Source: an uncultured Methylococcaceae bacterium (GTDB lineage Bacteria > Pseudomonadota > Gammaproteobacteria > Methylococcales > Methylococcaceae). Taken from it: a stretch of DNA of 64,000 bases. How positions within the stretch are numbered: the stretch's first letter is position 1; the number at the start of each line of letters is the position of its first letter. Below the pieces are notes generated by a model. That model was not told the origin of the DNA. It did not search any database and worked only from the letters and a program-made list of their open reading frames with translations. The translations under genes were made by a program, and so were the position numbers. The stretch lies in the NCBI GenBank assembly GCA_903859815.1, contig CAIOOA010000153.1, positions 1 through 64,000 of the forward strand, given 5' to 3'. Below are positions 1 through 64,000 of this stretch, piece after piece.

Positions 1-60
1 CCTGTGACTGGATGCATTCGGAACATCCCTGTCCCGAACCCTATGGGCGTCTTGCCTAAG

Positions 61-84
61 CAAATCGGCTGTCCTGCCGATTTG
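61..84. repeat. Short perfect hairpin, dispersed-repeat type
   Basis: Two perfect 9-base arms, CAAATCGGC and GCCGATTTG, are separated by 6 bases. The flanks (AAGC before, TTGCTT after) extend the symmetry imperfectly. No gene is seen in positions 1-311. There is no T-run next to the hairpin, so it looks like an extragenic palindromic repeat rather than a terminator. Confidence 0.55.
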
Positions 85-242
85 TCTTGCTTCCCGGCAG
101 GAATGACGGGTTATACATCAACGCTTTGCCTCATAATGAGAATTGCTGAGCCTTGCACGTTGTAGCTCCCTCTCTCACCCCGGAATGCTACAATCCTCTT
201 CTTGATCCATTGCCTCTATTTATTCCATTCAGTTTATTCGCC

Positions 243-292
243 TGTCAAAGCAAGCTTTGACGCTCCAACCCTAGGCCCCTGCCTAACATCAT
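243..292 (+). repeat. Copy 1 of a dispersed intergenic repeat
   Basis: The stretch has a small hairpin (TCAAAG, CAAG, CTTTGA) followed by ACGCTCCAACCCTAGG and then CCTG and AACATCA. A related arrangement recurs near 58265-58335, and the CTCCAACCCTA core recurs near 61058. It is intergenic and has no coding sign. Confidence 0.5.
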
Positions 293-341
293 TTATTATC
301 GCTTTCAGGCAGTGGTGGAGTTCTTGGAGGGCTTGGAGGGC

Positions 342-551
342 TTGGCTGAAGCCCTGGCTGGTTTGGCGGAAGCCTTGGCTAACTTGGTGGAACGTCTGGC
401 GGGTTTGGTGGAAGTGTCGGCAGGCTTGGTTGGACCCTTGGCAAACTTGGTTGAAGCCCTGACGGGTTTGGTGGAAGTGTCGGCAAGCTTGGTTGAAGCC
501 TTGGCGAATTTGGTGGGATTCTCGGAAAACTTGGTGGAAACCTTGGAGAAG
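342..551 (+). repeat. Ten tandem copies of a 21-bp (heptad) unit
   Basis: Ten consecutive 21-base units with consensus close to TTGGTKGAAGCCYTGGCRAA run without a break. In one plus frame, open from a GTG at 312, each unit reads as a heptad of the type L-V-E-A-L-A-N, which would form a coiled coil. That frame runs on to 989, where it lies antisense inside the photolyase gene, and has no convincing ribosome binding site. On the minus strand one frame is also open through all units, reads K/A/S/T/P-rich heptads of the type F-A-K-A-S-T-K like an H1-type tail, and stops near 305. It is in the +1 frame relative to the photolyase stop codon. Which strand, if either, is translated cannot be settled from sequence. 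Confidence 0.85.
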
Positions 552-602
552 CTAGCGCTTGAACGATCTAAAATCAGGCTTGGAGTGGCAAAGCAGCAAT
601 TC

Positions 603-2222
603 TTATTTTGGAGTTATGCTATTTCGATTACCCAATTGCTTGAAGGCTTCCAATGCCTGCTCCCGGCTGGTTTTCAGGTCTACGATAGGCCATGGATAAT
701 TGACACCCAAGCTGACACCGCTAGATTGCAAGATGGCTGCGGGTGCAAGCCAAGGCTGATGGATGAAACGGGCTGGCATTTTGGAGAGTTCAGGAACCCA
801 TTCGCGTACATAGTCCCCTTGCGGGTCGAAGCGTTCGCCCTGCAAGACTGGATTGAAAATACGAAAATACGGCGCGGCATCGGCCCCGCAACCGGCCACC
901 CATTGCCAACCCAAGGTGTTATTCGCCAAATCCGCATCCACCAAGGTGTCCCAAAACCAACGCGCCCCTTCCAGCCAGTGGAAGCGTAGGTTCTTGACCA
1001 GAAACGAGGCCACTACCATGCGCACCCGGTTGTGCATCCAGCCGGTGTGCCACAACTCGCGCATACCCGCATCAACCAAAGGGATGCCTGTCTTGCCTTG
1101 TTGCCAGGCACTGAGTTTATTGGCGTCCGGTTGGTTCCAAGGGAAATGCTCGAAGCGGCTGTCCATGGGTTTTTCAGTGGTTGCGGGGAAATGGTAAAGC
1201 AGATGATGGGCGAACTCTCGCCAGCCCAATTCGCGGAGATAGCTGTCAGCCCCGGCTTGCCCACCAACTTTTTCATGTCGGTTTCTTATGGCACATGCTA
1301 TCTGGCGCGGCCCAATTTCGCCGAAATGGAGATGGGGCGCAAGCCGTGAAGTACCGGAATGATCCGGCCTGTCGCGTTCCGTCAAATACCCGGCCATGGC
1401 AGACTCGACAAACTCATCCAAGCGTGACAAAGCCCCTTCCTCGCCGGGTTGCCAAAATTCTCGCATCCCGCCGTCCCAGGCAATCTTGGGCAACAAGCCA
1501 TGACTCTCCAAGGCGATACCTTCAATTTGTGTGGGGACGGGGGGGAATGCTGTCGAATGAACGATTTCTCGCTGGCTGAGCGGGGTCGAAGCCAGCTTGT
1601 TGGCTTCGACTTCTCCCTTCGACTTCGCTCGGGGAACGGGTAGCGAACGGCTTAATTCAACTGTCTTGCCCCCTTGAAGGGAGGGAATTGGTTTGCTTAT
1701 TTCAACAGCATTGGGAGTTGGGGCGGGTAAAATCGAATCGTCAGGCCATTGGTTTTGCAGTGCTTTCCAATAGGGCGTGAAAACTTTGTACGGTTCGCCC
1801 TTGCTGCGGGTGACTTCCCAAGGTTCTTTAAGCAACGCGCTGTTGAAACTTTCGACCGTTAGCCCATTTTCCCGCAAGCTGTGCTTGATGGCCTTGTCGC
1901 GGGCAATGGCTGCCGGTTCGTACAAACGATTCCAGTACACTTGATTGGAACCAGTTTCATGGATGATCTGACGCAACACCGCCGCACTGTCACCCTGGCG
2001 AATCACCAAACGTGAACCTAGGCGGCGCAAAGAATCGTCCAAAGCCTTGAGGCTGTGGTGAAGCCACCAGCGGCTTGCGGACCCCATCGCCCAAGGACCC
2101 TCTTCTTCCGGCGAAAGGATGAACAAAGGCACTATCCACTCTGCCGTATCCATCGCTTTAAACAAGGCAGGGTTGTCCGTGAGCCGCAAATCACGACGAA
2201 ACCATAGTATGGCACTGTTCAT
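603..2222 (-). CDS. phrB: Deoxyribodipyrimidine photolyase (class I CPD photolyase/cryptochrome family)
   Basis: This flavoprotein uses light to split cyclobutane pyrimidine dimers in DNA. The start MNSAILWFRRDLRLTDNPAL is the classic beginning of the N-terminal alpha/beta antenna domain. The C-terminal FAD domain shows TGIPLVDAGMRELWHTGWMH, the N-R-x-R-M stretch and ADLANNTLGWQWVAG with the asparagine and tryptophans expected around FAD. At 539 residues it is longer than the usual 470-480. The extra length sits between the domains, around residues 180-235, where the DNA carries a palindromic repeat (see 1571-1640). Both domains look intact, so it is probably functional. The upstream lipoprotein gene is divergent. 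Confidence 0.93.
   Translation of the reverse strand: MNSAILWFRRDLRLTDNPALFKAMDTAEWIVPLFILSPEEEGPWAMGSASRWWLHHSLKALDDSLRRLGSRLVIRQGDSAAVLRQIIHETGSNQVYWNRLYEPAAIARDKAIKHSLRENGLTVESFNSALLKEPWEVTRSKGEPYKVFTPYWKALQNQWPDDSILPAPTPNAVEISKPIPSLQGGKTVELSRSLPVPRAKSKGEVEANKLASTPLSQREIVHSTAFPPVPTQIEGIALESHGLLPKIAWDGGMREFWQPGEEGALSRLDEFVESAMAGYLTERDRPDHSGTSRLAPHLHFGEIGPRQIACAIRNRHEKVGGQAGADSYLRELGWREFAHHLLYHFPATTEKPMDSRFEHFPWNQPDANKLSAWQQGKTGIPLVDAGMRELWHTGWMHNRVRMVVASFLVKNLRFHWLEGARWFWDTLVDADLANNTLGWQWVAGCGADAAPYFRIFNPVLQGERFDPQGDYVREWVPELSKMPARFIHQPWLAPAAILQSSGVSLGVNYPWPIVDLKTSREQALEAFKQLGNRNSITPK
1571..1640. repeat. Palindromic repeat inserted in the photolyase linker
   Basis: Inside phrB, perfect 9-base arms TCGAAGCCA (1586-1594) and TGGCTTCGA (1601-1609) form a hairpin. 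They are flanked by CTGAGCGGGG and by CTTCGACTTCGCTCGGGG, a sequence type common in bacterial intergenic repeats. The element is in frame and encodes roughly residues 195-218 of the photolyase, in the loop between antenna and FAD domains. Confidence 0.65.
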
Positions 2223-2300
2223 TTGTGTTTTAATTACCCAAAAAAGAACGACAAGAATCTATTTATTCTGCAAACTGAATGTCCATTTTGGGGGACACCT

Positions 2301-2525
2301 GTGAACACTTTAAAATCCATTGTTTTCCCTTTGTTGATGGCTTTGTCATTGTCCAATTGCAACAGCCCGGTTGACAAGGAAACCCAATCCAAAGCCCGTA
2401 AAATTGCCCTTGCAAAAGCTGTCAGGCAAACAGATCAACAAAATAATGCCAATGAAGATAATGATGCCCAGGAGGCTGAGGCTGAAGAACCCATGGCGAG
2501 GGAAGTCAATACGAAAGAGGAGTAA
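2301..2525 (+). CDS. Small predicted lipoprotein
   Basis: This 74-residue protein has a signal peptide ending in a lipobox-like L-S-N-C, followed by a highly charged, Gln/Asn/Glu-rich tail. The start chosen is GTG at 2301 because GGGGGA lies six bases upstream. The frame is also open further upstream, but without a signal-like start. After lipid attachment it would sit in the envelope. I do not recognise a family. It converges on the serine protease gene, with a 9-base gap. Being short and of biased composition, it could be a fortuitous reading frame, but start signal plus lipobox argue for a real gene. Confidence 0.55.
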   Translation: MNTLKSIVFPLLMALSLSNCNSPVDKETQSKARKIALAKAVRQTDQQNNANEDNDAQEAEAEEPMAREVNTKEE

Positions 2526-2534
2526 ACCTCATCG

Positions 2535-3299
2535 TCATTCACTTTTTCGCATGGCCTTTTTTAATAGACTATCCGCATAGCGAATCGGTATGGCATAAGT
2601 AATCCCGCTAGGCTTGGACAGCACCGACTCCTTGGTTTCTTGGACGAATACCTTGTTAATGATGGCGATGACACTTCCAGTGGCAGGGCTGTAGAGCGGA
2701 CTGCCGCTATTGCCGGGATAGGCCGTCGCATCAAGCTGGAATATATTGTAGGGGTCTTGAAGACGCTCGATGACAGCCGAGTTTAATTGGCCTGCCCGTT
2801 GCAGCGGAATCGCCGAAGGGGTGATGGCGGAGATGGTGGCCCGGTGAGTGGCAGGGTGCAGCCCCAACACCACCCCGATGGGATAGCCGGTGAATGCATA
2901 CGACTCGCCTTCACGCACCTTGTCTGAATTGCCCATGTTTAAGCTAGACATAGGGTTGCCGGCTATTTTCAGCAAGGCAAGATCATGCTGCCCGTCATTG
3001 TCGACCACCTCGGCGGGACGGAGCGTTTCCTTGCCCCCCTCTCTTGCAAAAACCGCCAAAACCTCCAGTTTCTTTTGATCCAGCACGGTAGGCAGCACAT
3101 GCAAGTTAGTCAAAACATGAAGGCCGTCACCGACGACAAACCCCGTCCCCCTGAATTCAACCTGCGGAGTGCGCGTTTTTTGATAAGTGCCAATGCCAAC
3201 AATGCTAGGTTTTACCCGTTCCAGCGTATCGGCAAGCTCGTCTGCCTTAGCCACACCCCAAGCCATCAACAAGCCAATCAAAAAGCATGACAACTTCAT
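2535..3299 (-). CDS. Secreted trypsin-like serine protease (no PDZ domain)
   Basis: A 254-residue chymotrypsin-fold protease with an N-terminal signal peptide (cleavage probably after the A-K-A-D region). The catalytic triad is visible as H67 in TNLHVL, D106 in HDLALLKI and S198 in GNSGSPL, as in the HtrA/DegP family. Unlike HtrA it has no PDZ domain after the protease domain, so substrate choice must differ. It should act in the periplasm. It lies 27 bases downstream of ppiD on the same strand, so the two envelope quality-control genes may be cotranscribed. Confidence 0.85.
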   Translation of the reverse strand: MKLSCFLIGLLMAWGVAKADELADTLERVKPSIVGIGTYQKTRTPQVEFRGTGFVVGDGLHVLTNLHVLPTVLDQKKLEVLAVFAREGGKETLRPAEVVDNDGQHDLALLKIAGNPMSSLNMGNSDKVREGESYAFTGYPIGVVLGLHPATHRATISAITPSAIPLQRAGQLNSAVIERLQDPYNIFQLDATAYPGNSGSPLYSPATGSVIAIINKVFVQETKESVLSKPSGITYAIPIRYADSLLKKAMRKSE

Positions 3300-3326
3300 G
3301 ATTGAAACGGCCTAGGGAGAAAACGA

Positions 3327-5204
3327 CTAGTTGGCTTGTTCCGTGATTTTGACTCCCATTTGATCGCGCAGATAATCCAAGTAGGCGTTGAATTCAGCCT
3401 GTCCCGCATTTTTGCTTAAATAGTCTTTAGCCATTTCCAATTCTTTTGGATCAACCGAGGCAGCCGATCCGTCTTTGACTTCGGTTAAGACGAATACCAC
3501 TTGCTCACCATTTTCCATGGATGCCAGCAATGGGCTCGGCTTGCCACCGCGTGGGCGGGGCGCTTTGTTCACTGCCTTCATCAAAGCGGGTGGAACGTCA
3601 GTTTTGCCGGCGAGCTTCACCGTGGCTTTGTTGACATTCACGCCTATGGACTTGGCGGCATCGGCAAGGGATTTACCCTGCTTGACATCTGCAATCAACT
3701 GTTCCGCCAGCTTCTTAGCCCCGTCCTCGGCTTGCTTGCTTTGCAGTTTGGCGACGATTTGGGCTTTAACTTCGGCAAGAGGCTTATCCGAGGTGGGTTG
3801 ATGTTCCTTCAAATGAAACACATAGACCTTATCACTGCCAACCTCCAAAGCCGGGCTGTTCTTGCCTTCAAGCACATCCGTAGCGAAAGCAGCCGCTCTC
3901 AGCGATGGCTCGGTGACGATGCCTTCACCCACATCTCGTGTGAACAAACCGGTTTGGGCAATTTTAATCCCTAGGTTCTTAGCTAAAGGCTCCAATCCAT
4001 CATTATGCTCGAAGCTCATTTCATCGAGTTTCTGCTTGGCCTCGTAAAACTTGTTTTCCGCCGCGTTTCGCCGATAACTTTTCTCCAGTTCGGCGCGAAC
4101 TTCTTCAAACGGTTTCGTAGTCGCCGGAACTATGTCTATTACTTTCACCAAGTCGTACCCAAAACTGGTTTTCACGGGTTGGGAGACTTCCCCCTTGGCA
4201 AGGGCAAATGCGGTGTTGGCAAGTTCGGGGTGTATGGTTTCCTTGGTGTATAAGACGACTTCACCATTTTTCAACGGCGAATCTTTATCATCTGAGTTTT
4301 CCTTGGCAAGCTTGGCAAAATCTTCCCCTTTATTAAGCCGTTCACGCAAACCCTCAGCCTTGGTCAATGCCGCCTTGACCTCTGCTTCATTGCCCGTGTC
4401 GCCCGCAATAATCAGTATATGGCTGACTTTGCGTTGCTCAGGACTGCCCAATTGAGCTTTCTGTTCTTCATAAAGCACCTTGAGCTCATCATCGCTGGGT
4501 TTGAAATCGCCGGAAACATCATCGATGCTTAGGCTGATGTATTCCACCGAAACCTTTTCGGGATTTTGATACTGACTCTTATTGGCCTGATAGAATGCCT
4601 CAATTTCTTGGTCGGTGATTTCTTTGTCGGCCTTTTTCAACGGAACGGTCAGGTATTCAACCAAGCGCTCTTGGTTTCGAAATCGGTAGAAGTTGTCAAG
4701 CTGACGTTTGGTCACAATGGCGGTGTCTGTCACGCCACGCACAAACTGCTCACTCAGCAGTTGGCTCGACACCTGCGAAGTGAATTGCTGAGGTGTCAAG
4801 CCTTGCGAGGAAAGTACGTTCTTTAGGCGGTCTTTGTCAAACTTGCCATCCGTCTGAAAAAATGGCTGGGTTTGTACGTAACTACGAATTTCATCATCGC
4901 TCACCGTCAAGCCTTCGCGATGGGCGGACTGGGTGATTAGCTCAATGTTGATGACTTGTTCAAGCGCCTCGTGCCGAAGCTGCTTTTCGTCGTAATCCGA
5001 AGAACCCATCCGGGAAACCAGTCCCTCGTAGGCTCGGTTGACTTCTCTTTCAAAAATGTCATGGTCTCCAACTACAGCGACAGGCTTTTCCTTGCCACCG
5101 TCAAAATAATTGTTGATACCCCACAAGCCAAATGGAACGCCTACGAAAAGTAACATGACCCATGCAAAAATACCATGTGCTTTGTCTCTAATCGCTTGCA
5201 ACAT
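3327..5204 (-). CDS. ppiD: Periplasmic folding chaperone/peptidyl-prolyl isomerase PpiD
   Basis: An inner-membrane-anchored SurA-like chaperone that helps proteins leaving the Sec translocon. The protein has 625 residues, the family's usual length. It has a single membrane anchor near residues 14-34, a SurA_N-type region, a parvulin rotamase domain around residues 255-370 (starting R-K-V-S-H-I-L-I and ending in the typical T-S-F-G-Y-D-L-V-K-V), and a second C-terminal chaperone segment. It sits downstream of hupB, as in E. coli lon-hupB-ppiD, except that two tRNA genes and a terminator lie between hupB and ppiD. Confidence 0.93.
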   Translation of the reverse strand: MLQAIRDKAHGIFAWVMLLFVGVPFGLWGINNYFDGGKEKPVAVVGDHDIFEREVNRAYEGLVSRMGSSDYDEKQLRHEALEQVINIELITQSAHREGLTVSDDEIRSYVQTQPFFQTDGKFDKDRLKNVLSSQGLTPQQFTSQVSSQLLSEQFVRGVTDTAIVTKRQLDNFYRFRNQERLVEYLTVPLKKADKEITDQEIEAFYQANKSQYQNPEKVSVEYISLSIDDVSGDFKPSDDELKVLYEEQKAQLGSPEQRKVSHILIIAGDTGNEAEVKAALTKAEGLRERLNKGEDFAKLAKENSDDKDSPLKNGEVVLYTKETIHPELANTAFALAKGEVSQPVKTSFGYDLVKVIDIVPATTKPFEEVRAELEKSYRRNAAENKFYEAKQKLDEMSFEHNDGLEPLAKNLGIKIAQTGLFTRDVGEGIVTEPSLRAAAFATDVLEGKNSPALEVGSDKVYVFHLKEHQPTSDKPLAEVKAQIVAKLQSKQAEDGAKKLAEQLIADVKQGKSLADAAKSIGVNVNKATVKLAGKTDVPPALMKAVNKAPRPRGGKPSPLLASMENGEQVVFVLTEVKDGSAASVDPKELEMAKDYLSKNAGQAEFNAYLDYLRDQMGVKITEQAN

Positions 5205-5257
5205 ATACCAGAACCTTATGTTTGAGTTTCAATTAAATTGAATTTTCTTTCGCCCAC

Positions 5258-5291
5258 AAAAAACCCCGTGACCGATAATGTCCGGGGTTTT
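5258..5291 (-). terminator. Intrinsic terminator after the tRNA-Val/tRNA-Asp genes
   Basis: The arms CCCCG (5264-5268) and CGGGG (5283-5287) are extended by A and T runs on both sides. Read on the minus strand, the hairpin is followed by six T residues. It ends the hupB-tRNA transcript before ppiD, implying a separate ppiD promoter in 5205-5257 or readthrough. Confidence 0.8.
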
Positions 5292-5301
5292 CGTGTCAAT
5301 T

Positions 5302-5378
5302 TGGCGGAGCGGACGGGGCTCGAACCCGCGACCCCCGGCGTGACAGGCCGGTATTCTGACCAACTGAACTACCGCTCC
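5302..5378 (-). tRNA. tRNA-Asp (anticodon GTC)
   Basis: The reverse complement starts GGAGCGGTAGTTCAGTTGG, has the anticodon loop CCTGTCACG with anticodon GTC, the T-arm GGGTTCGAGCC and an encoded CCA end at 5302-5304. All four arms can be drawn. It lies 11 bases after tRNA-Val on the same strand. Confidence 0.97.
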
Positions 5379-5389
5379 AATTTCTTTAG

Positions 5390-5465
5390 TGGTGGGTGCT
5401 GTAGGGATCGAACCTACGACCCTCGCCTTGTAAGGGCGATGCTCTCCCAGCTGAGCTAAGCACCC
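5390..5465 (-). tRNA. tRNA-Val (anticodon TAC)
   Basis: The reverse complement starts GGGTGCTTAGCTCAGCTGGG, has the anticodon loop CTTACAA with anticodon TAC, the T-arm GTAGGTTCGATCC and an encoded CCA end at 5390-5392. It begins 23 bases after the hupB stop codon, so it is probably cotranscribed with hupB. Confidence 0.97.
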
Positions 5466-5488
5466 GTTTCCATCAACTAATCCGGCTA

Positions 5489-5758
5489 TTATAAAGCATC
5501 TTTAAGTGCTTTGCCAGCCTTAAATGAAGGAATTTTTGCAGATTTGATCGTAATGACTTCGCCAGTCTGTGGGTTCCGTCCTTGCCTTTCAGCCCTCTCC
5601 TTCACACCGAAAGCACCAAACCCCACCAAGGACACTGACTCGCCCTTTTTTAAGGCATCTGTTATAGCTTCAATCGTGGCATCCAACGCTCGCCCAGCGT
5701 CTGCCTTGGTCAGGTCGGCTGATTCAGCAATGGCTTCGATAAGTTCCGATTTGTTCAT
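5489..5758 (-). CDS. hupB: DNA-binding protein HU-beta
   Basis: A nucleoid protein that bends DNA as a dimer. At 89 residues it has the usual length, begins [19 protein letters not shown] and carries the HU beta-ribbon signature around G-F-G-A-F and G-R-N-P-Q-T-G-E. The proline at the ribbon tip that intercalates into DNA falls in R-N-P-Q. Gene order lon-hupB is as in E. coli. It is followed closely by two tRNA genes and a terminator. Confidence 0.97.
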
Positions 5759-5940
5759 TCACTCCCCCCTGTCTATCGTTGAAAATTAGTTATAAGTTGT
5801 ATTCCGTCAAATTCCCGCACAGCCCCGTGTTTAGGCCACGCTAGAAACTGCGAGCCAATTTAGCAGTAGAACAAAACCACTGTCAAGGCGCAAGGGAAAG
5901 ATATTCCTAGCCAGTTATGGGCTTTCCTCATAATTTATCG

Positions 5941-5963
5941 ACCCGCACTCAAAAAGGGCGGGT
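5941..5963 (-). terminator. Weak hairpin between lon and hupB
   Basis: The arms ACCCGC (5941-5946) and GCGGGT (5958-5963) lie downstream of the lon stop codon. There is no clear T-run on the minus strand, so termination is uncertain. The rest of 5759-5994 should hold the hupB promoter, but I cannot place it. Confidence 0.35.
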
Positions 5964-5994
5964 TTCTAAATGCAACGCCTCTCTGCACAACCGC

Positions 5995-8421
5995 TCAATG
6001 AGCCGTAATCACATTGGCCGCTGCTTGCTTGGCCGGACACTCCGCATCCACAGCGGCTGGAATTTTTGGTAGTGGCTCAGGCATTCTCTGCAAGGCTACC
6101 GCCAACACTTCATCTATCCAGCGCACACTGATGATTTTGAGATCGTCTTTGATGTTGCCGGGGATTTCCGTCAAGTCTTTTTCGTTTTCCTTTGGAATCA
6201 GCACAGTGTCTATCCCGCCCCGGTGAGCGGCGAGCAGCTTTTCCTTCAGCCCACCAATGGGAAGCACTTCGCCGCGCAAAGTGATTTCCCCCGTCATGGC
6301 GACATTCGAATGCACGGGAATCTTGGTCAACGCCGAAACCAATGCCGTACACATCCCGATACCCGCACTAGGGCCGTCTTTAGGCGTCGCCCCCTCAGGC
6401 ACATGGATATGAACATCATTCTTCTGGTAGAAGGACGGTTCAATCCCTAGAACATCCGAACGGCTTCGGGCCACCGTCATCGCGGTATGGATCGACTCCT
6501 GCATCACTTCGCCGAGTTTGCCGGTGAAGGTTTGCTTGCCAGTCCCGGTCATGATGGCTGCCTCGATGGTAAGCAACTCCCCACCCACTTCAGTCCATGC
6601 CAACCCCGTGACCTGGCCGATTTCATCGTTTTCCTCGGCCCTGCCGTAACGAAAACGCTGAACGCCTAGATATTGGTCAAGATTGTCTTCATTCACTGTG
6701 ACCAATTCATTGGATGGCTTAAGGACTAGCCCCTTGACGACCTTTCGGCAAATCTTGGCAATATCCCGCTCTAAATTACGAACACCTGCCTCCCGGGTGT
6801 AGTATCGAATGATACCACGCACTGCCGATTCGGTAACGTCTATCTCGCCCTCTTTCAAACCATTGTTTTTGATTTGCTTGGGGATTAGGTAACGCAATGC
6901 AATGTTGATCTTTTCTATTTCGGTGTAACCAGCGATGCGTATCACTTCCATGCGGTCCAGCAACGGCGCGGGAATGTTCATGGTGTTTGCCGTGGCAATG
7001 AACATGACCTCCGACAAATCGAAGTCAACCTCCAGGTAATGGTCGTTGAACGTGTGGTTCTGCTCCGGGTCCAGCACTTCCAGCAGTGCAGAGGCTGGGT
7101 CTCCGCGAAAGTCCTGCGCCATCTTGTCAATCTCATCTAGCATGAACATCGGGTTGCGAGATTTGACCTTGGACAGGTTTTGCAAAATCTTACCGGGCAA
7201 GGAACCAATGTAGGTGCGGCGATGGCCACGAATTTCAGCCTCGTCACGGACACCCCCAAGGGCCATGCGAACGTATTTGCGGTTGGTCGCCTTGGCAATG
7301 GATTGCCCAAGCGAGGTTTTCCCCACACCGGGTGGCCCAACCAAGCAAAGGATGGGGCCTTTTAACTTTTTGACGCGATTTTGCACGGCCAGATATTCGA
7401 GTATGCGCTCCTTGACCTTCTCCAAACCATAGTGTTCCGTCTCTAAAATTTCCTCGGCCTTGTTTAGGTCCAAACTGACTTTGGTTCGCCGTTTCCACGG
7501 CACGCCAACCATCCAATCGATGTAATTGCGCACCACGGTGGCTTCCGCCGACATCGGGGACATCAACTTCAACTTGTTCAATTCGGCATCGGCTTTGGTG
7601 CGGGCGGCTTCGGGCATGCCAGCCTTTTCGATTTTGCGGGCAAGTTCCTCAATTTCATTAGGAACATCTTCCATTTCCCCCAATTCCTTCTGGATGGCCT
7701 TCATTTGCTCGTTAAGGTAGTACTCGCGTTGATTCTTTTCCATTTGTTGCTTGACACGTCCGCGGATTCGCTTCTCCATTTCGAGCATGTCGACTTCGTT
7801 TTCCATCAAGGTCATCAACTTTTCCAAGCGGAGGGCGATGTCGTACATTTCCAAAATCAACTGCTTTTCTTCGATTTTGATGGTCATGTGCGCCGCTATC
7901 GTATCCGCTAGACGGCTTGGGTCATCAATCCCTGACAAGGAATTGAGAACTTCGGGCGGAATGCGTTTGTTTAATTTGACGTACTGATCGAAGGCATTGA
8001 TAGCGGTCCTGGACAAGACCTCAATTTCTTGGTCGTTCAAATCCAAGCGATCATGCAAAGGCAGTACAGAGGCCACGTAATGCTTGCCCACCACATGGTA
8101 TTTTTCAACCTTGCAGCGCTGATTGCCCTCCACCAAAACCTTGACGGTGCCATCTGGCAACTTTAGCAATTGCAGGATGTTGGACAAAGTCCCGACATCG
8201 TACAAATCCTGAAAGCTAGGATCGTCATTTTCCGCGTCCCGTTGAGCCACCAGCATGATTTGCTTGTTTTCCCTCATGGCACTTTCCAATGCCTGGATCG
8301 ATTTGTCCCGCCCAACAAACAGCGGTATGACCATATGCGGATAGACCACTACATCGCGCAATGGCAGTACTGGCACCATTTTTTCCATGTGACCATCATC
8401 TTCGGGCAATATTTTTTCCAT
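5995..8421 (-). CDS. lon: ATP-dependent protease Lon
   Basis: A homo-oligomeric cytoplasmic AAA+ protease that degrades misfolded and regulatory proteins. The 808 residues include the N-terminal LAN domain ([13 protein letters not shown]), a coiled region, a Walker [10 protein letters not shown] near residue 360, Walker B M-L-D-E-I-D-K-M and the protease domain with the Ser-Lys dyad. The serine is in PKDGPSAG (about residue 684) and the lysine in the G-G-L-K-E-K-L segment about 43 residues later. The length matches E. coli Lon (784). A run of AAAGG lies about nine bases before the start codon. It lies downstream of clpX behind a strong terminator. Confidence 0.97.
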
Positions 8422-8453
8422 AGGGGAACCTTTGAAGTAACTTGGGATGCGAT

Positions 8454-8481
8454 TGTATAAAAATTCGTCTTGGCCTTACAA
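8454..8481 (-). promoter_or_regulatory. Candidate sigma-70-type promoter for lon inside the clpX terminator
   Basis: On the minus strand TTGTAA (8476-8481) and TATACA (8454-8459) are spaced by 16 bases. The -35 box falls in the loop and arm of the clpX terminator hairpin, and the -10 box lies just after its T-run. I see no clear heat-shock (CTTGAAA...CCCCAT) promoter here. Confidence 0.4.
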
Positions 8482-8500
8482 AACCACTAAGGCCAAGACG
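8457..8500 (-). terminator. Strong intrinsic terminator after clpX
   Basis: A perfect 13-bp stem, CGTCTTGGCCTTA (8466-8478) with TAAGGCCAAGACG (8488-8500), and a 9-base loop. On the minus strand it is followed by AATTTTTAT. It closes the clpP-clpX unit. Confidence 0.88.
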
Positions 8501-8570
8501 ACTATACCTCATCTGTTGCCATGAGGAACACTAAAATGTGGAAAGAAGCAATACCCTTGCCAATGACTTG

Positions 8571-9845
8571 CTAATCCGCAGAAGCGACTTGTTTTTCTTC
8601 GCTTTTGTAAATCAGGTAGGGTTGGGTCTCGCCCTTGACTACCTTATCATCAATGACCACCTTGGAAATGTGGTCCGTGGAAGGCAATTCATACATCGTG
8701 TCTAGCAAAATATGCTCAAGTATGGTGCGAAGACCCCGCGCACCTGTTTTCCTTTCCATCGCTCGCGTTGAGATTGTTTTGAGGGCATCTTCGCGGATTT
8801 CAAGATCGCACCCTTCCATCTCGAACAATTTTTTGTATTGCTTGATCAATGCGTTCTTCGGTTCGGTCAATATCTTCACTAACGCATCTTGATCCAATTC
8901 TTCGAGGGTGGCAACGACCGGGAGGCGACCTACGAACTCAGGGATCAAACCATAGCGGATCAAATCCTCTGCTTCTACATCCGCCAGAATTTGGCCTACA
9001 TTTTTTCGCTCATCCTTGCTCTTCACCTCGGCAGAAAAACCGATGCCTCCCTTTTCCGAACGTGCGCTGATGATTTTGTCCAATCCTGCGAAAGCGCCAC
9101 CACAGATGAATAAAATGTTCGCAGTGTTGACTTGCAAGAACTCCTGCTGCGGATGCTTGCGCCCACCTTGCGGGGGCACTGATGCCACAGTGCCTTCAAT
9201 GAGCTTCAGCAGCGCCTGTTGCACACCTTCACCAGAGACATCACGGGTGATTGACGGATTGTCGGATTTGCGTGAAATTTTGTCGATCTCGTCAATGTAA
9301 ACAATGCCAGATTCGGCCTTTGCCACGTCATAATCGCATTTCTGGAGGATTTTCTGAATGATGTTTTCCACATCCTCACCGACATAACCCGCTTCGGTCA
9401 AGGTGGTGGCATCGGCAATGGTAAAAGGAACATCCAATAATCGGGCCAATGTTTCCGCTAACAGGGTCTTTCCTGAACCGGTAGGGCCGATCAATAGGAT
9501 ATTGCTCTTTGCCAGCTCCACTTCATGCTTCCTGCCCTGTGAACGCAAACGCTTATAGTGATTGTAGACGGCCACCGCCAAGATGCGCTTGGCTTTCTCT
9601 TGACCAATCACATATTCGTCCAGTACAAATTTAATTTCCTTTGGCTTTGGCAATTTATCGGAGTTACCCGAAACGCTATCCTGCAACTCCTCGCGAATAA
9701 TGTCATTACACAGTTCCACGCATTCATCGCAGACGAAAACGGCCGGACCCGCAATCAGTTTACGAACCTCATGCTGGCTTTTTCCGCAAAAAGAACAATA
9801 TAGAAGCTTTCCACTACCTTCCTTGCCGATTTTATCGTCACTCAT
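8571..9845 (-). CDS. clpX: ATP-dependent Clp protease ATP-binding subunit ClpX
   Basis: An AAA+ unfoldase that feeds ssrA-tagged and other substrates into ClpP. The protein has 424 residues. It carries an N-terminal C4 zinc finger (CSFCGKS and VCDECVELC), Walker [13 protein letters not shown], Walker B V-Y-I-D-E-I-D-K, and a G-I-G-F loop (G-G-I-G-F-S-A-E-V) for docking to ClpP. The start chosen is ATG at 9845, because a GGGGG ribosome binding site lies six bases before it. The TTG 12 bases further upstream overlaps that site. It is downstream of clpP with a 116-base gap. Confidence 0.97.
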
Positions 9846-9961
9846 CGCTACCCCCAAAGATCAATCGTATGTCCCGCACGGTTCAGGCCATCTCTTCTAA
9901 ATTAACCGACCGCTGCAATTCGGCCATAAAAAAACCACACCTAAACATTAGCCTTGGCAAA

Positions 9962-10609
9962 TTAGCCGACAGAAGGCTGACGATTGGCAAGGACTTTGTC
10001 GATTAGACCATAATTGACGGCATCATCACCACTCATAAAATTGTCACGATCCGTATCTGCTTGAATTTTTTCAAGTGGTTGCCCTGTATGCTTGGCAAGA
10101 ATCTTGTTGAGGCGTTCGCGAACCGCAAGAATTTCACGTGCATGAATGTCAATGTCACTGGCTTGCCCTTGGAACCCCCCCAAAGGCTGATGAATCATCA
10201 CCCTGGAATGCGGTAAACAATAGCGCTTGCCGGATGCCCCTCCAGCCAGCAGCAAAGCACCCATGCTTGCCGCCTGGCCGATGCAGAGTGTGCTGACATC
10301 GGGTTTGATGAATTGCATGGTATCGTAAATGGCAAGCCCTGAAGTCACCACTCCACCCGGAGAATTGATGTAAAGGTGAATATCCTTGTCTGGGTTTTCC
10401 GATTCCAAAAACAGCATTTGGGCAATAACCAGATTAGCCATGTAATCCTCTACCTGACCCACCAGAAAGATAACCCTTTCCTTTAACAGCCGGGAATAGA
10501 TGTCGAATGCCCGTTCACCCCGGGCAGACTGTTCAATGACGATGGGCACTAGCCCGCCTGCGGCACGGATTTCATTTGGATTCATAGTGATTCCCGGTAA
10601 ATTATTCAT
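9962..10609 (-). CDS. clpP: ATP-dependent Clp protease proteolytic subunit ClpP
   Basis: The tetradecameric serine peptidase of the ClpXP/ClpAP machines. It has 215 residues with catalytic S115 (GQAASMGA), H140 (MIHQPLGG) and D189 (in the DTDRD segment), by alignment with E. coli ClpP. The start is uncertain: the ATG at 10609 almost abuts the tig stop codon, while the ATG at 10585 (residue 9) has GGGA six bases upstream. The first residues would be removed as a propeptide in either case. Gene order tig-clpP-clpX is conserved. Confidence 0.97.
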
Positions 10610-10615
10610 TCTGCG

Positions 10616-11935
10616 TCATCCCTGGGCTATTGGAGAAGGCGGTTGCATCAAATCCTTGAAACCGATGTTGCGTTCAGTGACCTTTGCCCTTTCTAGGATG
10701 AGATCGACAACCTGATCTTCGACAACCATATTCTGAACTTGCATCAATTGTTCACGGTTGGAATAGTACCAGCTAACCACCTCTTCGGGGTTCTCGTAAC
10801 TTAAAGCCATGTCTTCAATCGTGTTACGCACTCGCCCATTGTCAACCGCCACTTGATTGACTTCTATAATCCGGTTAAGTAGCAACCCAAGTGCGACCCT
10901 GCGTCGGGCCAAGGGTTCAAAATGCGCACGGGCGACCGACTCGTCAAATGGCTGATTGCGCTTCTGGGACTCTCCCTTGTAGGAATTGATCAGACTTTTC
11001 AATTCATCATTAATTAGGCTTGTGGGCAGGGTGAGCGAGTCGTTTCGGCGCAGCAATTCTTCCATGACCGAATCCTTGCTTTTCCCGTTCAGAGCCCGCT
11101 TCATCTCCCGCTCCATGCTGGTTTTGATCTCTTGCTTGAACTCCTGCTCATCACCGCTTTCAATGCCAAACTTCTCAATGAATTCAGCATCCAATTCCGG
11201 CAACACGCTTTCTTCCACATTGACCACTTCGACCGAAAACTCGCCTGCTTTGCCAGCCAACTTTTCCACGCCGTATTCCTTCGGGAATTCTAAAGTAAAT
11301 GTCTTTTGCGAACCGACGACGGTTCCGATAAGCTCTTGCTCAAACCCAGGTATCAATTGGTTGGAACCAAGCACAACAGGAAATTTTTCCACTTTACCAT
11401 TCGTGAAATTTTCGCCATCCGCTTGGCCTTCAAAATTGATGGTCACCCGGTCATCCAGCGCGGCAGGTTGCTCCGTTGCCACCCAGGTTTTACGCTGATC
11501 GCGTAGCCGCAGCAACATGGCATCCAAATCTTCGTCGGTCACTTCGGAAACATAACGATCCACTTCCATGAGTTCCACTGGATAAAGGACGAACTCAGGC
11601 AGCACTTCAAAATCAGCGACATATCTGAGCCCTTCACCTTCCGCAGTCACTTCATGAGTGATGTACGGGCCGGACACGGGCTTTAGTTTTTCATCCCGCA
11701 CTGCCTCGTAAAAGCTTGACTTGGTCAGCTCCTCCAGAACCTCTTCCCGAACCCCCGGCCCGTAGCGTTTTTGAATTAAGCTTTGTGGTGCCTTGCCAGG
11801 CCTGAAGCCATCAAGCTTGATTTTTCCAGCCATGGATTTTAGGCGCTTGGTTACTTGCTCCTGTATTTTTTCTTCAGGAACCTGTACGGTCATCTTTCTG
11901 CTTAATTCGGAGGTTGTTTCAATGGAAACTTGCAT
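10616..11935 (-). CDS. tig: Trigger factor, ribosome-associated chaperone
   Basis: It binds nascent chains at the ribosome exit tunnel and has peptidyl-prolyl isomerase activity. The N-terminal domain has the ribosome-binding signature GFRPGKAP, the middle FKBP-like domain runs about residues 155-245 (D-D-R-V-T-I-N-F-E-G and L-I-P-G-F-E), and the C-terminal chaperone arms follow. The start is ATG at 11935 because GAGG lies nine bases before it and the protein then begins MQVSIETTSE as in the family. The frame is open further upstream but that part does not belong. The length is 439 residues, usual for the family. Confidence 0.96.
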   Translation of the reverse strand: MQVSIETTSELSRKMTVQVPEEKIQEQVTKRLKSMAGKIKLDGFRPGKAPQSLIQKRYGPGVREEVLEELTKSSFYEAVRDEKLKPVSGPYITHEVTAEGEGLRYVADFEVLPEFVLYPVELMEVDRYVSEVTDEDLDAMLLRLRDQRKTWVATEQPAALDDRVTINFEGQADGENFTNGKVEKFPVVLGSNQLIPGFEQELIGTVVGSQKTFTLEFPKEYGVEKLAGKAGEFSVEVVNVEESVLPELDAEFIEKFGIESGDEQEFKQEIKTSMEREMKRALNGKSKDSVMEELLRRNDSLTLPTSLINDELKSLINSYKGESQKRNQPFDESVARAHFEPLARRRVALGLLLNRIIEVNQVAVDNGRVRNTIEDMALSYENPEEVVSWYYSNREQLMQVQNMVVEDQVVDLILERAKVTERNIGFKDLMQPPSPIAQG

Positions 11936-12071
11936 GTAATTGATCCTCAAACTGAACTTTTTGGAGAAAATCTCGCAGTTGCGGGCACCTAGGGTCAAAT
12001 CATACCGCGAGCCTACCACATCAAAGGGCAAACGGATTGCAGCCGGAACTGGCCTAAGGCGCATTAATTTA

Positions 12072-12156
<85 letters not shown>

Positions 12157-12549
12157 TTGTGGAATTTTGTTGGATTATACTCTAATTAGTTGGTTTTTGC
12201 CGACACGAAACCCACCCGCTTGCGCTCCAAGCAGGGCTTGCCTTCAGGGCTGAATCAGTGAAATGCTGACAGCCCCCGCACCGTAGCCGCACATTATAGG
12301 CTGTGAAGTTAATTTTTTCATCATTCCTAATGCCAAGCAACAAACAATTAAGCGGAATTGGCATCCCTGTCGAGATATCCTCGCCAAAGTTTGCACTCCT
12401 TCCATGAACGAATTGCTTTTTTCAAATAGCAATCTAGATTCTGTATGCATGAGTACAAATAAAATTGCCAGTTTGCGCTTCTATGGATATATTAACAACT
12501 CCATTACTAAGCCAGTTTCGGCCATCTAAAAACCCTGCCCAGCAAACCC
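12157..12549. other. Gap of about 390 bases without a recognisable gene
   Basis: It lies between tRNA-Leu (minus) and the aldolase-like gene (plus). The right half is AT-rich and must carry the promoter of the plus-strand gene. The short open frames on the minus strand have no family features or ribosome binding sites. Confidence 0.6.
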
Positions 12550-13212
12550 ATGACTAGCCAACCACAGCCAATCGAACAATCGCAAGCCCATGACAAAGAA
12601 GGTGTCATCAAATTCGATCTGCACTTCAACCCTGCAGATTCGCTTGCACTCGATGGCATTGCAGAATTGAATGCCTGGAGACAAATACTGTATTGCCTAG
12701 GACTCACCGGAAATGACCCCAACCGCTATCAAGGCTTGTCCTATGGCAATGTTAGCAAGCGAACGGGCAAACACTCTTTCATCGTCAGCGGCACTCAAAC
12801 CGGCGCAAAAAAGCACCTGACCCCGAATGATTATTGCCATGTCTTGGATTTTGACCTAGAAAAAAACCGCATTTACGCCGAAGGGTTAATCGAGCCTTCT
12901 TCCGAAGCGCTTACTCATGGCGCACTCTATGCCGCAAACCCAACCATAGAATGTGTGCTTCATGCACACTCGCCATCAATTTGGCATCACGCCGCACGGC
13001 TTGGCATCTATCAAACCGACCCTGACATTGCCTATGGCACACCTGAAATGGCACAAGCCGTGGTGGGGGTAGCCAAAAATCTTGAGTTAGGACTGATTGC
13101 AATGGGGGGACACGAAGATGGGATCGTTTCCTTTGCCGATACCGTTTGGAAAGCAGCCATTGAATTAATCCAATGCCTGGCAAAAGCCGAAGAACTCAGA
13201 CTCCTCGCCTGA
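12550..13212 (+). CDS. Class II aldolase/adducin family protein
   Basis: A zinc-dependent fold used by sugar-phosphate aldolases, epimerases and dehydratases. The 220-residue protein has the zinc ligands H138 and H140 in LHAHS and H188 in MGGHEDG, plus the acidic E119 in PSSEA at the expected catalytic place. The exact substrate cannot be told. It does not look like canonical L-fuculose- or L-ribulose-phosphate enzymes over its whole length. It stands alone, with no sugar-pathway neighbours. AraD-like, MtnB-like and uncharacterised members are all possible. Confidence 0.8.
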   Translation: MTSQPQPIEQSQAHDKEGVIKFDLHFNPADSLALDGIAELNAWRQILYCLGLTGNDPNRYQGLSYGNVSKRTGKHSFIVSGTQTGAKKHLTPNDYCHVLDFDLEKNRIYAEGLIEPSSEALTHGALYAANPTIECVLHAHSPSIWHHAARLGIYQTDPDIAYGTPEMAQAVVGVAKNLELGLIAMGGHEDGIVSFADTVWKAAIELIQCLAKAEELRLLA

Positions 13213-13680
13213 AGCGGAACCCACCGGGGACAAGTCATGGGGCGGCCTGATGCAAAGCTAGCCCGATTGTCCCCCGCCAATTGCGTCCATCCCACTAAAA
13301 ATATACCGCCGCAAGAGTTGGACTTGGCTAAACTGCAAAGCCTTTCGCAAGATTGCCTTCCAATAATAGGGCAAGCAAACTTGGGGAAGGCTCTAAGCCT
13401 TTATGCTTTTCAGCTCTGCGGTATTTTTTTCGATCGGCAATGACAATGCATCGATTGAATTTATAAGCATGTTTGGCAACGGGGCTTCTCACGTCCACGC
13501 CACCTCCTCTTGATTTTTTTCGCATAACACCTTCCTCAACACAAAAAACGTATGTTCACCAGTCATTGAACTTAACCATGCCACTCATTAATAAAGTGAC
13601 AACCCCCTTGCCATCCTGACAAGGAGGACCCGACACCTTAGATGATTTTCAATAATCTACAGAAAAGGGTTTTTTGTTAC
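13213..13680. other. Gap of about 470 bases without a recognisable gene
   Basis: It lies between the convergent aldolase-like and H-NS-like genes. Short frames on both strands lack start signals and recognisable motifs. I see no transposase remnant and no clear terminator apart from an AT-rich stretch before 13681. Confidence 0.55.
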
Positions 13681-13998
13681 TTATACCGCAAACTCTTCGA
13701 CCCGATGACCTTGTTCAACCAATACACGTAACCATTTCGGCTGCATGCCTCGACCAGTCCACTTATTTGCCGGATTGGCTGGATTTTGGTATTTTACAGG
13801 AACTTTACCACCCTTTCGAGTCGAACTTTTACCCGTATCTGTGATCTCAACATTCACTCCGATTGCCGCTGCAATCTCCCGGATTTTAGCAATACCTTCC
13901 TTTTTCTTCCCCTCTTGCCTAGCAAGCAGGGCTTTTTGGGCATTGTCAATCACTGAGGCAAGCTCGGTTTCGGAAAGTTCATGTAAATTAGCCGTCAT
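13681..13998 (-). CDS. H-NS family nucleoid-associated DNA-binding protein
   Basis: A xenogeneic-silencing type protein of 105 residues: an N-terminal helical oligomerisation part and a C-terminal DNA-binding motif. The visible motif KYQNPANPANKWTGRGMQP matches the consensus Y-x-x-P-x-x-P-x-x-x-W-T-G-R-G-x-x-P of the H-NS/StpA/BpH3 class. The ATG at 13998 is chosen because GAGG lies six bases before it. A longer frame upstream would place that ribosome binding site inside the gene. The 290-base upstream region is strongly AT-rich, consistent with autoregulation, which is known in the family but not shown here. Confidence 0.9.
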   Translation of the reverse strand: MTANLHELSETELASVIDNAQKALLARQEGKKKEGIAKIREIAAAIGVNVEITDTGKSSTRKGGKVPVKYQNPANPANKWTGRGMQPKWLRVLVEQGHRVEEFAV

Positions 13999-14291
13999 TT
14001 GGAACCTCATAAAAATTATAGGATTAGTAAATCTACCTAACACAAGCCCACATTATATTAGAATCTATCCAGAATATAAACCCAAGCATGAAAATATTTT
14101 ACTTTCATCATCTATAAGCTATCCCCGAAAACAGTCTTTTAGCTTACAAAATGCCTACCCCCAATTGCTTGGACAAGGAATCATCTGGAAAAAAATTGGA
14201 CATTCCTGCATAAATATAGTGACATCCATAATGACATTGCGCATAAACCGAGTAGTTTTCCAATACAATTTAATACAACTATCCGCATCCT

Positions 14292-17200
14292 ATGAATAGG
14301 CTTTGCCCAATCTCACCGTTATCCCCACCTAGCTTGGCGGCAACGCCCGACACTCAAGTATGGGGTGAATTACACGGCTGTGGCGACTCACTGGTTCTTG
14401 CTGAATCGGCAAAAACCGACCGCCGATTGTTCCTTGTGGTTACCCCTGACATGCAGACCATGCTTAGGCTGGAACATGAACTTCGCTTTTTTTTAGGGGA
14501 CAAACTACCTGTCCTACAATTTCCCGACTGGGAAACCCTCCCCTACGATGTTTTTTCCCCACTGCCGGAAATAGTCTCCCAACGGGTTAAAACACTGGCA
14601 CAATTACCCACGATACACCGAGGCATATTGGTGGCAACCGCAGCCACACTGATGCAGAAGCTGGCCCCGAGAACTCATATACTAGCCAACAGCGTGATCA
14701 TGGCCGTGGGCGGCATACTGAAAATGGATACTACCCGCAAGCGTTTGGAAAGTGTCGGTTATCAGTGTGTTACACAGGTCATGCAACATGGCGAATTCGC
14801 GATTCGCGGAGCCATTCTCGATCTATTCCCAATGGGCTGCGGAGTGCCTTACAGGATTGAGTTATTTGATGAGGAAATAGAGTCCATTCGAACATTTGAC
14901 CCGGAAACTCAGCGCTCTAAGGAAAAAGTGGATTCCATCAATTTGTTTCCGGCTAGGGAATTCCCATTTGACGAAGACACGATCAAACAGTTCCGCCGCC
15001 GTTATCGCACCCAATTCCCAGACTTCCCAACCAACAACGCTTTATACCAAGATATTAGCAAAGGGATTGCGCCAGGCGGAGTGGAATATTATTTGCCCTT
15101 ATTTGTCGAATCCACGGAAACTCTGTTCGACTATCTACCCAAAGACACCGTTTTCGTCCTTCATGGTCAAGTGGAAAATGCGGTCGTAGGTTTTTTCGAG
15201 GAAACTCAAAGCCGCTATTTATTGCGCAAAGGCAATATTGACCGCCCAGCCTTACCCGTCGATACGCTTTATCTAAGCACAGACGAATTCCACAACCGCC
15301 TTAAACAGTATCCAAAGATATTGATCGACTCTACGATAGCGGACAACGCTCCATTCCCTTCGATAAACTTCGCTTGCCAACCACTGCCCAAGCTTGCTTT
15401 TGACACCAAGCAAAAACAACCTGCCCAAGCCTTGCGAGATTTTCTGGAAGCATTTAAAGGCAAATGCTTGTTTGTTGCGGAAACCGCAGGTCATCGTGAA
15501 GCAATGATGGACGATTTAGGAAAATATTCCATTAAACCGCGCCTGATTGACACTTGGCAAGCTTTCACCGAGGCTGAGAATGAACTCTGTTTGTTGGTGG
15601 CGCCGTTGGATCACGGGCTGTGGCTGACCGACCCGCCGCTTGCCATCATAACGGAAACCCAGCTTTCCGGCGAAAAAGTCCAGCAGCGCCGCCGACGCAA
15701 GGTGGTTGAACGCGACCTTGGCACATTGATGCGCAACTTGGAGGAACTGGCAATGGGTTCGGCAGTGGTCCATCAAGAACATGGCGTGGGACGCTTTCTC
15801 GGCTTGCAAAGGCTTACCGTAGGCGGAACCGACGCGGAATTCCTCGCCTTGGAATATGCCAATGGGGACAAGCTTTATGTGCCTGTGTCTTCCCTTCACT
15901 TGGTCAGTCGTTATAGCGGGGCCGGCGAAGAAGGTGCGCCCTTGCACAAACTGGGCAACGAGCAATGGGGCAAACTCAAGCGCAAAGCGATGGAACGCGC
16001 CCGGGATGTTGCCGCCGAATTGCTGGACATATACGCCAAACGCGAGGCGAAGAAAGGCTACGCCTTCCTAACGCTGACCGACGATTACGCGGCGTTCTCC
16101 AGCGGCTTTCCATTCGAGGAAACCCCAGACCAAGAAAACGCCATCAACGATGTCATCAAAGACATGTCATCCAAGCAACCCATGGATAGGGTGGTGTGCG
16201 GCGATGTCGGCTTTGGCAAAACCGAAGTGGCGATGAGGGCCGCTTTCATTGCTGCACATAATGGCAAACAGACGGCGGTGCTAGTCCCCACCACGCTGTT
16301 GGCACAGCAACATTTCCAAAACTTTCGCGACCGCTTTGCGGAATGGCCCATAAGGATTGAAGTCATGTCACGCTTTGTCGGCAAAAAACAGCAGGAACAG
16401 TTTGCCGAAGCCGTCGAAGAGGGCAAGATAGACATCTTGATCGGAACCCATAAATTATTGCAAAAAGACATCCAGTTCAAGAATTTGGGGCTAGTCATCA
16501 TTGATGAGGAACACCGTTTCGGCGTTGCCCAAAAGGAGCATTTCAAAAAACTACGCAGTGAGCTGGACTTCCTCACCCTGACCGCCACGCCCATTCCCCG
16601 TACCCTGAATATGGCTCTAGGGGGTCTGCGCGACATCTCCATCATCGCCACTCCCCCACCCAACCGCCATGCCATCCAAACCTTCGTCAGCGAATGGGCC
16701 GACTCACTGATTCAAGAAGCCATTTTGCGCGAGATCAAGCGCGGCGGGCAGGTTTATTTCCTGCACAATAAAATTGAGACAATGGACAAAACCCAGCGTG
16801 AACTGGAGCGACTGATCCCCATGGCTCGCATCCAACATGCCCATGGACAAATGCCTGAGCGCGAACTGGAACGCATCATGCTGGACTTCTACCATCAGCG
16901 TTTCAACGTCCTGCTCGCCACGACCATCATTGAAAGCGGCATTGACGTGCCTAGTGCCAATACGATCATCATCAACCGCGCCGACAAATTGGGCTTGGCC
17001 CAGTTGCACCAATTGCGCGGACGGGTGGGACGCTCCCATCATCGCGCCTATGCGTATTTGATTGTTCCGCCAAAAACCTTGATGACGCACGATGCGGTCA
17101 AGCGCTTGGAAGCCATCGAAGCCTCGGGCGAATTGGGCGCGGGTTTCCTGATTTCCTCCCACGACATGGAAATACGCGGCGCGGGCGAATTATTGGGCGA

Positions 17201-17759
17201 TGAGCAGAGTGGTGAGATTCATGAAATAGGCTTCAGCTTGTATTCAGAATTGCTGGAGCGGGCGGTCAAGGCGTTAAAATCCGGCAAACAACCGGAATTG
17301 GATGCGCCGATGGATATGGGGCCGGAAATCGACCTGCAATGCCCTGCGCTAATCCCCGACGATTATCTATTTGACGTGCATAGTCGGCTGGTATTGTATA
17401 AACGCATTGCCAGCGCCAAAAGCGAAGACGATATTCGCGCCTTGCAAGTGGAAATGATCGACCGTTTCGGACTGTTGCCTCCGCCCACCAAAACCTTGTT
17501 CGCCATTACCTCGCTCAAATTACTGGCCGAACCTTTAGGAATTCGCAAAATCGAAGTGGCGGCGACCGGTGGGCGCATCGTGTTCAAGCCCAAACCCGAT
17601 ATTGACCCGATGCAGATTATCCTACTAATTCAGCAACAACCAAAAACCTATAAGTTGGATGGCCCCGACAAACTGCGCTTCACGCTGGCCTTCACTACCC
17701 CGGAGAGCAAGATTGAATTTGTAACCGGATTGCTGGAAAAGCTTAAGGGCAAGTCCTGA
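14292..17759 (+). CDS. mfd: Transcription-repair coupling factor Mfd
   Basis: It removes RNA polymerase stalled at DNA damage and recruits UvrA. The 1155 residues follow the family layout: a UvrB-like N-terminal part (D-W-E-T-L-P-Y-D), the RNA-polymerase interaction domain starting near residue 486 (G-S-A-V-V-H-Q-E-H-G-V-G-R-F), RecG-like helicase motifs with Walker A GDVGFGKTEV near residue 637, the box IIDEEHRFG near 737, and a C-terminal TRCF domain. No frameshift is seen. The ATG at 14292 has only a weak ribosome binding site. Confidence 0.97.
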   Translation: MNRLCPISPLSPPSLAATPDTQVWGELHGCGDSLVLAESAKTDRRLFLVVTPDMQTMLRLEHELRFFLGDKLPVLQFPDWETLPYDVFSPLPEIVSQRVKTLAQLPTIHRGILVATAATLMQKLAPRTHILANSVIMAVGGILKMDTTRKRLESVGYQCVTQVMQHGEFAIRGAILDLFPMGCGVPYRIELFDEEIESIRTFDPETQRSKEKVDSINLFPAREFPFDEDTIKQFRRRYRTQFPDFPTNNALYQDISKGIAPGGVEYYLPLFVESTETLFDYLPKDTVFVLHGQVENAVVGFFEETQSRYLLRKGNIDRPALPVDTLYLSTDEFHNRLKQYPKILIDSTIADNAPFPSINFACQPLPKLAFDTKQKQPAQALRDFLEAFKGKCLFVAETAGHREAMMDDLGKYSIKPRLIDTWQAFTEAENELCLLVAPLDHGLWLTDPPLAIITETQLSGEKVQQRRRRKVVERDLGTLMRNLEELAMGSAVVHQEHGVGRFLGLQRLTVGGTDAEFLALEYANGDKLYVPVSSLHLVSRYSGAGEEGAPLHKLGNEQWGKLKRKAMERARDVAAELLDIYAKREAKKGYAFLTLTDDYAAFSSGFPFEETPDQENAINDVIKDMSSKQPMDRVVCGDVGFGKTEVAMRAAFIAAHNGKQTAVLVPTTLLAQQHFQNFRDRFAEWPIRIEVMSRFVGKKQQEQFAEAVEEGKIDILIGTHKLLQKDIQFKNLGLVIIDEEHRFGVAQKEHFKKLRSELDFLTLTATPIPRTLNMALGGLRDISIIATPPPNRHAIQTFVSEWADSLIQEAILREIKRGGQVYFLHNKIETMDKTQRELERLIPMARIQHAHGQMPERELERIMLDFYHQRFNVLLATTIIESGIDVPSANTIIINRADKLGLAQLHQLRGRVGRSHHRAYAYLIVPPKTLMTHDAVKRLEAIEASGELGAGFLISSHDMEIRGAGELLGDEQSGEIHEIGFSLYSELLERAVKALKSGKQPELDAPMDMGPEIDLQCPALIPDDYLFDVHSRLVLYKRIASAKSEDDIRALQVEMIDRFGLLPPPTKTLFAITSLKLLAEPLGIRKIEVAATGGRIVFKPKPDIDPMQIILLIQQQPKTYKLDGPDKLRFTLAFTTPESKIEFVTGLLEKLKGKS

Positions 17760-17777
17760 TTATACTGCCGGAGAATC

Positions 17778-17910
17778 GTGCGGAGCAACGCCCACCTTTC
17801 AGATGACTACGCTTTTTCCACCCATTGCGATTATATTCACTATAATCCGATCATACATGGACTGGATCAACATCCGGCTGAATGGCCTTCACATGGGGCA
17901 CGGACTTGGA
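17778..17910 (+). pseudogene. Remnant of a REP-associated tyrosine transposase (RAYT)
   Basis: The frame from 17778 reads HCDYIHYNPIIHGL followed by HPAEWP, the C-terminal signature of IS200-like RAYT transposases (D-Y-I-H-Y-N-P-V-K-H-G). The catalytic HUH and tyrosine part is absent, and after about residue 40 the similarity is lost, so this is a C-terminal fragment. It lies between mfd and the hexuloisomerase gene. A palindrome of REP type follows 0.8 kb downstream (18676-18703). Confidence 0.75.
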
Positions 17911-18081
17911 TATTTCGGAAATCATGGCACGGGATTTTGCCGCATGACCCAGAAACGGCTGGGAACGTCCCATATTGTGATATAACAAAGCGCAACTTGG
18001 CATCGTTGTTCGAATACATTCAGTGCGATAGGCTGAACGGACTCGCTAGGCTTTTTTAACCAACTCTAAGGAGTATCAACT

Positions 18082-18627
18082 ATGTGGCAAGAAGAAAATC
18101 AACGCTTGGTCATCGAAAAACTTTCTGAAATGCTGAGTGCAACCAATAACACCTATGCCGAAAAATTGACAACTATGTTTGATGAGGCCAGACGTATCTT
18201 TATATCGGGGGCCGGTCGTTCAAAGCTAGTCGGTAACTTTCTTGGTATGCGGTTAATGCACTGTGGATACGAAGTTGCCATAGTTGGAGAAATCGTAACG
18301 CCCAGCGTTAAATCCGGTGATCTATTGATCGTAATATCTGGATCAGGTGAAACAGAACAGTTGATTGCATTTACCAAAAAGGCAAAAGATATTGGGGCTA
18401 AGGTTGTGCTCATCTCCGCGAGAGCCAAGTCAAGCATTGGTGATCTGGCCGAAGCCGTGTTCCAAATTGGAAGACAGGAACTCTATCAGAAAGTAAAAGG
18501 CATGCCAATGGGAACCGTATTTGAACTCTCGACGCTATGTTTCCTTGAAGCACTAATCTCCAATATTGTTTGGGAGAAAGGCATTCCAGAAGAGAAGATG
18601 AGAGAAAGGCACGCCAACTTAGAATAA
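18082..18627 (+). CDS. hxlB: 6-phospho-3-hexuloisomerase (ribulose monophosphate pathway)
   Basis: It converts D-arabino-3-hexulose 6-phosphate to fructose 6-phosphate, the second step of formaldehyde fixation. The 181 residues are one SIS (sugar isomerase) domain: I-S-G-A-G-R-S near residue 35, V-I-S-G-S-G-E-T near residue 87, and the family-specific segment M-P-M-G-T-V-F-E-L with the catalytic glutamate. GGAG lies nine bases before the ATG. The partner hexulose-6-phosphate synthase gene is not adjacent, nor anywhere in the window. Other SIS isomerases are possible, but length and the P-M-G-T-x-F-E-L motif favour this call. Confidence 0.9.
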   Translation: MWQEENQRLVIEKLSEMLSATNNTYAEKLTTMFDEARRIFISGAGRSKLVGNFLGMRLMHCGYEVAIVGEIVTPSVKSGDLLIVISGSGETEQLIAFTKKAKDIGAKVVLISARAKSSIGDLAEAVFQIGRQELYQKVKGMPMGTVFELSTLCFLEALISNIVWEKGIPEEKMRERHANLE

Positions 18628-18675
18628 TTTGGTTTAGGGCAATAGCTGCGCAGGTCTGGTTGCGGCGTTATTGAT

Positions 18676-18703
18676 CGTTCCCACGGTCAATAGCTTGGGA
18701 ACG
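18676..18703. repeat. REP-like palindrome
   Basis: The perfect arms CGTTCCCA (18676-18683) and TGGGAACG (18696-18703) with a 12-base loop resemble the GTTCCCACGC...GTGGGAAC repeats seen in many Gammaproteobacteria. It lies in the 18628-18916 gap between convergent genes. The rest of this gap has no gene. Confidence 0.6.
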
Positions 18704-18916
18704 AGTTCCTTGCCTCTCTATCGGCCCAGAGGGCGAACAGCATAGCCCTTGGCGTTCCTGCGGAAACCGTGTGAACGATCACATTGTCGAAGGTGTCAAC
18801 ACATTGAGACTACCGTTAGGCAGGTGGGCAAACGTTTGAGCTGTTTGCCCACGTGGGTTGATTTGAACCAATCCCATTTCCTTCACGCCATTGCCCTGTT
18901 CAATAAAAAGCTGGCA

Positions 18917-21427
18917 TCAATAGGGAAAGTCTACCGCTTTCGCTATAGCACCAGTCAAATCTGTCGTAAAAAACGTAAACTGATCGTTCGCAGACACAGT
19001 GCCAAAACTTAGGGTCAACGGACCGGGTGAAACAACGAATGATTTTGTTTTATCAGCAGACTCAAGAAAATAATAACTATCTTGAGAAGGTATTGCGCCT
19101 AGAGTGATGGTTAGGTTTTTCATGGTTATTATGTCGCCAAAATAAAGCCCTTGTAGATTATTGACGGAATGTGAATACAATATAAACCCATCAACACGAT
19201 AAATATTGGTAGATTGTTCGAAAGTAACTCGTAAATATCCGTCCATCTTTCCAGCAATATTTGTCTTTGTTACTGGTATTAGATAGTCTCCGTATCCTCT
19301 TCTTGTCGGTGAATTAGGTAGTAATATCACAGGTATCCCATTCAACAAAGGCCATAATGCCGAATTCTTGTTAAAATTGAGGGTGGTTGGAGTTCCATTT
19401 GAACTTACTTGTGCCTTAGTCATGGCCTGATAGCACTTTTCAGTAACCGTTTCCTGCTTGTAGTTGATCAACTGACATTTGTCATTTCCAATTGCCGCCA
19501 TTGCCGTTTCAACGGGGTTGGTCACCACTGCCGAAAACACCCCGCCAGGATTTGAAATCGACCCAATACTGGCGGCTAGGCTTTGCTTATTTTTATCATA
19601 AAATCCGTAATAAGATGCCAACAACCCCGATTTATCGTCGGTATAGTTGACCGAAAAAAACGGCCCAGATTTGACAGCCGTATTTTTGGCATAATTTTGA
19701 TTTGGGTATGCACTCAAAATAGACGGGAAGTATACCGTCAAACCTGTTGCCGACTGGTCAGCCAAGCTTTTTTTATTGTAGACAACCACACTATCAATCG
19801 CCGCTTTGACTTTATCGGAAGCCGCCCCAAGCGCTATATCGTAACGAAATTGACGCTTTATGTTCTCGGCAAACAGCTTCATGTCAACCAAATCAAGACT
19901 TTCGCCTAAGATGCTTAATGTAGAAAAATCCAATGCGTCAGACCTAGCCCTGGCAATCCTAAACCATGAAGCAACATCCGAGTTGGCATATTTTCTTAAG
20001 TTGCTGGAAAATTCATCTGTTGCTGATTTCAGCGCGGATATTTTTGTCAGGTCTATAACCGATGAGGTTAATTGACTGTAGGGTCTATTATATATATTAT
20101 TTCCCTGTGCGGATTTCAGATAGAAGCTTCCGGCCAACACCTTGCCAACAATATCGCCTCCGGCGTCTGGATACTTGACGATCTGCTGCAGGAACGTGGT
20201 GTAGTCATAACCAGATCCGGGCTGTAAATCTTCCGAACCAGCCATAAATTTTGCCCGCAGTGACAATCCTACCGCAATTTCGGCAGTTCCATTAAAGCAT
20301 GAATCGAATGCCACCAATTCAAACGGTTTGGGGGAATTCTGAATCGCATCGACAATCGAAGGAATCGACATTTTATTCTTAGTTATAGTGTCAGGCCCAA
20401 AAGCTCTATTAATTCCGCCACTATGCGACCACATTACCAAGATATATTTTTCAGCAGGGTAGGCATTCATACCCCATTGGATAAAATTCTGCAATGTGGC
20501 TGCAAAGCCCATATCTAAGCCAGGTGTCTCATATGTTTTGCTAGATTCTTGACCGTTATCCATAAGCAGCGTCAGTGCTTGACTAAGGTCATCTGGGGTT
20601 TGGGGGTTCCATCGACCAACTTTCCAGCGCTGGACATGGGTCCAATTCACCGGGAGTTTGAAATTCGAACTTGCTTTATTAGCCCCCCCCGTCTGGAGAA
20701 TGATTGTCATGTTGTCAGTTGAGCCAACTTGCGTCATCTCCTTAATATTGGAGGAGGCAAAGCCACCATCTTCTTCAAGATCAGTTCCTATCATGTAAAC
20801 AAGCACTGTTGTTTTAGTGGCTGATATGGGTTTTGATAAGCCTGATTTGACGATGGAATTGACACCAACAGTAGAATCATAATTAAATAAGTTACCACTG
20901 CTTAGGTCCACCACAGAATGCAAGGTTGCGGTATTGCGTATGGGATCATACTCATTAAAAAAACCAACCTGATTATTTTGAAAAACGTTAGAAATACTAA
21001 CATCATTATTGTAATAATAATACCCACCAGAGTTGATATAATCGACAGAAACCACTCCAGTGTCTGGATTATATGTGTTGGTGAATATTTCCACTGGGGT
21101 TACATCACCATGACTCACTATCTCCTTAACTATAGCATCGACATCACAATATTGTACATTATTCTTATTATCCGAGACAGAATCCAAAAACACCATATTC
21201 ATATTGGAGTCGTACTTATTGTAAGTTCTTGTTGATTTACATTGCTCACCTTGGGAGGCTATTTTAGGTTCTGATACCTTGATTTTCACATCCGAATAAA
21301 TATAGTCACCGACTACCACATAATCAATAGTAACTTGATTGTTGGTCGAGTTGTAAACGTTGGTTGCACTGGCCTCCATCGAAGTCAATGCCAGAGTCGC
21401 TAATACTGCCGCTGTAGTTTTGTTCAT
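18917..21427 (-). CDS. Secreted clostripain-like (C11) cysteine protease
   Basis: About 836 residues with a signal peptide ending A-S-A (cleavage near residue 21). The protease part has V-Y-M-I-G-T-D-L-E, the catalytic histidine in M-W-S-H-S-G-G and the catalytic cysteine in F-D-S-C-F-N-G-T, about 42 residues apart as in clostripain (roughly residues 335 and 377). The N-terminal 200 residues contain two imperfect repeats, each starting with Y-N-x-x-x-N/G-x-V-x-x-D-Y. The C-terminal 200 residues are unrecognised, perhaps a binding domain. The DNA is more AT-rich than its neighbours, suggesting transfer. The ATG at 21427 is preferred over a GTG four codons upstream. Confidence 0.85.
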   Translation of the reverse strand: MNKTTAAVLATLALTSMEASATNVYNSTNNQVTIDYVVVGDYIYSDVKIKVSEPKIASQGEQCKSTRTYNKYDSNMNMVFLDSVSDNKNNVQYCDVDAIVKEIVSHGDVTPVEIFTNTYNPDTGVVSVDYINSGGYYYYNNDVSISNVFQNNQVGFFNEYDPIRNTATLHSVVDLSSGNLFNYDSTVGVNSIVKSGLSKPISATKTTVLVYMIGTDLEEDGGFASSNIKEMTQVGSTDNMTIILQTGGANKASSNFKLPVNWTHVQRWKVGRWNPQTPDDLSQALTLLMDNGQESSKTYETPGLDMGFAATLQNFIQWGMNAYPAEKYILVMWSHSGGINRAFGPDTITKNKMSIPSIVDAIQNSPKPFELVAFDSCFNGTAEIAVGLSLRAKFMAGSEDLQPGSGYDYTTFLQQIVKYPDAGGDIVGKVLAGSFYLKSAQGNNIYNRPYSQLTSSVIDLTKISALKSATDEFSSNLRKYANSDVASWFRIARARSDALDFSTLSILGESLDLVDMKLFAENIKRQFRYDIALGAASDKVKAAIDSVVVYNKKSLADQSATGLTVYFPSILSAYPNQNYAKNTAVKSGPFFSVNYTDDKSGLLASYYGFYDKNKQSLAASIGSISNPGGVFSAVVTNPVETAMAAIGNDKCQLINYKQETVTEKCYQAMTKAQVSSNGTPTTLNFNKNSALWPLLNGIPVILLPNSPTRRGYGDYLIPVTKTNIAGKMDGYLRVTFEQSTNIYRVDGFILYSHSVNNLQGLYFGDIITMKNLTITLGAIPSQDSYYFLESADKTKSFVVSPGPLTLSFGTVSANDQFTFFTTDLTGAIAKAVDFPY

Positions 21428-22090
21428 TGTAGTGCTCACGTTTGTAGATTAGACAGGTTTTCAAGTTTTGGCTCTCAATAGAAAAAGCAAGCCCAATCAT
21501 GGCATTTGCTTTTTCGTCAATCGCCTCTGGTTTGAACCTCTGAAACCTAGGCATTCTTCATCGCAAAACGCCACCTACGGAAAACGGCATTAGGTCTCTT
21601 TACTATTAGCAAGATTTCTTGTATGCGATTCAATGCCAACAATAAAATTATTGTGGTCAGGGACAAACAATTTCAGATCGTCACGATTAAATTATAGACA
21701 TCACACGGCACTTGTTCCAGTTATTGAAAAATTAACACTTCGGCTCATTAATTTTCGTATTTTGCTTTTGCGTCAATAGTGTTGATTGCATCGACCGATT
21801 GGTCGGGCTGAGGCATCTGCATGAAATCGGTCTTGAGAAAATCGCAGAGTTCTCCAAGCCTTTTCATCACGATTCAGTTGCTGTCCACGTTAAATCTGAT
21901 AGGCGTTGTTATGTTAAGCTGTGCTTGCCCATTTGGCCGAGGGCTTCTCTACTAGTTTGGCTCTCCTGGGCTATTTGCTTGATTCCGCAGATTCCAACCG
22001 TTATTCTCATCATGTCTAACAGCAGATTTGTATCAGTGGCAATGACCTTAACATGATTTAACATTCGGCAAACCTCAGGAACGCCCAGAC
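21428..22090. other. Gap of about 660 bases between divergent genes
   Basis: It separates the protease gene (minus) from the ABC transporter operon (plus). It contains an AT-rich palindrome ACAATAAAATTATTGT at 21639-21654, a candidate operator or promoter element for the protease. Two short open frames (21799-22056 plus, 21909-22109 minus) carry no motif I recognise and have no ribosome binding site. Confidence 0.55.
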
Positions 22091-22825
22091 ATGCCCCCAT
22101 CCCAAACAATTGATTTCAAACAACCCAACGCTCCCGTTCCCTCGGCAACCCCACCGCTGTTGCGTTTGGAAGAGGTGCGTTGCGGCTATCGGGAAGCCGG
22201 TGAATGGCGGGAAATTTTGCGCGGGGTTGATTTGGAGGTGCAAGCAGGCGAGCAACTTGCGCTTGTGGGACTCAGCGGTTCGGGGAAATCGACCTTATTA
22301 CATTTGTTGGGCGGTTTGGATGTACCGAGTGCTGGGCGCATCAGCTTTGACGGATTTGATTTGGCTGGGTTAGGCGAGCCGGCCCGCACTTTGTGGCGGA
22401 GGCAGCACGTGGGTTTCATTTACCAATTCTTCAACCTGATACCCACGCTAAGCGTACTAGAAAATGTGCTTCTGCCTCTGGAATTGAATGGCATAGACGA
22501 AAAGGCAGGACGTGAGGCGGGGATGGGTTTGCTAGATCAAGTTGAATTGGCGGACCGGGCGGGCGCTTATCCCGACAAATTATCGGGTGGCGAGCAACAA
22601 CGGGTTGCCATGGTGAGGGCCTTGATCCATCAACCTGCTTTGGTGTTGGCTGACGAACCGACCGGCAATTTGGATTTTGCCACCGGGGAGAAAGTGCTGG
22701 ATTTGTTGGATAGTCTGGTCAGGGCGCAGGGGCGCACTTTAATCATGGTGACACACAGCCCGGAAGTGGCCCGCCGTGCAGATCGCTTGATTCGCCTGGT
22801 CGACGGACGTTTGGAAGCGGTCTGA
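22091..22825 (+). CDS. ABC transporter ATPase, LolD/MacB type
   Basis: The ATP-hydrolysing subunit of an envelope exporter. Of 244 residues, Walker A is GLSGSGKST (60-68), the signature is LSGGEQQRVA, and Walker B is L-V-L-A-D-E-P-T-G followed by an H-loop (M-V-T-H-S). The Y-Q-F-F-N-L-I-P Q-loop is typical of the LolD/FtsE/MacB clade. It is followed after two bases by the permease gene and then an AttH-like lipoprotein gene, the AttEFGH-like arrangement. The N-terminal 25 residues are extra, so an internal start is possible. Confidence 0.92.
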   Translation: MPPSQTIDFKQPNAPVPSATPPLLRLEEVRCGYREAGEWREILRGVDLEVQAGEQLALVGLSGSGKSTLLHLLGGLDVPSAGRISFDGFDLAGLGEPARTLWRRQHVGFIYQFFNLIPTLSVLENVLLPLELNGIDEKAGREAGMGLLDQVELADRAGAYPDKLSGGEQQRVAMVRALIHQPALVLADEPTGNLDFATGEKVLDLLDSLVRAQGRTLIMVTHSPEVARRADRLIRLVDGRLEAV

Positions 22826-22827
22826 GC

Positions 22828-25356
22828 ATGGCTATCTTAGCGCGGGCCAATCGCCGTCATTTTCTCCGCCATCCCTTGCAATTGCTGTTGGCGATCATCG
22901 GCGTGGCCTTGGGTGTGGCGATGGTGGTGTCCATTGATTTGGCAGCAGAAAGCACGCATCGGGCTTTTTCGCTGTCGATGGAAGCCTTGACCGGACGCTA
23001 CACCCACCATATCACGGGCGGCCCTAGCGGATTGCCAGAATCCTTGTTCACCCGTTTGCGGGTCGAGGAAGGTTTGCGTGAAACGGCCCCGGCCATTGAG
23101 GGCTATGTCACCGTCAACGATGGCAGCACCTTGAGATTGGCTGGGTTTGATCCCTTCTCCGAGCGCAATCTGCGCAGCCGTTTCGTCAAGGCAGCGAGGG
23201 GCGATGACGCGGTGAGGCTGCTAACCGAACCTGATACGGTGATGCTGTCGGCTGTGACTGGTCAGCGCTTGGGTATCCGCCCCAATGACCCGATGGCAAT
23301 CACCGTCAATGGTCAACCCCATCAGTTAAAGGTGGTGGGTTATGTGGAAGGCGATGAAGCGCCTGACCCGGCACTGGAGGGCTTGGTTTTGGCGGACATC
23401 GCCACCGCGCAGGAGTTGTTGGGCAGAATCGGCGTACTGGATCGGATTGATTTGATTCTGGGCAACAGTCCAGCCCAAGAACGGCAGATTCGCAGCCTAT
23501 TGCCCCCCGGCATCGAATTGGAAAGCGTGGCAGGGCGCAACTCCGCAACCCAGAACATGACGGCGGCATTTGAATTGAATCTACGGGCCATGAGTTTGCT
23601 GGCGCTATTGGTTGGCACCTTTCTTATTTATAACACAATGGCGTTTTCCGTGTTGCAACGTCGGGAACTGCTTGCCACTTTGCGTATCATTGGCGCGACT
23701 CGTGGGCAATTATTGCGAGAAATCCTGATCGAAGCGGCCTTGCTCGGCCTTTTCGGCGGGGTGTTGGGCTTGGCATTCGGAGTGTTGGCAGCTAAGGGTT
23801 TGTTGCACATGGTCACTCGCACCATCAACGACCTCTATTTTGTGCTGACCGTCACCGAATTCATGCCCGATCCGCTGATTTTGTTGCGAGGTTTGGCTTT
23901 GGGCGTTGCTGCTGCCGTCATCGCAGCCTTAGGTCCAGCCTTAGAAGCGGCTTGGGCTTCGCCTCTGGCATCCAAAGCCCGTTCGGGGGTGGAAAACAGG
24001 GCTAGGCGTGGAGTGCCATGGTTGGCAGTGGGCGGCATTTTGTCCATGCTTATCGCGATTTCCCTATTGCAAACGGAGAGTGCCGGGTTGGTTCCTGCCA
24101 TCGCTGGCGTGTTTCTATTATTGCTGGGTTATGGTTTGCTGACGCCGTTAATGTTGCTAGGTTTCGCTTGGTCCACCTTGGTATTGGCGCGTTTGAGTAA
24201 CACTTGGTTGCTACGACTGGCCGTTCGCGGCGTGGCGGCATCGGTCAGCCGGGCCGGACTTGCGATTGCCGCATTGACTATCGCCGTCGCGGTCAGTGTC
24301 GGCGTCGGCACGATGATTGAAAGCTTTCGCGGCACGATTGCCGAATGGTTGGATCAGATTCTACAGGCCGATATTTATATAGCAGCCCCCTCCACTGCTG
24401 CCCGTTACAGTCCGCCTTTGCCAAATGGTCTGCCAGAACAGCTAGGCCGCATCGATGGCGTGGATAAAACCGGCACGGGCCGGCGCATCATCATTTCAAC
24501 GTCACTTGGCGAGAGTGAATTATTGGCGCTAGACCCGCCTTACTTAAACCAACCCGGATTTCGCTTCAAACAAGCAGACGGCAAAGTAGTGTGGTCGACC
24601 TTCCCGACAATGAAAGCGGTTTTTGTCTCGGAGCCTTACGCCCAACGACATCATTTGAAAGTGGGTGATAGTTTCGAACTGGTAACCGATTCAGGCCCGA
24701 TCACGCTCCCGGTGGCAGGGATATTCTTCGATTACCGCTCGGATCAAGGCTTGATCGTCATGCACCGGTCACTTTATGACCGTCTTTGGAAGGATGGCGC
24801 GAATACCTCCGTGGGTCTGTATCTTAAAGCGGGGTTCGATTTGGAGAAGATCAGGCAGGAAGTCGGGCTTATCCTGTCCAGCCAGCAACAACCCTTAGTC
24901 GTGCGTTCCAATCGGGAAATTCGCGCCGCCTCCCTAGACACTTTTGAACGGACTTTTGCCATCACCCAAGTATTGCGACTGCTTGCTGTGGGCGTGGCGT
25001 TTGTCGGCATCCTCAGTGCGTTAATGGCCTTTCAATACGAGCGACGGCGTGAACTGGCCGTGTTGCGAGCCACTGGACTGACCCCGGCTCAAGCCGGCTG
25101 GCTGGTGCTGTTGCAAACGGGCTTCATGGGGCTGACGGCAGGATTATTGTCGATACCCTTGGGGCTTGCGGTTGCCGTTGCGCTGGTGCGGGTCATCAAT
25201 CTGCGTTCATTTGGTTGGACTATGGACTTGGCCGTCTCCCTGCCACCTTTATTCGCTGCCATAACCTTGGCCGTGTTTGCCGCATTGCTGGCTGGCTTGT
25301 ATCCGGCTTATCAAGTCATGCGGGTGGAACCTTCGGCTGCATTGCGGGAGGAATGA
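22828..25356 (+). CDS. FtsX/MacB-type ABC transporter permease
   Basis: An 842-residue inner-membrane protein with one N-terminal membrane helix, a periplasmic MacB-like domain, and two blocks of membrane helices (about residues 255-450 and 690-835) with FtsX signatures (L-R-I-I-G-A-T-R and L-R-A-T-G-L-T). This is the long form with two FtsX modules in one chain. It starts two bases after the ATPase stop codon. It probably moves a lipid or lipoprotein substrate across or out of the inner membrane with the ATPase. The substrate is unknown. Confidence 0.92.
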   Translation: MAILARANRRHFLRHPLQLLLAIIGVALGVAMVVSIDLAAESTHRAFSLSMEALTGRYTHHITGGPSGLPESLFTRLRVEEGLRETAPAIEGYVTVNDGSTLRLAGFDPFSERNLRSRFVKAARGDDAVRLLTEPDTVMLSAVTGQRLGIRPNDPMAITVNGQPHQLKVVGYVEGDEAPDPALEGLVLADIATAQELLGRIGVLDRIDLILGNSPAQERQIRSLLPPGIELESVAGRNSATQNMTAAFELNLRAMSLLALLVGTFLIYNTMAFSVLQRRELLATLRIIGATRGQLLREILIEAALLGLFGGVLGLAFGVLAAKGLLHMVTRTINDLYFVLTVTEFMPDPLILLRGLALGVAAAVIAALGPALEAAWASPLASKARSGVENRARRGVPWLAVGGILSMLIAISLLQTESAGLVPAIAGVFLLLLGYGLLTPLMLLGFAWSTLVLARLSNTWLLRLAVRGVAASVSRAGLAIAALTIAVAVSVGVGTMIESFRGTIAEWLDQILQADIYIAAPSTAARYSPPLPNGLPEQLGRIDGVDKTGTGRRIIISTSLGESELLALDPPYLNQPGFRFKQADGKVVWSTFPTMKAVFVSEPYAQRHHLKVGDSFELVTDSGPITLPVAGIFFDYRSDQGLIVMHRSLYDRLWKDGANTSVGLYLKAGFDLEKIRQEVGLILSSQQQPLVVRSNREIRAASLDTFERTFAITQVLRLLAVGVAFVGILSALMAFQYERRRELAVLRATGLTPAQAGWLVLLQTGFMGLTAGLLSIPLGLAVAVALVRVINLRSFGWTMDLAVSLPPLFAAITLAVFAALLAGLYPAYQVMRVEPSAALREE

Positions 25357-25358
25357 GC

Positions 25359-26501
25359 ATGAATATCAAAATTTACCTGAGTAGCATTTTCCTCACCTGG
25401 GCCTTGCTTGCTTGTAACCAACAAAAAGCTACAGACGAGGGCGTGGCGGCGACCTTGCGCGAACCCGATTTTGCCGGATTCGAGCGAGCCTATGCACCTA
25501 GGACTTTTGATTTTCCTGCGGATCATGGGCCGCATCCTGATTTCCGTGACGAGTGGTGGTATGTCACCGGCAATCTGGACGGACCGAACGGTCAGCGATT
25601 TGGTTTTCAAATCACATTCTTCCGACATGGCTTAAAACGTGGGAAACCCAACCGGGCCTCTCAGTGGGCAGGCCAAGATGCCAATATGGCGCATTTCGCA
25701 TTGACCGATGTGGAAGGAAAACAATACACGTCTTTCCAAAGGATTTCGCGTAGTGGTGTCGGGTTGGCCGGGGCGCAAACCGAACCGTTCAAAGTTTGGT
25801 TGGATGATTGGCGGATGGAAGCCAGCCCCGGTGGTGGGTTCCCTTGGCATTTTAAAGCCAGCCAAGCCGGGATTGAGCTTGATTTGAAATTGGATCCGCG
25901 CAAACCCCCGGTGTTAAACGGCAACCAAGGCTTGAGTCAAAAAAGCGCGGAACCCGGCAATGCCTCCTACTATTATTCCATTACCCGCATGGATGCAAAG
26001 GGTATGCTCAAGCTATCAGGAAAAGACATTCCGGTCCATGGTTTGGCCTGGCTGGATCGTGAATGGAGCACCAGCATGTTGGCAGATTATCAAGCCGGTT
26101 GGGACTGGTTTTCCTTGCAACTGGATGACGGAACGGACTTGATGTTCTTTCGCCTACGCCATAAAGATGGCAGTGACGACCCCACCAGCTCGGGTGTGTT
26201 GATTGCCCAAGACGGGCAATCCAGTCGCCTGGCCCGCGAGGAGGTGTTAATTGAGGCTTTGGGTTCTTGGGAAAGCCCTGCGGGTGGGGTTTATCCCTCC
26301 GGTTGGCGCTTGACCATCAAACCTACCAATCGAGTCATCACCATCCATCCGGTGCTGGCCGACCAAGAATTTCGTCATGATGCCCGCTATTGGGAAGGTG
26401 CGGTGGATGTCTTGGATGCAGTCTCCGGCAAACCCACTGGGCGAGGTTATGTGGAACTGACTGGCTATGCGCCCGGCAAAGTGGAAAGAAGCGGTCAGTA
26501 A
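25359..26501 (+). CDS. AttH-like lipoprotein (carotenoid 1,2-hydratase/lipocalin-like fold)
   Basis: A 380-residue predicted lipoprotein: signal peptide with lipobox L-L-A-C, then an AttH/CrtC-like double lipocalin-type domain with D-E-W-W-Y-V-T-G-N-L, F-F-R and W-L-D-R-E-W-S. The ATG at 25359 is preferred because GGAGGA lies six bases before it. The other ATG, at 25353, overlaps the permease stop codon. Together with the ATPase and permease it forms the AttEFGH-like unit known from many Proteobacteria. It may receive or bind the exported hydrophobic molecule, which is inference. Confidence 0.85.
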   Translation: MNIKIYLSSIFLTWALLACNQQKATDEGVAATLREPDFAGFERAYAPRTFDFPADHGPHPDFRDEWWYVTGNLDGPNGQRFGFQITFFRHGLKRGKPNRASQWAGQDANMAHFALTDVEGKQYTSFQRISRSGVGLAGAQTEPFKVWLDDWRMEASPGGGFPWHFKASQAGIELDLKLDPRKPPVLNGNQGLSQKSAEPGNASYYYSITRMDAKGMLKLSGKDIPVHGLAWLDREWSTSMLADYQAGWDWFSLQLDDGTDLMFFRLRHKDGSDDPTSSGVLIAQDGQSSRLAREEVLIEALGSWESPAGGVYPSGWRLTIKPTNRVITIHPVLADQEFRHDARYWEGAVDVLDAVSGKPTGRGYVELTGYAPGKVERSGQ

Positions 26502-26589
26502 ACAAGGTTGACGCCATTTTATTGCATTGAATCCCCGCACAATTAAAGTGCCAAACGGGCTTATTAACTAGCCCATCCAAGTTTTCCAG

Positions 26590-26952
26590 TCATTCCCGAT
26601 TATAGCAAGGAAAAACTTTGACACCCGGCACGTGCTTGCTGGCCCATTCAACCATGGCCTCAAGCATGGGCACAAGGTCACGCCCCTTGTCAGTCAGATT
26701 ATATTGAAACCGTACAGGCTTATTGCTGTAGGCTTGCTTTTCCACCACGCCCATTGATTCCAAGCGTTTTAGCCTATTGGCAAGTATATTGGTGGGGATG
26801 CCCTCCGCGGATTGGGCAAACTCACCATAACGCGATTTGCCTAGAATAATATCCCGCACAATTAACAAAGTCCATTTGTCCCCAAACAAATCCAGCATAT
26901 TGGCCACGGGACAGTGGGAGCGTTCAAATTCATTTCCTTCGGATTCATTCAT
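26590..26952 (-). CDS. HxlR-family winged-helix regulator
   Basis: A 120-residue MarR-like DNA-binding protein. The family signature is C-P-V-A-N-M-L-D-L-F-G-D-K-W-T-L-L-I-V-R-D with the conserved N-terminal cysteine, followed by helix-turn-helix and the wing around Y-N-L-T-D-K-G. Many members sense electrophiles through that cysteine. The start is ATG at 26952; a TTG 33 bases upstream is the alternative. It is divergent from a GST-like gene 110 bases away, which is its likely target. Despite the family name there is no sign that it controls the hexuloisomerase gene 8 kb away. Confidence 0.9.
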   Translation of the reverse strand: MNESEGNEFERSHCPVANMLDLFGDKWTLLIVRDIILGKSRYGEFAQSAEGIPTNILANRLKRLESMGVVEKQAYSNKPVRFQYNLTDKGRDLVPMLEAMVEWASKHVPGVKVFPCYNRE

Positions 26953-26977
26953 AAGATTCGATAACCTTGAAAAATAG

Positions 26978-27027
26978 ACTTGCAAAACAAAAGTGACTGG
27001 TCTACTGTATAAGCTTGCAATTTTGCA
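26978..27027. promoter_or_regulatory. Candidate operators between hxlR-type and GST-like genes
   Basis: Two inverted repeats lie in the 110-base divergent region: ACTT-9-AAGT at 26978-26994, similar in layout to HxlR/YodB-type sites, and TGCAA-TT-TTGCA at 27016-27027. Either could bind the regulator encoded on the left. Confidence 0.4.
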
Positions 27028-27062
27028 GTGACTATATCACTATTTAACACCGGAGTGACAAA

Positions 27063-27794
27063 ATGATCGTATTACATCAGTTCGCCCGCACCTGGGGCAT
27101 CCCGAATTTGGGTCAATTTTGCGTCAAGACCGAAACCTATCTCCGCATGACCAAACTTCCCTATGAAATTGTCGAGTCTTTGCCGTTTAAAGCGCCCCGA
27201 GGAAAGTTACCGTTTATCGTGGATGGATCTCATAAAATTGCCGATTCTAGGTTGATCGTCAATTATCTGGTAAAACAGTATGGCGACACACTCGATGCTC
27301 ACCTCTCGCCTGAGGATAAAGCCACAGCAAAAACTTATCAACGGCTATTAGAGGAACATTTGTATTGGATTGGTATGATGAGTCGCTGGAGTTTCACTGA
27401 GTCAAACTGGCAGACTAACAAAGAGGCAATTTTCAATGTACTACCCCCGGTCGTGCGCGACTTGGGTGCTATTGTCTATCGCCGTCGCATCAATTCGCAA
27501 CTTTTAGGTCATGGCACTGGGCGGCTGAGTTCACAGGAAGCATTCGATCTTGGCAAGGAAGATGTTGATGCACTGTCCTATTTTCTCGCCGACAAAGCCT
27601 ATTTTCTAGGTGACAAGCCGACAAGCTTGGATGCCTCGGCTTATGGCATTTTAGTCAACACCTTGGCCTGCCCGATTGAATCCCCGCTCAAAGACCATGC
27701 CTTGACCCAAAAAAACCTTGTGACCTACTGCCAACGGATGCAGGAAGAGTTTTTTCCTGAGTTGCCATGGGTACTGACGAATAAGATCGCGTAA
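27063..27794 (+). CDS. Glutathione S-transferase-like protein (Faxc/metaxin-like group)
   Basis: A 243-residue protein with a thioredoxin-like N-terminal domain (L-P-Y-E-I-V-E and K-L-P-F-I-V-D-G followed by I-A-D-S at the glutathione-site position) and an all-helical C-terminal domain. It resembles the Faxc/Tom37-like branch rather than classic GSTs. A glutathione-dependent detoxification role fits its divergent pairing with an HxlR regulator. GGAG lies eight bases before the ATG. Confidence 0.8.
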   Translation: MIVLHQFARTWGIPNLGQFCVKTETYLRMTKLPYEIVESLPFKAPRGKLPFIVDGSHKIADSRLIVNYLVKQYGDTLDAHLSPEDKATAKTYQRLLEEHLYWIGMMSRWSFTESNWQTNKEAIFNVLPPVVRDLGAIVYRRRINSQLLGHGTGRLSSQEAFDLGKEDVDALSYFLADKAYFLGDKPTSLDASAYGILVNTLACPIESPLKDHALTQKNLVTYCQRMQEEFFPELPWVLTNKIA

Positions 27795-27815
27795 ACAAGG
27801 TGTTACCAGTTCTTA

Positions 27816-28541
27816 TTATCTTATCGGAGTAATCAAGACTGTCTGACTTTTGCATTGGCTTTTAAGCACATCAGCCGAGCATAATCTCGGCTGTAATGCC
27901 TTATCCATGCAGATTTTCACTTCGGAGAGCTTTCCACGTTTGCAATTGATGACGATTGAGTCCTTGGGTAGCTTTGGATTGGACTGCAAAAACCAGTCGG
28001 TCAAATCGCTAGGCGCAATACGCAGGGCAATCTGAGAAAACTTGAGTGCCGGCGGTATGTTAATGCTGGCAAAAGCCTTTTCTAGGGTACTGAAATATTC
28101 GTTGACACCAAGACCGCTACAGGTCCCATGCTTTTGCCATTCATGGCGCATGAGATCTTGACTGGGCATGATGGGCAATATCTCCTTAACCACAGATTCG
28201 GGTATGGGAGGCGGGTTTGCACTGCAATCTGACGGATAACCTTGCTCAAATTGAGGCCATAGTCCGTGAACAATGAATCCGAAGCGTTTTGAGACGCATT
28301 GCTCCCAAGATGCAGGGTCATTATTGAGCAAGCAAAAGGCTGGCGACCATGAGAGGGAAAGCAAATAGTAATCAAATTTTCCTCCTTGATTTAAACCACT
28401 CACAGTGCCTTCGTTGAAATATGGCAATGATATGGGAGAGGCTTGTTGTTTATGATGCCTTGCCATGGAGGGTATTGTAATCAGCACTCCTAACCCCAAC
28501 AAAACCAGCGCCTTGAATAGGTTAGTTTTTTGACATCGCAT
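27816..28541 (-). CDS. RNase T2 family ribonuclease (RNase I-like)
   Basis: A periplasmic or secreted endoribonuclease that cleaves RNA with little base preference. It has a signal peptide (about residues 1-27) and the two catalytic segments: FIVHGLWPQ with H92, and MRHEWQKHGTC with H133, E134, K137 and H138. The 241 residues and several cysteines fit the bacterial RNase I type. It converges on the GST-like gene. Confidence 0.92.
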   Translation of the reverse strand: MRCQKTNLFKALVLLGLGVLITIPSMARHHKQQASPISLPYFNEGTVSGLNQGGKFDYYLLSLSWSPAFCLLNNDPASWEQCVSKRFGFIVHGLWPQFEQGYPSDCSANPPPIPESVVKEILPIMPSQDLMRHEWQKHGTCSGLGVNEYFSTLEKAFASINIPPALKFSQIALRIAPSDLTDWFLQSNPKLPKDSIVINCKRGKLSEVKICMDKALQPRLCSADVLKSQCKSQTVLITPIR

Positions 28542-28703
28542 TTTTCAATCCTCTTGCTCATCTTGTGGCAAAATATCACTGGGTAATTTGTCAATTATGA
28601 TAAACCCCTGTCGCATAACGATTCTGGTAACAGTGGCTTAGTGTCAAATGACAATCAAGCCTGCCAGAGTTAATCAAGGTTCAATTCATACTGAAAAAAA
28701 TTC

Positions 28704-28940
28704 ATGATCATTCCTCACCGCGAACTTAGCCCCGAAGCCCTAGCCGGAATAATCGAAGATGTTGTCACCCGAGATGGAACCGATTATGGTGAAGTGGAGA
28801 CTTCATTAGCACAGAAAGTCAATCAAGTTAAATCGCAACTGGATAAGGGCAATTATTTCCTACTGTTTGATACCGAGTTGGAAACCATTGCCATCGTAAC
28901 CAAGGATCAGTTACCCCATTCTCTTTTGATTGATGATTGA
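28704..28940 (+). CDS. yheU: YheU family protein (UPF0270)
   Basis: A 78-residue protein of unknown function. M-I-I-P-H-R-E-L-S-P-E-A-L and the motif R-D-G-T-D-Y-G-E match YheU of E. coli, which begins M-L-I-P-W-Q-D-L-S. The family is small, soluble and widespread in Gammaproteobacteria. The ribosome binding site is poor. It is convergent with yceH, with 10 bases between stop codons. Confidence 0.88.
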   Translation: MIIPHRELSPEALAGIIEDVVTRDGTDYGEVETSLAQKVNQVKSQLDKGNYFLLFDTELETIAIVTKDQLPHSLLIDD

Positions 28941-28950
28941 ATTTCTGAGC

Positions 28951-29622
28951 TTAGAGTGCCTGATTATCGATCAGTTGCTTGACTTGTTGCCTCAGTTCTT
29001 CCATGCCTTTTTGAAGCTCTTGCACTTGTATTTCCAAACTATCCAGCCTCTCACGACGGGTATCGCTGCTTTCAACTTCGCCAACTTCCAATGCCGGTGA
29101 TGTTTGCACAATTGGTTTCCCACTGAACAAATGTGCATAGCGTTGTTCCCGCCTGCCTGGTTCGCGGGGCAGTTTAACCACCAATGGCTCTTCCCGGTTT
29201 GACAAAGCTTCAAGCTCGGCTTCCACTTCACTGACATCGGCAAACTTACACAAACGCTCGGAGCGGGTCCGCAATTCACCCGCAGTTTGAGGGCCGCGAA
29301 GAAACAATTCGCAGATAATGGCTACGGATTTGTCCGAAAGTTTCAGATCGCCGAAGTCGGTGTTACAGAATCGATGCTGATATTTGGTAACCCGGCTGCC
29401 ATAGCCCGAAGCCCTGCTGACCATAAACTTTTTGATCAAACCATCAACCGTGTCTTGCACCGTGGATTCATTCAATTCCATGACAGGGTCGCGATTGGTT
29501 TTTTGGTTGCAGGCGTTGGTCAATGCGTTCAACGACAAAGGGTATTGGTCGGGAGTGGTGATGGACTTTTCGATCAAGCAAGCAATCACACGAGTTTCAT
29601 GTAGGCTGAGATTCATATTCAT
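28951..29622 (-). CDS. yceH: YceH family protein (UPF0502/DUF480)
   Basis: A 223-residue protein with two winged-helix-like modules and a C-terminal coiled coil (residues about 190-220). The start [16 protein letters not shown] and [12 protein letters not shown] are diagnostic of DUF480. Function is unknown. A second ATG two codons in is possible. Confidence 0.92.
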
Positions 29623-30090
29623 GGTGACAACCCATTAAAAAAAATTGCGCCAATTATCCCATGATTCAAGCCGGCTTGCTAAAGCAATGGGCAGAAAATA
29701 CACAACAATGCCTTTGGAGCGTGCATCAGTTGTCTTGGCAACCCGACAATGGCTGCAATGTTGTCGTTAATTGGCGACGCTGATTGGATGGCATTGGTTT
29801 CTCATTATGCACCTTGCTGATTCAAATAATAATTACAATAAGGTATGTTGTCGCTCCTTTAAATCTTCCCGTCTTGCTGGTTGCCATACGGCGACACTCG
29901 AATGCTTACTATTATTTTGGAAAAATCAATCAAATCTATCAAATAGATACGAAATTGTGCCTAACAAAAGGCAGTTTAGCCTAATAACAACAATCCTGCG
30001 TACATTCTATGATTATTGTTTCCGCTTGCACCAAGACTGATAACCTGTTTTCAGCCATATTTCTATTTGAGCCCTAGTATTAATGGCATG
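29623..30090. other. Gap of about 470 bases, possible small frame only
   Basis: AT-rich region between yceH and the pyrophosphatase-like gene. A 40-codon frame at 29661-29783 (plus) begins MIQAGLLKQW and looks protein-like in composition, but has no ribosome binding site and no family I know. It may be the remnant of a lost gene. Nothing else stands out. Confidence 0.45.
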
Positions 30091-30092
30091 AT

Positions 30093-30182
30093 TCCTGTGT
30101 CACTGAATAGGGGGGTTCGCTGCTTTGCAATGATGAGGTCATTGAAAGCAGTGAATCCACTTTTTTAAACTGAGTTACAGGA
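30093..30182 (+). promoter_or_regulatory. Structured 5' leader that can pair with the ribosome binding site
   Basis: A near-perfect hairpin joins 30116-30133 (TTCGCTGCTTTGCAATGA) with 30139-30155 (TCATTGAAAGCAGTGAA). An outer pair, TCCTGT (30093-30098) with ACAGGA (30177-30182), can cover the Shine-Dalgarno ACAGGAG of the gene at 30192. No known riboswitch class is recognised. Confidence 0.5.
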
Positions 30183-30191
30183 GTTTGTGTT

Positions 30192-30902
30192 ATGAAACGT
30201 ATACTCATATTTGTTTTATTTTTGATTAGTTCGCTCTCAACCAGCGTTTGGGCTCTTGACGATGTCAGATGTGGCGAGTTGCTGCCAAAAGGATTGGTTT
30301 TTTCAAAAGATTGCCTGTCCGTTGTGGGCACTGGCAAGCTCAACTTGTATACGCTGCCTTCCAAGACATCCACAGGCATGGTCAATGCTCTGGTCACCAT
30401 GCCTGCGGGAACCAATGCCAAGTGGGTGGTGGATAAGGCATCGGGTACTTTAAAGGTTGAGACTGCCAGTTTAGGCATAGTCATTGGGGGAGGAACCGCC
30501 CCTTCGCAGCCCGTTATTATCAACTACCTCGGACAAGTCGCCAATTACGGCATAGTGCCTAACTCGTTATCTCCGTATGATGGCTTGCCACTCGACATTT
30601 TAGTCCTAGGTGGTCCAAGGCTCAGAGGTTCAGTCACTCCGGTCAAGCTAATTGGAGCGATTCAATTGACAGATGCGTGGGGTTCAGTAACTCACAAATT
30701 GTTGGCTGTGTTGCCGGGAACGTACTTGGGTGATAACGTTAATGATTTAGACGGCTTGGATGCCGTTGCACCTGGGGTCAAAACCATAGTCCAAACTTGG
30801 TTGGAAAATGCCTCTGGTGTACCATTGACTGCGACGATCTTAGACTTAGGGACTGCCTATGCTGTTTTGGATGCATCGGTTCCCATAGTGCTTGGAAACT
30901 AA
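30192..30902 (+). CDS. Secreted inorganic pyrophosphatase-like protein, probably not catalytic
   Basis: A 236-residue protein with an N-terminal signal peptide (cleavage near A-L-D-D). The body follows family I soluble pyrophosphatase: M-P-A-G-T-N-A-K-W-V-V-D-K, then A-N-Y-G-I-V-P-N-S-L, S-P-Y-D-G-L-P-L-D-I-L-V-L, R-G-S-V-x-P-V, I-Q-L-T-D and K-L-L-A-V. Against E. coli Ppa the K29, Y55, D65, D70 and D97 positions are kept, but E20, E31, R43, D67 and D102 appear replaced (T, V, none, L, V/T). Pyrophosphatases are normally cytoplasmic, so export plus lost ligands suggests a binding or structural role. GGAG precedes the ATG by nine bases inside a structured leader. Confidence 0.72.
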   Translation: MKRILIFVLFLISSLSTSVWALDDVRCGELLPKGLVFSKDCLSVVGTGKLNLYTLPSKTSTGMVNALVTMPAGTNAKWVVDKASGTLKVETASLGIVIGGGTAPSQPVIINYLGQVANYGIVPNSLSPYDGLPLDILVLGGPRLRGSVTPVKLIGAIQLTDAWGSVTHKLLAVLPGTYLGDNVNDLDGLDAVAPGVKTIVQTWLENASGVPLTATILDLGTAYAVLDASVPIVLGN

Positions 30903-31088
30903 TGGGGTTCAATGACTGACTGGTTTTTGATTTCCTGATTGAGTATGTTGACATACCAAAACAAAGAATAAGTCGAAGATCAGGCAGGGGTAAACACAAG
31001 GCGTTCGTGCTGGTTATAAACTGGATTTCAAACAGATGGCTAAGGGGAAGGCTATCACAACGCGGACGCCTTGATTAATTGGTTCTTT

Positions 31089-32618
31089 TCATTTTCCCGG
31101 CAATGCTTTTTTGAAACCACCTACCATCATGCGACCGGCATTGCCCAATTGTCGCAGGATTAATTCCCACCTTTCCCGTTCAAATCCATCTTTTAAGCAA
31201 CGCAGATAGCGCGACCTCCGAGCTTGAGGCAGTTGGGACGCGATGACCGCCCAAACCGCTTCAATATTCCATTCATCACCCGATTTAAAGCAAACCGCCT
31301 GCACCTGTTCCAATGGGATGAAAAGGGTTTCGGCAACATGTTCCATGCATAAACGTATTTGGCTTTCCTTGCTGCTTGAAGCTTGCTCGAAATTATAAGG
31401 TGGGTTCCATTCGCGGCTTGGACGAAGCAAGTCGATATGGGTGAGAACCACAATCACTGGCGGGGGAACTCGGTCTGGCGTTTTCGCATACAAAATGCGC
31501 AAAGATTCAAGAAATTGACGGTCGGCTGCTCGTCCGGCTTGAACGGCGGAGCAAACCAGCAACACAAGGTCCACCATTTGCAGTTCTGCCAAGTTTTCCT
31601 CCACCCAAGTGACATGGTCGCCATAGCCAGGACTATCGAAAATGATGCCGAGCAGTTCCCCCTCCTGTTCCAACCGATAGGGCAATAGAACTCGGGTTGA
31701 GGGCAATACATCTATGGGCGATTGCAATTGCCCGAACAAAGCATTGATAAGGCTGGATTTCCCTGCCTTGGTTTGGCCTGCCACGAGTATGCGCAGCGGT
31801 TCTTCCAACTGACTCTGCTGCAAGGCATCCGCGTTTTTCAAATCTTTGACCGATTGAAGGCTGATGTTTCCATGCTGGTTTGGGCTCATCCATAATTCCC
31901 CGCTGTACAGCAAGATGGCGTAATGCCCCAATCTTCTTGCCAAGGACTGCAACAGCCATTTTTCCAAATCACCCAGCGGGTAGCGGACGACACGCTTAAA
32001 CAAGGCCATGCGCGACTTCTGCATAATGGCGGAAATGGGGCTTGCCAACATCCAGCTTATATCGCCCAAGACGCCCAAACTTTTCAGTTTTTCCTTCCAA
32101 CGCCATAACACCAAACCATCTTGGATGCTGATGAGGTGGCTGGCAGGGACTTGACTGGTCAACAACTCGCGCATGTCATGACTGACGCGCTCAATCATGA
32201 GCAAAATGCTAGGCAAAGGCACCTCCAGTTCTGCCGCTTCCGAGCTTTGGTTGAACTGTTTTGCCACTTGCGAAATGATGCGCCTTGCCAAACTCATCAA
32301 CTGGGCAGGGTCGCTGAGCGGATAATCGGATGGACTCAAGGACTCGGCAATTTTTTCGACCACTGCCCAAGCCTCCTCGGCAGCAGGCGAAACCAATCGT
32401 TCAGGATGAAATTCTGGAAATTTCGAGAAGTGTGAGACCTGCTGTTTGTTCAACCATAGCCCCGCCAAGCCTGACGCGCATAAAACAGCCAGAGCAATCC
32501 CGGCAAATGGATAGAATAGACCCTGCTGGCAAAGCCAGAAAACCCCTAACCCGGCCAACAATAGCAATAGAAAAAAGGCCACGAAGACCCACACAAACCA
32601 AAACCAAAGATTCCACAT
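31089..32618 (-). CDS. Membrane-anchored GTPase (dynamin/Era-like P-loop)
   Basis: A 509-residue protein with two N-terminal membrane helices (about residues 5-30 and 36-55), a helical region, then a GTPase domain: G1 GQTKAGKSSL near residue 281, G3 D-S-P-G-Y-G near 327 and G4 T-H-I-D near 392. It belongs to the broad YfjP/YeeP/Era-like group found with other GTPases. The exact family is not clear to me. It directly follows the second GTPase gene (two bases apart), so both are probably made together. It would act at the inner membrane facing the cytoplasm. Confidence 0.8.
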   Translation of the reverse strand: MWNLWFWFVWVFVAFFLLLLLAGLGVFWLCQQGLFYPFAGIALAVLCASGLAGLWLNKQQVSHFSKFPEFHPERLVSPAAEEAWAVVEKIAESLSPSDYPLSDPAQLMSLARRIISQVAKQFNQSSEAAELEVPLPSILLMIERVSHDMRELLTSQVPASHLISIQDGLVLWRWKEKLKSLGVLGDISWMLASPISAIMQKSRMALFKRVVRYPLGDLEKWLLQSLARRLGHYAILLYSGELWMSPNQHGNISLQSVKDLKNADALQQSQLEEPLRILVAGQTKAGKSSLINALFGQLQSPIDVLPSTRVLLPYRLEQEGELLGIIFDSPGYGDHVTWVEENLAELQMVDLVLLVCSAVQAGRAADRQFLESLRILYAKTPDRVPPPVIVVLTHIDLLRPSREWNPPYNFEQASSSKESQIRLCMEHVAETLFIPLEQVQAVCFKSGDEWNIEAVWAVIASQLPQARRSRYLRCLKDGFERERWELILRQLGNAGRMMVGGFKKALPGK

Positions 32619-32620
32619 AG

Positions 32621-33835
32621 TCAGGTGTCCACCCCTTCCATTGAGCGGGACAAAATCGCCCCGCCTCGCTTAAATTCTTCCCGGTAAAGTGCATGCAACA
32701 TTTTGGCAGAAAATACATGCCCCCTCAGCGTGCCAGCGAAATACAGGCAAAACACCCGGCCCAGCGCATAAGTCACCGTGGCCGTGTATATCCCCGCCAC
32801 GCCTAAGGCGACGGTTTGACCATAAACGGGGATCAGCTTAGCCAACTCCCTGCCCCCTACCCCGGCTAAAGCACCCATACCGGCGGCACTACTGACTTCG
32901 GTGACGCTTTTCACAGTCAAGGTCAAGCCATAAATCGAAGCAATGCTGTGGAAAAGTTTGGCTTGGATCGCGACGGTCGTTGTCAAGCTCACTGCGGGAA
33001 TGGGGATTGCCGCCGCCAAACCGGCAGCAACGGCAAAGCCGATGATATGAGGGTGGGCTTTTTTGGCATAATCATCGTTAAGCAAGTGGCGCTGTTCGCT
33101 TTGACGAAACAGGGCAAGCAAACCTAACGGAAATGTTTCTTCGATGGTATGCCATAGATTTTCGATCCCGTAATCGGCAGGTTTGTAACCATCTTCTTCC
33201 AGCGTGAAATCTAGCGGGACGAAATGATCGCCCAAGCCATCGAAAAGTTCACGTTGCTTGAGTAGCGACCTTGACAACCCGTTAGGAACCGCTAATTCGA
33301 ACGGAGCCTGATGAAATGGGTACGGCATCACATGTTCCATTGCCCGGTTGGGATAACCTTCGTGGAGATGGGTTTGGGCGACGATTACCGGCCAGTCAGG
33401 GTGTTGTTTGCGGATTTTACGCACCGCCTCGATGACGCAATCTTGTTGATGATCCATCGCCTTGACGACGACAATTAGCAAATGGGCCTGCTGTTCGCAC
33501 CAGCCCATATCGTCAGCGGGGTCATAATCGGTCTCAGCCAGGCCGCGTGTATCCAAAAAACGAACAAACGCCGTTTGGCGATCTGGATATTCGTAAAATC
33601 CTGCGGAAGCGGTGCAAGCTTGGAAGCCATTGCCAATCTCGGCGAGGCTGGACCCGGTCAGCACCCGGATAATGGATGTTTTGCCGCTTTGAGCCTTGCC
33701 CAACAGCCAAAATACCGGAATGGGCAGGTGTTGCCGCACCTCTTTGAGTCTGGCATTCAATTCATCTTCGGACAGGGAGGGATGCATAATCTGGCTGATC
33801 CACTTGCCCCAACCCTGGCGGGTGAATACCTTCAT
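32621..33835 (-). CDS. GTPase with hydrophobic C-terminal domain (YcjF/DUF697-like)
   Basis: A 404-residue protein. The P-loop GKAQSGKTSI lies near residue 45 and the G3 motif D-T-R-G near 94. The G4 motif is not a clear N/T-K-x-D (A-Q-T-H-L-H instead). The C-terminal 150 residues have two hydrophobic stretches (A-A-G-L-A-A-A-I-P-I-P and G-V-A-G-I-Y-T-A-T-V), like the membrane-inserting DUF697 region of YcjF. The start is ATG at 33835, five bases after... the creA-like stop codon region, with a weak ribosome binding site. A TTG six codons upstream is possible. It is paired with the membrane GTPase on its 3' side. Confidence 0.8.
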   Translation of the reverse strand: MKVFTRQGWGKWISQIMHPSLSEDELNARLKEVRQHLPIPVFWLLGKAQSGKTSIIRVLTGSSLAEIGNGFQACTASAGFYEYPDRQTAFVRFLDTRGLAETDYDPADDMGWCEQQAHLLIVVVKAMDHQQDCVIEAVRKIRKQHPDWPVIVAQTHLHEGYPNRAMEHVMPYPFHQAPFELAVPNGLSRSLLKQRELFDGLGDHFVPLDFTLEEDGYKPADYGIENLWHTIEETFPLGLLALFRQSEQRHLLNDDYAKKAHPHIIGFAVAAGLAAAIPIPAVSLTTTVAIQAKLFHSIASIYGLTLTVKSVTEVSSAAGMGALAGVGGRELAKLIPVYGQTVALGVAGIYTATVTYALGRVFCLYFAGTLRGHVFSAKMLHALYREEFKRGGAILSRSMEGVDT

Positions 33836-33837
33836 GT

Positions 33838-34314
33838 TTACCGCACACCCCAAGGCATGACCGGCACGGTAGAGATGCTATTGCTCGGCGTTCCTTTGAT
33901 GATCTTACGGCTAATGGCGAGATAGACTAAAGTATTGTGCTTCTGATCCCAAAGCCGGGTAATATCGGTTGACTTGAAGAAAAGGGAAGTCCCTTCGGAA
34001 AATACCTTTTCGCTCGCTGGCATGGGTGATAGCAGAGTGATTGGGCCGGTTTGTCGGCAAGCCAAGGAAAACTGCGCGGGATCTTCCGCCAAGCCCAGTC
34101 CGCCGGAAATGCCACCTGCGTAGGCTTGGCTGACATGGCAAGTGACACCGGAAATTTTAGGGTCCTCGAAGGCTTGCACACAAACCTTGTTATTGGCCCC
34201 CACCAATTTCCATGTCGTGGTGACACAGCCAATTTCATCCGCGTTTGCCAAACTTCCATGGCTTAGAAGGGGGATTAAGCTGAGGATAATAGTGGGGATT
34301 CTTAGTTTGTTCAT
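33838..34314 (-). CDS. creA: CreA family protein
   Basis: A 158-residue exported protein. The signal peptide ends near A-N-A-D, and the mature part begins E-I-G-C-V-T-T-T-W-K-L-V-G-A-N-N-K. The segments V-Q-A-F-E-D-P-K-I-S-G-V-T-C-H-V-S and L-A-E-D-P are typical of CreA, a conserved periplasmic protein of unknown function. The ATG at 34314 is taken. An ATG six codons upstream gives a worse signal peptide. It lies between PP2C and the GTPases on the same strand. Confidence 0.88.
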   Translation of the reverse strand: MNKLRIPTIILSLIPLLSHGSLANADEIGCVTTTWKLVGANNKVCVQAFEDPKISGVTCHVSQAYAGGISGGLGLAEDPAQFSLACRQTGPITLLSPMPASEKVFSEGTSLFFKSTDITRLWDQKHNTLVYLAISRKIIKGTPSNSISTVPVMPWGVR

Positions 34315-34461
34315 GTTTGTCTGTTCTCTCATTCGTCGTAGTGGATTGCCCGAATTAGACTATAAAGCCGGGACATGTTTCCCAACCATCATATCAATTG
34401 ACCGACATGACCGACACGGCCCAGTGCTGGGCTGGTCGATGAACCGGTAAAAGAACAGGCG

Positions 34462-35190
34462 CTAAGCTTCGGGTGTAACCAAAATCACCGTCACATTATC
34501 TGACCCGCCAGCGACGAGCGCTGCGGCAATCAAATTGCCTACGCGCTGAGCATTGTCCTCGGTCTCCGCCAAAATCGAACTTATCGACTCATCGTCGACT
34601 TCGCCAGTCAAACCATCGCTGCACAATAGCAGGGTTTCTCCCAAGGACAAATCCCCTTCGACTACATCCACTTTGATCGTTTTACCGTCTATGCCCCCCA
34701 CACCTAAGCCCTGAGAGATTAAATTCCGGGAGGGGTGGGTGGCAACTTCTGCTTCGCTGATTAAGCCTTGGTCCAACAAGAGTTGGACATAAGAATGGTC
34801 TTTGGACAAACGCTGCAAATCCGCGCCATTCCAGCAATAGGCCCGACTGTCCCCGACCCAACCGATTTGATAATGCAGGTCTTCCAGCTTCAAGGCCACC
34901 ACCGTAGTGCCCATGTTCCAGCCGCCCTTGCCCTGTCCGGTTGCGTTACGGATAGCCGTATGCGCTTGCTGGATGGCATCCGATAGGTTGTTGCCAAGTT
35001 TTAAACTTGTCGGAATTTCTTCGATGGCGAGGGCGCTAGCGACTTCACCCGCATGATGACCGCCCATCCCATCAGCCACAATCCACAAGCCCATTGTGGA
35101 ATCCGCGAACAAGGCATCTTCATTGGCTTCGCGCACCAAACCAGTGTGAGTTTCATAGGCTGCGTTGATGTTTATTTTTGAATTCTGCAT
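34462..35190 (-). CDS. PP2C-type protein serine/threonine phosphatase
   Basis: A soluble 242-residue metal-dependent phosphatase (PPM family, PstP/Stp1 type). Metal-site motifs are visible: R-E-x-N-E-D, A-D-G-M-G-G-H-H-A-G-E, G-D-S-R-A-Y, C-S-D-G-L-T and G-S-D-N-V-T. The start is ATG at 35190, because GAGAGAAG precedes it directly. It would dephosphorylate Ser/Thr residues, but no Ser/Thr kinase gene is present in the window. It is divergent from the lipoprotein-DUF2760-Hsp70 genes, with a shared 280-base promoter region. Confidence 0.92.
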   Translation of the reverse strand: MQNSKININAAYETHTGLVREANEDALFADSTMGLWIVADGMGGHHAGEVASALAIEEIPTSLKLGNNLSDAIQQAHTAIRNATGQGKGGWNMGTTVVALKLEDLHYQIGWVGDSRAYCWNGADLQRLSKDHSYVQLLLDQGLISEAEVATHPSRNLISQGLGVGGIDGKTIKVDVVEGDLSLGETLLLCSDGLTGEVDDESISSILAETEDNAQRVGNLIAAALVAGGSDNVTVILVTPEA

Positions 35191-35470
35191 TTCTTCTCTC
35201 GTTATACCCATACACTTGATGATTTGCTTCGCGCATCGACACTTGAATTAGTTAAAATTAGTGCCATATTAGGCTTTTAGGCATTGAATTCCGACTCTCG
35301 ATGAGAACGGCAAGCCGGATTTGACACTACAAAGTAGAATATACAATCGACACTCTCTAGCCAGATAAACATTCTAGCGTAGTTTAAACGGTAAGATTTC
35401 TTGCAATCGAAGAATATAGCGTAAAATCAACATCCATAATAACCAACCCAGCCAAACTGGAGAAATCCCA

Positions 35471-35941
35471 TTGTTTAAGACTCTATCACTTGCCATTTTT
35501 ATTGGTTTGATTTTCGTAGGCTGCCAATCCAAACAGGGAAAGGAGAACCCAACAGCCAGCAATACCCAGCCAATCCAGACGGATTCGGCTCCAATCGATC
35601 AAGAATGGAAGCCTTCCACCTTGTCCGATGCCACCATTGCCAATGCCAATACCGCAGTGCTGAACTATAACAAATGCTTGACCACGGAAACTAAAGCCAG
35701 GGCAGCCGATAGGGGAGACCCGCGTGCCATTACCAATACCATACTAAAAAGTTGTGAGAGTTTATTGTCTGCCATCAAGACCGCTTTTGATGCGGAAAAT
35801 GTTCCCGCTGTCATCAGCGAGCGTTACATGCGTAAAACCCGTAGCCATGGCCTTCAAGCTGTCTTGCGAACCGTCATGGGTGTCCATGCCGAGCGAGCAG
35901 GTAATGAGGCAGAAGCTGCCGCCAAAGGCGCAACCCATTAA
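35471..35941 (+). CDS. Predicted lipoprotein of unknown function
   Basis: A 156-residue protein starting at TTG with GGAGAA seven bases upstream. It has a signal peptide with lipobox F-V-G-C, a disordered Gln/Thr/Ser-rich linker and then a helical domain containing two cysteines (N-K-C-L and K-S-C-E-S). I do not recognise a family. It heads the plus-strand run with DUF2760 and Hsp70, 36 bases before the next start codon, so it is likely part of that operon. Confidence 0.72.
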   Translation: MFKTLSLAIFIGLIFVGCQSKQGKENPTASNTQPIQTDSAPIDQEWKPSTLSDATIANANTAVLNYNKCLTTETKARAADRGDPRAITNTILKSCESLLSAIKTAFDAENVPAVISERYMRKTRSHGLQAVLRTVMGVHAERAGNEAEAAAKGATH

Positions 35942-35977
35942 CCACAAATCAAAACGCTCAACCCATTGAGGAGCCTA

Positions 35978-36646
35978 ATGAATATAGACCTTACCCTGAT
36001 TCCTAGCACGTTCGATGCAGTCCATGCCGGATTGCTCGCCACTGTCGCCGGATTGTTGCTGCTGCAAATTCTATTACTGACGTTTGCTGTCATAGCCATG
36101 CTTAGGAGGCGCGAAACAACGTCCGAAGCTAAAACCATTACGATAGAGAAAGTCGTCGAAACCGCACCAAAGCCGGTTGCCCCAAAGCCAGTCGCGGCAG
36201 AAATCAAACCTGAACCTAAGCCGGAACCGGCGCGAGTGAAGCCGGAAACGGTCTACATCAAGGAATACACCCCGGATGCGGCACTGCAATTGTTGGGCTT
36301 GCTGCAAAAAGAAGCCCGCTTCATTGATTTTGCCCAAGAAGATGTCAGCCAATATACAGATGCCGACATTGGGGCGGCGGCTAGGGTGGTGCATGAGGGT
36401 TGCCGAAAAGTGTTGCGACAACATTTTGAACTGGAATCCGTGCGCACTGAAGCTGAAGGCAAGCGCATTACCCTACCCAAGGGTTTCGATGCCGGCAGCA
36501 TTCGCATCACCGGCAATATCGTCGGTCAGGCCCCATTCAACGGTACTTTGGTGCATCGCGGTTGGAAGGCGACCGAGGTTAAATTGCCCAAAATCACTGA
36601 AGGCCATGATGTCAAAATTGTCGCCCCGGCGGAGGTTGAGCTATGA
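35978..36646 (+). CDS. DUF2760 membrane protein
   Basis: A 222-residue protein with one membrane helix near residues 18-42, a Pro/Glu/Lys-rich linker (K-P-V-A-P-K-P-V-A) and a C-terminal DUF2760 domain (Q-L-L-G-L-L-Q-K-E-A-R-F-I-D-F and Y-T-D-A-D-I-G-A-A-A-R-V-V-H-E-G-C). GAGGAG stands four bases before the ATG at 35978. The last four bases (ATGA) overlap the Hsp70 start, implying coupled translation. DUF2760 genes next to Hsp70 genes are a known neighbour pattern. The function is unknown, perhaps anchoring the chaperone at the membrane (inference). Confidence 0.85.
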   Translation: MNIDLTLIPSTFDAVHAGLLATVAGLLLLQILLLTFAVIAMLRRRETTSEAKTITIEKVVETAPKPVAPKPVAAEIKPEPKPEPARVKPETVYIKEYTPDAALQLLGLLQKEARFIDFAQEDVSQYTDADIGAAARVVHEGCRKVLRQHFELESVRTEAEGKRITLPKGFDAGSIRITGNIVGQAPFNGTLVHRGWKATEVKLPKITEGHDVKIVAPAEVEL

Positions 36647-38682
36647 GTGATAATGCCCGTTTTTCCGTAGGCATAGACCTAGGCACGACCAATAGTGTCG
36701 TATCTTACTTGGAACTGAGCCAGTGCGATGGCGAACATGCCCCGTTGGAGGTGTTGGCAATCCCTCAGCTTACCAGTCCGGGCTTGGTTGGGGAAAAGAA
36801 CCAGCTACCCTCATTCGTCTACCAAGCCCATGAATCGGAATTGGCCGAAGGGGATGTTGCCCTGCCGTGGGACGACAGCCCTGATTCCATCGTCGGTGAA
36901 ATTGCCCGCCAATTGGGGAGCAAAACCCCCATACGCTTGGTAGGCAGCGCCAAAAGCTGGCTCTGCCATAGCGGCGTGGATTGCCGTTCCGCAATTCTGC
37001 CGGTGCAATCACCCGAAGAAGTGCCGCGCATTTCCCCGTTGCAGGCTTCCGTCGATTATTTGCGTCACATGCGCGACGCCTGGAATGACAAGTTTCCCGA
37101 AGACCCGCTTTGCGATCAGGAACTGGTCATCACCGTGCCCGCGTCCTTTGACCCGGCGGCTCGCGAACTGACGGTTGAAGCCGCCCATTCTTTAGGTTTG
37201 CGCCAAACCATTCTGTTGGAAGAACCTCAATCGGCTTTGTACAGTTGGATTCAGACCAGTGAAGGCAGTTGGCGTAAGCAAGCCAAGCCCGGTGATGTGA
37301 TTTTGGTCGTTGATGTCGGCGGCGGAACCACCGACCTTTCCTTGATCGCCGTCACCGAAGAGGAAGGTAATTTACAGCTTAATCGAATCGCCATCGGCGA
37401 CCATATTTTGCTGGGCGGTGACAATATGGACTTGGCTTTGGCCTATGTCCTCAAGATGAAATTGGAAAAGGAGGGTAAACGGCTGGAACCTTGGCAATTG
37501 CAAGCCTTGATGCACGGTTGCCGGGATGCCAAGGAAACTCTGCTTTCCGATGAGGAAACCGAAGAAGTCGCCGTAGTCGTGCCTAGCCGTGGCTCCTCGC
37601 TCATTGGCGGAACCTTGCGAACCGCCCTGACCCGTGAGGAAGTGGCACGCACCTTGGTGGAAGGTTTCTTCCCCAAGGTCAATGCCTCCGACCGTCCGGC
37701 GGCGCAGACCCGCACAGGTTTGACCACGCTAGGTTTGCCCTACGCCAAAGATGCCCGCATCACTTGTCATTTGGCGGCTTTCTTGGCCCGACAAGTCAAT
37801 GCGACCGAGGAACTGGCTGGTTTCAATCCTCCCCCTGATGCGGCATTTATCCACCCTACCGCGCTGTTACTCAACGGAGGCGTGTTCAAGTCCGAGTCTC
37901 TCGCCAACCGCTTGCTTGATGTGCTGAACCATTGGCTGGAAGAAGAAGGCGCACCCGAAGCCCGCCTATTGGCCGGGGCCGATTTGGACTTGGCGGTGGC
38001 GCGAGGTGCTGCTTATTATGGCTATGTGCGCCAAGGCAAAGGTGTGCGCATCCGTGGCGGTACGGCAGCGGCCTACTATGTCGGCGTGGAAAGCGCGATG
38101 CCGGCCGTGCCGGGATTCCCCCCGCCACTGGAAGCCCTGTGCATTGCCCCGTTTGGCATGGAGGAAGGAACCGGTGCGGAACTGCCGCACGACGAATTTG
38201 GGCTAGTGGTCGGCGAGCCGGTGCGTTTCCGCTTCTTCGGTTCCAATGTGCGTCGTGACGACGTGGTCGGCACTCGTTTGGATTACTGGGACGAAGGCGA
38301 ATTGCAAGAACTCAACGAAATCGAAGTGCATTTGTCGGCGGAAAACCGCCGTTCCGGTGAAGTCGTGCCAGTTCATTTAGCCGCCCAAGTGACGGAAGTT
38401 GGGACCCTGCAACTGGAAGCCGTCGCCACTGGCAACGGTGAGCGCTGGAAAGTGGAATTTGACGTGCGTGGCGGTGGCGAAATCCTTACCGATGACGAAC
38501 CCACCAGTTTTGACGACGTGCCAGAAAACCCTGTCGAGTTCTTGGAGGAGGAAGAATCTGAATCCGAAGAGGAATCAGAAGAGGGGTCGGAGGAGATTTC
38601 TGAAGACGAGTCTGAACAACCTACCGAGCAAGCACAACCAGAAGGTCAACCAGTTAAAAAGTCTTTGTGGCCATTTAAATAA
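36643..38682 (+). CDS. Divergent Hsp70 family chaperone with acidic tail
   Basis: A 679-residue protein with an Hsp70-type ATPase domain: phosphate-1 VGIDLGTTNSVVSY, phosphate-2 VVDVGGGTTDLSL and adenosine motif L-L-N-G-G-V-F-K-S near residue 408. The substrate-binding part is short and unlike DnaK. The last 50 residues are strongly acidic (E-E-E-S-E-S-E-E-E-S-E) and end in K-K-S-L-W-P-F-K. No DnaJ or GrpE gene is nearby, so it is not the housekeeping DnaK. It overlaps DUF2760 by four bases. Confidence 0.9.
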   Translation: MSDNARFSVGIDLGTTNSVVSYLELSQCDGEHAPLEVLAIPQLTSPGLVGEKNQLPSFVYQAHESELAEGDVALPWDDSPDSIVGEIARQLGSKTPIRLVGSAKSWLCHSGVDCRSAILPVQSPEEVPRISPLQASVDYLRHMRDAWNDKFPEDPLCDQELVITVPASFDPAARELTVEAAHSLGLRQTILLEEPQSALYSWIQTSEGSWRKQAKPGDVILVVDVGGGTTDLSLIAVTEEEGNLQLNRIAIGDHILLGGDNMDLALAYVLKMKLEKEGKRLEPWQLQALMHGCRDAKETLLSDEETEEVAVVVPSRGSSLIGGTLRTALTREEVARTLVEGFFPKVNASDRPAAQTRTGLTTLGLPYAKDARITCHLAAFLARQVNATEELAGFNPPPDAAFIHPTALLLNGGVFKSESLANRLLDVLNHWLEEEGAPEARLLAGADLDLAVARGAAYYGYVRQGKGVRIRGGTAAAYYVGVESAMPAVPGFPPPLEALCIAPFGMEEGTGAELPHDEFGLVVGEPVRFRFFGSNVRRDDVVGTRLDYWDEGELQELNEIEVHLSAENRRSGEVVPVHLAAQVTEVGTLQLEAVATGNGERWKVEFDVRGGGEILTDDEPTSFDDVPENPVEFLEEEESESEEESEEGSEEISEDESEQPTEQAQPEGQPVKKSLWPFK

Positions 38683-38760
38683 CTAGGTTGTTGAAAGTGC
38701 TTTAAGGTCAGATGGCATTAAAATACGACCAAGGAACCTTGAAAGGTTTCTAGCCATTAG

Positions 38761-38789
38761 CCGGGGGTTGAGTGAAGCGACACCCCCGG
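38761..38789. other. Strong GC hairpin between Hsp70 and the UPF0158 gene
   Basis: CCGGGGGT (38761-38768) pairs perfectly with ACCCCCGG (38782-38789). No T-run follows on either strand, so it may act as an mRNA stabiliser or weak terminator. A second palindrome, AACCTT-GA-AAGGTT, lies at 38735-38748. Confidence 0.55.
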
Positions 38790-38817
38790 TATATATGATA
38801 ATGAAGGTGACCTCAGT

Positions 38818-39276
38818 ATGAAAAAACTAGTTATCGACCTTGAAGACCTCATTATAGCCCTCACTTCAAATTTTGACTCGTTTGAGGGTGCATATTTTTT
38901 GGACACGGAATCTGGCGAACTCATTTTATATAGCGAGGAGTTCGCGGAAGACCCTAGCTACGGAATTCCTGAAGATATCGAGGACAACCCCCGCTATTTA
39001 CACATCATCCCGCTTCGTTCTCATGATACCTTCGTCATCATGGAAGATTTCATCGATACTCTGGGATCGAATGCCATGGCAGACCGCTTGGCAAACGTAT
39101 TAAAAGGCAAAAAACCTTTTCGACGTTTTAAAGACGCTTTATATGAGTATCCCGATCTGCCTGACCGGTGGTTTGAGTTTGAACATATCGCTTTGACCCA
39201 TATGGCTGAGGAATGGTGCAAAGACAATAATATTCAACCAATTTGGAAAGATACCACTAAGGAAAAGAAACTTTAA
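38818..39276 (+). CDS. UPF0158 family protein
   Basis: A 152-residue acidic protein of unknown function. The family traits are the start L-x-I-D-L-E-D-L-I-x-A, a segment Y-L-H-I-I-P-L and the later F-R-R-F-K-D-A-L and W-x-x-F-E. AAGGTGA lies ten bases before the ATG. It is followed after four bases by a methyltransferase gene. It may be transcribed from the Hsp70 promoter through the hairpin or from its own. Confidence 0.82.
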   Translation: MKKLVIDLEDLIIALTSNFDSFEGAYFLDTESGELILYSEEFAEDPSYGIPEDIEDNPRYLHIIPLRSHDTFVIMEDFIDTLGSNAMADRLANVLKGKKPFRRFKDALYEYPDLPDRWFEFEHIALTHMAEEWCKDNNIQPIWKDTTKEKKL

Positions 39277-39280
39277 ACCT

Positions 39281-39964
39281 GTGAAATACTCGAAAAAACT
39301 CGCCCAAAACTATTCCGCCAATCGGTCAGAATATAATGACACCGATCCTATTTTGTTTGCTGAGTTGGAGTCAGTGGGTTTGGTTGGCAAACGGATTATC
39401 GACATTGGTTGCGGCGATGGCAGTCATGCCGCATGGCTGGCTGAAAGAGGGGCAAGTCAAGTCATAGGCGCTGATCTGAATGAATCCATGATAGTGCTAG
39501 CCAAGGAAAAAACGAGAATTTGGGACAATTTGAGTTTTTTATTAGCCGATGGCAGCAAACTGCCGATTGCCAGCGAATCCATGGATAGAGTAGTATCAAA
39601 CTATGTGATTCATTATTTTCCCCGAGCCGTCCATATTTTTAACGAAATCTCCCGTTTGTTGAAAGATGACGGGTATTTCATAGGAACCTTTAATATTACC
39701 GATGTGGAGAAGGGTTTTGAGTATTTATACAATCAAGACATGCCTATTCGTTTGCAACATCGCCATGGCTCGGTGCTGATTAAAAACCTAATCAAACCTC
39801 GTGAAGAGATCGAACAAGCAATCGCCGATTCTGCGTTGATTGTCCTCAAAGAACTGGAAATCAATAATCTGCATTCTGTGGTGGATGAATCCTACCCGTA
39901 TAAACAATATATCAGAAAACAATCGGTGCTAATGGTTTTGCAGCGGGTTAAGCGGAGTGTGTGA
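39281..39964 (+). CDS. Class I SAM-dependent methyltransferase
   Basis: A 227-residue protein. Motif I is D-I-G-C-G-D-G-S-H-A-A, the acidic end of strand 2 is G-A-D-L-N-E-S, and the post-I segments (F-L-L-A-D-G-S-K-L-P and V-V-S-N-Y-V-I-H-Y-F) fit a methyltransferase-11-like fold for small molecules. The substrate cannot be told. The start is GTG at 39281, four bases after the UPF0158 stop codon, with no strong ribosome binding site, so translation may be coupled. Confidence 0.85.
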   Translation: MKYSKKLAQNYSANRSEYNDTDPILFAELESVGLVGKRIIDIGCGDGSHAAWLAERGASQVIGADLNESMIVLAKEKTRIWDNLSFLLADGSKLPIASESMDRVVSNYVIHYFPRAVHIFNEISRLLKDDGYFIGTFNITDVEKGFEYLYNQDMPIRLQHRHGSVLIKNLIKPREEIEQAIADSALIVLKELEINNLHSVVDESYPYKQYIRKQSVLMVLQRVKRSV

Positions 39965-40014
39965 TCCTGTTCGGTATAAAGATAAGTTTTATTTCATTTT
40001 AGATAGGTATTATT

Positions 40015-40905
40015 ATGATATTGTCTGAGGCAGATAGTAAAAGGTTTTACCAAATTTGGTGGCCTTTGCTTAAATATGTCAATTCTCAACAAAATATTGT
40101 TGAGAATTTTCCAGAAAACCCATTGGTTGAAAATGTCAATCTGCAAGATGCGATAAAAATTCGCAACGTCATGTGGAATTCCCCCGATTTATTGGATAAG
40201 TTTATTCAAATCAACCCAGCCCAATTGGCGGAAAACGATTTGGAATTGGCTGCCAGTTGGAGGGATAGGTTTTCCAGCCAGTTTGTCATTATTCGCCATC
40301 TGAAAAAATATTCCGTTTTTCTCCGCTGCGATGAACAGCCCGACGCATTTGGGGTATTGGGCATTATCAGCCCCTTGCATGAAATCGTGGGTCATTCTGT
40401 CCCCGTCATGGTGGAGACTGTGTTGCTTCCATTCGAAAATAAAATCATCTACGACGGACTCATCATACCGTATTCAGTCAGTTTTGGGCCTGGCCTACGT
40501 ACCCGTTTTAATCATGTTTATCGCACGGCACAGGAACTTTGCAGGGTAAAAACGGCTCTGAAGTTCGAAGACTCAGTTGAGGAGAAGATGGATGCCGTTG
40601 CCAAAGGCAACCAAAAAGTATTGCTTGCTTTCCACAAAGATTTGGCAGCTTCCGGTTTGGGTGACAAGAAACTGGAAGAACATTTTGAAGTTGTGGAGAA
40701 CTTCGTCAAAACCTATTTGTTGCAATCAAGCCCACCGTGTTCCTTGCTAAATATTTCAGTTGAGCTTTTAGATCAATACTTTCGTGAACAAGGTAAAAAG
40801 GCCAACCGAGTCAGTTTCAAGCGTTTGGTCCGTTTTCTTTATAATTCGGGGCGCATCGACTGGGAAGCTGAAAAGGTTTTAGTGGATTATCTAAAAGGAC
40901 TTTAA
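40015..40905 (+). CDS. Uncharacterised protein
   Basis: A 296-residue soluble protein that I do not recognise. Its middle part (V-I-I-R-H-L-K-K-Y-S-V-F-L, then G-V-L-G-I-I-S-P-L-H-E-I and V-E-T-V-L-L-P-F-E-N-K-I-I-Y-D-G-L) resembles hypothetical proteins from diverse bacteria that I recall only vaguely. No catalytic motif, signal peptide or membrane segment is seen. It lies between the methyltransferase and the second Hsp70 gene, and the DNA is somewhat more AT-rich than the Hsp70 genes. Confidence 0.75.
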   Translation: MILSEADSKRFYQIWWPLLKYVNSQQNIVENFPENPLVENVNLQDAIKIRNVMWNSPDLLDKFIQINPAQLAENDLELAASWRDRFSSQFVIIRHLKKYSVFLRCDEQPDAFGVLGIISPLHEIVGHSVPVMVETVLLPFENKIIYDGLIIPYSVSFGPGLRTRFNHVYRTAQELCRVKTALKFEDSVEEKMDAVAKGNQKVLLAFHKDLAASGLGDKKLEEHFEVVENFVKTYLLQSSPPCSLLNISVELLDQYFREQGKKANRVSFKRLVRFLYNSGRIDWEAEKVLVDYLKGL

Positions 40906-40955
40906 AACCTCAAACTCTTGATGATTTATTCACCCTTACGCCATTGCTGACCACT

Positions 40956-43739
40956 ATGCCCGAAACATCGAACCATCAAGCCCGGTATCTTGTCGGCATT
41001 GATTTGGGCACTACCCACACCGTGGTGGCCTATACTGATACAGACCAAAGCGGAAAAACCAACATTGATATTTTTAACATTGAGCAATTGACCGCACCCG
41101 GAGAAATCACTTCCCTGCCCTTGCTGCCTTCGGTCCGCTATCATCCCGCTGTTGAGGAAATGGCAGAAGTGGATACGCGACTGCCTTGGAACGATGACGA
41201 CGAGGAAACGCGGCCCGTTATTGGTGAGTTGGCTCGAATATTGGGTTCCAAAACGCATGGGCGCACCATCACCAGTGCCAAAAGCTGGTTGTCACATGGG
41301 GCAGTTGACCGCAATGCCCCCATTTTGCCTTGGGGCGCTGCTGAAGGCATCTCAAAAATTTCACCTGTGGAGGCCAGTGCCTCTTATCTTGCCTATGTCC
41401 GGGCTGCTTGGAACCGGGCTTTTCCCGGTTTCCCTCTGGAAATCCAAGAAATCGTGGTCACCGTGCCTGCTTCTTTCGACGAAGCCGCACGAAGCCTGAC
41501 GATAGATGCAGCCCATAAAGCGGGTTTGCCTAAAATCCGATTATTGGAAGAACCGCAAGCGGCCTGTTACGATTGGGTTTGGCATCATCGCAAAACCTTG
41601 TCCGATGATTTGCATGGGGTGCGTTTGCTGTTGGTGGTCGATGTGGGGGGTGGCACTACTGATCTGACGTTGATAAAAGTGGAACCGGGGAAGAAAGAAC
41701 CAAAGCTGGTCAGGATCGGGGTGGGTGATCATTTAATGTTGGGCGGCGACAACTTGGATTTGACTTTGGCCCATATTGTCGAGCAACGCCTGTCATCCGC
41801 CCAGCGACTTCGGGCGGCTGAGCTTTCCCAAATCGTTGAGCAATGCCGTCAAGCGAAGGAGAAGTTGTTAGGTGACAACGCACCAGCTTCTGCATCCGTC
41901 ACGCTGCTAGGGTCGGGTTCCAAATTGATCGGTGGGGCGCGTTCGACCGAGTTTGAGAGGGATACTGTCTGCGAGGTCGTACTCGATGGTTTTTTTCCGA
42001 TGACTGACTTGCACGAGCTGCCAGACCGCAAACGCAGCGGGGTTGTGGAGTTTGGTCTTCCGTATGCACCTGACCCTGCCATCAGCAAACATATTGCCGC
42101 ATTTCTTCATCAGCATCGATTGGCGATGACCGAAGCCTTGGGTGACGACGGCTTAGCATTGCCTGATGCGGTGTTGCTCAACGGGGGCATGTTTTTAAGC
42201 CCGGTGATTACCGAGCGCTTGCTCGCTTTGTTAGGTTCTTGGCGAAAAGGCTCTTCGCTGCACCATTTGCGCAATGACCGCCCCGACCAAGCGGTTGCCC
42301 ATGGTGCGGTCGCTTATGGTTTGGCGCGTCGAGGCTTGTCGGTAGGTAAGATTGGAGGCGGTTCTGCCCGCACTTACTTCCTGTTGATTGATGCGGAAAG
42401 TGATGATGTCCGGCAAGGAATTTGTCTCTTGCCTCGTGGTAGCGAGGAAGGCATGGAAATAGTCCTCGCCGAGCGCAGTTTTGCCCTGACTTTGGGTGTC
42501 CCCGTGCGTTTTCACTTGGTTGCTTCCGTGGCTGACAACCACTGGAAGCCTGGCGACATTGTGGATATTGACGGCGAACAGTTCACCCCCTTGCCGCCAT
42601 TAGCCGCAGCTTTAGACAGGGAGAGCCAGGGCCGGGAAGAGGTTATTGTTAGGCTTGCAGCCTCTCTGACCGAAATGGGGGCATTGAAAATCCAATGCAT
42701 CGATGCGACTGATTCTGACCGGCGTTGGAATGTGGAATTCCAACTGCGCCAATATCATTTCGCGCCACAAGTGTTCAGTCAGAATGAACTCCCTTCCAAG
42801 GCTGCCGAGGCCGTGGATTTGATTCGGATGGTGTTCGGAAAAAAATCCCGCACTCTTGACTCCAAGCAAGTCAAGGGATTACGCAATGATCTGGAAAAAA
42901 TGCTGGGTAGGCGAGAGACATGGGATCCTCCTCTCTTGCGGGAACTGTTTGCAGCCTTGTTGGAAGGGATGCCTCATCGCCGCCGCAGTGAGGTTCATGA
43001 ACGCGTTTGGCTTAGCCTTACCGGATATTGCCTCCGTCCCGGTTTTGGCTATCCTTTGGACGACTGGCGAGTGGAACAAATTTGGTCAATCTATGAGTCG
43101 GGAATCCAGCATCAAAATGAGAGCCAAAACTGGACAGAGTGGTGGACGCTTTGGCGGCGAATTGCGGGTGGTTTGAATGTCGATGCGCAAAGTAAACTGT
43201 TTGCTGCTGTGGCAGATTTTATCAACCCTGATAAAGCCAAGCGTGGAAATCTACCTGTCTTGGCGAAAAAACGTGGCTATGAAGACATGTTAAGGCTTTC
43301 CGCCGTGTTGGAACGCCTACCATTGGGTGACAAGACGCTACTGGGAGGCTGGCTGCTGAGCAGGCTAAACAAACCCAATGAACCGGCTGAGGTGGGTTGG
43401 GCGCTTGGCCGCGTGGGTGCGCGCATCCCTTTCCACGTAGGCATGGACGGAGTGGTTCCTCGTGAAACTGTCGAGGCATGGCTCTCGACTATTTTTGACA
43501 TTGATTGGAAAAAAGTGACAACAGCCGGATTTGCTGCGACCTTGCTCGCCCGCATGACAGGTGACAGGGAAAGGGATGTAGGCACAGACATGAGGGCAAA
43601 AGTCATCGAACGCTTACGCATAGCCAAAGCACCCGAATCGTGGATGGGGATGGTCAAGGAAGTGAAGGAGTTGGACGAGGCAGATGAAAAACGTATTTTT
43701 GGCGAAGCGTTGCCGCCGGGATTGAAGTTGCTAGGCTAA
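40956..43739 (+). CDS. Large divergent Hsp70 family protein with C-terminal DUF3731-like domain
   Basis: About 927 residues. The N-terminal half is an Hsp70 ATPase domain (VGIDLGTTHTVVAY, VVDVGGGTTDLTL and L-L-N-G-G-M-F-L-S). After a beta-rich part near residues 480-600, the last 300 residues form a helical domain with R-R-E-T-W-D-P-P-L-L-R-E-L-F and W-L-S-L-T-G-Y-C-L-R-P-G-F-G, which I take as DUF3731, known only on such Hsp70 proteins. The ATG at 40956 and a TTG at 40944 are both possible starts. Its stop codon is part of the target-site duplication of a MITE. Confidence 0.88.
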   Translation: MPETSNHQARYLVGIDLGTTHTVVAYTDTDQSGKTNIDIFNIEQLTAPGEITSLPLLPSVRYHPAVEEMAEVDTRLPWNDDDEETRPVIGELARILGSKTHGRTITSAKSWLSHGAVDRNAPILPWGAAEGISKISPVEASASYLAYVRAAWNRAFPGFPLEIQEIVVTVPASFDEAARSLTIDAAHKAGLPKIRLLEEPQAACYDWVWHHRKTLSDDLHGVRLLLVVDVGGGTTDLTLIKVEPGKKEPKLVRIGVGDHLMLGGDNLDLTLAHIVEQRLSSAQRLRAAELSQIVEQCRQAKEKLLGDNAPASASVTLLGSGSKLIGGARSTEFERDTVCEVVLDGFFPMTDLHELPDRKRSGVVEFGLPYAPDPAISKHIAAFLHQHRLAMTEALGDDGLALPDAVLLNGGMFLSPVITERLLALLGSWRKGSSLHHLRNDRPDQAVAHGAVAYGLARRGLSVGKIGGGSARTYFLLIDAESDDVRQGICLLPRGSEEGMEIVLAERSFALTLGVPVRFHLVASVADNHWKPGDIVDIDGEQFTPLPPLAAALDRESQGREEVIVRLAASLTEMGALKIQCIDATDSDRRWNVEFQLRQYHFAPQVFSQNELPSKAAEAVDLIRMVFGKKSRTLDSKQVKGLRNDLEKMLGRRETWDPPLLRELFAALLEGMPHRRRSEVHERVWLSLTGYCLRPGFGYPLDDWRVEQIWSIYESGIQHQNESQNWTEWWTLWRRIAGGLNVDAQSKLFAAVADFINPDKAKRGNLPVLAKKRGYEDMLRLSAVLERLPLGDKTLLGGWLLSRLNKPNEPAEVGWALGRVGARIPFHVGMDGVVPRETVEAWLSTIFDIDWKKVTTAGFAATLLARMTGDRERDVGTDMRAKVIERLRIAKAPESWMGMVKEVKELDEADEKRIFGEALPPGLKLLG

Positions 43740-43742
43740 CGG

Positions 43743-43878
43743 TCACTTCCATTAAGTTAAGGATTTCCCGTTTGCCAGCGTTGGAGTGCAAGATTTATCT
43801 TGCATGTATTTTCAAGAGTTTGCGCCCTATGCAAGATAAATCTTGCACTCCAATTTTGGCTTAACTTAATGGTAGTGA
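43743..43878. mobile_element. 136-bp MITE with 19-bp terminal inverted repeats and 9-bp target duplication
   Basis: The ends TCACTTCCATTAAGTTAAG (43743-43761) and CTTAACTTAATGGTAGTGA (43860-43878) are inverted with one mismatch. Inside, 43781-43805 and 43829-43853 form a perfect 25-bp inverted repeat containing GCAAGATTTATCTTGC-type symmetry. GGCTAACGG flanks the element on both sides (43734-43742 and 43879-43887). There is no coding capacity, so a transposase must act in trans. The ATTAAGTTAAGG end resembles IS4-type ends, which is inference. Confidence 0.85.
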
Positions 43879-43885
43879 GGCTAAC

Positions 43886-43909
43886 GGTGGGTAGGAACGC
43901 CTACCCACC
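43886..43909. terminator. Bidirectional terminator-like hairpin
   Basis: GGTGGGTAGG and CCTACCCACC pair perfectly over a 4-base loop between the convergent Hsp70 and aquaporin genes. There is no T-run. It originally followed the Hsp70 stop codon within a few bases and is now separated from it by the MITE. Confidence 0.65.
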
Positions 43910-43925
43910 CCTGACTTTAGAAATT

Positions 43926-44555
43926 TTAAATGTCGGTCGGGTTAGCCCACAAAAATAGGTAAGCCGCCGCTGCACCACCTAAAAACTCTGCAATCAAATA
44001 CAGCCAGATATTGGCTATGTCCGTCAAATGTAGAATGGCAATACCCAATGCCACACCGGGATTGAATGCGCCGCCGGAAATGCCGCCGACCGCAAATGCG
44101 CCGGACAACACGGTAAAGCCGATGGCTAGGCCGTAATTTGAATTGCCAGCGGTGTCTTTTGAGGTTGCAGTGTTGAGGACCACCCAAACCAAGGCAAATG
44201 TGAACAAGAATTCGGCCAAAAATTGCGGGCCAATGTTCAGCGCCATGGGTACTGGAGGCAACTCTGGGTGAACAAGATAGCATACCGTCACTGCGGCAAG
44301 CGCTGCGCCAAAAAATTGTGCAGCCATGTAAATTGGGGCGTCGGCCCAAGAACAGCGTCCTCTCAGCGTTACACCCAAGGTCACGGCAGGATTAAAGTGA
44401 CCGCCTGAAATATGCCCCCCCGCATAAATCATGACCATCAAAACCGAACCTATGGCTAAAGGAGGGATCATGCCCGCACCCCCCGTGAGAACCGTGCAGC
44501 CTACGGTCAATACTAAGAAAAAAGTACCAATCAACTCAACTACATATTTTTGCAT
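43926..44555 (-). CDS. Aquaporin/glycerol-facilitator family channel with altered second NPA box
   Basis: A 209-residue MIP channel with six membrane helices. The first pore box is H-F-N-P-A-V-T (N55-P56-A57). The second is A-F-N-P-G-V-A (N165-P166-G167), where alanine is replaced by glycine and the arginine of the selectivity filter that normally follows is replaced by valine (V168). It likely conducts water or a small neutral solute, but the filter change makes the substrate uncertain. A weak ribosome binding site precedes the ATG. It is monocistronic. Confidence 0.88.
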   Translation of the reverse strand: MQKYVVELIGTFFLVLTVGCTVLTGGAGMIPPLAIGSVLMVMIYAGGHISGGHFNPAVTLGVTLRGRCSWADAPIYMAAQFFGAALAAVTVCYLVHPELPPVPMALNIGPQFLAEFLFTFALVWVVLNTATSKDTAGNSNYGLAIGFTVLSGAFAVGGISGGAFNPGVALGIAILHLTDIANIWLYLIAEFLGGAAAAYLFLWANPTDI

Positions 44556-44618
44556 TAATTTTTACCCCTTGATTGTGTTTTTTTTCGCCTGACATTCCGC
44601 TACAAGAAAAGCTTGAAA

Positions 44619-44646
44619 ATCGGAGCATGAGACTCGAACCCTGACG
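44619..44646 (-). pseudogene. Possible degenerate tRNA 3' fragment
   Basis: On the minus strand GTCAGGGTTCGAGTCTCATG is followed by CTCCG, like the T-arm and acceptor end of a tRNA. There is no anticodon arm or D-arm upstream and the T-stem pairs poorly. It may be the relic of an attachment site or a chance match. Confidence 0.35.
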
Positions 44647-44813
44647 ATGGGCAAAAATATTCTACTATAAAATCTCGTCAATTCAAGGTAATACTGTTTG
44701 AATTAAGCTTTGCAAAAGATTGTTGAGGTGGATGATGGCAAGGATCAAGAAACTGCTGTAAGATTTTCTTGTCTTAGACATGATTCAAACCACAAACTAA
44801 CGGAGCTTTAACT

Positions 44814-45482
44814 ATGAGTCGCTACCAAAGCATAACCCGCGTCGAACCGGGCATTCTGGAAACAAATAAGGTGTTGCGCAATACCTACGCCTTGTTGGCG
44901 ATGACGCTTTTGTTCAGCGCTGCCGCTGCGGGCTTGTCCATGACCCTGAATCTGCCCTATCCGGGCTTCATTGTCACCATCGCAGTCTATTTTGGGTTGT
45001 TGTTTCTGACCAACAAGTTCAGTAATAGTGCTTGGGGGATATTATTTGTATTTGCCTTGACGGGATTCCTAGGGATGACCTTAGGCCCCATCCTGAACTT
45101 TTACATTCACAGCATCCATAATGGAGAGCAACTGGTCATGACCGCACTGGGCGGCACTGGCCTGATCTTCGTCGGCCTTTCAGCCTACGCGCTCATAAGC
45201 CGCAAAGATTTTAGCTTCATGGGTGGAATGTTGATGGCGGGCATCCTCGTCGCATTCTTAGCCGGCATTCTCACTTTGTTTTTTCCTATGCCGGGCTTGC
45301 AAATTGCCGTATCAGCTATGTTCATATTGCTGATGTCCGGTATGATCCTGTTCCAAACGAGTGAGATTATTCATGGTGGAGAAACTAACTACATTCTTGC
45401 CACGGTGACACTCTACGTTTCCATCTTCAACCTGTTCACCAGCCTGTTGCAACTTCTGGGTATACTGGGTGGGGACGATTGA
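44814..45482 (+). CDS. Bax inhibitor-1/YccA family membrane protein
   Basis: A 222-residue inner-membrane protein with seven predicted helices. N-x-V-L-R-N-T-Y-A-L-L-A-M-T-L near the start and the C-terminal E-T-N-Y-I-L-A-T-V-T-L-Y-V-S-I-F-N-L-F are typical of YccA/YbhL. YccA inhibits the FtsH membrane protease in E. coli, while other members are proton-coupled calcium channels. Which applies here is unknown. GGAG lies nine bases before the ATG. Confidence 0.92.
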   Translation: MSRYQSITRVEPGILETNKVLRNTYALLAMTLLFSAAAAGLSMTLNLPYPGFIVTIAVYFGLLFLTNKFSNSAWGILFVFALTGFLGMTLGPILNFYIHSIHNGEQLVMTALGGTGLIFVGLSAYALISRKDFSFMGGMLMAGILVAFLAGILTLFFPMPGLQIAVSAMFILLMSGMILFQTSEIIHGGETNYILATVTLYVSIFNLFTSLLQLLGILGGDD

Positions 45483-45540
45483 ACAGTTAAGTACTGTTAA
45501 AGATTGTCTATTCTTTGGCAGTCGACCCAATAGGTCAATA

Positions 45541-45566
45541 AAAAAGGGGCTTAACCGCCCCTTTTC
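45541..45566. terminator. Bidirectional intrinsic terminator
   Basis: AAAAAGGGGC and GCCCCTTTT with a 6-base loop (TTAACC) lie between the convergent YccA-like gene and pnp. Both strands get a T-run, so it can end both transcripts. Confidence 0.88.
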
Positions 45567-45585
45567 TATGTCTACCTTTTAAAGG

Positions 45586-47670
45586 TCATGATTGTTCTTC
45601 CACCGCCTTCATGCTGAGGCGTACACGGCCTTGGCGGTCGATTTCCAATACCTTGACGCGAACCACGTCGCCCTCGGCTAATTTGTCACTTACTTTTTCG
45701 ACATGCTCGTCGGAAATTTGAGAAATGTGAACTAAGCCGTCCTTGCCTGGCAGCACAGTGACGAAGGCACCAAAATCCATCAACCGGACAACCTTACCCT
45801 CATAGATTTTACCGACTTCGACTTCCGCCGTAATGGCTTCAATGCGACGACGCGCTTCAGCACCCGCTGCCCGATCAACAGAAGCCACCTTGACTAGGCC
45901 ATCATCCGTGATGTCGATGCTTGCCCCGGTTTCTTCGGTGATGGCGCGGATGGTGGCACCTCCCTTGCCGATGACCTCACGAATCTTACTGGGGTCTATG
46001 GTGAAGCTGATGATGCGTGGCGCGTAATCGGACATTTCATTGCGGGGAACGGAAATCGCCTCCGCCATCTTGCCTAGGATATGCAGGCGACCTTCCTTCG
46101 CCTGATCCAAAGCGACCCGCATGATTTCTGGGGTGATGCCGTCAATTTTGATGTCCATCTGCAAAGCGGTCACACCATTTTCTGTCCCTGCCACTTTGAA
46201 ATCCATGTCGCCAAGATGATCCTCATCACCCATAATGTCCGAAAGTATGGCGAACTTATCGCCCTCCTTAATCAAGCCCATGGCTATGCCTGCCACGGGG
46301 GCTTTGGTCGGAACGCCAGCATCCATCAAGGCTAGGCTGGAACCGCAAACGGATGCCATCGAACTAGAGCCGTTAGACTCGGTGATTTCAGATACGACCC
46401 GCACGACATAAGGGAATTCTTCCTGATTAGGCATCACGGCTTGAACGCCCCGCTTGGCTAGGCGGCCATGACCAATTTCGCGACGTTTCGGTGATCCGAT
46501 CTGTCCAACCTCACCCACACAGTAAGGGGGGAAGTTGTAATGTAGCATGAAGGAGTCTTTGTATTCCCCATCAATCGCATCAATCAATTGAGCGTCACGA
46601 CCGGTGCCCAAGGTGGCGACGACAAGCGCTTGGGTTTCACCGCGAGTAAACAATGCAGAACCATGAGTACGTGGCAACACACCTGTACGTATGCTGATAG
46701 GACGGACGGTTCGCACATCACGACCGTCGATGCGTTTGCCATCATTAAGGATATTATTGCGGACGGTTTCATATTCCAAATGTTCCAAGCAACCGCGAAC
46801 ATTCTTTTCCAAAAACTGCCCTTCAGTGGTCAAATCCTGCACTACCTTGGTACGGATTCCTTTCAAGGTTTGCTGGCGATCCATTTTGTCGGCTATCCGA
46901 TAAGCTTGGGAAACAGGCTCCTTGCATGCCTCTGCGACGGCTTGACGTAAGGCTTCATCCGGTTCGGGAGGTGTCCAATTCCAAACGCTTACCCCAACCT
47001 CTTTGACCAAGTCGTGAATTGCGCCGATGGCAATTTGCATTTGCTCATGACCAAACAGCACGGCGCCGAGCATGATTTCTTCCGACAGCATCTTGGCTTC
47101 AGACTCGACCATCAACACCGCTTTTTCGGTGCCAGCAACCACTAGATCCAATTCGGAGTCTAGGATTTGGGTTTTGGTCGGGTTGAGCAGATATTTTCCG
47201 TCTTGGTAACCCACCCTCGCGGCGGCGATTGGACCTTGAAATGGCATTCCCGAGAGGCTGAGTGCCGCAGACGCGCCTATGATCGAGGGTATATCCGGGT
47301 CAACCTCAGGATTGAGAGAAAGGACGGTCGCGACGACTTGCACTTCGTGAGTGAAGCCTTCGGGAAACAATGGCCGGATGGGCCTATCGATCAATCGTGA
47401 GGTGAGCGTTTCCTTTTCGCTTGGGCGCCCCTCGCGCTTGAAAAACCCGCCGGGAATTCTGCCCGCCGCATAGGTCTTCTCTTGGTAATTGACCGTAAGA
47501 GGGAAAAAATCACCCTCCCTGACAATGTCCTTGAGGCCGACCACGGTGACAAGCACTACGGTGCCGTCCATTTCAACCAACACGGCTGCGTCTGCTTGGC
47601 GCGCTATTTCGCCGGTTTCCAAGGTGATGAGATGGTCGCCGTAGTTAAATTCTTTCCGAATCGGGTTCAC
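45586..47670 (-). CDS. pnp: Polynucleotide phosphorylase
   Basis: A phosphorolytic 3'-5' exoribonuclease and degradosome component. The 694 residues comprise two RNase PH domains (the second with the metal-site segment [15 protein letters not shown]), a KH domain (I-G-K-G-G-A-T-I-R) and a C-terminal S1 domain ([11 protein letters not shown]). It is the last gene of the translation operon, 47 bases after rpsO, as in E. coli. Confidence 0.97.
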
Positions 47671-47717
47671 TGTTTTTTTCCTTTTTTTACAAGCCGAATA
47701 CAGGGTTGTTCTTAAAA

Positions 47718-47987
47718 TTATTTACGCAAGCCAAGGCGTTCAATGAGGGTGCGGTAGCGGTCATTGTCCTTACGCTTGAGGTAATCCAGCAGTTTGCGGC
47801 GTTGATTGACTAAACGCAACAGACCTTGGCGTGAATGGTGATCTTTCTTGTGCAATTGAAAGTGGGGTGCCAAATGATTGATGCGTGCGGTGATCAAGGC
47901 AACTTGGACTTCGGGGGAACCCGTGTCGGCCGGGGCACGTTGGTAATCTTGCAGAATGGCCTGTTTTTCAACAGTTGTATAGGGCAT
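47718..47987 (-). CDS. rpsO: 30S ribosomal protein S15
   Basis: An 89-residue primary 16S rRNA-binding protein. [19 protein letters not shown] and [17 protein letters not shown] are diagnostic. It lies between truB and pnp in the conserved order. Confidence 0.98.
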
Positions 47988-48087
47988 TTCTTAAACTCCA
48001 AAATAATCGGTCTATCAAAACAGTGTATTCTAACGTTTTAGGTAGCTAGGAAACAAGGTGAATTAAACTTTATGTATTCATTTATGC

Positions 48088-49020
48088 CTATCCTTGAGCA
48101 TTTGCGGGGGTTCTGGTCTCTTTGACCAGCCGTTTTGGTGCGATCAAGCCATCCTCGTTGACTTCGCCAACGCCTAAGAAAGCGCCTTCCCGTGTGAAAA
48201 GCCTGAGCAAACCGTTGGTGGGGGCGTTGGGGGCAAACACGGCTTGACCCCTGCGTAAAAAAAATGCCAATTCGGGGGATAGCTGGAAAATGGGAAGCTC
48301 ATCGGCAATGGCGGATATTGGCAACAACAAAGACAGCCTCTGTTCGTCCGAGAGTGTTTCCAAGTAGTCGATGGTCACGGCCTGCCCTAGCTCAAACGAG
48401 CTGCCCACTGCCGTGCGGCGTAATTGGGCCACATGACCTCCGCAACCAATGGATTGACCAATATCCACGGCTAGGCTGCGTATATAGGTTCCTTTCGAGC
48501 AATGGACATCAAGGTCGAGAAAGTCAGCACCCAATTCAAGCAGCCGCAATTCATAAATACTGATCCTGCGCGGTTCGCGCTCCACTTCGACCCCCTTGCG
48601 GGCAAGGTCGTACAGTTTTTGGCCCCCTCGCTTAAGGGCGGAATACATTGGCGGAATCTGGTCGATTTCGCCCCGGAAGGTTTGCAGAATGGCTTCCAAT
48701 TCATCCATGCCCAGCTTGGGAACTGGCTTTTCTTCCACTATTTCGCCTTCAATGTCGGCTGTTGTGGTCGTTTGGCCCAAACGGACTCGCACTCGATAGC
48801 GTTTGTCAGTGTTCAGAATAAAGCCGGATAACTTGGTTGCCTCGCCTAGGCACAAGGGCAACAAACCAGTGGCAATGGGATCAAGGCTGCCGGTATGACC
48901 CACTTTGTTAGCCTGGAACAGGCGCTTGACCCGTTGCAGGGCGCCATTGGACGACAGGCCGGGGCTTTTGTCCAAGAGCAACATGCCGTCAATATCACGG
49001 CCTGTTTTGCGTCGGCTCAC
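48088..49020 (-). CDS. truB: tRNA pseudouridine-55 synthase TruB
   Basis: It forms pseudouridine 55 in the T-loop of nearly all tRNAs. The 310 residues carry the catalytic aspartate D47 in GHTGSLDPIATG, the K-R-Y-R-V motif and the C-terminal PUA-like extension. The start overlaps the rbfA stop codon as ATGA. Confidence 0.97.
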   Translation of the reverse strand: MSRRKTGRDIDGMLLLDKSPGLSSNGALQRVKRLFQANKVGHTGSLDPIATGLLPLCLGEATKLSGFILNTDKRYRVRVRLGQTTTTADIEGEIVEEKPVPKLGMDELEAILQTFRGEIDQIPPMYSALKRGGQKLYDLARKGVEVEREPRRISIYELRLLELGADFLDLDVHCSKGTYIRSLAVDIGQSIGCGGHVAQLRRTAVGSSFELGQAVTIDYLETLSDEQRLSLLLPISAIADELPIFQLSPELAFFLRRGQAVFAPNAPTNGLLRLFTREGAFLGVGEVNEDGLIAPKRLVKETRTPANAQG

Positions 49021-49409
49021 GGGGTGTCTTCCTTGGATTCGGCATCACCCTCCGCTGGTTGAGTCGTTTTGATGCTGCCGAGCAACTCTTCCATCTTCAT
49101 GCCGCGCTCGATGGAATCGTCATAGATGAAGCGCAATTCGGGCATGACTCGAAGACGGATGCGACTGCTCAGGGCATAGCGAATCTTAGGCGCTTGAAGG
49201 TTGAGGGCTTTCACGCACTTTTGTGGTGTTTCTGCGGACCCTAGGAAGCTGACATAGGCTTTTATCAAAGACATGTCGCGGGTGGCTTCCACATCGCTGA
49301 GTGTCACCATGCCAAGCTGCGGGTTCTTAAACTCAGTCCTCAGCAATTCGGCCAGTTCGCGTTTGACTTGTGCGGCGACGCGGTCGCTGCGGAAAAATTC
49401 TCTAGGCAT
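49017..49409 (-). CDS. rbfA: 30S ribosome-binding factor A
   Basis: A cold-shock related factor in 30S maturation that acts on the 5' end of 16S rRNA. The 130 residues form one KH-type domain (M-P-R-E-F-F-R-S-D-R-V, G-M-V-T-L-S-D-V-E and P-E-L-R-F-I-Y-D-D-S). The ATG at 49409 begins one base after the stop codon of the TOPRIM-like gene and has no recognisable ribosome binding site of its own. Translation therefore probably depends on termination of that gene. In relatives rbfA directly follows infB; here four foreign-looking genes separate them. Confidence 0.96.
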   Translation of the reverse strand: MPREFFRSDRVAAQVKRELAELLRTEFKNPQLGMVTLSDVEATRDMSLIKAYVSFLGSAETPQKCVKALNLQAPKIRYALSSRIRLRVMPELRFIYDDSIERGMKMEELLGSIKTTQPAEGDAESKEDTP

Positions 49410-49410
49410 A

Positions 49411-49899
49411 TTATATAAACAAAAATGGTTTAACCGAGGGGATGATACGTTCCAATTCAGGCTTGTTATGCCTAAGCAATGCATGATCCCATAGCTCAGA
49501 AATGTTGTCTGTGCAATTCTTAGCAAATTCTTCGCCTAATTTTTCTAAACTCACACCAAGTTTATTGGACAAATCTTTAGGTTTCTTAGATAAGACTCCT
49601 AGCACAAAAACCCTATCGCTCAAGTCTGCTGGAATTCTATTCCTGTTTTTCTCAAACCGATCTGTGTCGTTGTCAAAATCAATTAGCAAAACTATTCTAC
49701 ACTTTGGATATTTTCGCATTCGCACGGCATAGGTATCAGTAATGCTATCAAAAGCTTTAGACCATCCACGCGCCAAATCTAAAACTTGTAAACTATTACG
49801 ATTGACACTTGCTCCTTGCAAAAATCCATTTACAACCTGCCGCCACTCGTCGTCTTCTGGCATTACCAATAAATGAGGTTCTTCCCTGTTTATGGTCAT
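49411..49899 (-). CDS. Small TOPRIM-like protein paired with an ATPase
   Basis: A 162-residue protein that I cannot place in a named family. The start H-L-L-V-M-P-E-D-D-E-W followed later by V-L-L-I-D-F-D-N-D (glutamate, then D-x-D about 60 residues on) resembles the minimal TOPRIM nuclease core seen in OLD, PARIS AriB and DUF4276/DUF4435-type partners. It overlaps the ATPase gene by four bases (ATGA), so the two are co-translated. The likely role is effector nuclease of a two-gene defence module, which is inference. The catalytic assignment is by eye only. Alternative: an unrelated ATPase-linked protein. Confidence 0.6.
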   Translation of the reverse strand: MTINREEPHLLVMPEDDEWRQVVNGFLQGASVNRNSLQVLDLARGWSKAFDSITDTYAVRMRKYPKCRIVLLIDFDNDTDRFEKNRNRIPADLSDRVFVLGVLSKKPKDLSNKLGVSLEKLGEEFAKNCTDNISELWDHALLRHNKPELERIIPSVKPFLFI

Positions 49900-51014
49900 A
49901 GTATGTCGCCAAGAATCAAGGCATTCACAAGATCACCCTGCAATTCGCCACTGGAGACAAAATCAGCAAGCAATTTTGATCGAGTTGGCTCCAAGTGACT
50001 ATCCCGAAATAGCGCTAAAGTATTCTCATCGGAAAATTTTCGGATGGCTTCTGGGTTATGCGAGGTCATGAAAATTTGAGCGCCATCCTTAAAAACTCGC
50101 CGCAACGCAGTGATAAAATGCCCGACTTCATGCAATGCGAGATAGTTATCTGGCTCGTCCCAAAAACAAAATAGTGGCCCATAGAATTTGTTAGCGGCCA
50201 GCACGACAGCGCAAATAAAGAAGCACTTTTCACCATCCGACAGATCTTCAAAATAAACTCTCATTGTCGCTTGGTTAGCTTCAAAGCTCACGCTTAAGCT
50301 TTTTGAGTCTTTGCTCACCACTTCATTTTGAATATCTTGAATATCAGGTATGACTTCACGAAGATACTTGTCAATCAGCGTATACGCAGAAGGATAACGA
50401 CCCAATACACCTGAAAACCATTCTCCAAAACTTGAACCATTCCAGTTAGGCTCCAAAGTTTCGCCATTAGAGTTTCCGTCCATCAAACTTGGGATTGGGG
50501 CTAGCAGCAGCATGTGTGCAAGCCACGTTTTGAATTTATTTAAAGGATCAGCACCTGATTCTGCTTGAATCACCGGCAATGCAATCAAGTGCCAGTCAAC
50601 TAAAAATTTTGCCTCTACATTTTGTGGAGTTTTATAAAGTGTTACTTGAGCGCCTTCTCGGGTATAGTGTGGGATGCCCGCAATGAGCATTTGCTCTTCC
50701 AAAACTCTAAGCTCCTTGAATTTTTCAGGCAATTCCAAAGCAAGCACATAACGGTAAATCTGGCCGACTAGTAACACCTCCATTTCGAGGCGAATGGGCA
50801 TCTTATCGTGTCCCCATCCGAAGTCTTTATGCCCAACTAAATCCTTCACTCGATTGATGCCTCGCCCAATTTTTTGAAACACCTCTAAAGCAAAACGGAT
50901 GGTTGACTTACCCGAACCATTTTTTCCAATCAGCAATACGGACGGCATTTCCTTGACAGACAAGTCAAAGTTTTCCAAGCATCTGAAGTTATTTATATAG
51001 AGTCTTTGCAACAT
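49896..51014 (-). CDS. AAA family ATPase (RecF/SMC/OLD-like), probable defence ATPase
   Basis: A 372-residue ABC-type ATPase: N-terminal L-Q-R-L-Y-I-N-N-F-R-C-L-E-N-F, Walker A GKNGSGKSTIR near residue 35, signature L-S-D-G-E-K, Walker B F-C-F-W-D-E-P-D-N-Y-L, and the switch T-S-H-N-P-E-A-I-R-K-F followed by F-R-D. It matches the AAA_15/AAA_21 ATPases of defence pairs. The DNA is AT-richer than the surrounding translation genes. The ATG at 51014 is taken (a TTG four codons earlier is possible). It overlaps the small downstream gene, forming a two-gene unit. Confidence 0.82.
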   Translation of the reverse strand: MLQRLYINNFRCLENFDLSVKEMPSVLLIGKNGSGKSTIRFALEVFQKIGRGINRVKDLVGHKDFGWGHDKMPIRLEMEVLLVGQIYRYVLALELPEKFKELRVLEEQMLIAGIPHYTREGAQVTLYKTPQNVEAKFLVDWHLIALPVIQAESGADPLNKFKTWLAHMLLLAPIPSLMDGNSNGETLEPNWNGSSFGEWFSGVLGRYPSAYTLIDKYLREVIPDIQDIQNEVVSKDSKSLSVSFEANQATMRVYFEDLSDGEKCFFICAVVLAANKFYGPLFCFWDEPDNYLALHEVGHFITALRRVFKDGAQIFMTSHNPEAIRKFSDENTLALFRDSHLEPTRSKLLADFVSSGELQGDLVNALILGDIL

Positions 51015-51116
51015 AGGAAAATCCAAACTATGGAAAATTTATTGACTAGCTAGAGTAGAAGGCTCCGTCTATACATACGCCCATGATCTCAATTTGTTTT
51101 TTTTACATCATTTACT

Positions 51117-51296
51117 TCATTGCACTTTATCTTGCTGAAAACGCATCGCCGCATCATGCGCCATCCGCAGCAATTCATCAACTCGATAACCTGCTTCCTG
51201 ATTGATTTGCCGCTTCACTTCCCAAAGTTCCGCAAGAATTGGATCAGGAGCGCGAACAGGTATCTTGGTCGTTTTATTGTGATTGTCGGGATTCAT
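51117..51296 (-). CDS. Small partner (probable antitoxin) of the PIN toxin
   Basis: A 59-residue protein that begins M-N-P-D-N-H-N-K-T-T-K-I-P and has a helical middle (I-L-A-E-L-W-E-V-K-R-Q-I-N-Q-E-A-G-Y). Its start overlaps the PIN gene stop codon as ATGA. Small size, coupling and position argue for the antitoxin of the PIN protein. The order toxin-then-antitoxin is the reverse of the usual vapBC order. No ribbon-helix-helix or AbrB motif is evident. Confidence 0.68.
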   Translation of the reverse strand: MNPDNHNKTTKIPVRAPDPILAELWEVKRQINQEAGYRVDELLRMAHDAAMRFQQDKVQ

Positions 51297-51781
51297 TTGA
51301 TGATCTCCAAAAGTTCTTCGGGGGTAGTCAAGAGTGCCGGGGTATGGCCTAGGCTTCTGATGGTATCGAGCAATTTTAACTTTGCATCAGGTCCCACTAA
51401 ATGAGCAAAGTTCCAACTAACAAGGTAATGCGCCCCTGTAACGGTGGCAATTGCAATATGCAATGCATCTTCAGGCTCAGTTAGCGGCAACGCGCCTGCA
51501 TTGAGAATTGCGTCGGCAAGAATCTCTACTTCTACATTGGCTGATAAAATAGGTATACCGTGTAGAGCATTCAGTCGAAGCGCGGCGGCTTGCGGGTCAC
51601 CTCGACCAGATTCTTCAATGACAAGTTCTGAAATTGCAATTTCCCAAAAAGTAGGGGCAATTTCCCACCAATCGCGTGTCCACGATTGCCGCGCTGCTGT
51701 AAGCAAATCACGGCTAGGTCTAGCCGTTAGATACGAAATGACAGAAGTTTCTATGTAAACAAGCGGTTTTGAAATTGCCAT
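51293..51781 (-). CDS. PIN-domain protein (VapC-like toxin)
   Basis: A 162-residue PIN-fold ribonuclease. The acidic residues expected for the metal site are E in V-Y-I-E-T-S-V-I-S-Y-L, E in V-I-E-E-S, and D in P-E-D-A-L-H-I-A. The segment Y-L-V-S-W-N-F-A-H-L holds the fourth position. VapC-type toxins cleave tRNA or rRNA, but the target here is unknown. It begins 82 bases after the infB stop codon, beyond a hairpin, on the operon strand. Confidence 0.85.
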   Translation of the reverse strand: MAISKPLVYIETSVISYLTARPSRDLLTAARQSWTRDWWEIAPTFWEIAISELVIEESGRGDPQAAALRLNALHGIPILSANVEVEILADAILNAGALPLTEPEDALHIAIATVTGAHYLVSWNFAHLVGPDAKLKLLDTIRSLGHTPALLTTPEELLEIIK

Positions 51782-51829
51782 GATTCACAGATAGTTGGCA
51801 AAATTAACCTGTCCAAGAAGTTGCCAAAG

Positions 51830-51856
51830 TTAAGGCGGACTGAAAGCCCGCCTTAA
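51830..51856 (-). terminator. Hairpin between infB and the inserted cassette
   Basis: TTAAGGCGG (51830-51838) and CCGCCTTAA (51848-51856) form a 9-bp stem with a 9-base loop just after the infB stop codon. The minus strand continues with ACTTTGG, so the T-run is short. It is probably a weak terminator that would limit readthrough from infB into the cassette and rbfA. Confidence 0.55.
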
Positions 51857-51863
51857 ATTCAAA

Positions 51864-54704
51864 TCATCGTGTCACCAACACCTTCTCAAACACTTCGATA
51901 TGGTCGCCGGGCTTCACATCGTTATAGTTCTTCACGCCGATGCCGCATTCCATGCCCATCTTCACTTCCGCCACGTCGTCTTTGAAGCGGCGCAGGGATT
52001 CAAGCTGGCCTTCGTAAATCACCACATGCTCGCGCAACACACGGATGGGCAGGTTGCGCTTGACGAATCCTTCACGAACCATACAACCGGCCACAGCGCC
52101 AAACTTGGGCGAGCGGAATACATCGCGCACCTCGGCCACGCCGACAATTTGCTCTTTGTATTCGGGAGCCAACATCCCCAAGATGGACTTCTTCACATCA
52201 TCAATGACTTCGTAGATGATGCTGTAGTAATGCAAGTCGATGCCGCGTTCCTCAATCAGCTTGCGGGCGCTGGCATCGGCCCTCACATTGAAACCGATCA
52301 TGATGGCACCGGAGGCCAAGGCTAGGTTGGTGTCCGACTCGTTGATGCCGCCCACGCCGCCGGCGACAATTTTCACTTTGACTTTGTCGGTGGACAAATC
52401 GGTCAATGATGAACGCAATGCCTCCAAGCTACCTTGCACATCGGCCTTGATGATAATGTTGAGGTCAATGGAGTCACCTGCCGTTTCCATGCGGGTGAAC
52501 ACATCTTCCAGTTTCGTGGCCTGTTGCGCAGCCAATTTGCTGGAACGGGATTTTTCCTCGCGTTGCAAGGCAATTTCACGTGCCTTGCGCTCGTCGGCCA
52601 CAACGATGAAATCATCCCCGGCTCCCGGTGCGCCGGATAGCCCTAAAATCTCGACAGGGGATGAAGGTCCGGCTTCCTTGATTGGCTTGCCGTTTTCGTT
52701 GAACATGGCACGAATGCGACCAAATTCTTGTCCGCAAAGGATAAAGTCGCCTTTCCTGAGCATTCCCTTCTCGACCAAAATATCGGCCACGGGTCCGCGC
52801 CCTTTGTCCAGTTTCGACTCCAGCACGACCCCGGCAGCGGGTAGTTTGATGGGGGCTTTGAGTTCAAGGACTTCGGCCTGCACCAAAATAGCATCCAACA
52901 GACTGTCTATGCCTTCGCCCGTTTTGGCGGACACGTTGACAAACTGGGTGTCGCCGCCCCATTCTTCCGGTACGACGCTGAGGGTGACTAATTCCTGCTT
53001 GACCCGATCTGGATCGGAACCGGATTTGTCAATTTTATTGATGGCAACCACCAAGGGCACGTCAGCAGCGCGGGAATGATCCACCGCTTCGCGAGTCTGT
53101 GGCATGACTCCGTCATCGGCGGCCACGACCAGCACGACAATGTCAGTGACTTTGGCACCACGGGCGCGCATGGCGGTGAAAGCGGCATGGCCTGGCGTGT
53201 CCAAGAAGGTCACAGTGCCATTGGGAGTTTTCACCTGATAGGCACCAATATGCTGGGTTATGCCGCCTGCTTCCCCGGCCGCAACCCGGCTTTTACGGAT
53301 GTAGTCCAGCAGAGATGTCTTGCCATGATCGACATGGCCCATGATCGTCACTACCGGAGCCCTGGGCAGTTGTTCGACACTTTCCTCCAAGGCCATGGTG
53401 GCCATGATTTCGGCTTCCAAGCTGTCCTCGGCTTGAGGCACGGCTTTGTGCCCCATTTCCTCAACCAGCAATATCGCCGTCTCTTGGTCCAGTGCTTGGT
53501 TGATGGTCGCCATGACCCCAATCTTCATGAGTGCCTTGATGACTTCAGCACCCTTTACCGACATGCGCTGGGCCAAGTCGGCGGCAGTGATGGTTTCAGG
53601 CACTTGCACTTCGTGTACGATTGGGGTGGTTGGACGCTCGAAACCATGACGTTGTTCCGGCATGACCACAGGACCACGCTGCTTTGATTTTTTCGATTTG
53701 CCCCGCCTGATGTCATCTATTGTAGGTTCGCGTTCGTCGTCACCGCGTCGGCCACTGACCCCTTTTTTCTTTCCGCGCTTGATATCGTCCATGCCTTTAG
53801 TCACCGCCAACACGGCGGGAGAGGCGATTGGGCGACCAGAGCTCACGTTGGGCCTAGGCGCACCCGATGGTTTTTGACCCGCGGCTGGCTTGCTGACAGC
53901 GGGTTTCTCGGGGGCTGGCTTGTGGGTAGGCGCAGCTTGTGGTTTTTGAGTAGCCACAGCAGCAGCAGGTTCGGTTTTGGGTTTGACTGGCTCTGAAACT
54001 TCGATTTGGGTTTCGGTGGGCGCGACATCTGGTTGTTTGGTTTCCACAGATTCAACCTCGGCGAATTTGGGTTCTTCAACTTTGGTTTCTGTGTTTGCTT
54101 TAACTTCTATGGGTAGTTCCTCGGCAGCTTGGGCTTGTGTCAAATCTTCCTGTTCTATTTGCGGGATTATCTCTTCAAGAACGGGCGGTAGCAACTCCTC
54201 GACAGTCTTCTCCACGACCACTTCATCAATTATTGGCGATGATATTTCTGTGGGTTCTTGAAGCATGGGCGCTTCTTCCTTGATTTGTTGTTGCAAAGCC
54301 TCTTCACGACGAATGCGTTCCGCCTCCTCGGCTTCCAATGCTTGCCTTGCCTTTTCAGTCTCCACGCGACGCTCATCGGATTCGGGAAGTTCGCTGCGCT
54401 TGACATAGGTTCGCTTCTTGCGCACCTCGACGCTAACCGTCTTTACATTTTTTCCGGTCACCTTGCCTTGTTTCAGTTCACTGACGGTCCTCCGCTGAAG
54501 GGTTACCTTCTTCGGCTCTGTTCCGGCAGGTTGTTCCTTGCCGTGACTTTGACGCAGATAGCTAAGCAGTTTTGATTTCTCTGCATCGCTCACCATGTCA
54601 CTCGCGCTGTTTACCGCCACCCCCGCTTCGCCCAACTGTGTTATCAGTCGATCCAAGGGAATCCCCACCACTTCAGCCAATTGCCTTACTGTCACATCAC
54701 TCAT
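51864..54704 (-). CDS. infB: Translation initiation factor IF-2
   Basis: The GTPase that recruits initiator tRNA to the ribosome. Of 946 residues, the N-terminal 380 contain the IF2_N domain ([16 protein letters not shown]) and a long Pro/Ala/Glu-rich low-complexity stretch. The G domain follows with G1 [12 protein letters not shown] near residue 452, D-T-P-G-H-A-A-F and N-K-I-D-K, then the beta-barrel and C-terminal domains. It is 27 bases downstream of nusA. Confidence 0.97.
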
Positions 54705-54731
54705 TTTTTCGCCCCACTTTCAATCAAGTCC

Positions 54732-56237
54732 CTAACCTTCCGCAAACCAAGACTCGCGAGCCTTCATAATCAAGCTCGCCGCCTTTTCCTCGTCCATACC
54801 TTCAATTTCCATCAATTCATCCACCGATTGCTCGGCAAGCTGGTCCATGTTACTAATACCATGTCTGGCCAACAAATGAGCCAACTCCCGATCCATGCCA
54901 GGCATATCCAGCAAATCCTGCGCCGGTTCTGTTGTTTCCAATTTTTCCTCACTGGCAATCGCCTTAATCAATAATGCATCTTTGGCCCGGTTTCGTATGT
55001 CATCTACCATTTGTTCGTTAAACTCAGCAATTTCGAGCATCTCCTTGGCGGGTACATAAGCCATCTCTTCGACGCTGGAAAAACCTTCCCGAACCAGTAT
55101 CTCTGCCACCTTTTCGTCAATGTTTAACTGATCGACGAAAGACTGTAACAGGTTGCGCGCTTCCTGCTCGTTCTTTTCTTCGGCCTGTGTCGCGCTCATC
55201 ACATTCAACTCCCATCCCGTCAATTCGGAGGCAAGACGGACGTTTTGCCCGCCTCGGCCAATCGCCTGGGATAAGTTTTCATCGGCAACCGCCACATCCA
55301 TGCTATGGGTGTCCTCATCGACGACGATGGACACGATTTCAGCGGGTGACATGGCATTAATCACATACTGGGCTTCATTTTCGTTCCAGAGGATGATGTC
55401 CACGCGTTCTCCGGCAAGTTCATTGGAGACTGCCTGTACCCGGGAGCCTCTCATGCCGACACAGGCACCCACTGCATCCAAACGGGCATCGTTGCTTTTC
55501 ACTGCAACTTTGGCACGCACACCAGGGTCGCGGGCTGCCCCCATGATCTCAATGACGTTTTCAAATACCTCGGGAACCTCAAGGCGGAAAAGGGCAATCA
55601 GCAATTCCGGTGCGGTGCGGCTGACGAACAATTGTGGACCCCTAGCCTCCGGGCGGACGGCTTTGAGGTATCCACGCAGGCGGTCGCCATTGCGTACCGC
55701 TTCGCGTGGGATCATTTCCTCCTTGGGCACAAATGCTTCGACATTGCCGCCAAGATCAAGAAAGACATTGCCGCGTTCCACGCGCTTGACAATGCCTGTG
55801 ACCAGTTCGCCGATACGGTCATGATAGGCTTCGACGACTTTACGCCGTTCCGCCTCGCGCACTTTCTGCACGATCACTTGCTTGGCCGTTTGGGCTGCGA
55901 TGCGACCAAACTCGATGGAATCCATGGGCAATTCCAAATACTCGCCCACCGCCACCTCGGCGTTTATCTGTTTTGCCTGTTGCAGAGGCATTTCCGTGTC
56001 GGGTGACTCTGTGCCACTGTCAGATCCTTGAGCATCTTCGATGACCAGCCAACGGCGGTAAGTTTCGTAATTGCCGTTCTTGCGGTCAATGGAAACCCTC
56101 ACATCAATCCGGTTATCGTGACGTTTTATCGTGGCAGTCCTTAAGGCATCCTCTATGGCGCCAAAAATGACTTCTTTCTCGATTTCCTTTTCGTTGGAAA
56201 CGACATCCACTACTAGCAAAATTTCTTTATTCGCCAT
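54732..56237 (-). CDS. nusA: Transcription termination/antitermination factor NusA
   Basis: It binds RNA polymerase and modulates pausing, termination and antitermination. The 501 residues carry an N-terminal polymerase-binding domain (V-V-D-V-V-S-N-E-K), an S1 domain (R-G-N-V-F-L-D-L-G), two KH domains (G-V-G-A-C-V-G-M-R-G-S and A-I-G-R-G-G-Q-N-V) and two C-terminal acidic repeats as in Gammaproteobacteria. It overlaps the end of rimP by 11 bases. Confidence 0.97.
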   Translation of the reverse strand: MANKEILLVVDVVSNEKEIEKEVIFGAIEDALRTATIKRHDNRIDVRVSIDRKNGNYETYRRWLVIEDAQGSDSGTESPDTEMPLQQAKQINAEVAVGEYLELPMDSIEFGRIAAQTAKQVIVQKVREAERRKVVEAYHDRIGELVTGIVKRVERGNVFLDLGGNVEAFVPKEEMIPREAVRNGDRLRGYLKAVRPEARGPQLFVSRTAPELLIALFRLEVPEVFENVIEIMGAARDPGVRAKVAVKSNDARLDAVGACVGMRGSRVQAVSNELAGERVDIILWNENEAQYVINAMSPAEIVSIVVDEDTHSMDVAVADENLSQAIGRGGQNVRLASELTGWELNVMSATQAEEKNEQEARNLLQSFVDQLNIDEKVAEILVREGFSSVEEMAYVPAKEMLEIAEFNEQMVDDIRNRAKDALLIKAIASEEKLETTEPAQDLLDMPGMDRELAHLLARHGISNMDQLAEQSVDELMEIEGMDEEKAASLIMKARESWFAEG

Positions 56238-56709
56238 TGCCTGATCCTTTTGGTTTTATGTTGTCGAACTCGGGCACGATACGCGCCCTGTCAATGGATT
56301 CAAACGGGATATCGAATCGGATTTCGCCGTCTTGGAGTAAAACCTTTTCACCCTCGATGCCTAGCAAGCGCGCTTTAAAACGCCTGCGGCCGTCAATTGG
56401 ACTAAGCAATTGAATGCGCACCAAGGCATCTTTGAAACGTTCAAAGTGTCCGAGCGTAAACAGGGGCCGATCCAAACCTGGGGACGAAACCTCCAAATGG
56501 TAGTTTCCGGGAATGGGGTCTTCCACATCCAACAGCCCACTCAGTTGATGGCTAACCTTAGAGCAATCGTCAACCTGAACACCTCGTTCACAATCAATAT
56601 AGACCCGTAAGGTGCGCTGATGGGCATCAAACTCGACTCCAATCAGTTCGTAACCCATCCCGACCACCACCGGTTCGACCAGTCGGGTCAGTCTATCCGG
56701 CATTTTCAT
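56227..56709 (-). CDS. rimP: Ribosome maturation factor RimP
   Basis: A 30S assembly factor of 160 residues. R-V-Y-I-D-C-E-R-G-V-Q-V-D-D-C and L-E-V-S-S-P-G-L-D-R-P-L-F are diagnostic. The start is either ATG 56709 or ATG 56703. GGTGAG lies three and nine bases before them, respectively. The longer upstream frame is spurious because it crosses two terminator-like hairpins. First gene of the rimP-nusA-infB operon. Confidence 0.95.
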   Translation of the reverse strand: MKMPDRLTRLVEPVVVGMGYELIGVEFDAHQRTLRVYIDCERGVQVDDCSKVSHQLSGLLDVEDPIPGNYHLEVSSPGLDRPLFTLGHFERFKDALVRIQLLSPIDGRRRFKARLLGIEGEKVLLQDGEIRFDIPFESIDRARIVPEFDNIKPKGSGNGE

Positions 56710-56732
56710 TTTCTCACCCAAATTGCAGCCAC

Positions 56733-56752
56733 AAAAAAAGGGCTCAAGGCCC
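56733..56752 (-). terminator. Short intrinsic terminator-like hairpin in front of rimP
   Basis: On the minus strand GGGC-5-GCCC is followed by seven T residues. The stem is only 4 bp, so its strength is moderate. It lies in the leader of the rimP operon. Confidence 0.55.
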
Positions 56753-56778
56753 AATGTTGTTATTATCCCGTTAAAATG

Positions 56779-56796
56779 AAAAAAGCCCATAAGGGC
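56779..56796 (-). terminator. Second short terminator-like hairpin, tandem with the one in front of rimP
   Basis: On the minus strand GCCC-TTAT-GGGC is followed by six T residues. Together with the next hairpin it could end the ycgN transcript or attenuate the rimP operon. Confidence 0.5.
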
Positions 56797-56965
56797 CAAC
56801 TTCAATCATGGGGCGCTTTGCCTTTACGTGCCATTCGCCTTGCGGCAACCCCATTACTACACTTGCTACCATCCTACCAAATAGTTGGAAGAAATTAAAC
56901 CCCTAGCGAAGAAATACCCGATTTATAGGTAAACAAAGAAATCTTACAGAGCGATTTGCCTGCTT

Positions 56966-57400
56966 TCAAACTAGCCATTCGATCACATGCTCGTCCGGGT
57001 TCATAGACGGGGTCTCGGCGATGGCAAACCGACTGACTGCAATTCCAAGGTCTTGAACAAGCTGGGGATTGCCGGAGACTAGGGGATGCCAATCGGGCAG
57101 ATTTTCCCCTTCCGCCAGCAGGCGGTAGGCGCAGGTGGACGGTAGCCAGTGGAACTGGGTGAATCCCTCCCTTAAATCCAAGCATCCCTCCACTAGCTCG
57201 CACCTATCCGCGTAACGGGTGCAGCGACAGGATGGAATGTCCAATAAACGGCAGGCCACCTTGGTGAAAAAAATTTCACCGGTGTCTTCGTCCTCCAGCT
57301 TGTGCAGGCAGCATCTTGCGCAACCGTCGCAAAGAGACTCCCATTCGGAGTCCGTCATTTGCGCAAGCGATTTTTCTTGCCAAAATTTTTTTCGTAGCAT
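56966..57400 (-). CDS. ycgN: YcgN family cysteine-rich protein (UPF0260)
   Basis: A 144-residue protein with F-W-Q-E-K-S-L-A-Q-M-T-D-S-E-W-E-S-L-C-D-G-C followed by A-R-C-C-L-H-K-L, and further cysteines in V-A-C-R-L-L and C-R-C. The pattern C-D-G-C-x-x-C-C belongs to the YkgJ/YcgN zinc- or iron-chelating group. Function is unknown. The length matches E. coli YcgN (about 150). Confidence 0.93.
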   Translation of the reverse strand: MLRKKFWQEKSLAQMTDSEWESLCDGCARCCLHKLEDEDTGEIFFTKVACRLLDIPSCRCTRYADRCELVEGCLDLREGFTQFHWLPSTCAYRLLAEGENLPDWHPLVSGNPQLVQDLGIAVSRFAIAETPSMNPDEHVIEWLV

Positions 57401-57597
57401 AGGTTATTGCACCGATTACAATATTGATCTGGATTTAAAGCCATTGACAGGACACGGATTAGGTTGGATATTTATCCCAACGATCAGGCTCGGAATAGTT
57501 TACCGGCCTTAAGCAGCATTTTCGAATGAATCATCACCATTTTAGACATGATGGGTGATTGGGGCACTAAACACAAAGATTCTGAGGCCAGACAATT

Positions 57598-58152
57598 ATG
57601 GGCAATGCATTACGAGATCAGCTACTGAAAGCCGGGCTTGTCAACGAGAAGCAAGTCAAGCAAGCCACCAAGGAAAAGCACAAGGAAGCCAAGCGCCAAC
57701 ATGGGCAAGTCAAAACCGAGGGCGCAGACGAGACAAACTTGCGTATCCAGCGGGCAAAAGAGGAAAAGCTTGAGCGCGACCGTCAAATCAACCAGCAACG
57801 TCAGTTGGAGGCTGAAAAAAAGGCGCTATTGGCTCAAATTCGCCAACTGGTGGAGCAAAATAAGCAAGCAAAGGGCGAGGGCGATACTCCCTATAACTTC
57901 GTAGACCTTGGCAAAGTCAAGCGTCTCTATGTTTCCGACCAAAACCGGCAACGTATCATCGCAGGTCAATTGACCATAGTCCGTTTGGAGAAAGACTATG
58001 AATTGGTTCCGCCCGAAACGGCTGAGAAGATTAAAGCCCGTTTGGCGGATTGTGTGGTGGTTCAAAATGAACCTAAACGGCAAGCGGTCACGGAAACAAG
58101 CCCAGACGATCCTTACGCCCAATTCCAAATCCCGGACGATTTAATCTGGTGA
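57598..58152 (+). CDS. DUF2058 family nucleoprotein-like protein (YaiL type)
   Basis: A 184-residue basic protein. It starts M-G-N-A-L-R-D-Q-L-L-K-A-G-L-V, typical of YaiL/DUF2058, followed by a Lys/Glu/Gln-rich coiled coil (residues about 20-95) and a C-terminal domain (F-V-D-L-G-K-V-K-R-L-Y-V-S and Y-E-L-V-P). Function is not established. It is monocistronic. Confidence 0.88.
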   Translation: MGNALRDQLLKAGLVNEKQVKQATKEKHKEAKRQHGQVKTEGADETNLRIQRAKEEKLERDRQINQQRQLEAEKKALLAQIRQLVEQNKQAKGEGDTPYNFVDLGKVKRLYVSDQNRQRIIAGQLTIVRLEKDYELVPPETAEKIKARLADCVVVQNEPKRQAVTETSPDDPYAQFQIPDDLIW

Positions 58153-58261
58153 GGGTAAATGTCAACGGCACTGTCCGCACTGCATCAGGGTGACAGCAGT
58201 CCCAATGATTGGCTGATGTTACGCACGGATGCAATTGTTGCTTATTTTCTAGCAAAACGGG

Positions 58262-58337
58262 GGCGTCAAAGCTTGCTTTGCCCGTCAAACTAAGCTTTAA
58301 CGCTCCAATCCTAGTGTCCTGTGGGTAAGTAACATCA
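58262..58337 (+). repeat. Copy 2 of the dispersed intergenic repeat
   Basis: A palindrome CAAAGCTTGCTTTG is followed by AAGCTTTAACGCTCCAATCC and TAGTGTCCTG, then AACATCA. It shares the hairpin, the CGCTCCAAYCCTAG core and the AACATCA end with the copy near 243-292. It fills most of the 58153-58363 gap. Confidence 0.55.
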
Positions 58338-58363
58338 GTGATTGATTAGGCTTTCGCTCGAAG

Positions 58364-59524
58364 CTAGTTGGGCCAATGCCATGTCGGTTCATCCAGTAAG
58401 CCTAACCCCGTAACCAAGGTTTGCCCAAGGTCCTTTTTCAACTCGATCAAATGACAAACAGGGTGGCTGCCCAAGGCGCTGACAAGCTGATTGGCATGGG
58501 ACACCACCCACACTTGAGTATGGCTTGATGCGCGGACGATGAGTCTTGCCAGCGCTGGCAATAAATCGGGGTGCAAGCTAGTTTCCGGCTCATTCAGTAC
58601 CATTAACGGCGGTAGGCGGGGTGTTAACAATGCCGCCACCCACAACAGATAGCGCAATGTGCCATCCGACAACTCCGCTGCCGCCAATGGTCTGAGCAAA
58701 CCTTGCTGATGAAATTCGACGGCAAACCACCCGTCCCGTTGGGAAACTATGCTGACATGAGAGCCGGGGAAGGCGTCACCGATAGCCGCATGCAATGCGT
58801 TGTCATCCCCGATTTCTAAGATGGTTTGCAAGGCCGCAGCCAGATCGCCTCCATCATGGCGCAAGGCGAAGGTTCGCGTCCCTAATTGCGGCAGGCGCGA
58901 AGGCGCATCTTGATCGGTGCGAAACTGGTCGTAAAATCGCCAAGCCCGAATGTTCTCCCGTAAGCGTAATACCTCGGGCATTGCGTTGGGGTCTGCCAAC
59001 TGACCAAACAGGCTGTCATAAGCATTCAAGTGTTGGGCAACCACCTCGAACCCCCTTCCATTTCGTCGCTTGACGACAGGGCCTAGACGGTCCACCAGCA
59101 GGCTGGATGGGCGATAAAACGGCCCAGCCCAAATGCTCTCCCGTTTGATTTCGGGGTCGAGCGCGAAAGCCGAGCGTGATGGGGGCGGCAGCCCCAAGGA
59201 AATGGCATAGCCAAACTCGTCATCCGCAAAGCCCAAACGTAAGCGTATGGAATCCTTCCGCGGTCCGCCTTGAATCGCTGTTTTTCCCTCGCGCATTTCG
59301 CGCGAAATTTTCTCCGGTCCCGCCCATAGTGTGGACTCCAAGCCACCCTCCCGGGCTAAGGCGCCGACCACTCCAGTCTGGGCCGTTTCCGCCAACAACC
59401 GCAAAGATCGGTAAAGATTGGACTTGCCGCTGCCGTTCGGCCCAGTGATCAGGTTCAATTGCCCCAATGGGATGACCGATTTCTGCAAAGAACGGTAGTT
59501 GGAAACCGCTAAGGTGTTTAACAT
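58364..59524 (-). CDS. Solitary AAA family ATPase (RecF/SMC-like)
   Basis: A 386-residue ATPase: L-A-V-S-N-Y-R-S-L-Q-K, Walker A GPNGSGKSNLYRSL near residue 34, signature L-S-D-G-T-L-R-Y-L, Walker B M-V-L-N-E-P-E-T-S-L-H-P and switch V-V-S-H-A-N-Q-L. This is the AAA_21 type found both as a lone housekeeping-like protein and in defence systems. No partner gene adjoins it, so it is more likely a lone member. The start is ATG 59524. A longer frame upstream would run through a strong terminator and is rejected. Confidence 0.85.
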   Translation of the reverse strand: MLNTLAVSNYRSLQKSVIPLGQLNLITGPNGSGKSNLYRSLRLLAETAQTGVVGALAREGGLESTLWAGPEKISREMREGKTAIQGGPRKDSIRLRLGFADDEFGYAISLGLPPPSRSAFALDPEIKRESIWAGPFYRPSSLLVDRLGPVVKRRNGRGFEVVAQHLNAYDSLFGQLADPNAMPEVLRLRENIRAWRFYDQFRTDQDAPSRLPQLGTRTFALRHDGGDLAAALQTILEIGDDNALHAAIGDAFPGSHVSIVSQRDGWFAVEFHQQGLLRPLAAAELSDGTLRYLLWVAALLTPRLPPLMVLNEPETSLHPDLLPALARLIVRASSHTQVWVVSHANQLVSALGSHPVCHLIELKKDLGQTLVTGLGLLDEPTWHWPN

Positions 59525-59576
59525 ATAAATGTCAGTGGATAGTGATGCTATGTGCCCAGTATTTAAAATATGGCTT

Positions 59577-59606
59577 AAAAAAAACCGCCAAATGGCGGTT
59601 TTTTTT
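59577..59606. terminator. Bidirectional intrinsic terminator after the lytic transglycosylase gene
   Basis: AAAACCGCCA and TGGCGGTTTT-type arms over a 2-base loop, with T-runs on both strands. It ends the mltD-like transcript, isolating the downstream ATPase gene. Confidence 0.9.
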
Positions 59607-59629
59607 ATCAAAAATAAAGTTTTGTTGGA

Positions 59630-61048
59630 TCAGACTGGGTAAATAATCAACTCCTGCCCGGGTTTGACGCGGCTGTTGGTTTGCAATCCATTCCATTCCG
59701 CCAGTTTCAAAGTGGGGACACCCTGTTCTTTAGCAATCACGGTCAGTGTTTCGCCCTTCTTGACGACGTACTTCCGGGCTGCAACCAATTTGGTGCCTTG
59801 CAGGTTTGCCACTAAGAGTTGAGCTTTATCCAAGGGCAATAAAAGATTAAAGGTGGTGGATGGAACCACGTCCGGCTTGAAAGCCGGGTTCATGCTATAG
59901 AATTCCTCCCAGCTCATGCCCATTCCCGCAACCGTTTCGGACAATGGCACGGTGGCACCTTGAACTTCCACTCTCGCCAGATAGGGGAGTGAACTGATTT
60001 TGCGCAAGGCCACGCCATGGGTGGCTGGATCGGCTATCACGCGAGAAAGTGCCAATATCTTTGGCACATAGGCTTTGGTTTCGGCCGGCAGATTCAAATC
60101 CCAGAAACTCGTGCCAAGCCCTGCCTTTTGATTGGCTTGGATTGCCCTTTGAACCGCACCTTCGCCGGCATTGTAAGCCGCCAAGGCTAACAGCCAATCG
60201 CCTCCGAACAATGCTTGCAGGTGGGAAAGATATTTGAGTGCTGCCTTGGTCGCGGCATACAAGTCATAGCGCCCGTCATAACCATCAACCAGTCGCAACC
60301 CATTATTGGTCGCCGTACCCGGAATGAACTGCCAAATGCCCGCAGCTTGTTTGGGAGATACCGCAGTGGGTTCAAATCCACTTTCCACCATCGGCACCAT
60401 GGCAAGATCCATGGGCATTCCACGCCGTTCAATTTCATCCACAACATAAAACAGGTAAGGTTCCGCCCGTTTTGACAGGTTGTTTAAGCTTCCCGGCGAA
60501 CGCTTAATCTTATCGACTTCCGCTTGAATGTTTTCATGCTCGTAGCCTGTCAACATCAAGCGCCGACGCACCCGATCCCAAATGCCATCCTTTGAGCTTC
60601 TGACAGCGACGGGTGATGGGTGGTTAATCGAGGCTGTTGCTGATGAGCCTTGTAGCTTGGCAAAGGAGGAATCGTGCTTTTTTTCGTGCCATGGGATGCC
60701 ATGGGCAGCGCGATACTTCGCGGCGGCTTTATTGGCTCTTTCCAAGGAATTTGGCGCTGGAGGTCCGAATGGTTCGATTAGCGTGAATTTTTCTTGTGCA
60801 GATGGCAAATTTCTTTGGCTGTCTGCCCCGGTTTTTTCTGCTGAGTCAGGTTCTTTGTCTCTAGAACCTACAATCAAAATAGTTTTGCCGGAAGCTTGAC
60901 CCAAGTCTGATCCCTGGTGCGGTGCCGGTGCGCAAGCGACTACCAGCGCGGGAATGGCAAGCGTGCCTAGGTATCTAACCAATTTGTCAAGGCTTTTTAT
61001 TTCCCGCTGAACAATTGCGGGGATATTTTTTTTCATGCGTCTGCTCAT
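59630..61048 (-). CDS. mltD: Membrane-bound lytic murein transglycosylase D-like lipoprotein
   Basis: A peptidoglycan-cleaving enzyme of 472 residues. It has a signal peptide with lipobox-like L-V-V-A-C, a linker, an SLT domain with catalytic glutamate E222 in M-V-E-S-G-F followed by A-G-I-W-Q-F-I-P and A-Y-N-A-G-E-G, and one C-terminal LysM repeat (V-V-K-K-G-E-T-L-T-V-I-A-K-E). E. coli MltD has two LysM repeats. ATG 61048 and ATG 61036 (four codons on) are both possible. Confidence 0.9.
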   Translation of the reverse strand: MSRRMKKNIPAIVQREIKSLDKLVRYLGTLAIPALVVACAPAPHQGSDLGQASGKTILIVGSRDKEPDSAEKTGADSQRNLPSAQEKFTLIEPFGPPAPNSLERANKAAAKYRAAHGIPWHEKKHDSSFAKLQGSSATASINHPSPVAVRSSKDGIWDRVRRRLMLTGYEHENIQAEVDKIKRSPGSLNNLSKRAEPYLFYVVDEIERRGMPMDLAMVPMVESGFEPTAVSPKQAAGIWQFIPGTATNNGLRLVDGYDGRYDLYAATKAALKYLSHLQALFGGDWLLALAAYNAGEGAVQRAIQANQKAGLGTSFWDLNLPAETKAYVPKILALSRVIADPATHGVALRKISSLPYLARVEVQGATVPLSETVAGMGMSWEEFYSMNPAFKPDVVPSTTFNLLLPLDKAQLLVANLQGTKLVAARKYVVKKGETLTVIAKEQGVPTLKLAEWNGLQTNSRVKPGQELIIYPV

Positions 61049-61054
61049 GTTGCA

Positions 61055-61080
61055 TACACTCCAACCCTAATGTCCTAAAG
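61055..61080 (+). repeat. Partial copy 3 of the dispersed repeat core
   Basis: ACACTCCAACCCTAATGTCCT matches the core CGCTCCAATCCTAGTGTCCT at 58300 with few changes. It lies between mltD and epmB. The hairpin part is not present. Confidence 0.45.
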
Positions 61081-61098
61081 TTTGCCGCATAATGAGCC

Positions 61099-62166
61099 TC
61101 ATGGCAAGTCTTTCGCTTTTAATAGATGCATTTTGTAGGGTTCGCCAGCCATTTCCCGCACCAACCGTGGAACCAGATAGCCTGGAAGTCGGCGTTGCAA
61201 CTCCTCGTAAAGTGCTATTGCGGCTGGTTCGCTGACTTCAAAATGACCCGTTCCGTTGGCTTTGTCTAGCAAATGTAAATAATAAGGCAATATGCCATGG
61301 TCAAATAGCCTTTCGCTGAGTCTTGCCAGAGCCTCCGGACTGTCATTAACTCCCTTCAGCAAAACTGACTGATTGAGCAGGGTCACGCCCGCATCGTGCA
61401 GTGTCCGCATGGCGATTCCAACTTCGGAGTCAAACTCGTTGGCATGATTGGCATGGACGACTAGCACCGGTTTGAGCCTGGTTCCTGCAATGACGCGAAC
61501 CAGATTTGAAGTTATGCGGGAGGGCAGCACAATGGGTAGGCGGGTGTGAATGCGCAATCTCAAGACATGTGGGAACTCGGAAATGGCATCCACCAACATC
61601 GCCAAACGATGATCATCCCAAATCAGCGGATCGCCCCCGCTGAGGATGACCTCTGCGATACTGTCATCTCCAGCGATGTAAGTCAGTGCCTCGGCCTGAC
61701 GGCTTCGGGTCAATTGACCTTCGGCATAAGGAAACTCCCGACGGAAACAGTACCGACAGTTGATGGCACAGCTTCCAGTGAGAATCAGCAAAACCCGTCC
61801 ATGATATTTATGCAATATTCCGGGTGCGGTCACCGCCTGTAAATCTCCAACCGGGTCGGCAACATAGCCGAATCTTGCAAACCGTTCTGCGTCCGTAGGC
61901 AAGATTTGCAGCAACAACGGATCATCAGGGTCGCCTTTGTTGATTCGGCTGGCATAGGCTTGGGTTACGCGGAAAGGGAATCGCCTAACGGGTTCATCGT
62001 TTTGCAAGCTTAGCTTTTGTGGCAAATCAAGGTAATCCAGCAAAGCCTCGACACTCGAAAAAGAAGCTGCCAAGTCGGCTTTCCATTGGGTTTGGGGGGA
62101 GGGTTCACGCGAATTATTGTGGATAACATTGGTAATGGCGGGGCTCTCCTTTATAATGACCAGCAT
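61099..62166 (-). CDS. epmB: EF-P (R)-beta-lysylation protein EpmB, radical SAM lysine 2,3-aminomutase family
   Basis: It makes (R)-beta-lysine from lysine for EF-P modification. The 355 residues have the radical SAM cluster C133-x3-C137-x2-C140 in [16 protein letters not shown] (SAM site) and a PLP-lysine region. The start is uncertain: ATG 62166 is open, but AAAGGAG lies inside the first codons, suggesting a start slightly further in. It is divergent from efp, 36 bases apart. Confidence 0.93.
62129..62157 (+). promoter_or_regulatory. Probable sigma-70 promoter of efp
   Basis: TTGGTA (62129-62134) and a perfect TATAAT (62152-62157) are spaced by 17 bases, with the efp start codon 45 bases downstream. 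The promoter overlaps the first codons of the divergent epmB. Confidence 0.7.
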
Positions 62167-62202
62167 TTTTTTGATTTATTAAATTTTTCCCAAGAGGATA
62201 GA

Positions 62203-62772
62203 ATGGCAGTTTTTAGCACCAGCGATTTCAAAAACGGGTTGAAGGTCATGCTTGACAAGGATCCGGCGGTCATGATCGAAAACGAGTTTGTCAAACCCGG
62301 CAAGGGGCAGGCGTTCAACCGCGTCAAACTACGCAACTTGAAAACCGGGCGGGTCATCGAGCGTACCTTCAAGCAAAACGAAACCTTGGAATCTGCCGAC
62401 GTTGCCGATGTGGAGATGCAATACCTCTACAGTGACGGCACTGACTGGCACTTCATGCAGCCCGAATCATTCGAGCAGTATACCGCAAAGGAAGATGCGG
62501 TTGGCGATGCCAAAAAATGGATGAAAGAACAAGATGTCTGCATCGTAACCCTTTACAATGGCGCACCCTTGTCCGTCACCCCACCCAATTCAGTCGTGCT
62601 GAAGATAGTCGAAACCGATCCAGGTGTGCGCGGTGACACTTCGGGCGGCGGCGGCAAACCGGCTACGATGGAAACGGGGGCCGTTGTTCGAGTGCCGTTG
62701 TTTGTGCAAACGGGTGAATTGATTAAAGTGGACACTCGCACGGGTGAATACATTTCGCGTGTCAAAGAGTAG
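62203..62772 (+). CDS. efp: Translation elongation factor P
   Basis: It relieves ribosome stalling at polyproline stretches. The 189 residues have the three-barrel EF-P layout and the loop V-K-P-G-K-G-Q with K34, the lysine modified by EpmA and EpmB. The ATG at 62203 has GAGGA six bases upstream. The extra frame upstream is not part of it. Both modification enzymes flank the gene. Confidence 0.97.
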
Positions 62773-63760
62773 TTCAGAGGCCGACTGGCAACCCTCCTGC
62801 GATCAAGAAGCCCTACGGATTAGGGCCTTGACGCTCAATCGAATACGCCGCTTCTTTGACGGGCGCGGCGTATTGGAAGTGGAAACCCCATTGTTATGCC
62901 ATGCGGCAGGGACTGACCCTCATCTACATCCCTTCATTACCCATTACCGGCAACCGGGGCTAACCAGCGGGGCTGACTGCTATTTGCAAACTTCCCCGGA
63001 ATTTGCCATGAAACGGCTATTGGCAGCCGGCTCCGGCTCCATTTATCAAATTTGCAAGGCTTTCCGCAACGAAGAATACGGCCGCCATCATAATCCTGAA
63101 TTCACCCTATTAGAGTGGTATCGAATTGATTTTGGTTTGGTCGAGTTGATCGACGAAATTGAAGATTTATTCCTCGTTTTATTTGACGGGATGCGCGCTT
63201 TGCTTCCGTCTAAGCGTATTACTTATCGCCAACTGTTTGAACAATGGGTTGGGGCCGATCCGATAAGCGCCGATTTCGCTGAATTGGCAGAATGTGCCAA
63301 ACGGCAGAATATCCCCGAGGCGAGTTCGATTTGCGGGGAGGATAGGAATATTTGGCTAGATTTGCTGTTCAGCCATCTTGTCCAGCCTAATATGGAACAA
63401 GGCCGAGTTTATTTTGTTTATGACTACCCAGCCTGCCTGCCTTCTTTGGCTCGCAAAAAACTGGGGGATGAAGCCGTGGTTGAGCGGATGGAAGTGTTTA
63501 TTGATGGCTTGGAACTAGGCAATGGATACCATGAATTGGCCGACCCTGACGAGCAGGAAAGTCGTTTTGACGCCGATCTGGCCGTTCGCCGACAGTTAGG
63601 TTTGGCGTTGCCGCCTAAGGATCAAAGACTGCTTGCCGCTTTAAGCCATGGCTTGCCTGATTGTTCCGGCGTGGCAATCGGTTTGGACCGGTTAATCATG
63701 CTGATGGCGGGGCTTGATCAGATGGCACAGGTTTTGGCATTCCCTGTGACAAGAAGCTAA
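62744..63760 (+). CDS. epmA: EF-P lysine ligase EpmA (PoxA/GenX, lysyl-tRNA synthetase-like)
   Basis: It ligates beta-lysine to K34 of EF-P. The 338 residues correspond to the class II aminoacyl-tRNA synthetase core without the anticodon-binding domain: motif 2 ([14 protein letters not shown]) and motif 3 ([12 protein letters not shown]). A GTG at 62744 is taken, overlapping the end of efp by 29 bases. A GTG at 62759 is an alternative. Confidence 0.95.
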
Positions 63761-63775
63761 TCACCTTCTCAAGGA

Positions 63776-64000
63776 TTAAGCGGCAAGGCTTAATAATAGT
63801 TTCATCGCCTGATCGTAAGGGAGCGGCTTGGAGTATAAGAAGCCCTGAGCATATCGGCATTCCAATTCATTCAATACCATCTCAAGTTCTTTAGTTTCCA
63901 CTCCTTCGGCGATAATATCGATATTCAGATTTTTGGAGAGCGCAATAATCGCATTGACAATTTCCCGGCTACGCAAGTCCTTGAACATAGAAGCCACGAA
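63776..64000 (-). CDS. EAL-domain protein, C-terminal part only (cut by window end)
   Basis: The frame continues past the right edge of the window. The visible C-terminal 74 or so residues read I-I-A-L-S-K-N-L-N-I-D-I-I-A-E-G-V-E-T, then C-R-Y-A-Q-G-F-L-Y-S-K-P-L-P, the end of an EAL cyclic-di-GMP phosphodiesterase domain (E-G-V-E-T and Q-G-F/Y are conserved). Whether the domain is active or joined to GGDEF or PAS domains lies outside the window. Confidence 0.9.
   Translation of the reverse strand, partial: FVASMFKDLRSREIVNAIIALSKNLNIDIIAEGVETKELEMVLNELECRYAQGFLYSKPLPYDQAMKLLLSLAA

Follow-up and report, generated by a model that had tools for sequence, protein, structure and literature searches.

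An exported pyrophosphatase-fold protein of lake methane oxidisers, probably reused for a non-enzymatic role outside the cytoplasm

Based on residue-by-residue comparison of a protein with its orthologues and more distant relatives, combined with phylogeny and structure prediction, we propose that an exported family I pyrophosphatase (PPase) pseudoenzyme is encoded by a gene of an uncultured Methylococcaceae bacterium, located at positions 30192 to 30902 of the window, i.e. the whole stretch of 64,000 nucleotides analysed here. Very likely, the protein does not hydrolyse pyrophosphate and instead binds a partner via its scaffold, so that a PPase fold would probably have been reused by lake methane oxidisers for a non-enzymatic job outside the cytoplasm. 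Family I PPases are classic housekeeping enzymes with a near-unvarying active site. A preliminary description, made from the letters of the DNA alone, had already suggested an exported and probably non-catalytic pyrophosphatase fold, and this reading is strengthened by orthologues that lack the ligands as well. What is added here is the line of descent, which sequence comparison traces to an exported, yeast-like PPase family and not to cytosolic Ppa.

An exported protein with a family I fold

The gene lies in a genome of 5.8 Mb (315 contigs, 99% complete). It and its surroundings comprise the following features.

28951..29622, minus strand: YceH-like (DUF480) gene, upstream and divergent (PF04337, 220 bits; synteny in 5 genomes)
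30180..30183, plus strand: ribosome-binding site GGAG, 8 nt 5' of the ATG, as read from the sequence
30192..30902, plus strand: gene for the exported PPase-like protein (P0001), 236 aa, ATG start (PF00719; 4 orthologues in the genus)
30192..30254, plus strand: signal peptide MKRILIFVLFLISSLSTSVWA, residues 1-21, as read by eye from the sequence
30270..30314, plus strand: N-terminal extension with C27 and C41 (alignments of the clade and of exported relatives)
30390..30806, plus strand: family I PPase domain, residues 67-205 (PF00719 match; ligand tables)
30468..30512, plus strand: variable-length loop, about residues 93-107 (clade alignment)
31089..32618, minus strand: GTPase gene (MMR_HSR1/dynamin-like), downstream and convergent (domain match; conserved neighbour)

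By eye, the leader (MKRILIFVLFLISSLSTSVWA followed by LDD) consists of a basic n-region, a hydrophobic core and a V-W-A site, the latter typical of signal peptidase I. An MKR-[IL]-LIF leader is common to all orthologues of the clade, and M1-K2-R3, L5-I6-F7 and W20 of the signal peptide are invariant in the alignment of the five orthologues. Downstream of it, every member of the window clade has C27 and C41, which its exported catalytic relatives lack, a pattern compatible with a possible C27-C41 disulfide. The variable loop is placed between the strand following K29/E31 (catalytic residues are given in E. coli numbering throughout) and the NYLG motif; its length differs greatly among the orthologues, being some 25 residues longer in one of them (L023).

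Residues 67-205 match PF00719 with 52 bits (E 9e-14; cut-off 23.5), establishing membership of the sequence family. The protein scores 35 bits with the NCBIfam Ppa equivalog (PRK01250), for which the cut-off is 200, and all Ppa equivalog matches are sub-threshold. AlphaFold2 yielded a model with pLDDT 70 and pTM 0.67 from a 17-row alignment, in which residues 121-220 are mostly above 85 and residues 13-48 and 92-114 are of low confidence (a single-sequence prediction, pLDDT 50, was left out of the results). When the model was compared to the PDB using Foldseek, the top 50 matches were all family I PPases (human, E. coli, Rickettsia, Burkholderia and yeast), with human 7btn as the best structural match (E 2.7e-11, probability 1.00) and E. 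coli variants at about 1e-10. A TM of ~0.7 normalised to bacterial PPases agrees with a family I fold, in a model of moderate confidence. Hence, the signal peptide and the family I similarity noticed in the preliminary description are both borne out, the former by eye and the latter by profile as well as by the structure prediction recommended there.

Loss of catalytic residues

Catalytic capacity was assessed on a set of 14 residues: E20, K29, E31, R43, Y51, Y55, D65, D67, D70, D97, D102, K104, Y141 and K142. The window protein keeps six, namely K29 (K77), Y55 (Y119), D65 (D130), D70 (D135), D97 (D161) and K104 (K169). In the remaining positions, E20 is T69, E31 is V79, Y51 is Q115, D67 is L132, D102 is T167 and, just past the domain, Y141 is A207 and K142 is S208, and R43 corresponds to V108 in the exported-family-anchored alignment or to T91 in the E. 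coli-anchored one, neither being arginine. E98 also differs, but varies in active PPases too. The preliminary description had listed E20, E31, R43, D67 and D102 as replaced, which is right for all five in two alignments, and D65, D70, D97 and K29 as retained, which is right for the window protein; Y51, Y141 and K142 are losses beyond its list.

The five clade members keep 6, 5, 8, 4 and 4 catalytic residues, with the same counts in both alignments. E20, E31, R43, Y51, D67 and D102 are gone from all five, among them the counterpart of yeast D117 (D67), the general base by which the attacking water is activated (PMC11210485). Invariance across the clade is confined to Y55 and K104: D65 and D70 are changed in G003, D97 is replaced by S in G001 and by E in G002, and K29 is changed in G003 and G001, while G005 retains Y141 and K142. 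The alignments reveal no clade-shared acidic residue near the positions of E20, E31, D67 or D102 that could act as a substitute, and none of them restores the missing ligands; restoration of all metal ligands in a structural alignment was what the preliminary description had named as contrary to its reading. Misalignment hiding the ligands was ruled out, as the two alignment sets agree except for the placement of R43, and so was a misread cytosolic Ppa, as the ligands are lost in all orthologues.

The set is far better preserved outside the clade. In the exported-family-anchored alignment, 16 of 17 exported relatives keep 14/14 residues and one keeps 13 (the row L123, a longer protein of which the wrong end was aligned, is not counted among the 17). 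The E. coli-anchored alignment included 32 PPases from outside the clade (cytosolic, exported or carried by phages), each with 13-15 of 15 positions preserved. Within the clade, 2/15 ligand columns are invariant versus 55/138 other columns (Fisher p 0.05, borderline alone), and scaffold residues are invariant where D65, D70, D97 and K29 vary. The variation at these four within the clade speaks against continued strong selection on the old site. Judging from its residues, the protein is probably catalytically inactive.

The residues that do persist, D65, D70, D97, K29, K104 and Y55 (in G005 also Y141 and K142), could still allow the protein to bind metal or phosphate weakly or to retain some activity. 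One form that this could take, itself a sub-case of a pseudoenzyme, is a sensor or scavenger in the periplasm, with the old pocket serving to bind pyrophosphate (PPi), phosphate or metal without hydrolysis. The invariance of Y55 and K104, the retention of K29, D65 and D70 in most members and the unusually high PPi reported for methanotrophs (PMC7298851) are compatible with such a role; however, the substrate-binding R43 and Y51 are lost and Y141 and K142 mostly so, and the high PPi of methanotrophs is intracellular whereas the protein is exported, which together make this role rather unlikely. We deem it improbable that the protein is still an enzyme of altered chemistry, i.e. a slow periplasmic phosphatase or pyrophosphatase in which D65, D70, D97, K29 and K104 bind one or two metals. 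The window protein does keep these residues along with Y55, as G005 does Y141 and K142, but the metal residues vary across the clade, the general base is missing from every member, and a new activity should conserve residues of its own, while the clade alignment contains no clade-specific invariant acidic or histidine cluster.

Distribution and maintenance of the gene

Four orthologues were identified, all in the genus of the window and 89, 64, 57 and 48% identical over aligned residues. When a profile built from the clade was run against 311 genomes of the order, five genomes were matched, all of this genus (a sixth listed match, in G042, is a canonical Ppa and was not counted), and as far as searched the pseudoenzyme is restricted to one genus. 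Five of the seven genomes of the genus carry the pseudoenzyme-like gene and no other family I PPase, in line with the profile search of the window's own genome (G000), which returned no second PF00719 match. G004 possesses a canonical Ppa in place of the pseudoenzyme-like gene and G006 has no PF00719 match at all. The membrane PPase HppA is present in 7/7 genomes, and hence the pseudoenzyme would not be needed as a housekeeping enzyme.

No stop or frameshift interrupts the reading frame in any of the five genomes, even at 48% identity, and a sequencing error is thereby excluded. For the closest orthologue (the G000/G002 pair) dN/dS is 0.42, and for the others 0.28-0.36, compared to 0-0.26 for seven neighbouring genes, the pseudoenzyme gene being at about twice its neighbours. 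The gene is thus constrained by purifying selection, yet faster-evolving than the genes around it. Being intact, syntenic and under purifying selection, it encodes a maintained protein, the function of which may be weakly constrained in view of the elevated dN/dS. Ligands have been lost in an otherwise conserved and maintained fold, the pattern by which we recognise a pseudoenzyme.

The same data bear on the view that the gene is a decaying remnant of an exported PPase with no present function. Progressive ligand erosion, dN/dS above that of the neighbours and absence of the gene from two of the seven genomes would be in keeping with decay. Against this, the frame has been held in five genomes over dS >1, which argues against a functionless protein, dN/dS remains at 0.28-0.36 over long distances, far below 1, and the signal peptide core and many scaffold residues are invariant. 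We regard decay as very improbable and a maintained pseudoenzyme as the preferred reading.

Descent from exported yeast-like pyrophosphatases

A tblastn search of plasmids led to a 514-aa "ParB-like protein" of Vibrio pelagius, the C-terminal part of which is 34% identical over 174 residues and whose PPase part has yeast- and animal-type PPases as best solved relatives. Searches of Vibrionaceae, and then of the order to which Vibrionaceae belong, uncovered a family made up of ParBc_2 fusions and of solo exported proteins (about 217-235 aa) in which the ligands are complete; signal peptides are clear by eye in the members read. In the maximum-likelihood tree, the window clade (support 100/99) groups with the exported yeast-like PPases at 100/100, in agreement with common ancestry, and its grouping with cytosolic Ppa is rejected (p-AU 2e-5). 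The distinct exported clade that the preliminary description proposed to look for by phylogeny is consequently recovered. Its stem is long (1.2 changes per column), as one would expect once the constraint of catalysis had been lifted, and its position as sister to or nested in the exported family is separated by 58% support only. The sequences point to an ancestor that was an exported catalytic PPase and not a cytosolic Ppa, with export coming first and catalysis being lost later. An origin from a methanotroph cytosolic Ppa that acquired a signal peptide, making export and catalytic loss one event, would suit a genome that has no cytosolic Ppa, but retains next to no likelihood given this tree and the NYLG, G-x4-RG, L-I-G and W-[LF]-x-N features, which the protein shares with the exported family but which cytosolic Ppa lacks.

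A viral source was considered and rejected, with no clade relative in IMG/VR or phage records and with ligands kept in the phage PPases found. We note that an unusual PPase type is encoded on viral contigs L067-L074. Its ligands are complete, its NA-[IV]-[IV]-EIP-x-GT motif is reminiscent of the exported family, and in one tree it adjoins that family (96/92). Gammaproteobacteria also have a further group of exported PPases (L044, L047, L050 and L051; families f20 and f177) whose catalytic residues are all present; in the tree, this second group is placed apart from the window clade. Exported proteins combining ParBc_2 with a catalytically complete yeast-like family I PPase (L039:5032-6576, L043, L124 and the Vibrionaceae loci L099-L105) are covered in RefSeq by the name "ParB-like protein", which misses the PPase part; one such fusion (L125/L127, G1678:C1:2417386-2417963) is apparently broken by a frameshift inside the PPase domain. 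In L123, an exported-family PPase is followed by a C-terminal extension of ~240 residues.

Genomic surroundings

The gene is located between yceH and the GTPase gene in 4/5 genomes; in G002, where the contig stops just past the gene, the GTPase is found terminally on a second contig, consistent with the same order. The preliminary description had placed the gene beside an Hsp70/GTPase island. This is true as far as adjacency goes; a functional link with the island, or membership of it as a shared transcription unit or through constant co-occurrence, is not supported, since the gene is convergent with the GTPase gene, and therefore not co-transcribed with it, and since the GTPase pair is present without the pseudoenzyme gene in G004. 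In that genome (L062:7537-13700), the same GTPase gene is found beside genes that, by eye, are similar in sequence to those for a GroEL-like chaperonin and for the MmoC reductase and the MmoB protein of soluble methane monooxygenase. Elsewhere in the window, a CRISPR repeat family, RF01344, is matched once at positions 159-194 (40 bits), and 21-nt units form a tandem array nearby, at 311-541.

Discussion

We propose that the pseudoenzyme arose in the following manner. The ancestor would have been an exported, catalytically complete yeast-like family I PPase, of the type now present in Vibrionaceae and related families. In one freshwater Methylococcaceae-related methanotroph genus, D67, E20, E31, D102, R43 and Y51 were presumably lost, after which other active-site residues would have eroded progressively. 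The signal peptide and the fold appear to have been kept, along with an N-terminal two-cysteine segment and a length-variable loop, under purifying selection. Most likely, folding takes place in the periplasm (onward secretion being the alternative), and the protein would bind its partner through the scaffold. Its job is most likely to bind a partner or an envelope component, because the fold, the export signal and the new cysteines are kept and the active site is not. The more specific picture, of a periplasmic or secreted binding protein with the variable loop near the former active site and an N-terminal segment held by a disulfide, we see as evenly balanced.

In methanotrophs, intracellular PPi is reported to be high, phosphofructokinase to depend on PPi and the activity of soluble PPase to be very low (PMC7298851). 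This physiology fits a genus that lacks a working soluble Ppa and has HppA, and leaves the exported protein unexplained. A PF00719 match in such genomes does not equal a pyrophosphatase, and pathway reconstruction would wrongly assign a soluble Ppa here. The system offers a tractable case of an enzyme turning into a pseudoenzyme, with complete exported enzymes in Vibrionaceae and degenerate copies with 8, 6, 5, 4 and 4 of 14 residues. In the literature searched, we found no paper on PPase pseudoenzymes or ParBc_2-PPase fusions and no report on solo exported yeast-like PPases; the exported catalytic family and its fusions look uncharacterised in these papers and may deserve a study of their own.

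Relation to known systems

E. coli Ppa (b4226) has the family I core from P-A-G-x-N to K-L-x-A-V in common with the window protein, but is cytosolic and active and has 15/15 catalytic positions, compared to six in the window protein. The yeast (1e9g) and human (7btn) enzymes, the best solved relatives of the exported family, are alike in fold and sequence type; they are, however, cytosolic, active and longer, whereas the window protein is without the general base and seven further catalytic residues. The ParBc_2-PPase fusions of Vibrio (WP_255232830.1, L039) belong to the same exported PPase lineage, yet have an extra N-terminal ParBc_2 domain (PF08857, 126 bits) and the full catalytic set. 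ParBc_2 is missing from the window protein, and a ParBc_2 link within its genome is not supported, PF08857 being absent from the profile search of G000. Closest in layout are the solo exported PPases of Vibrionaceae and related gammaproteobacterial families (L106-L114 and L117-L122), with a signal peptide, ~215-235 aa and the same domain span, and with G-x-[VIL]-N-A...P-x-G-[TS], [NH]YLG, RGS and W[FL]xN in common with the window protein. Unlike the window protein, in which the complete catalytic set of the exported lineage is no longer found, they keep all 14 residues together with the TALPK.LGGDGDP loop and are without the two N-terminal cysteines.
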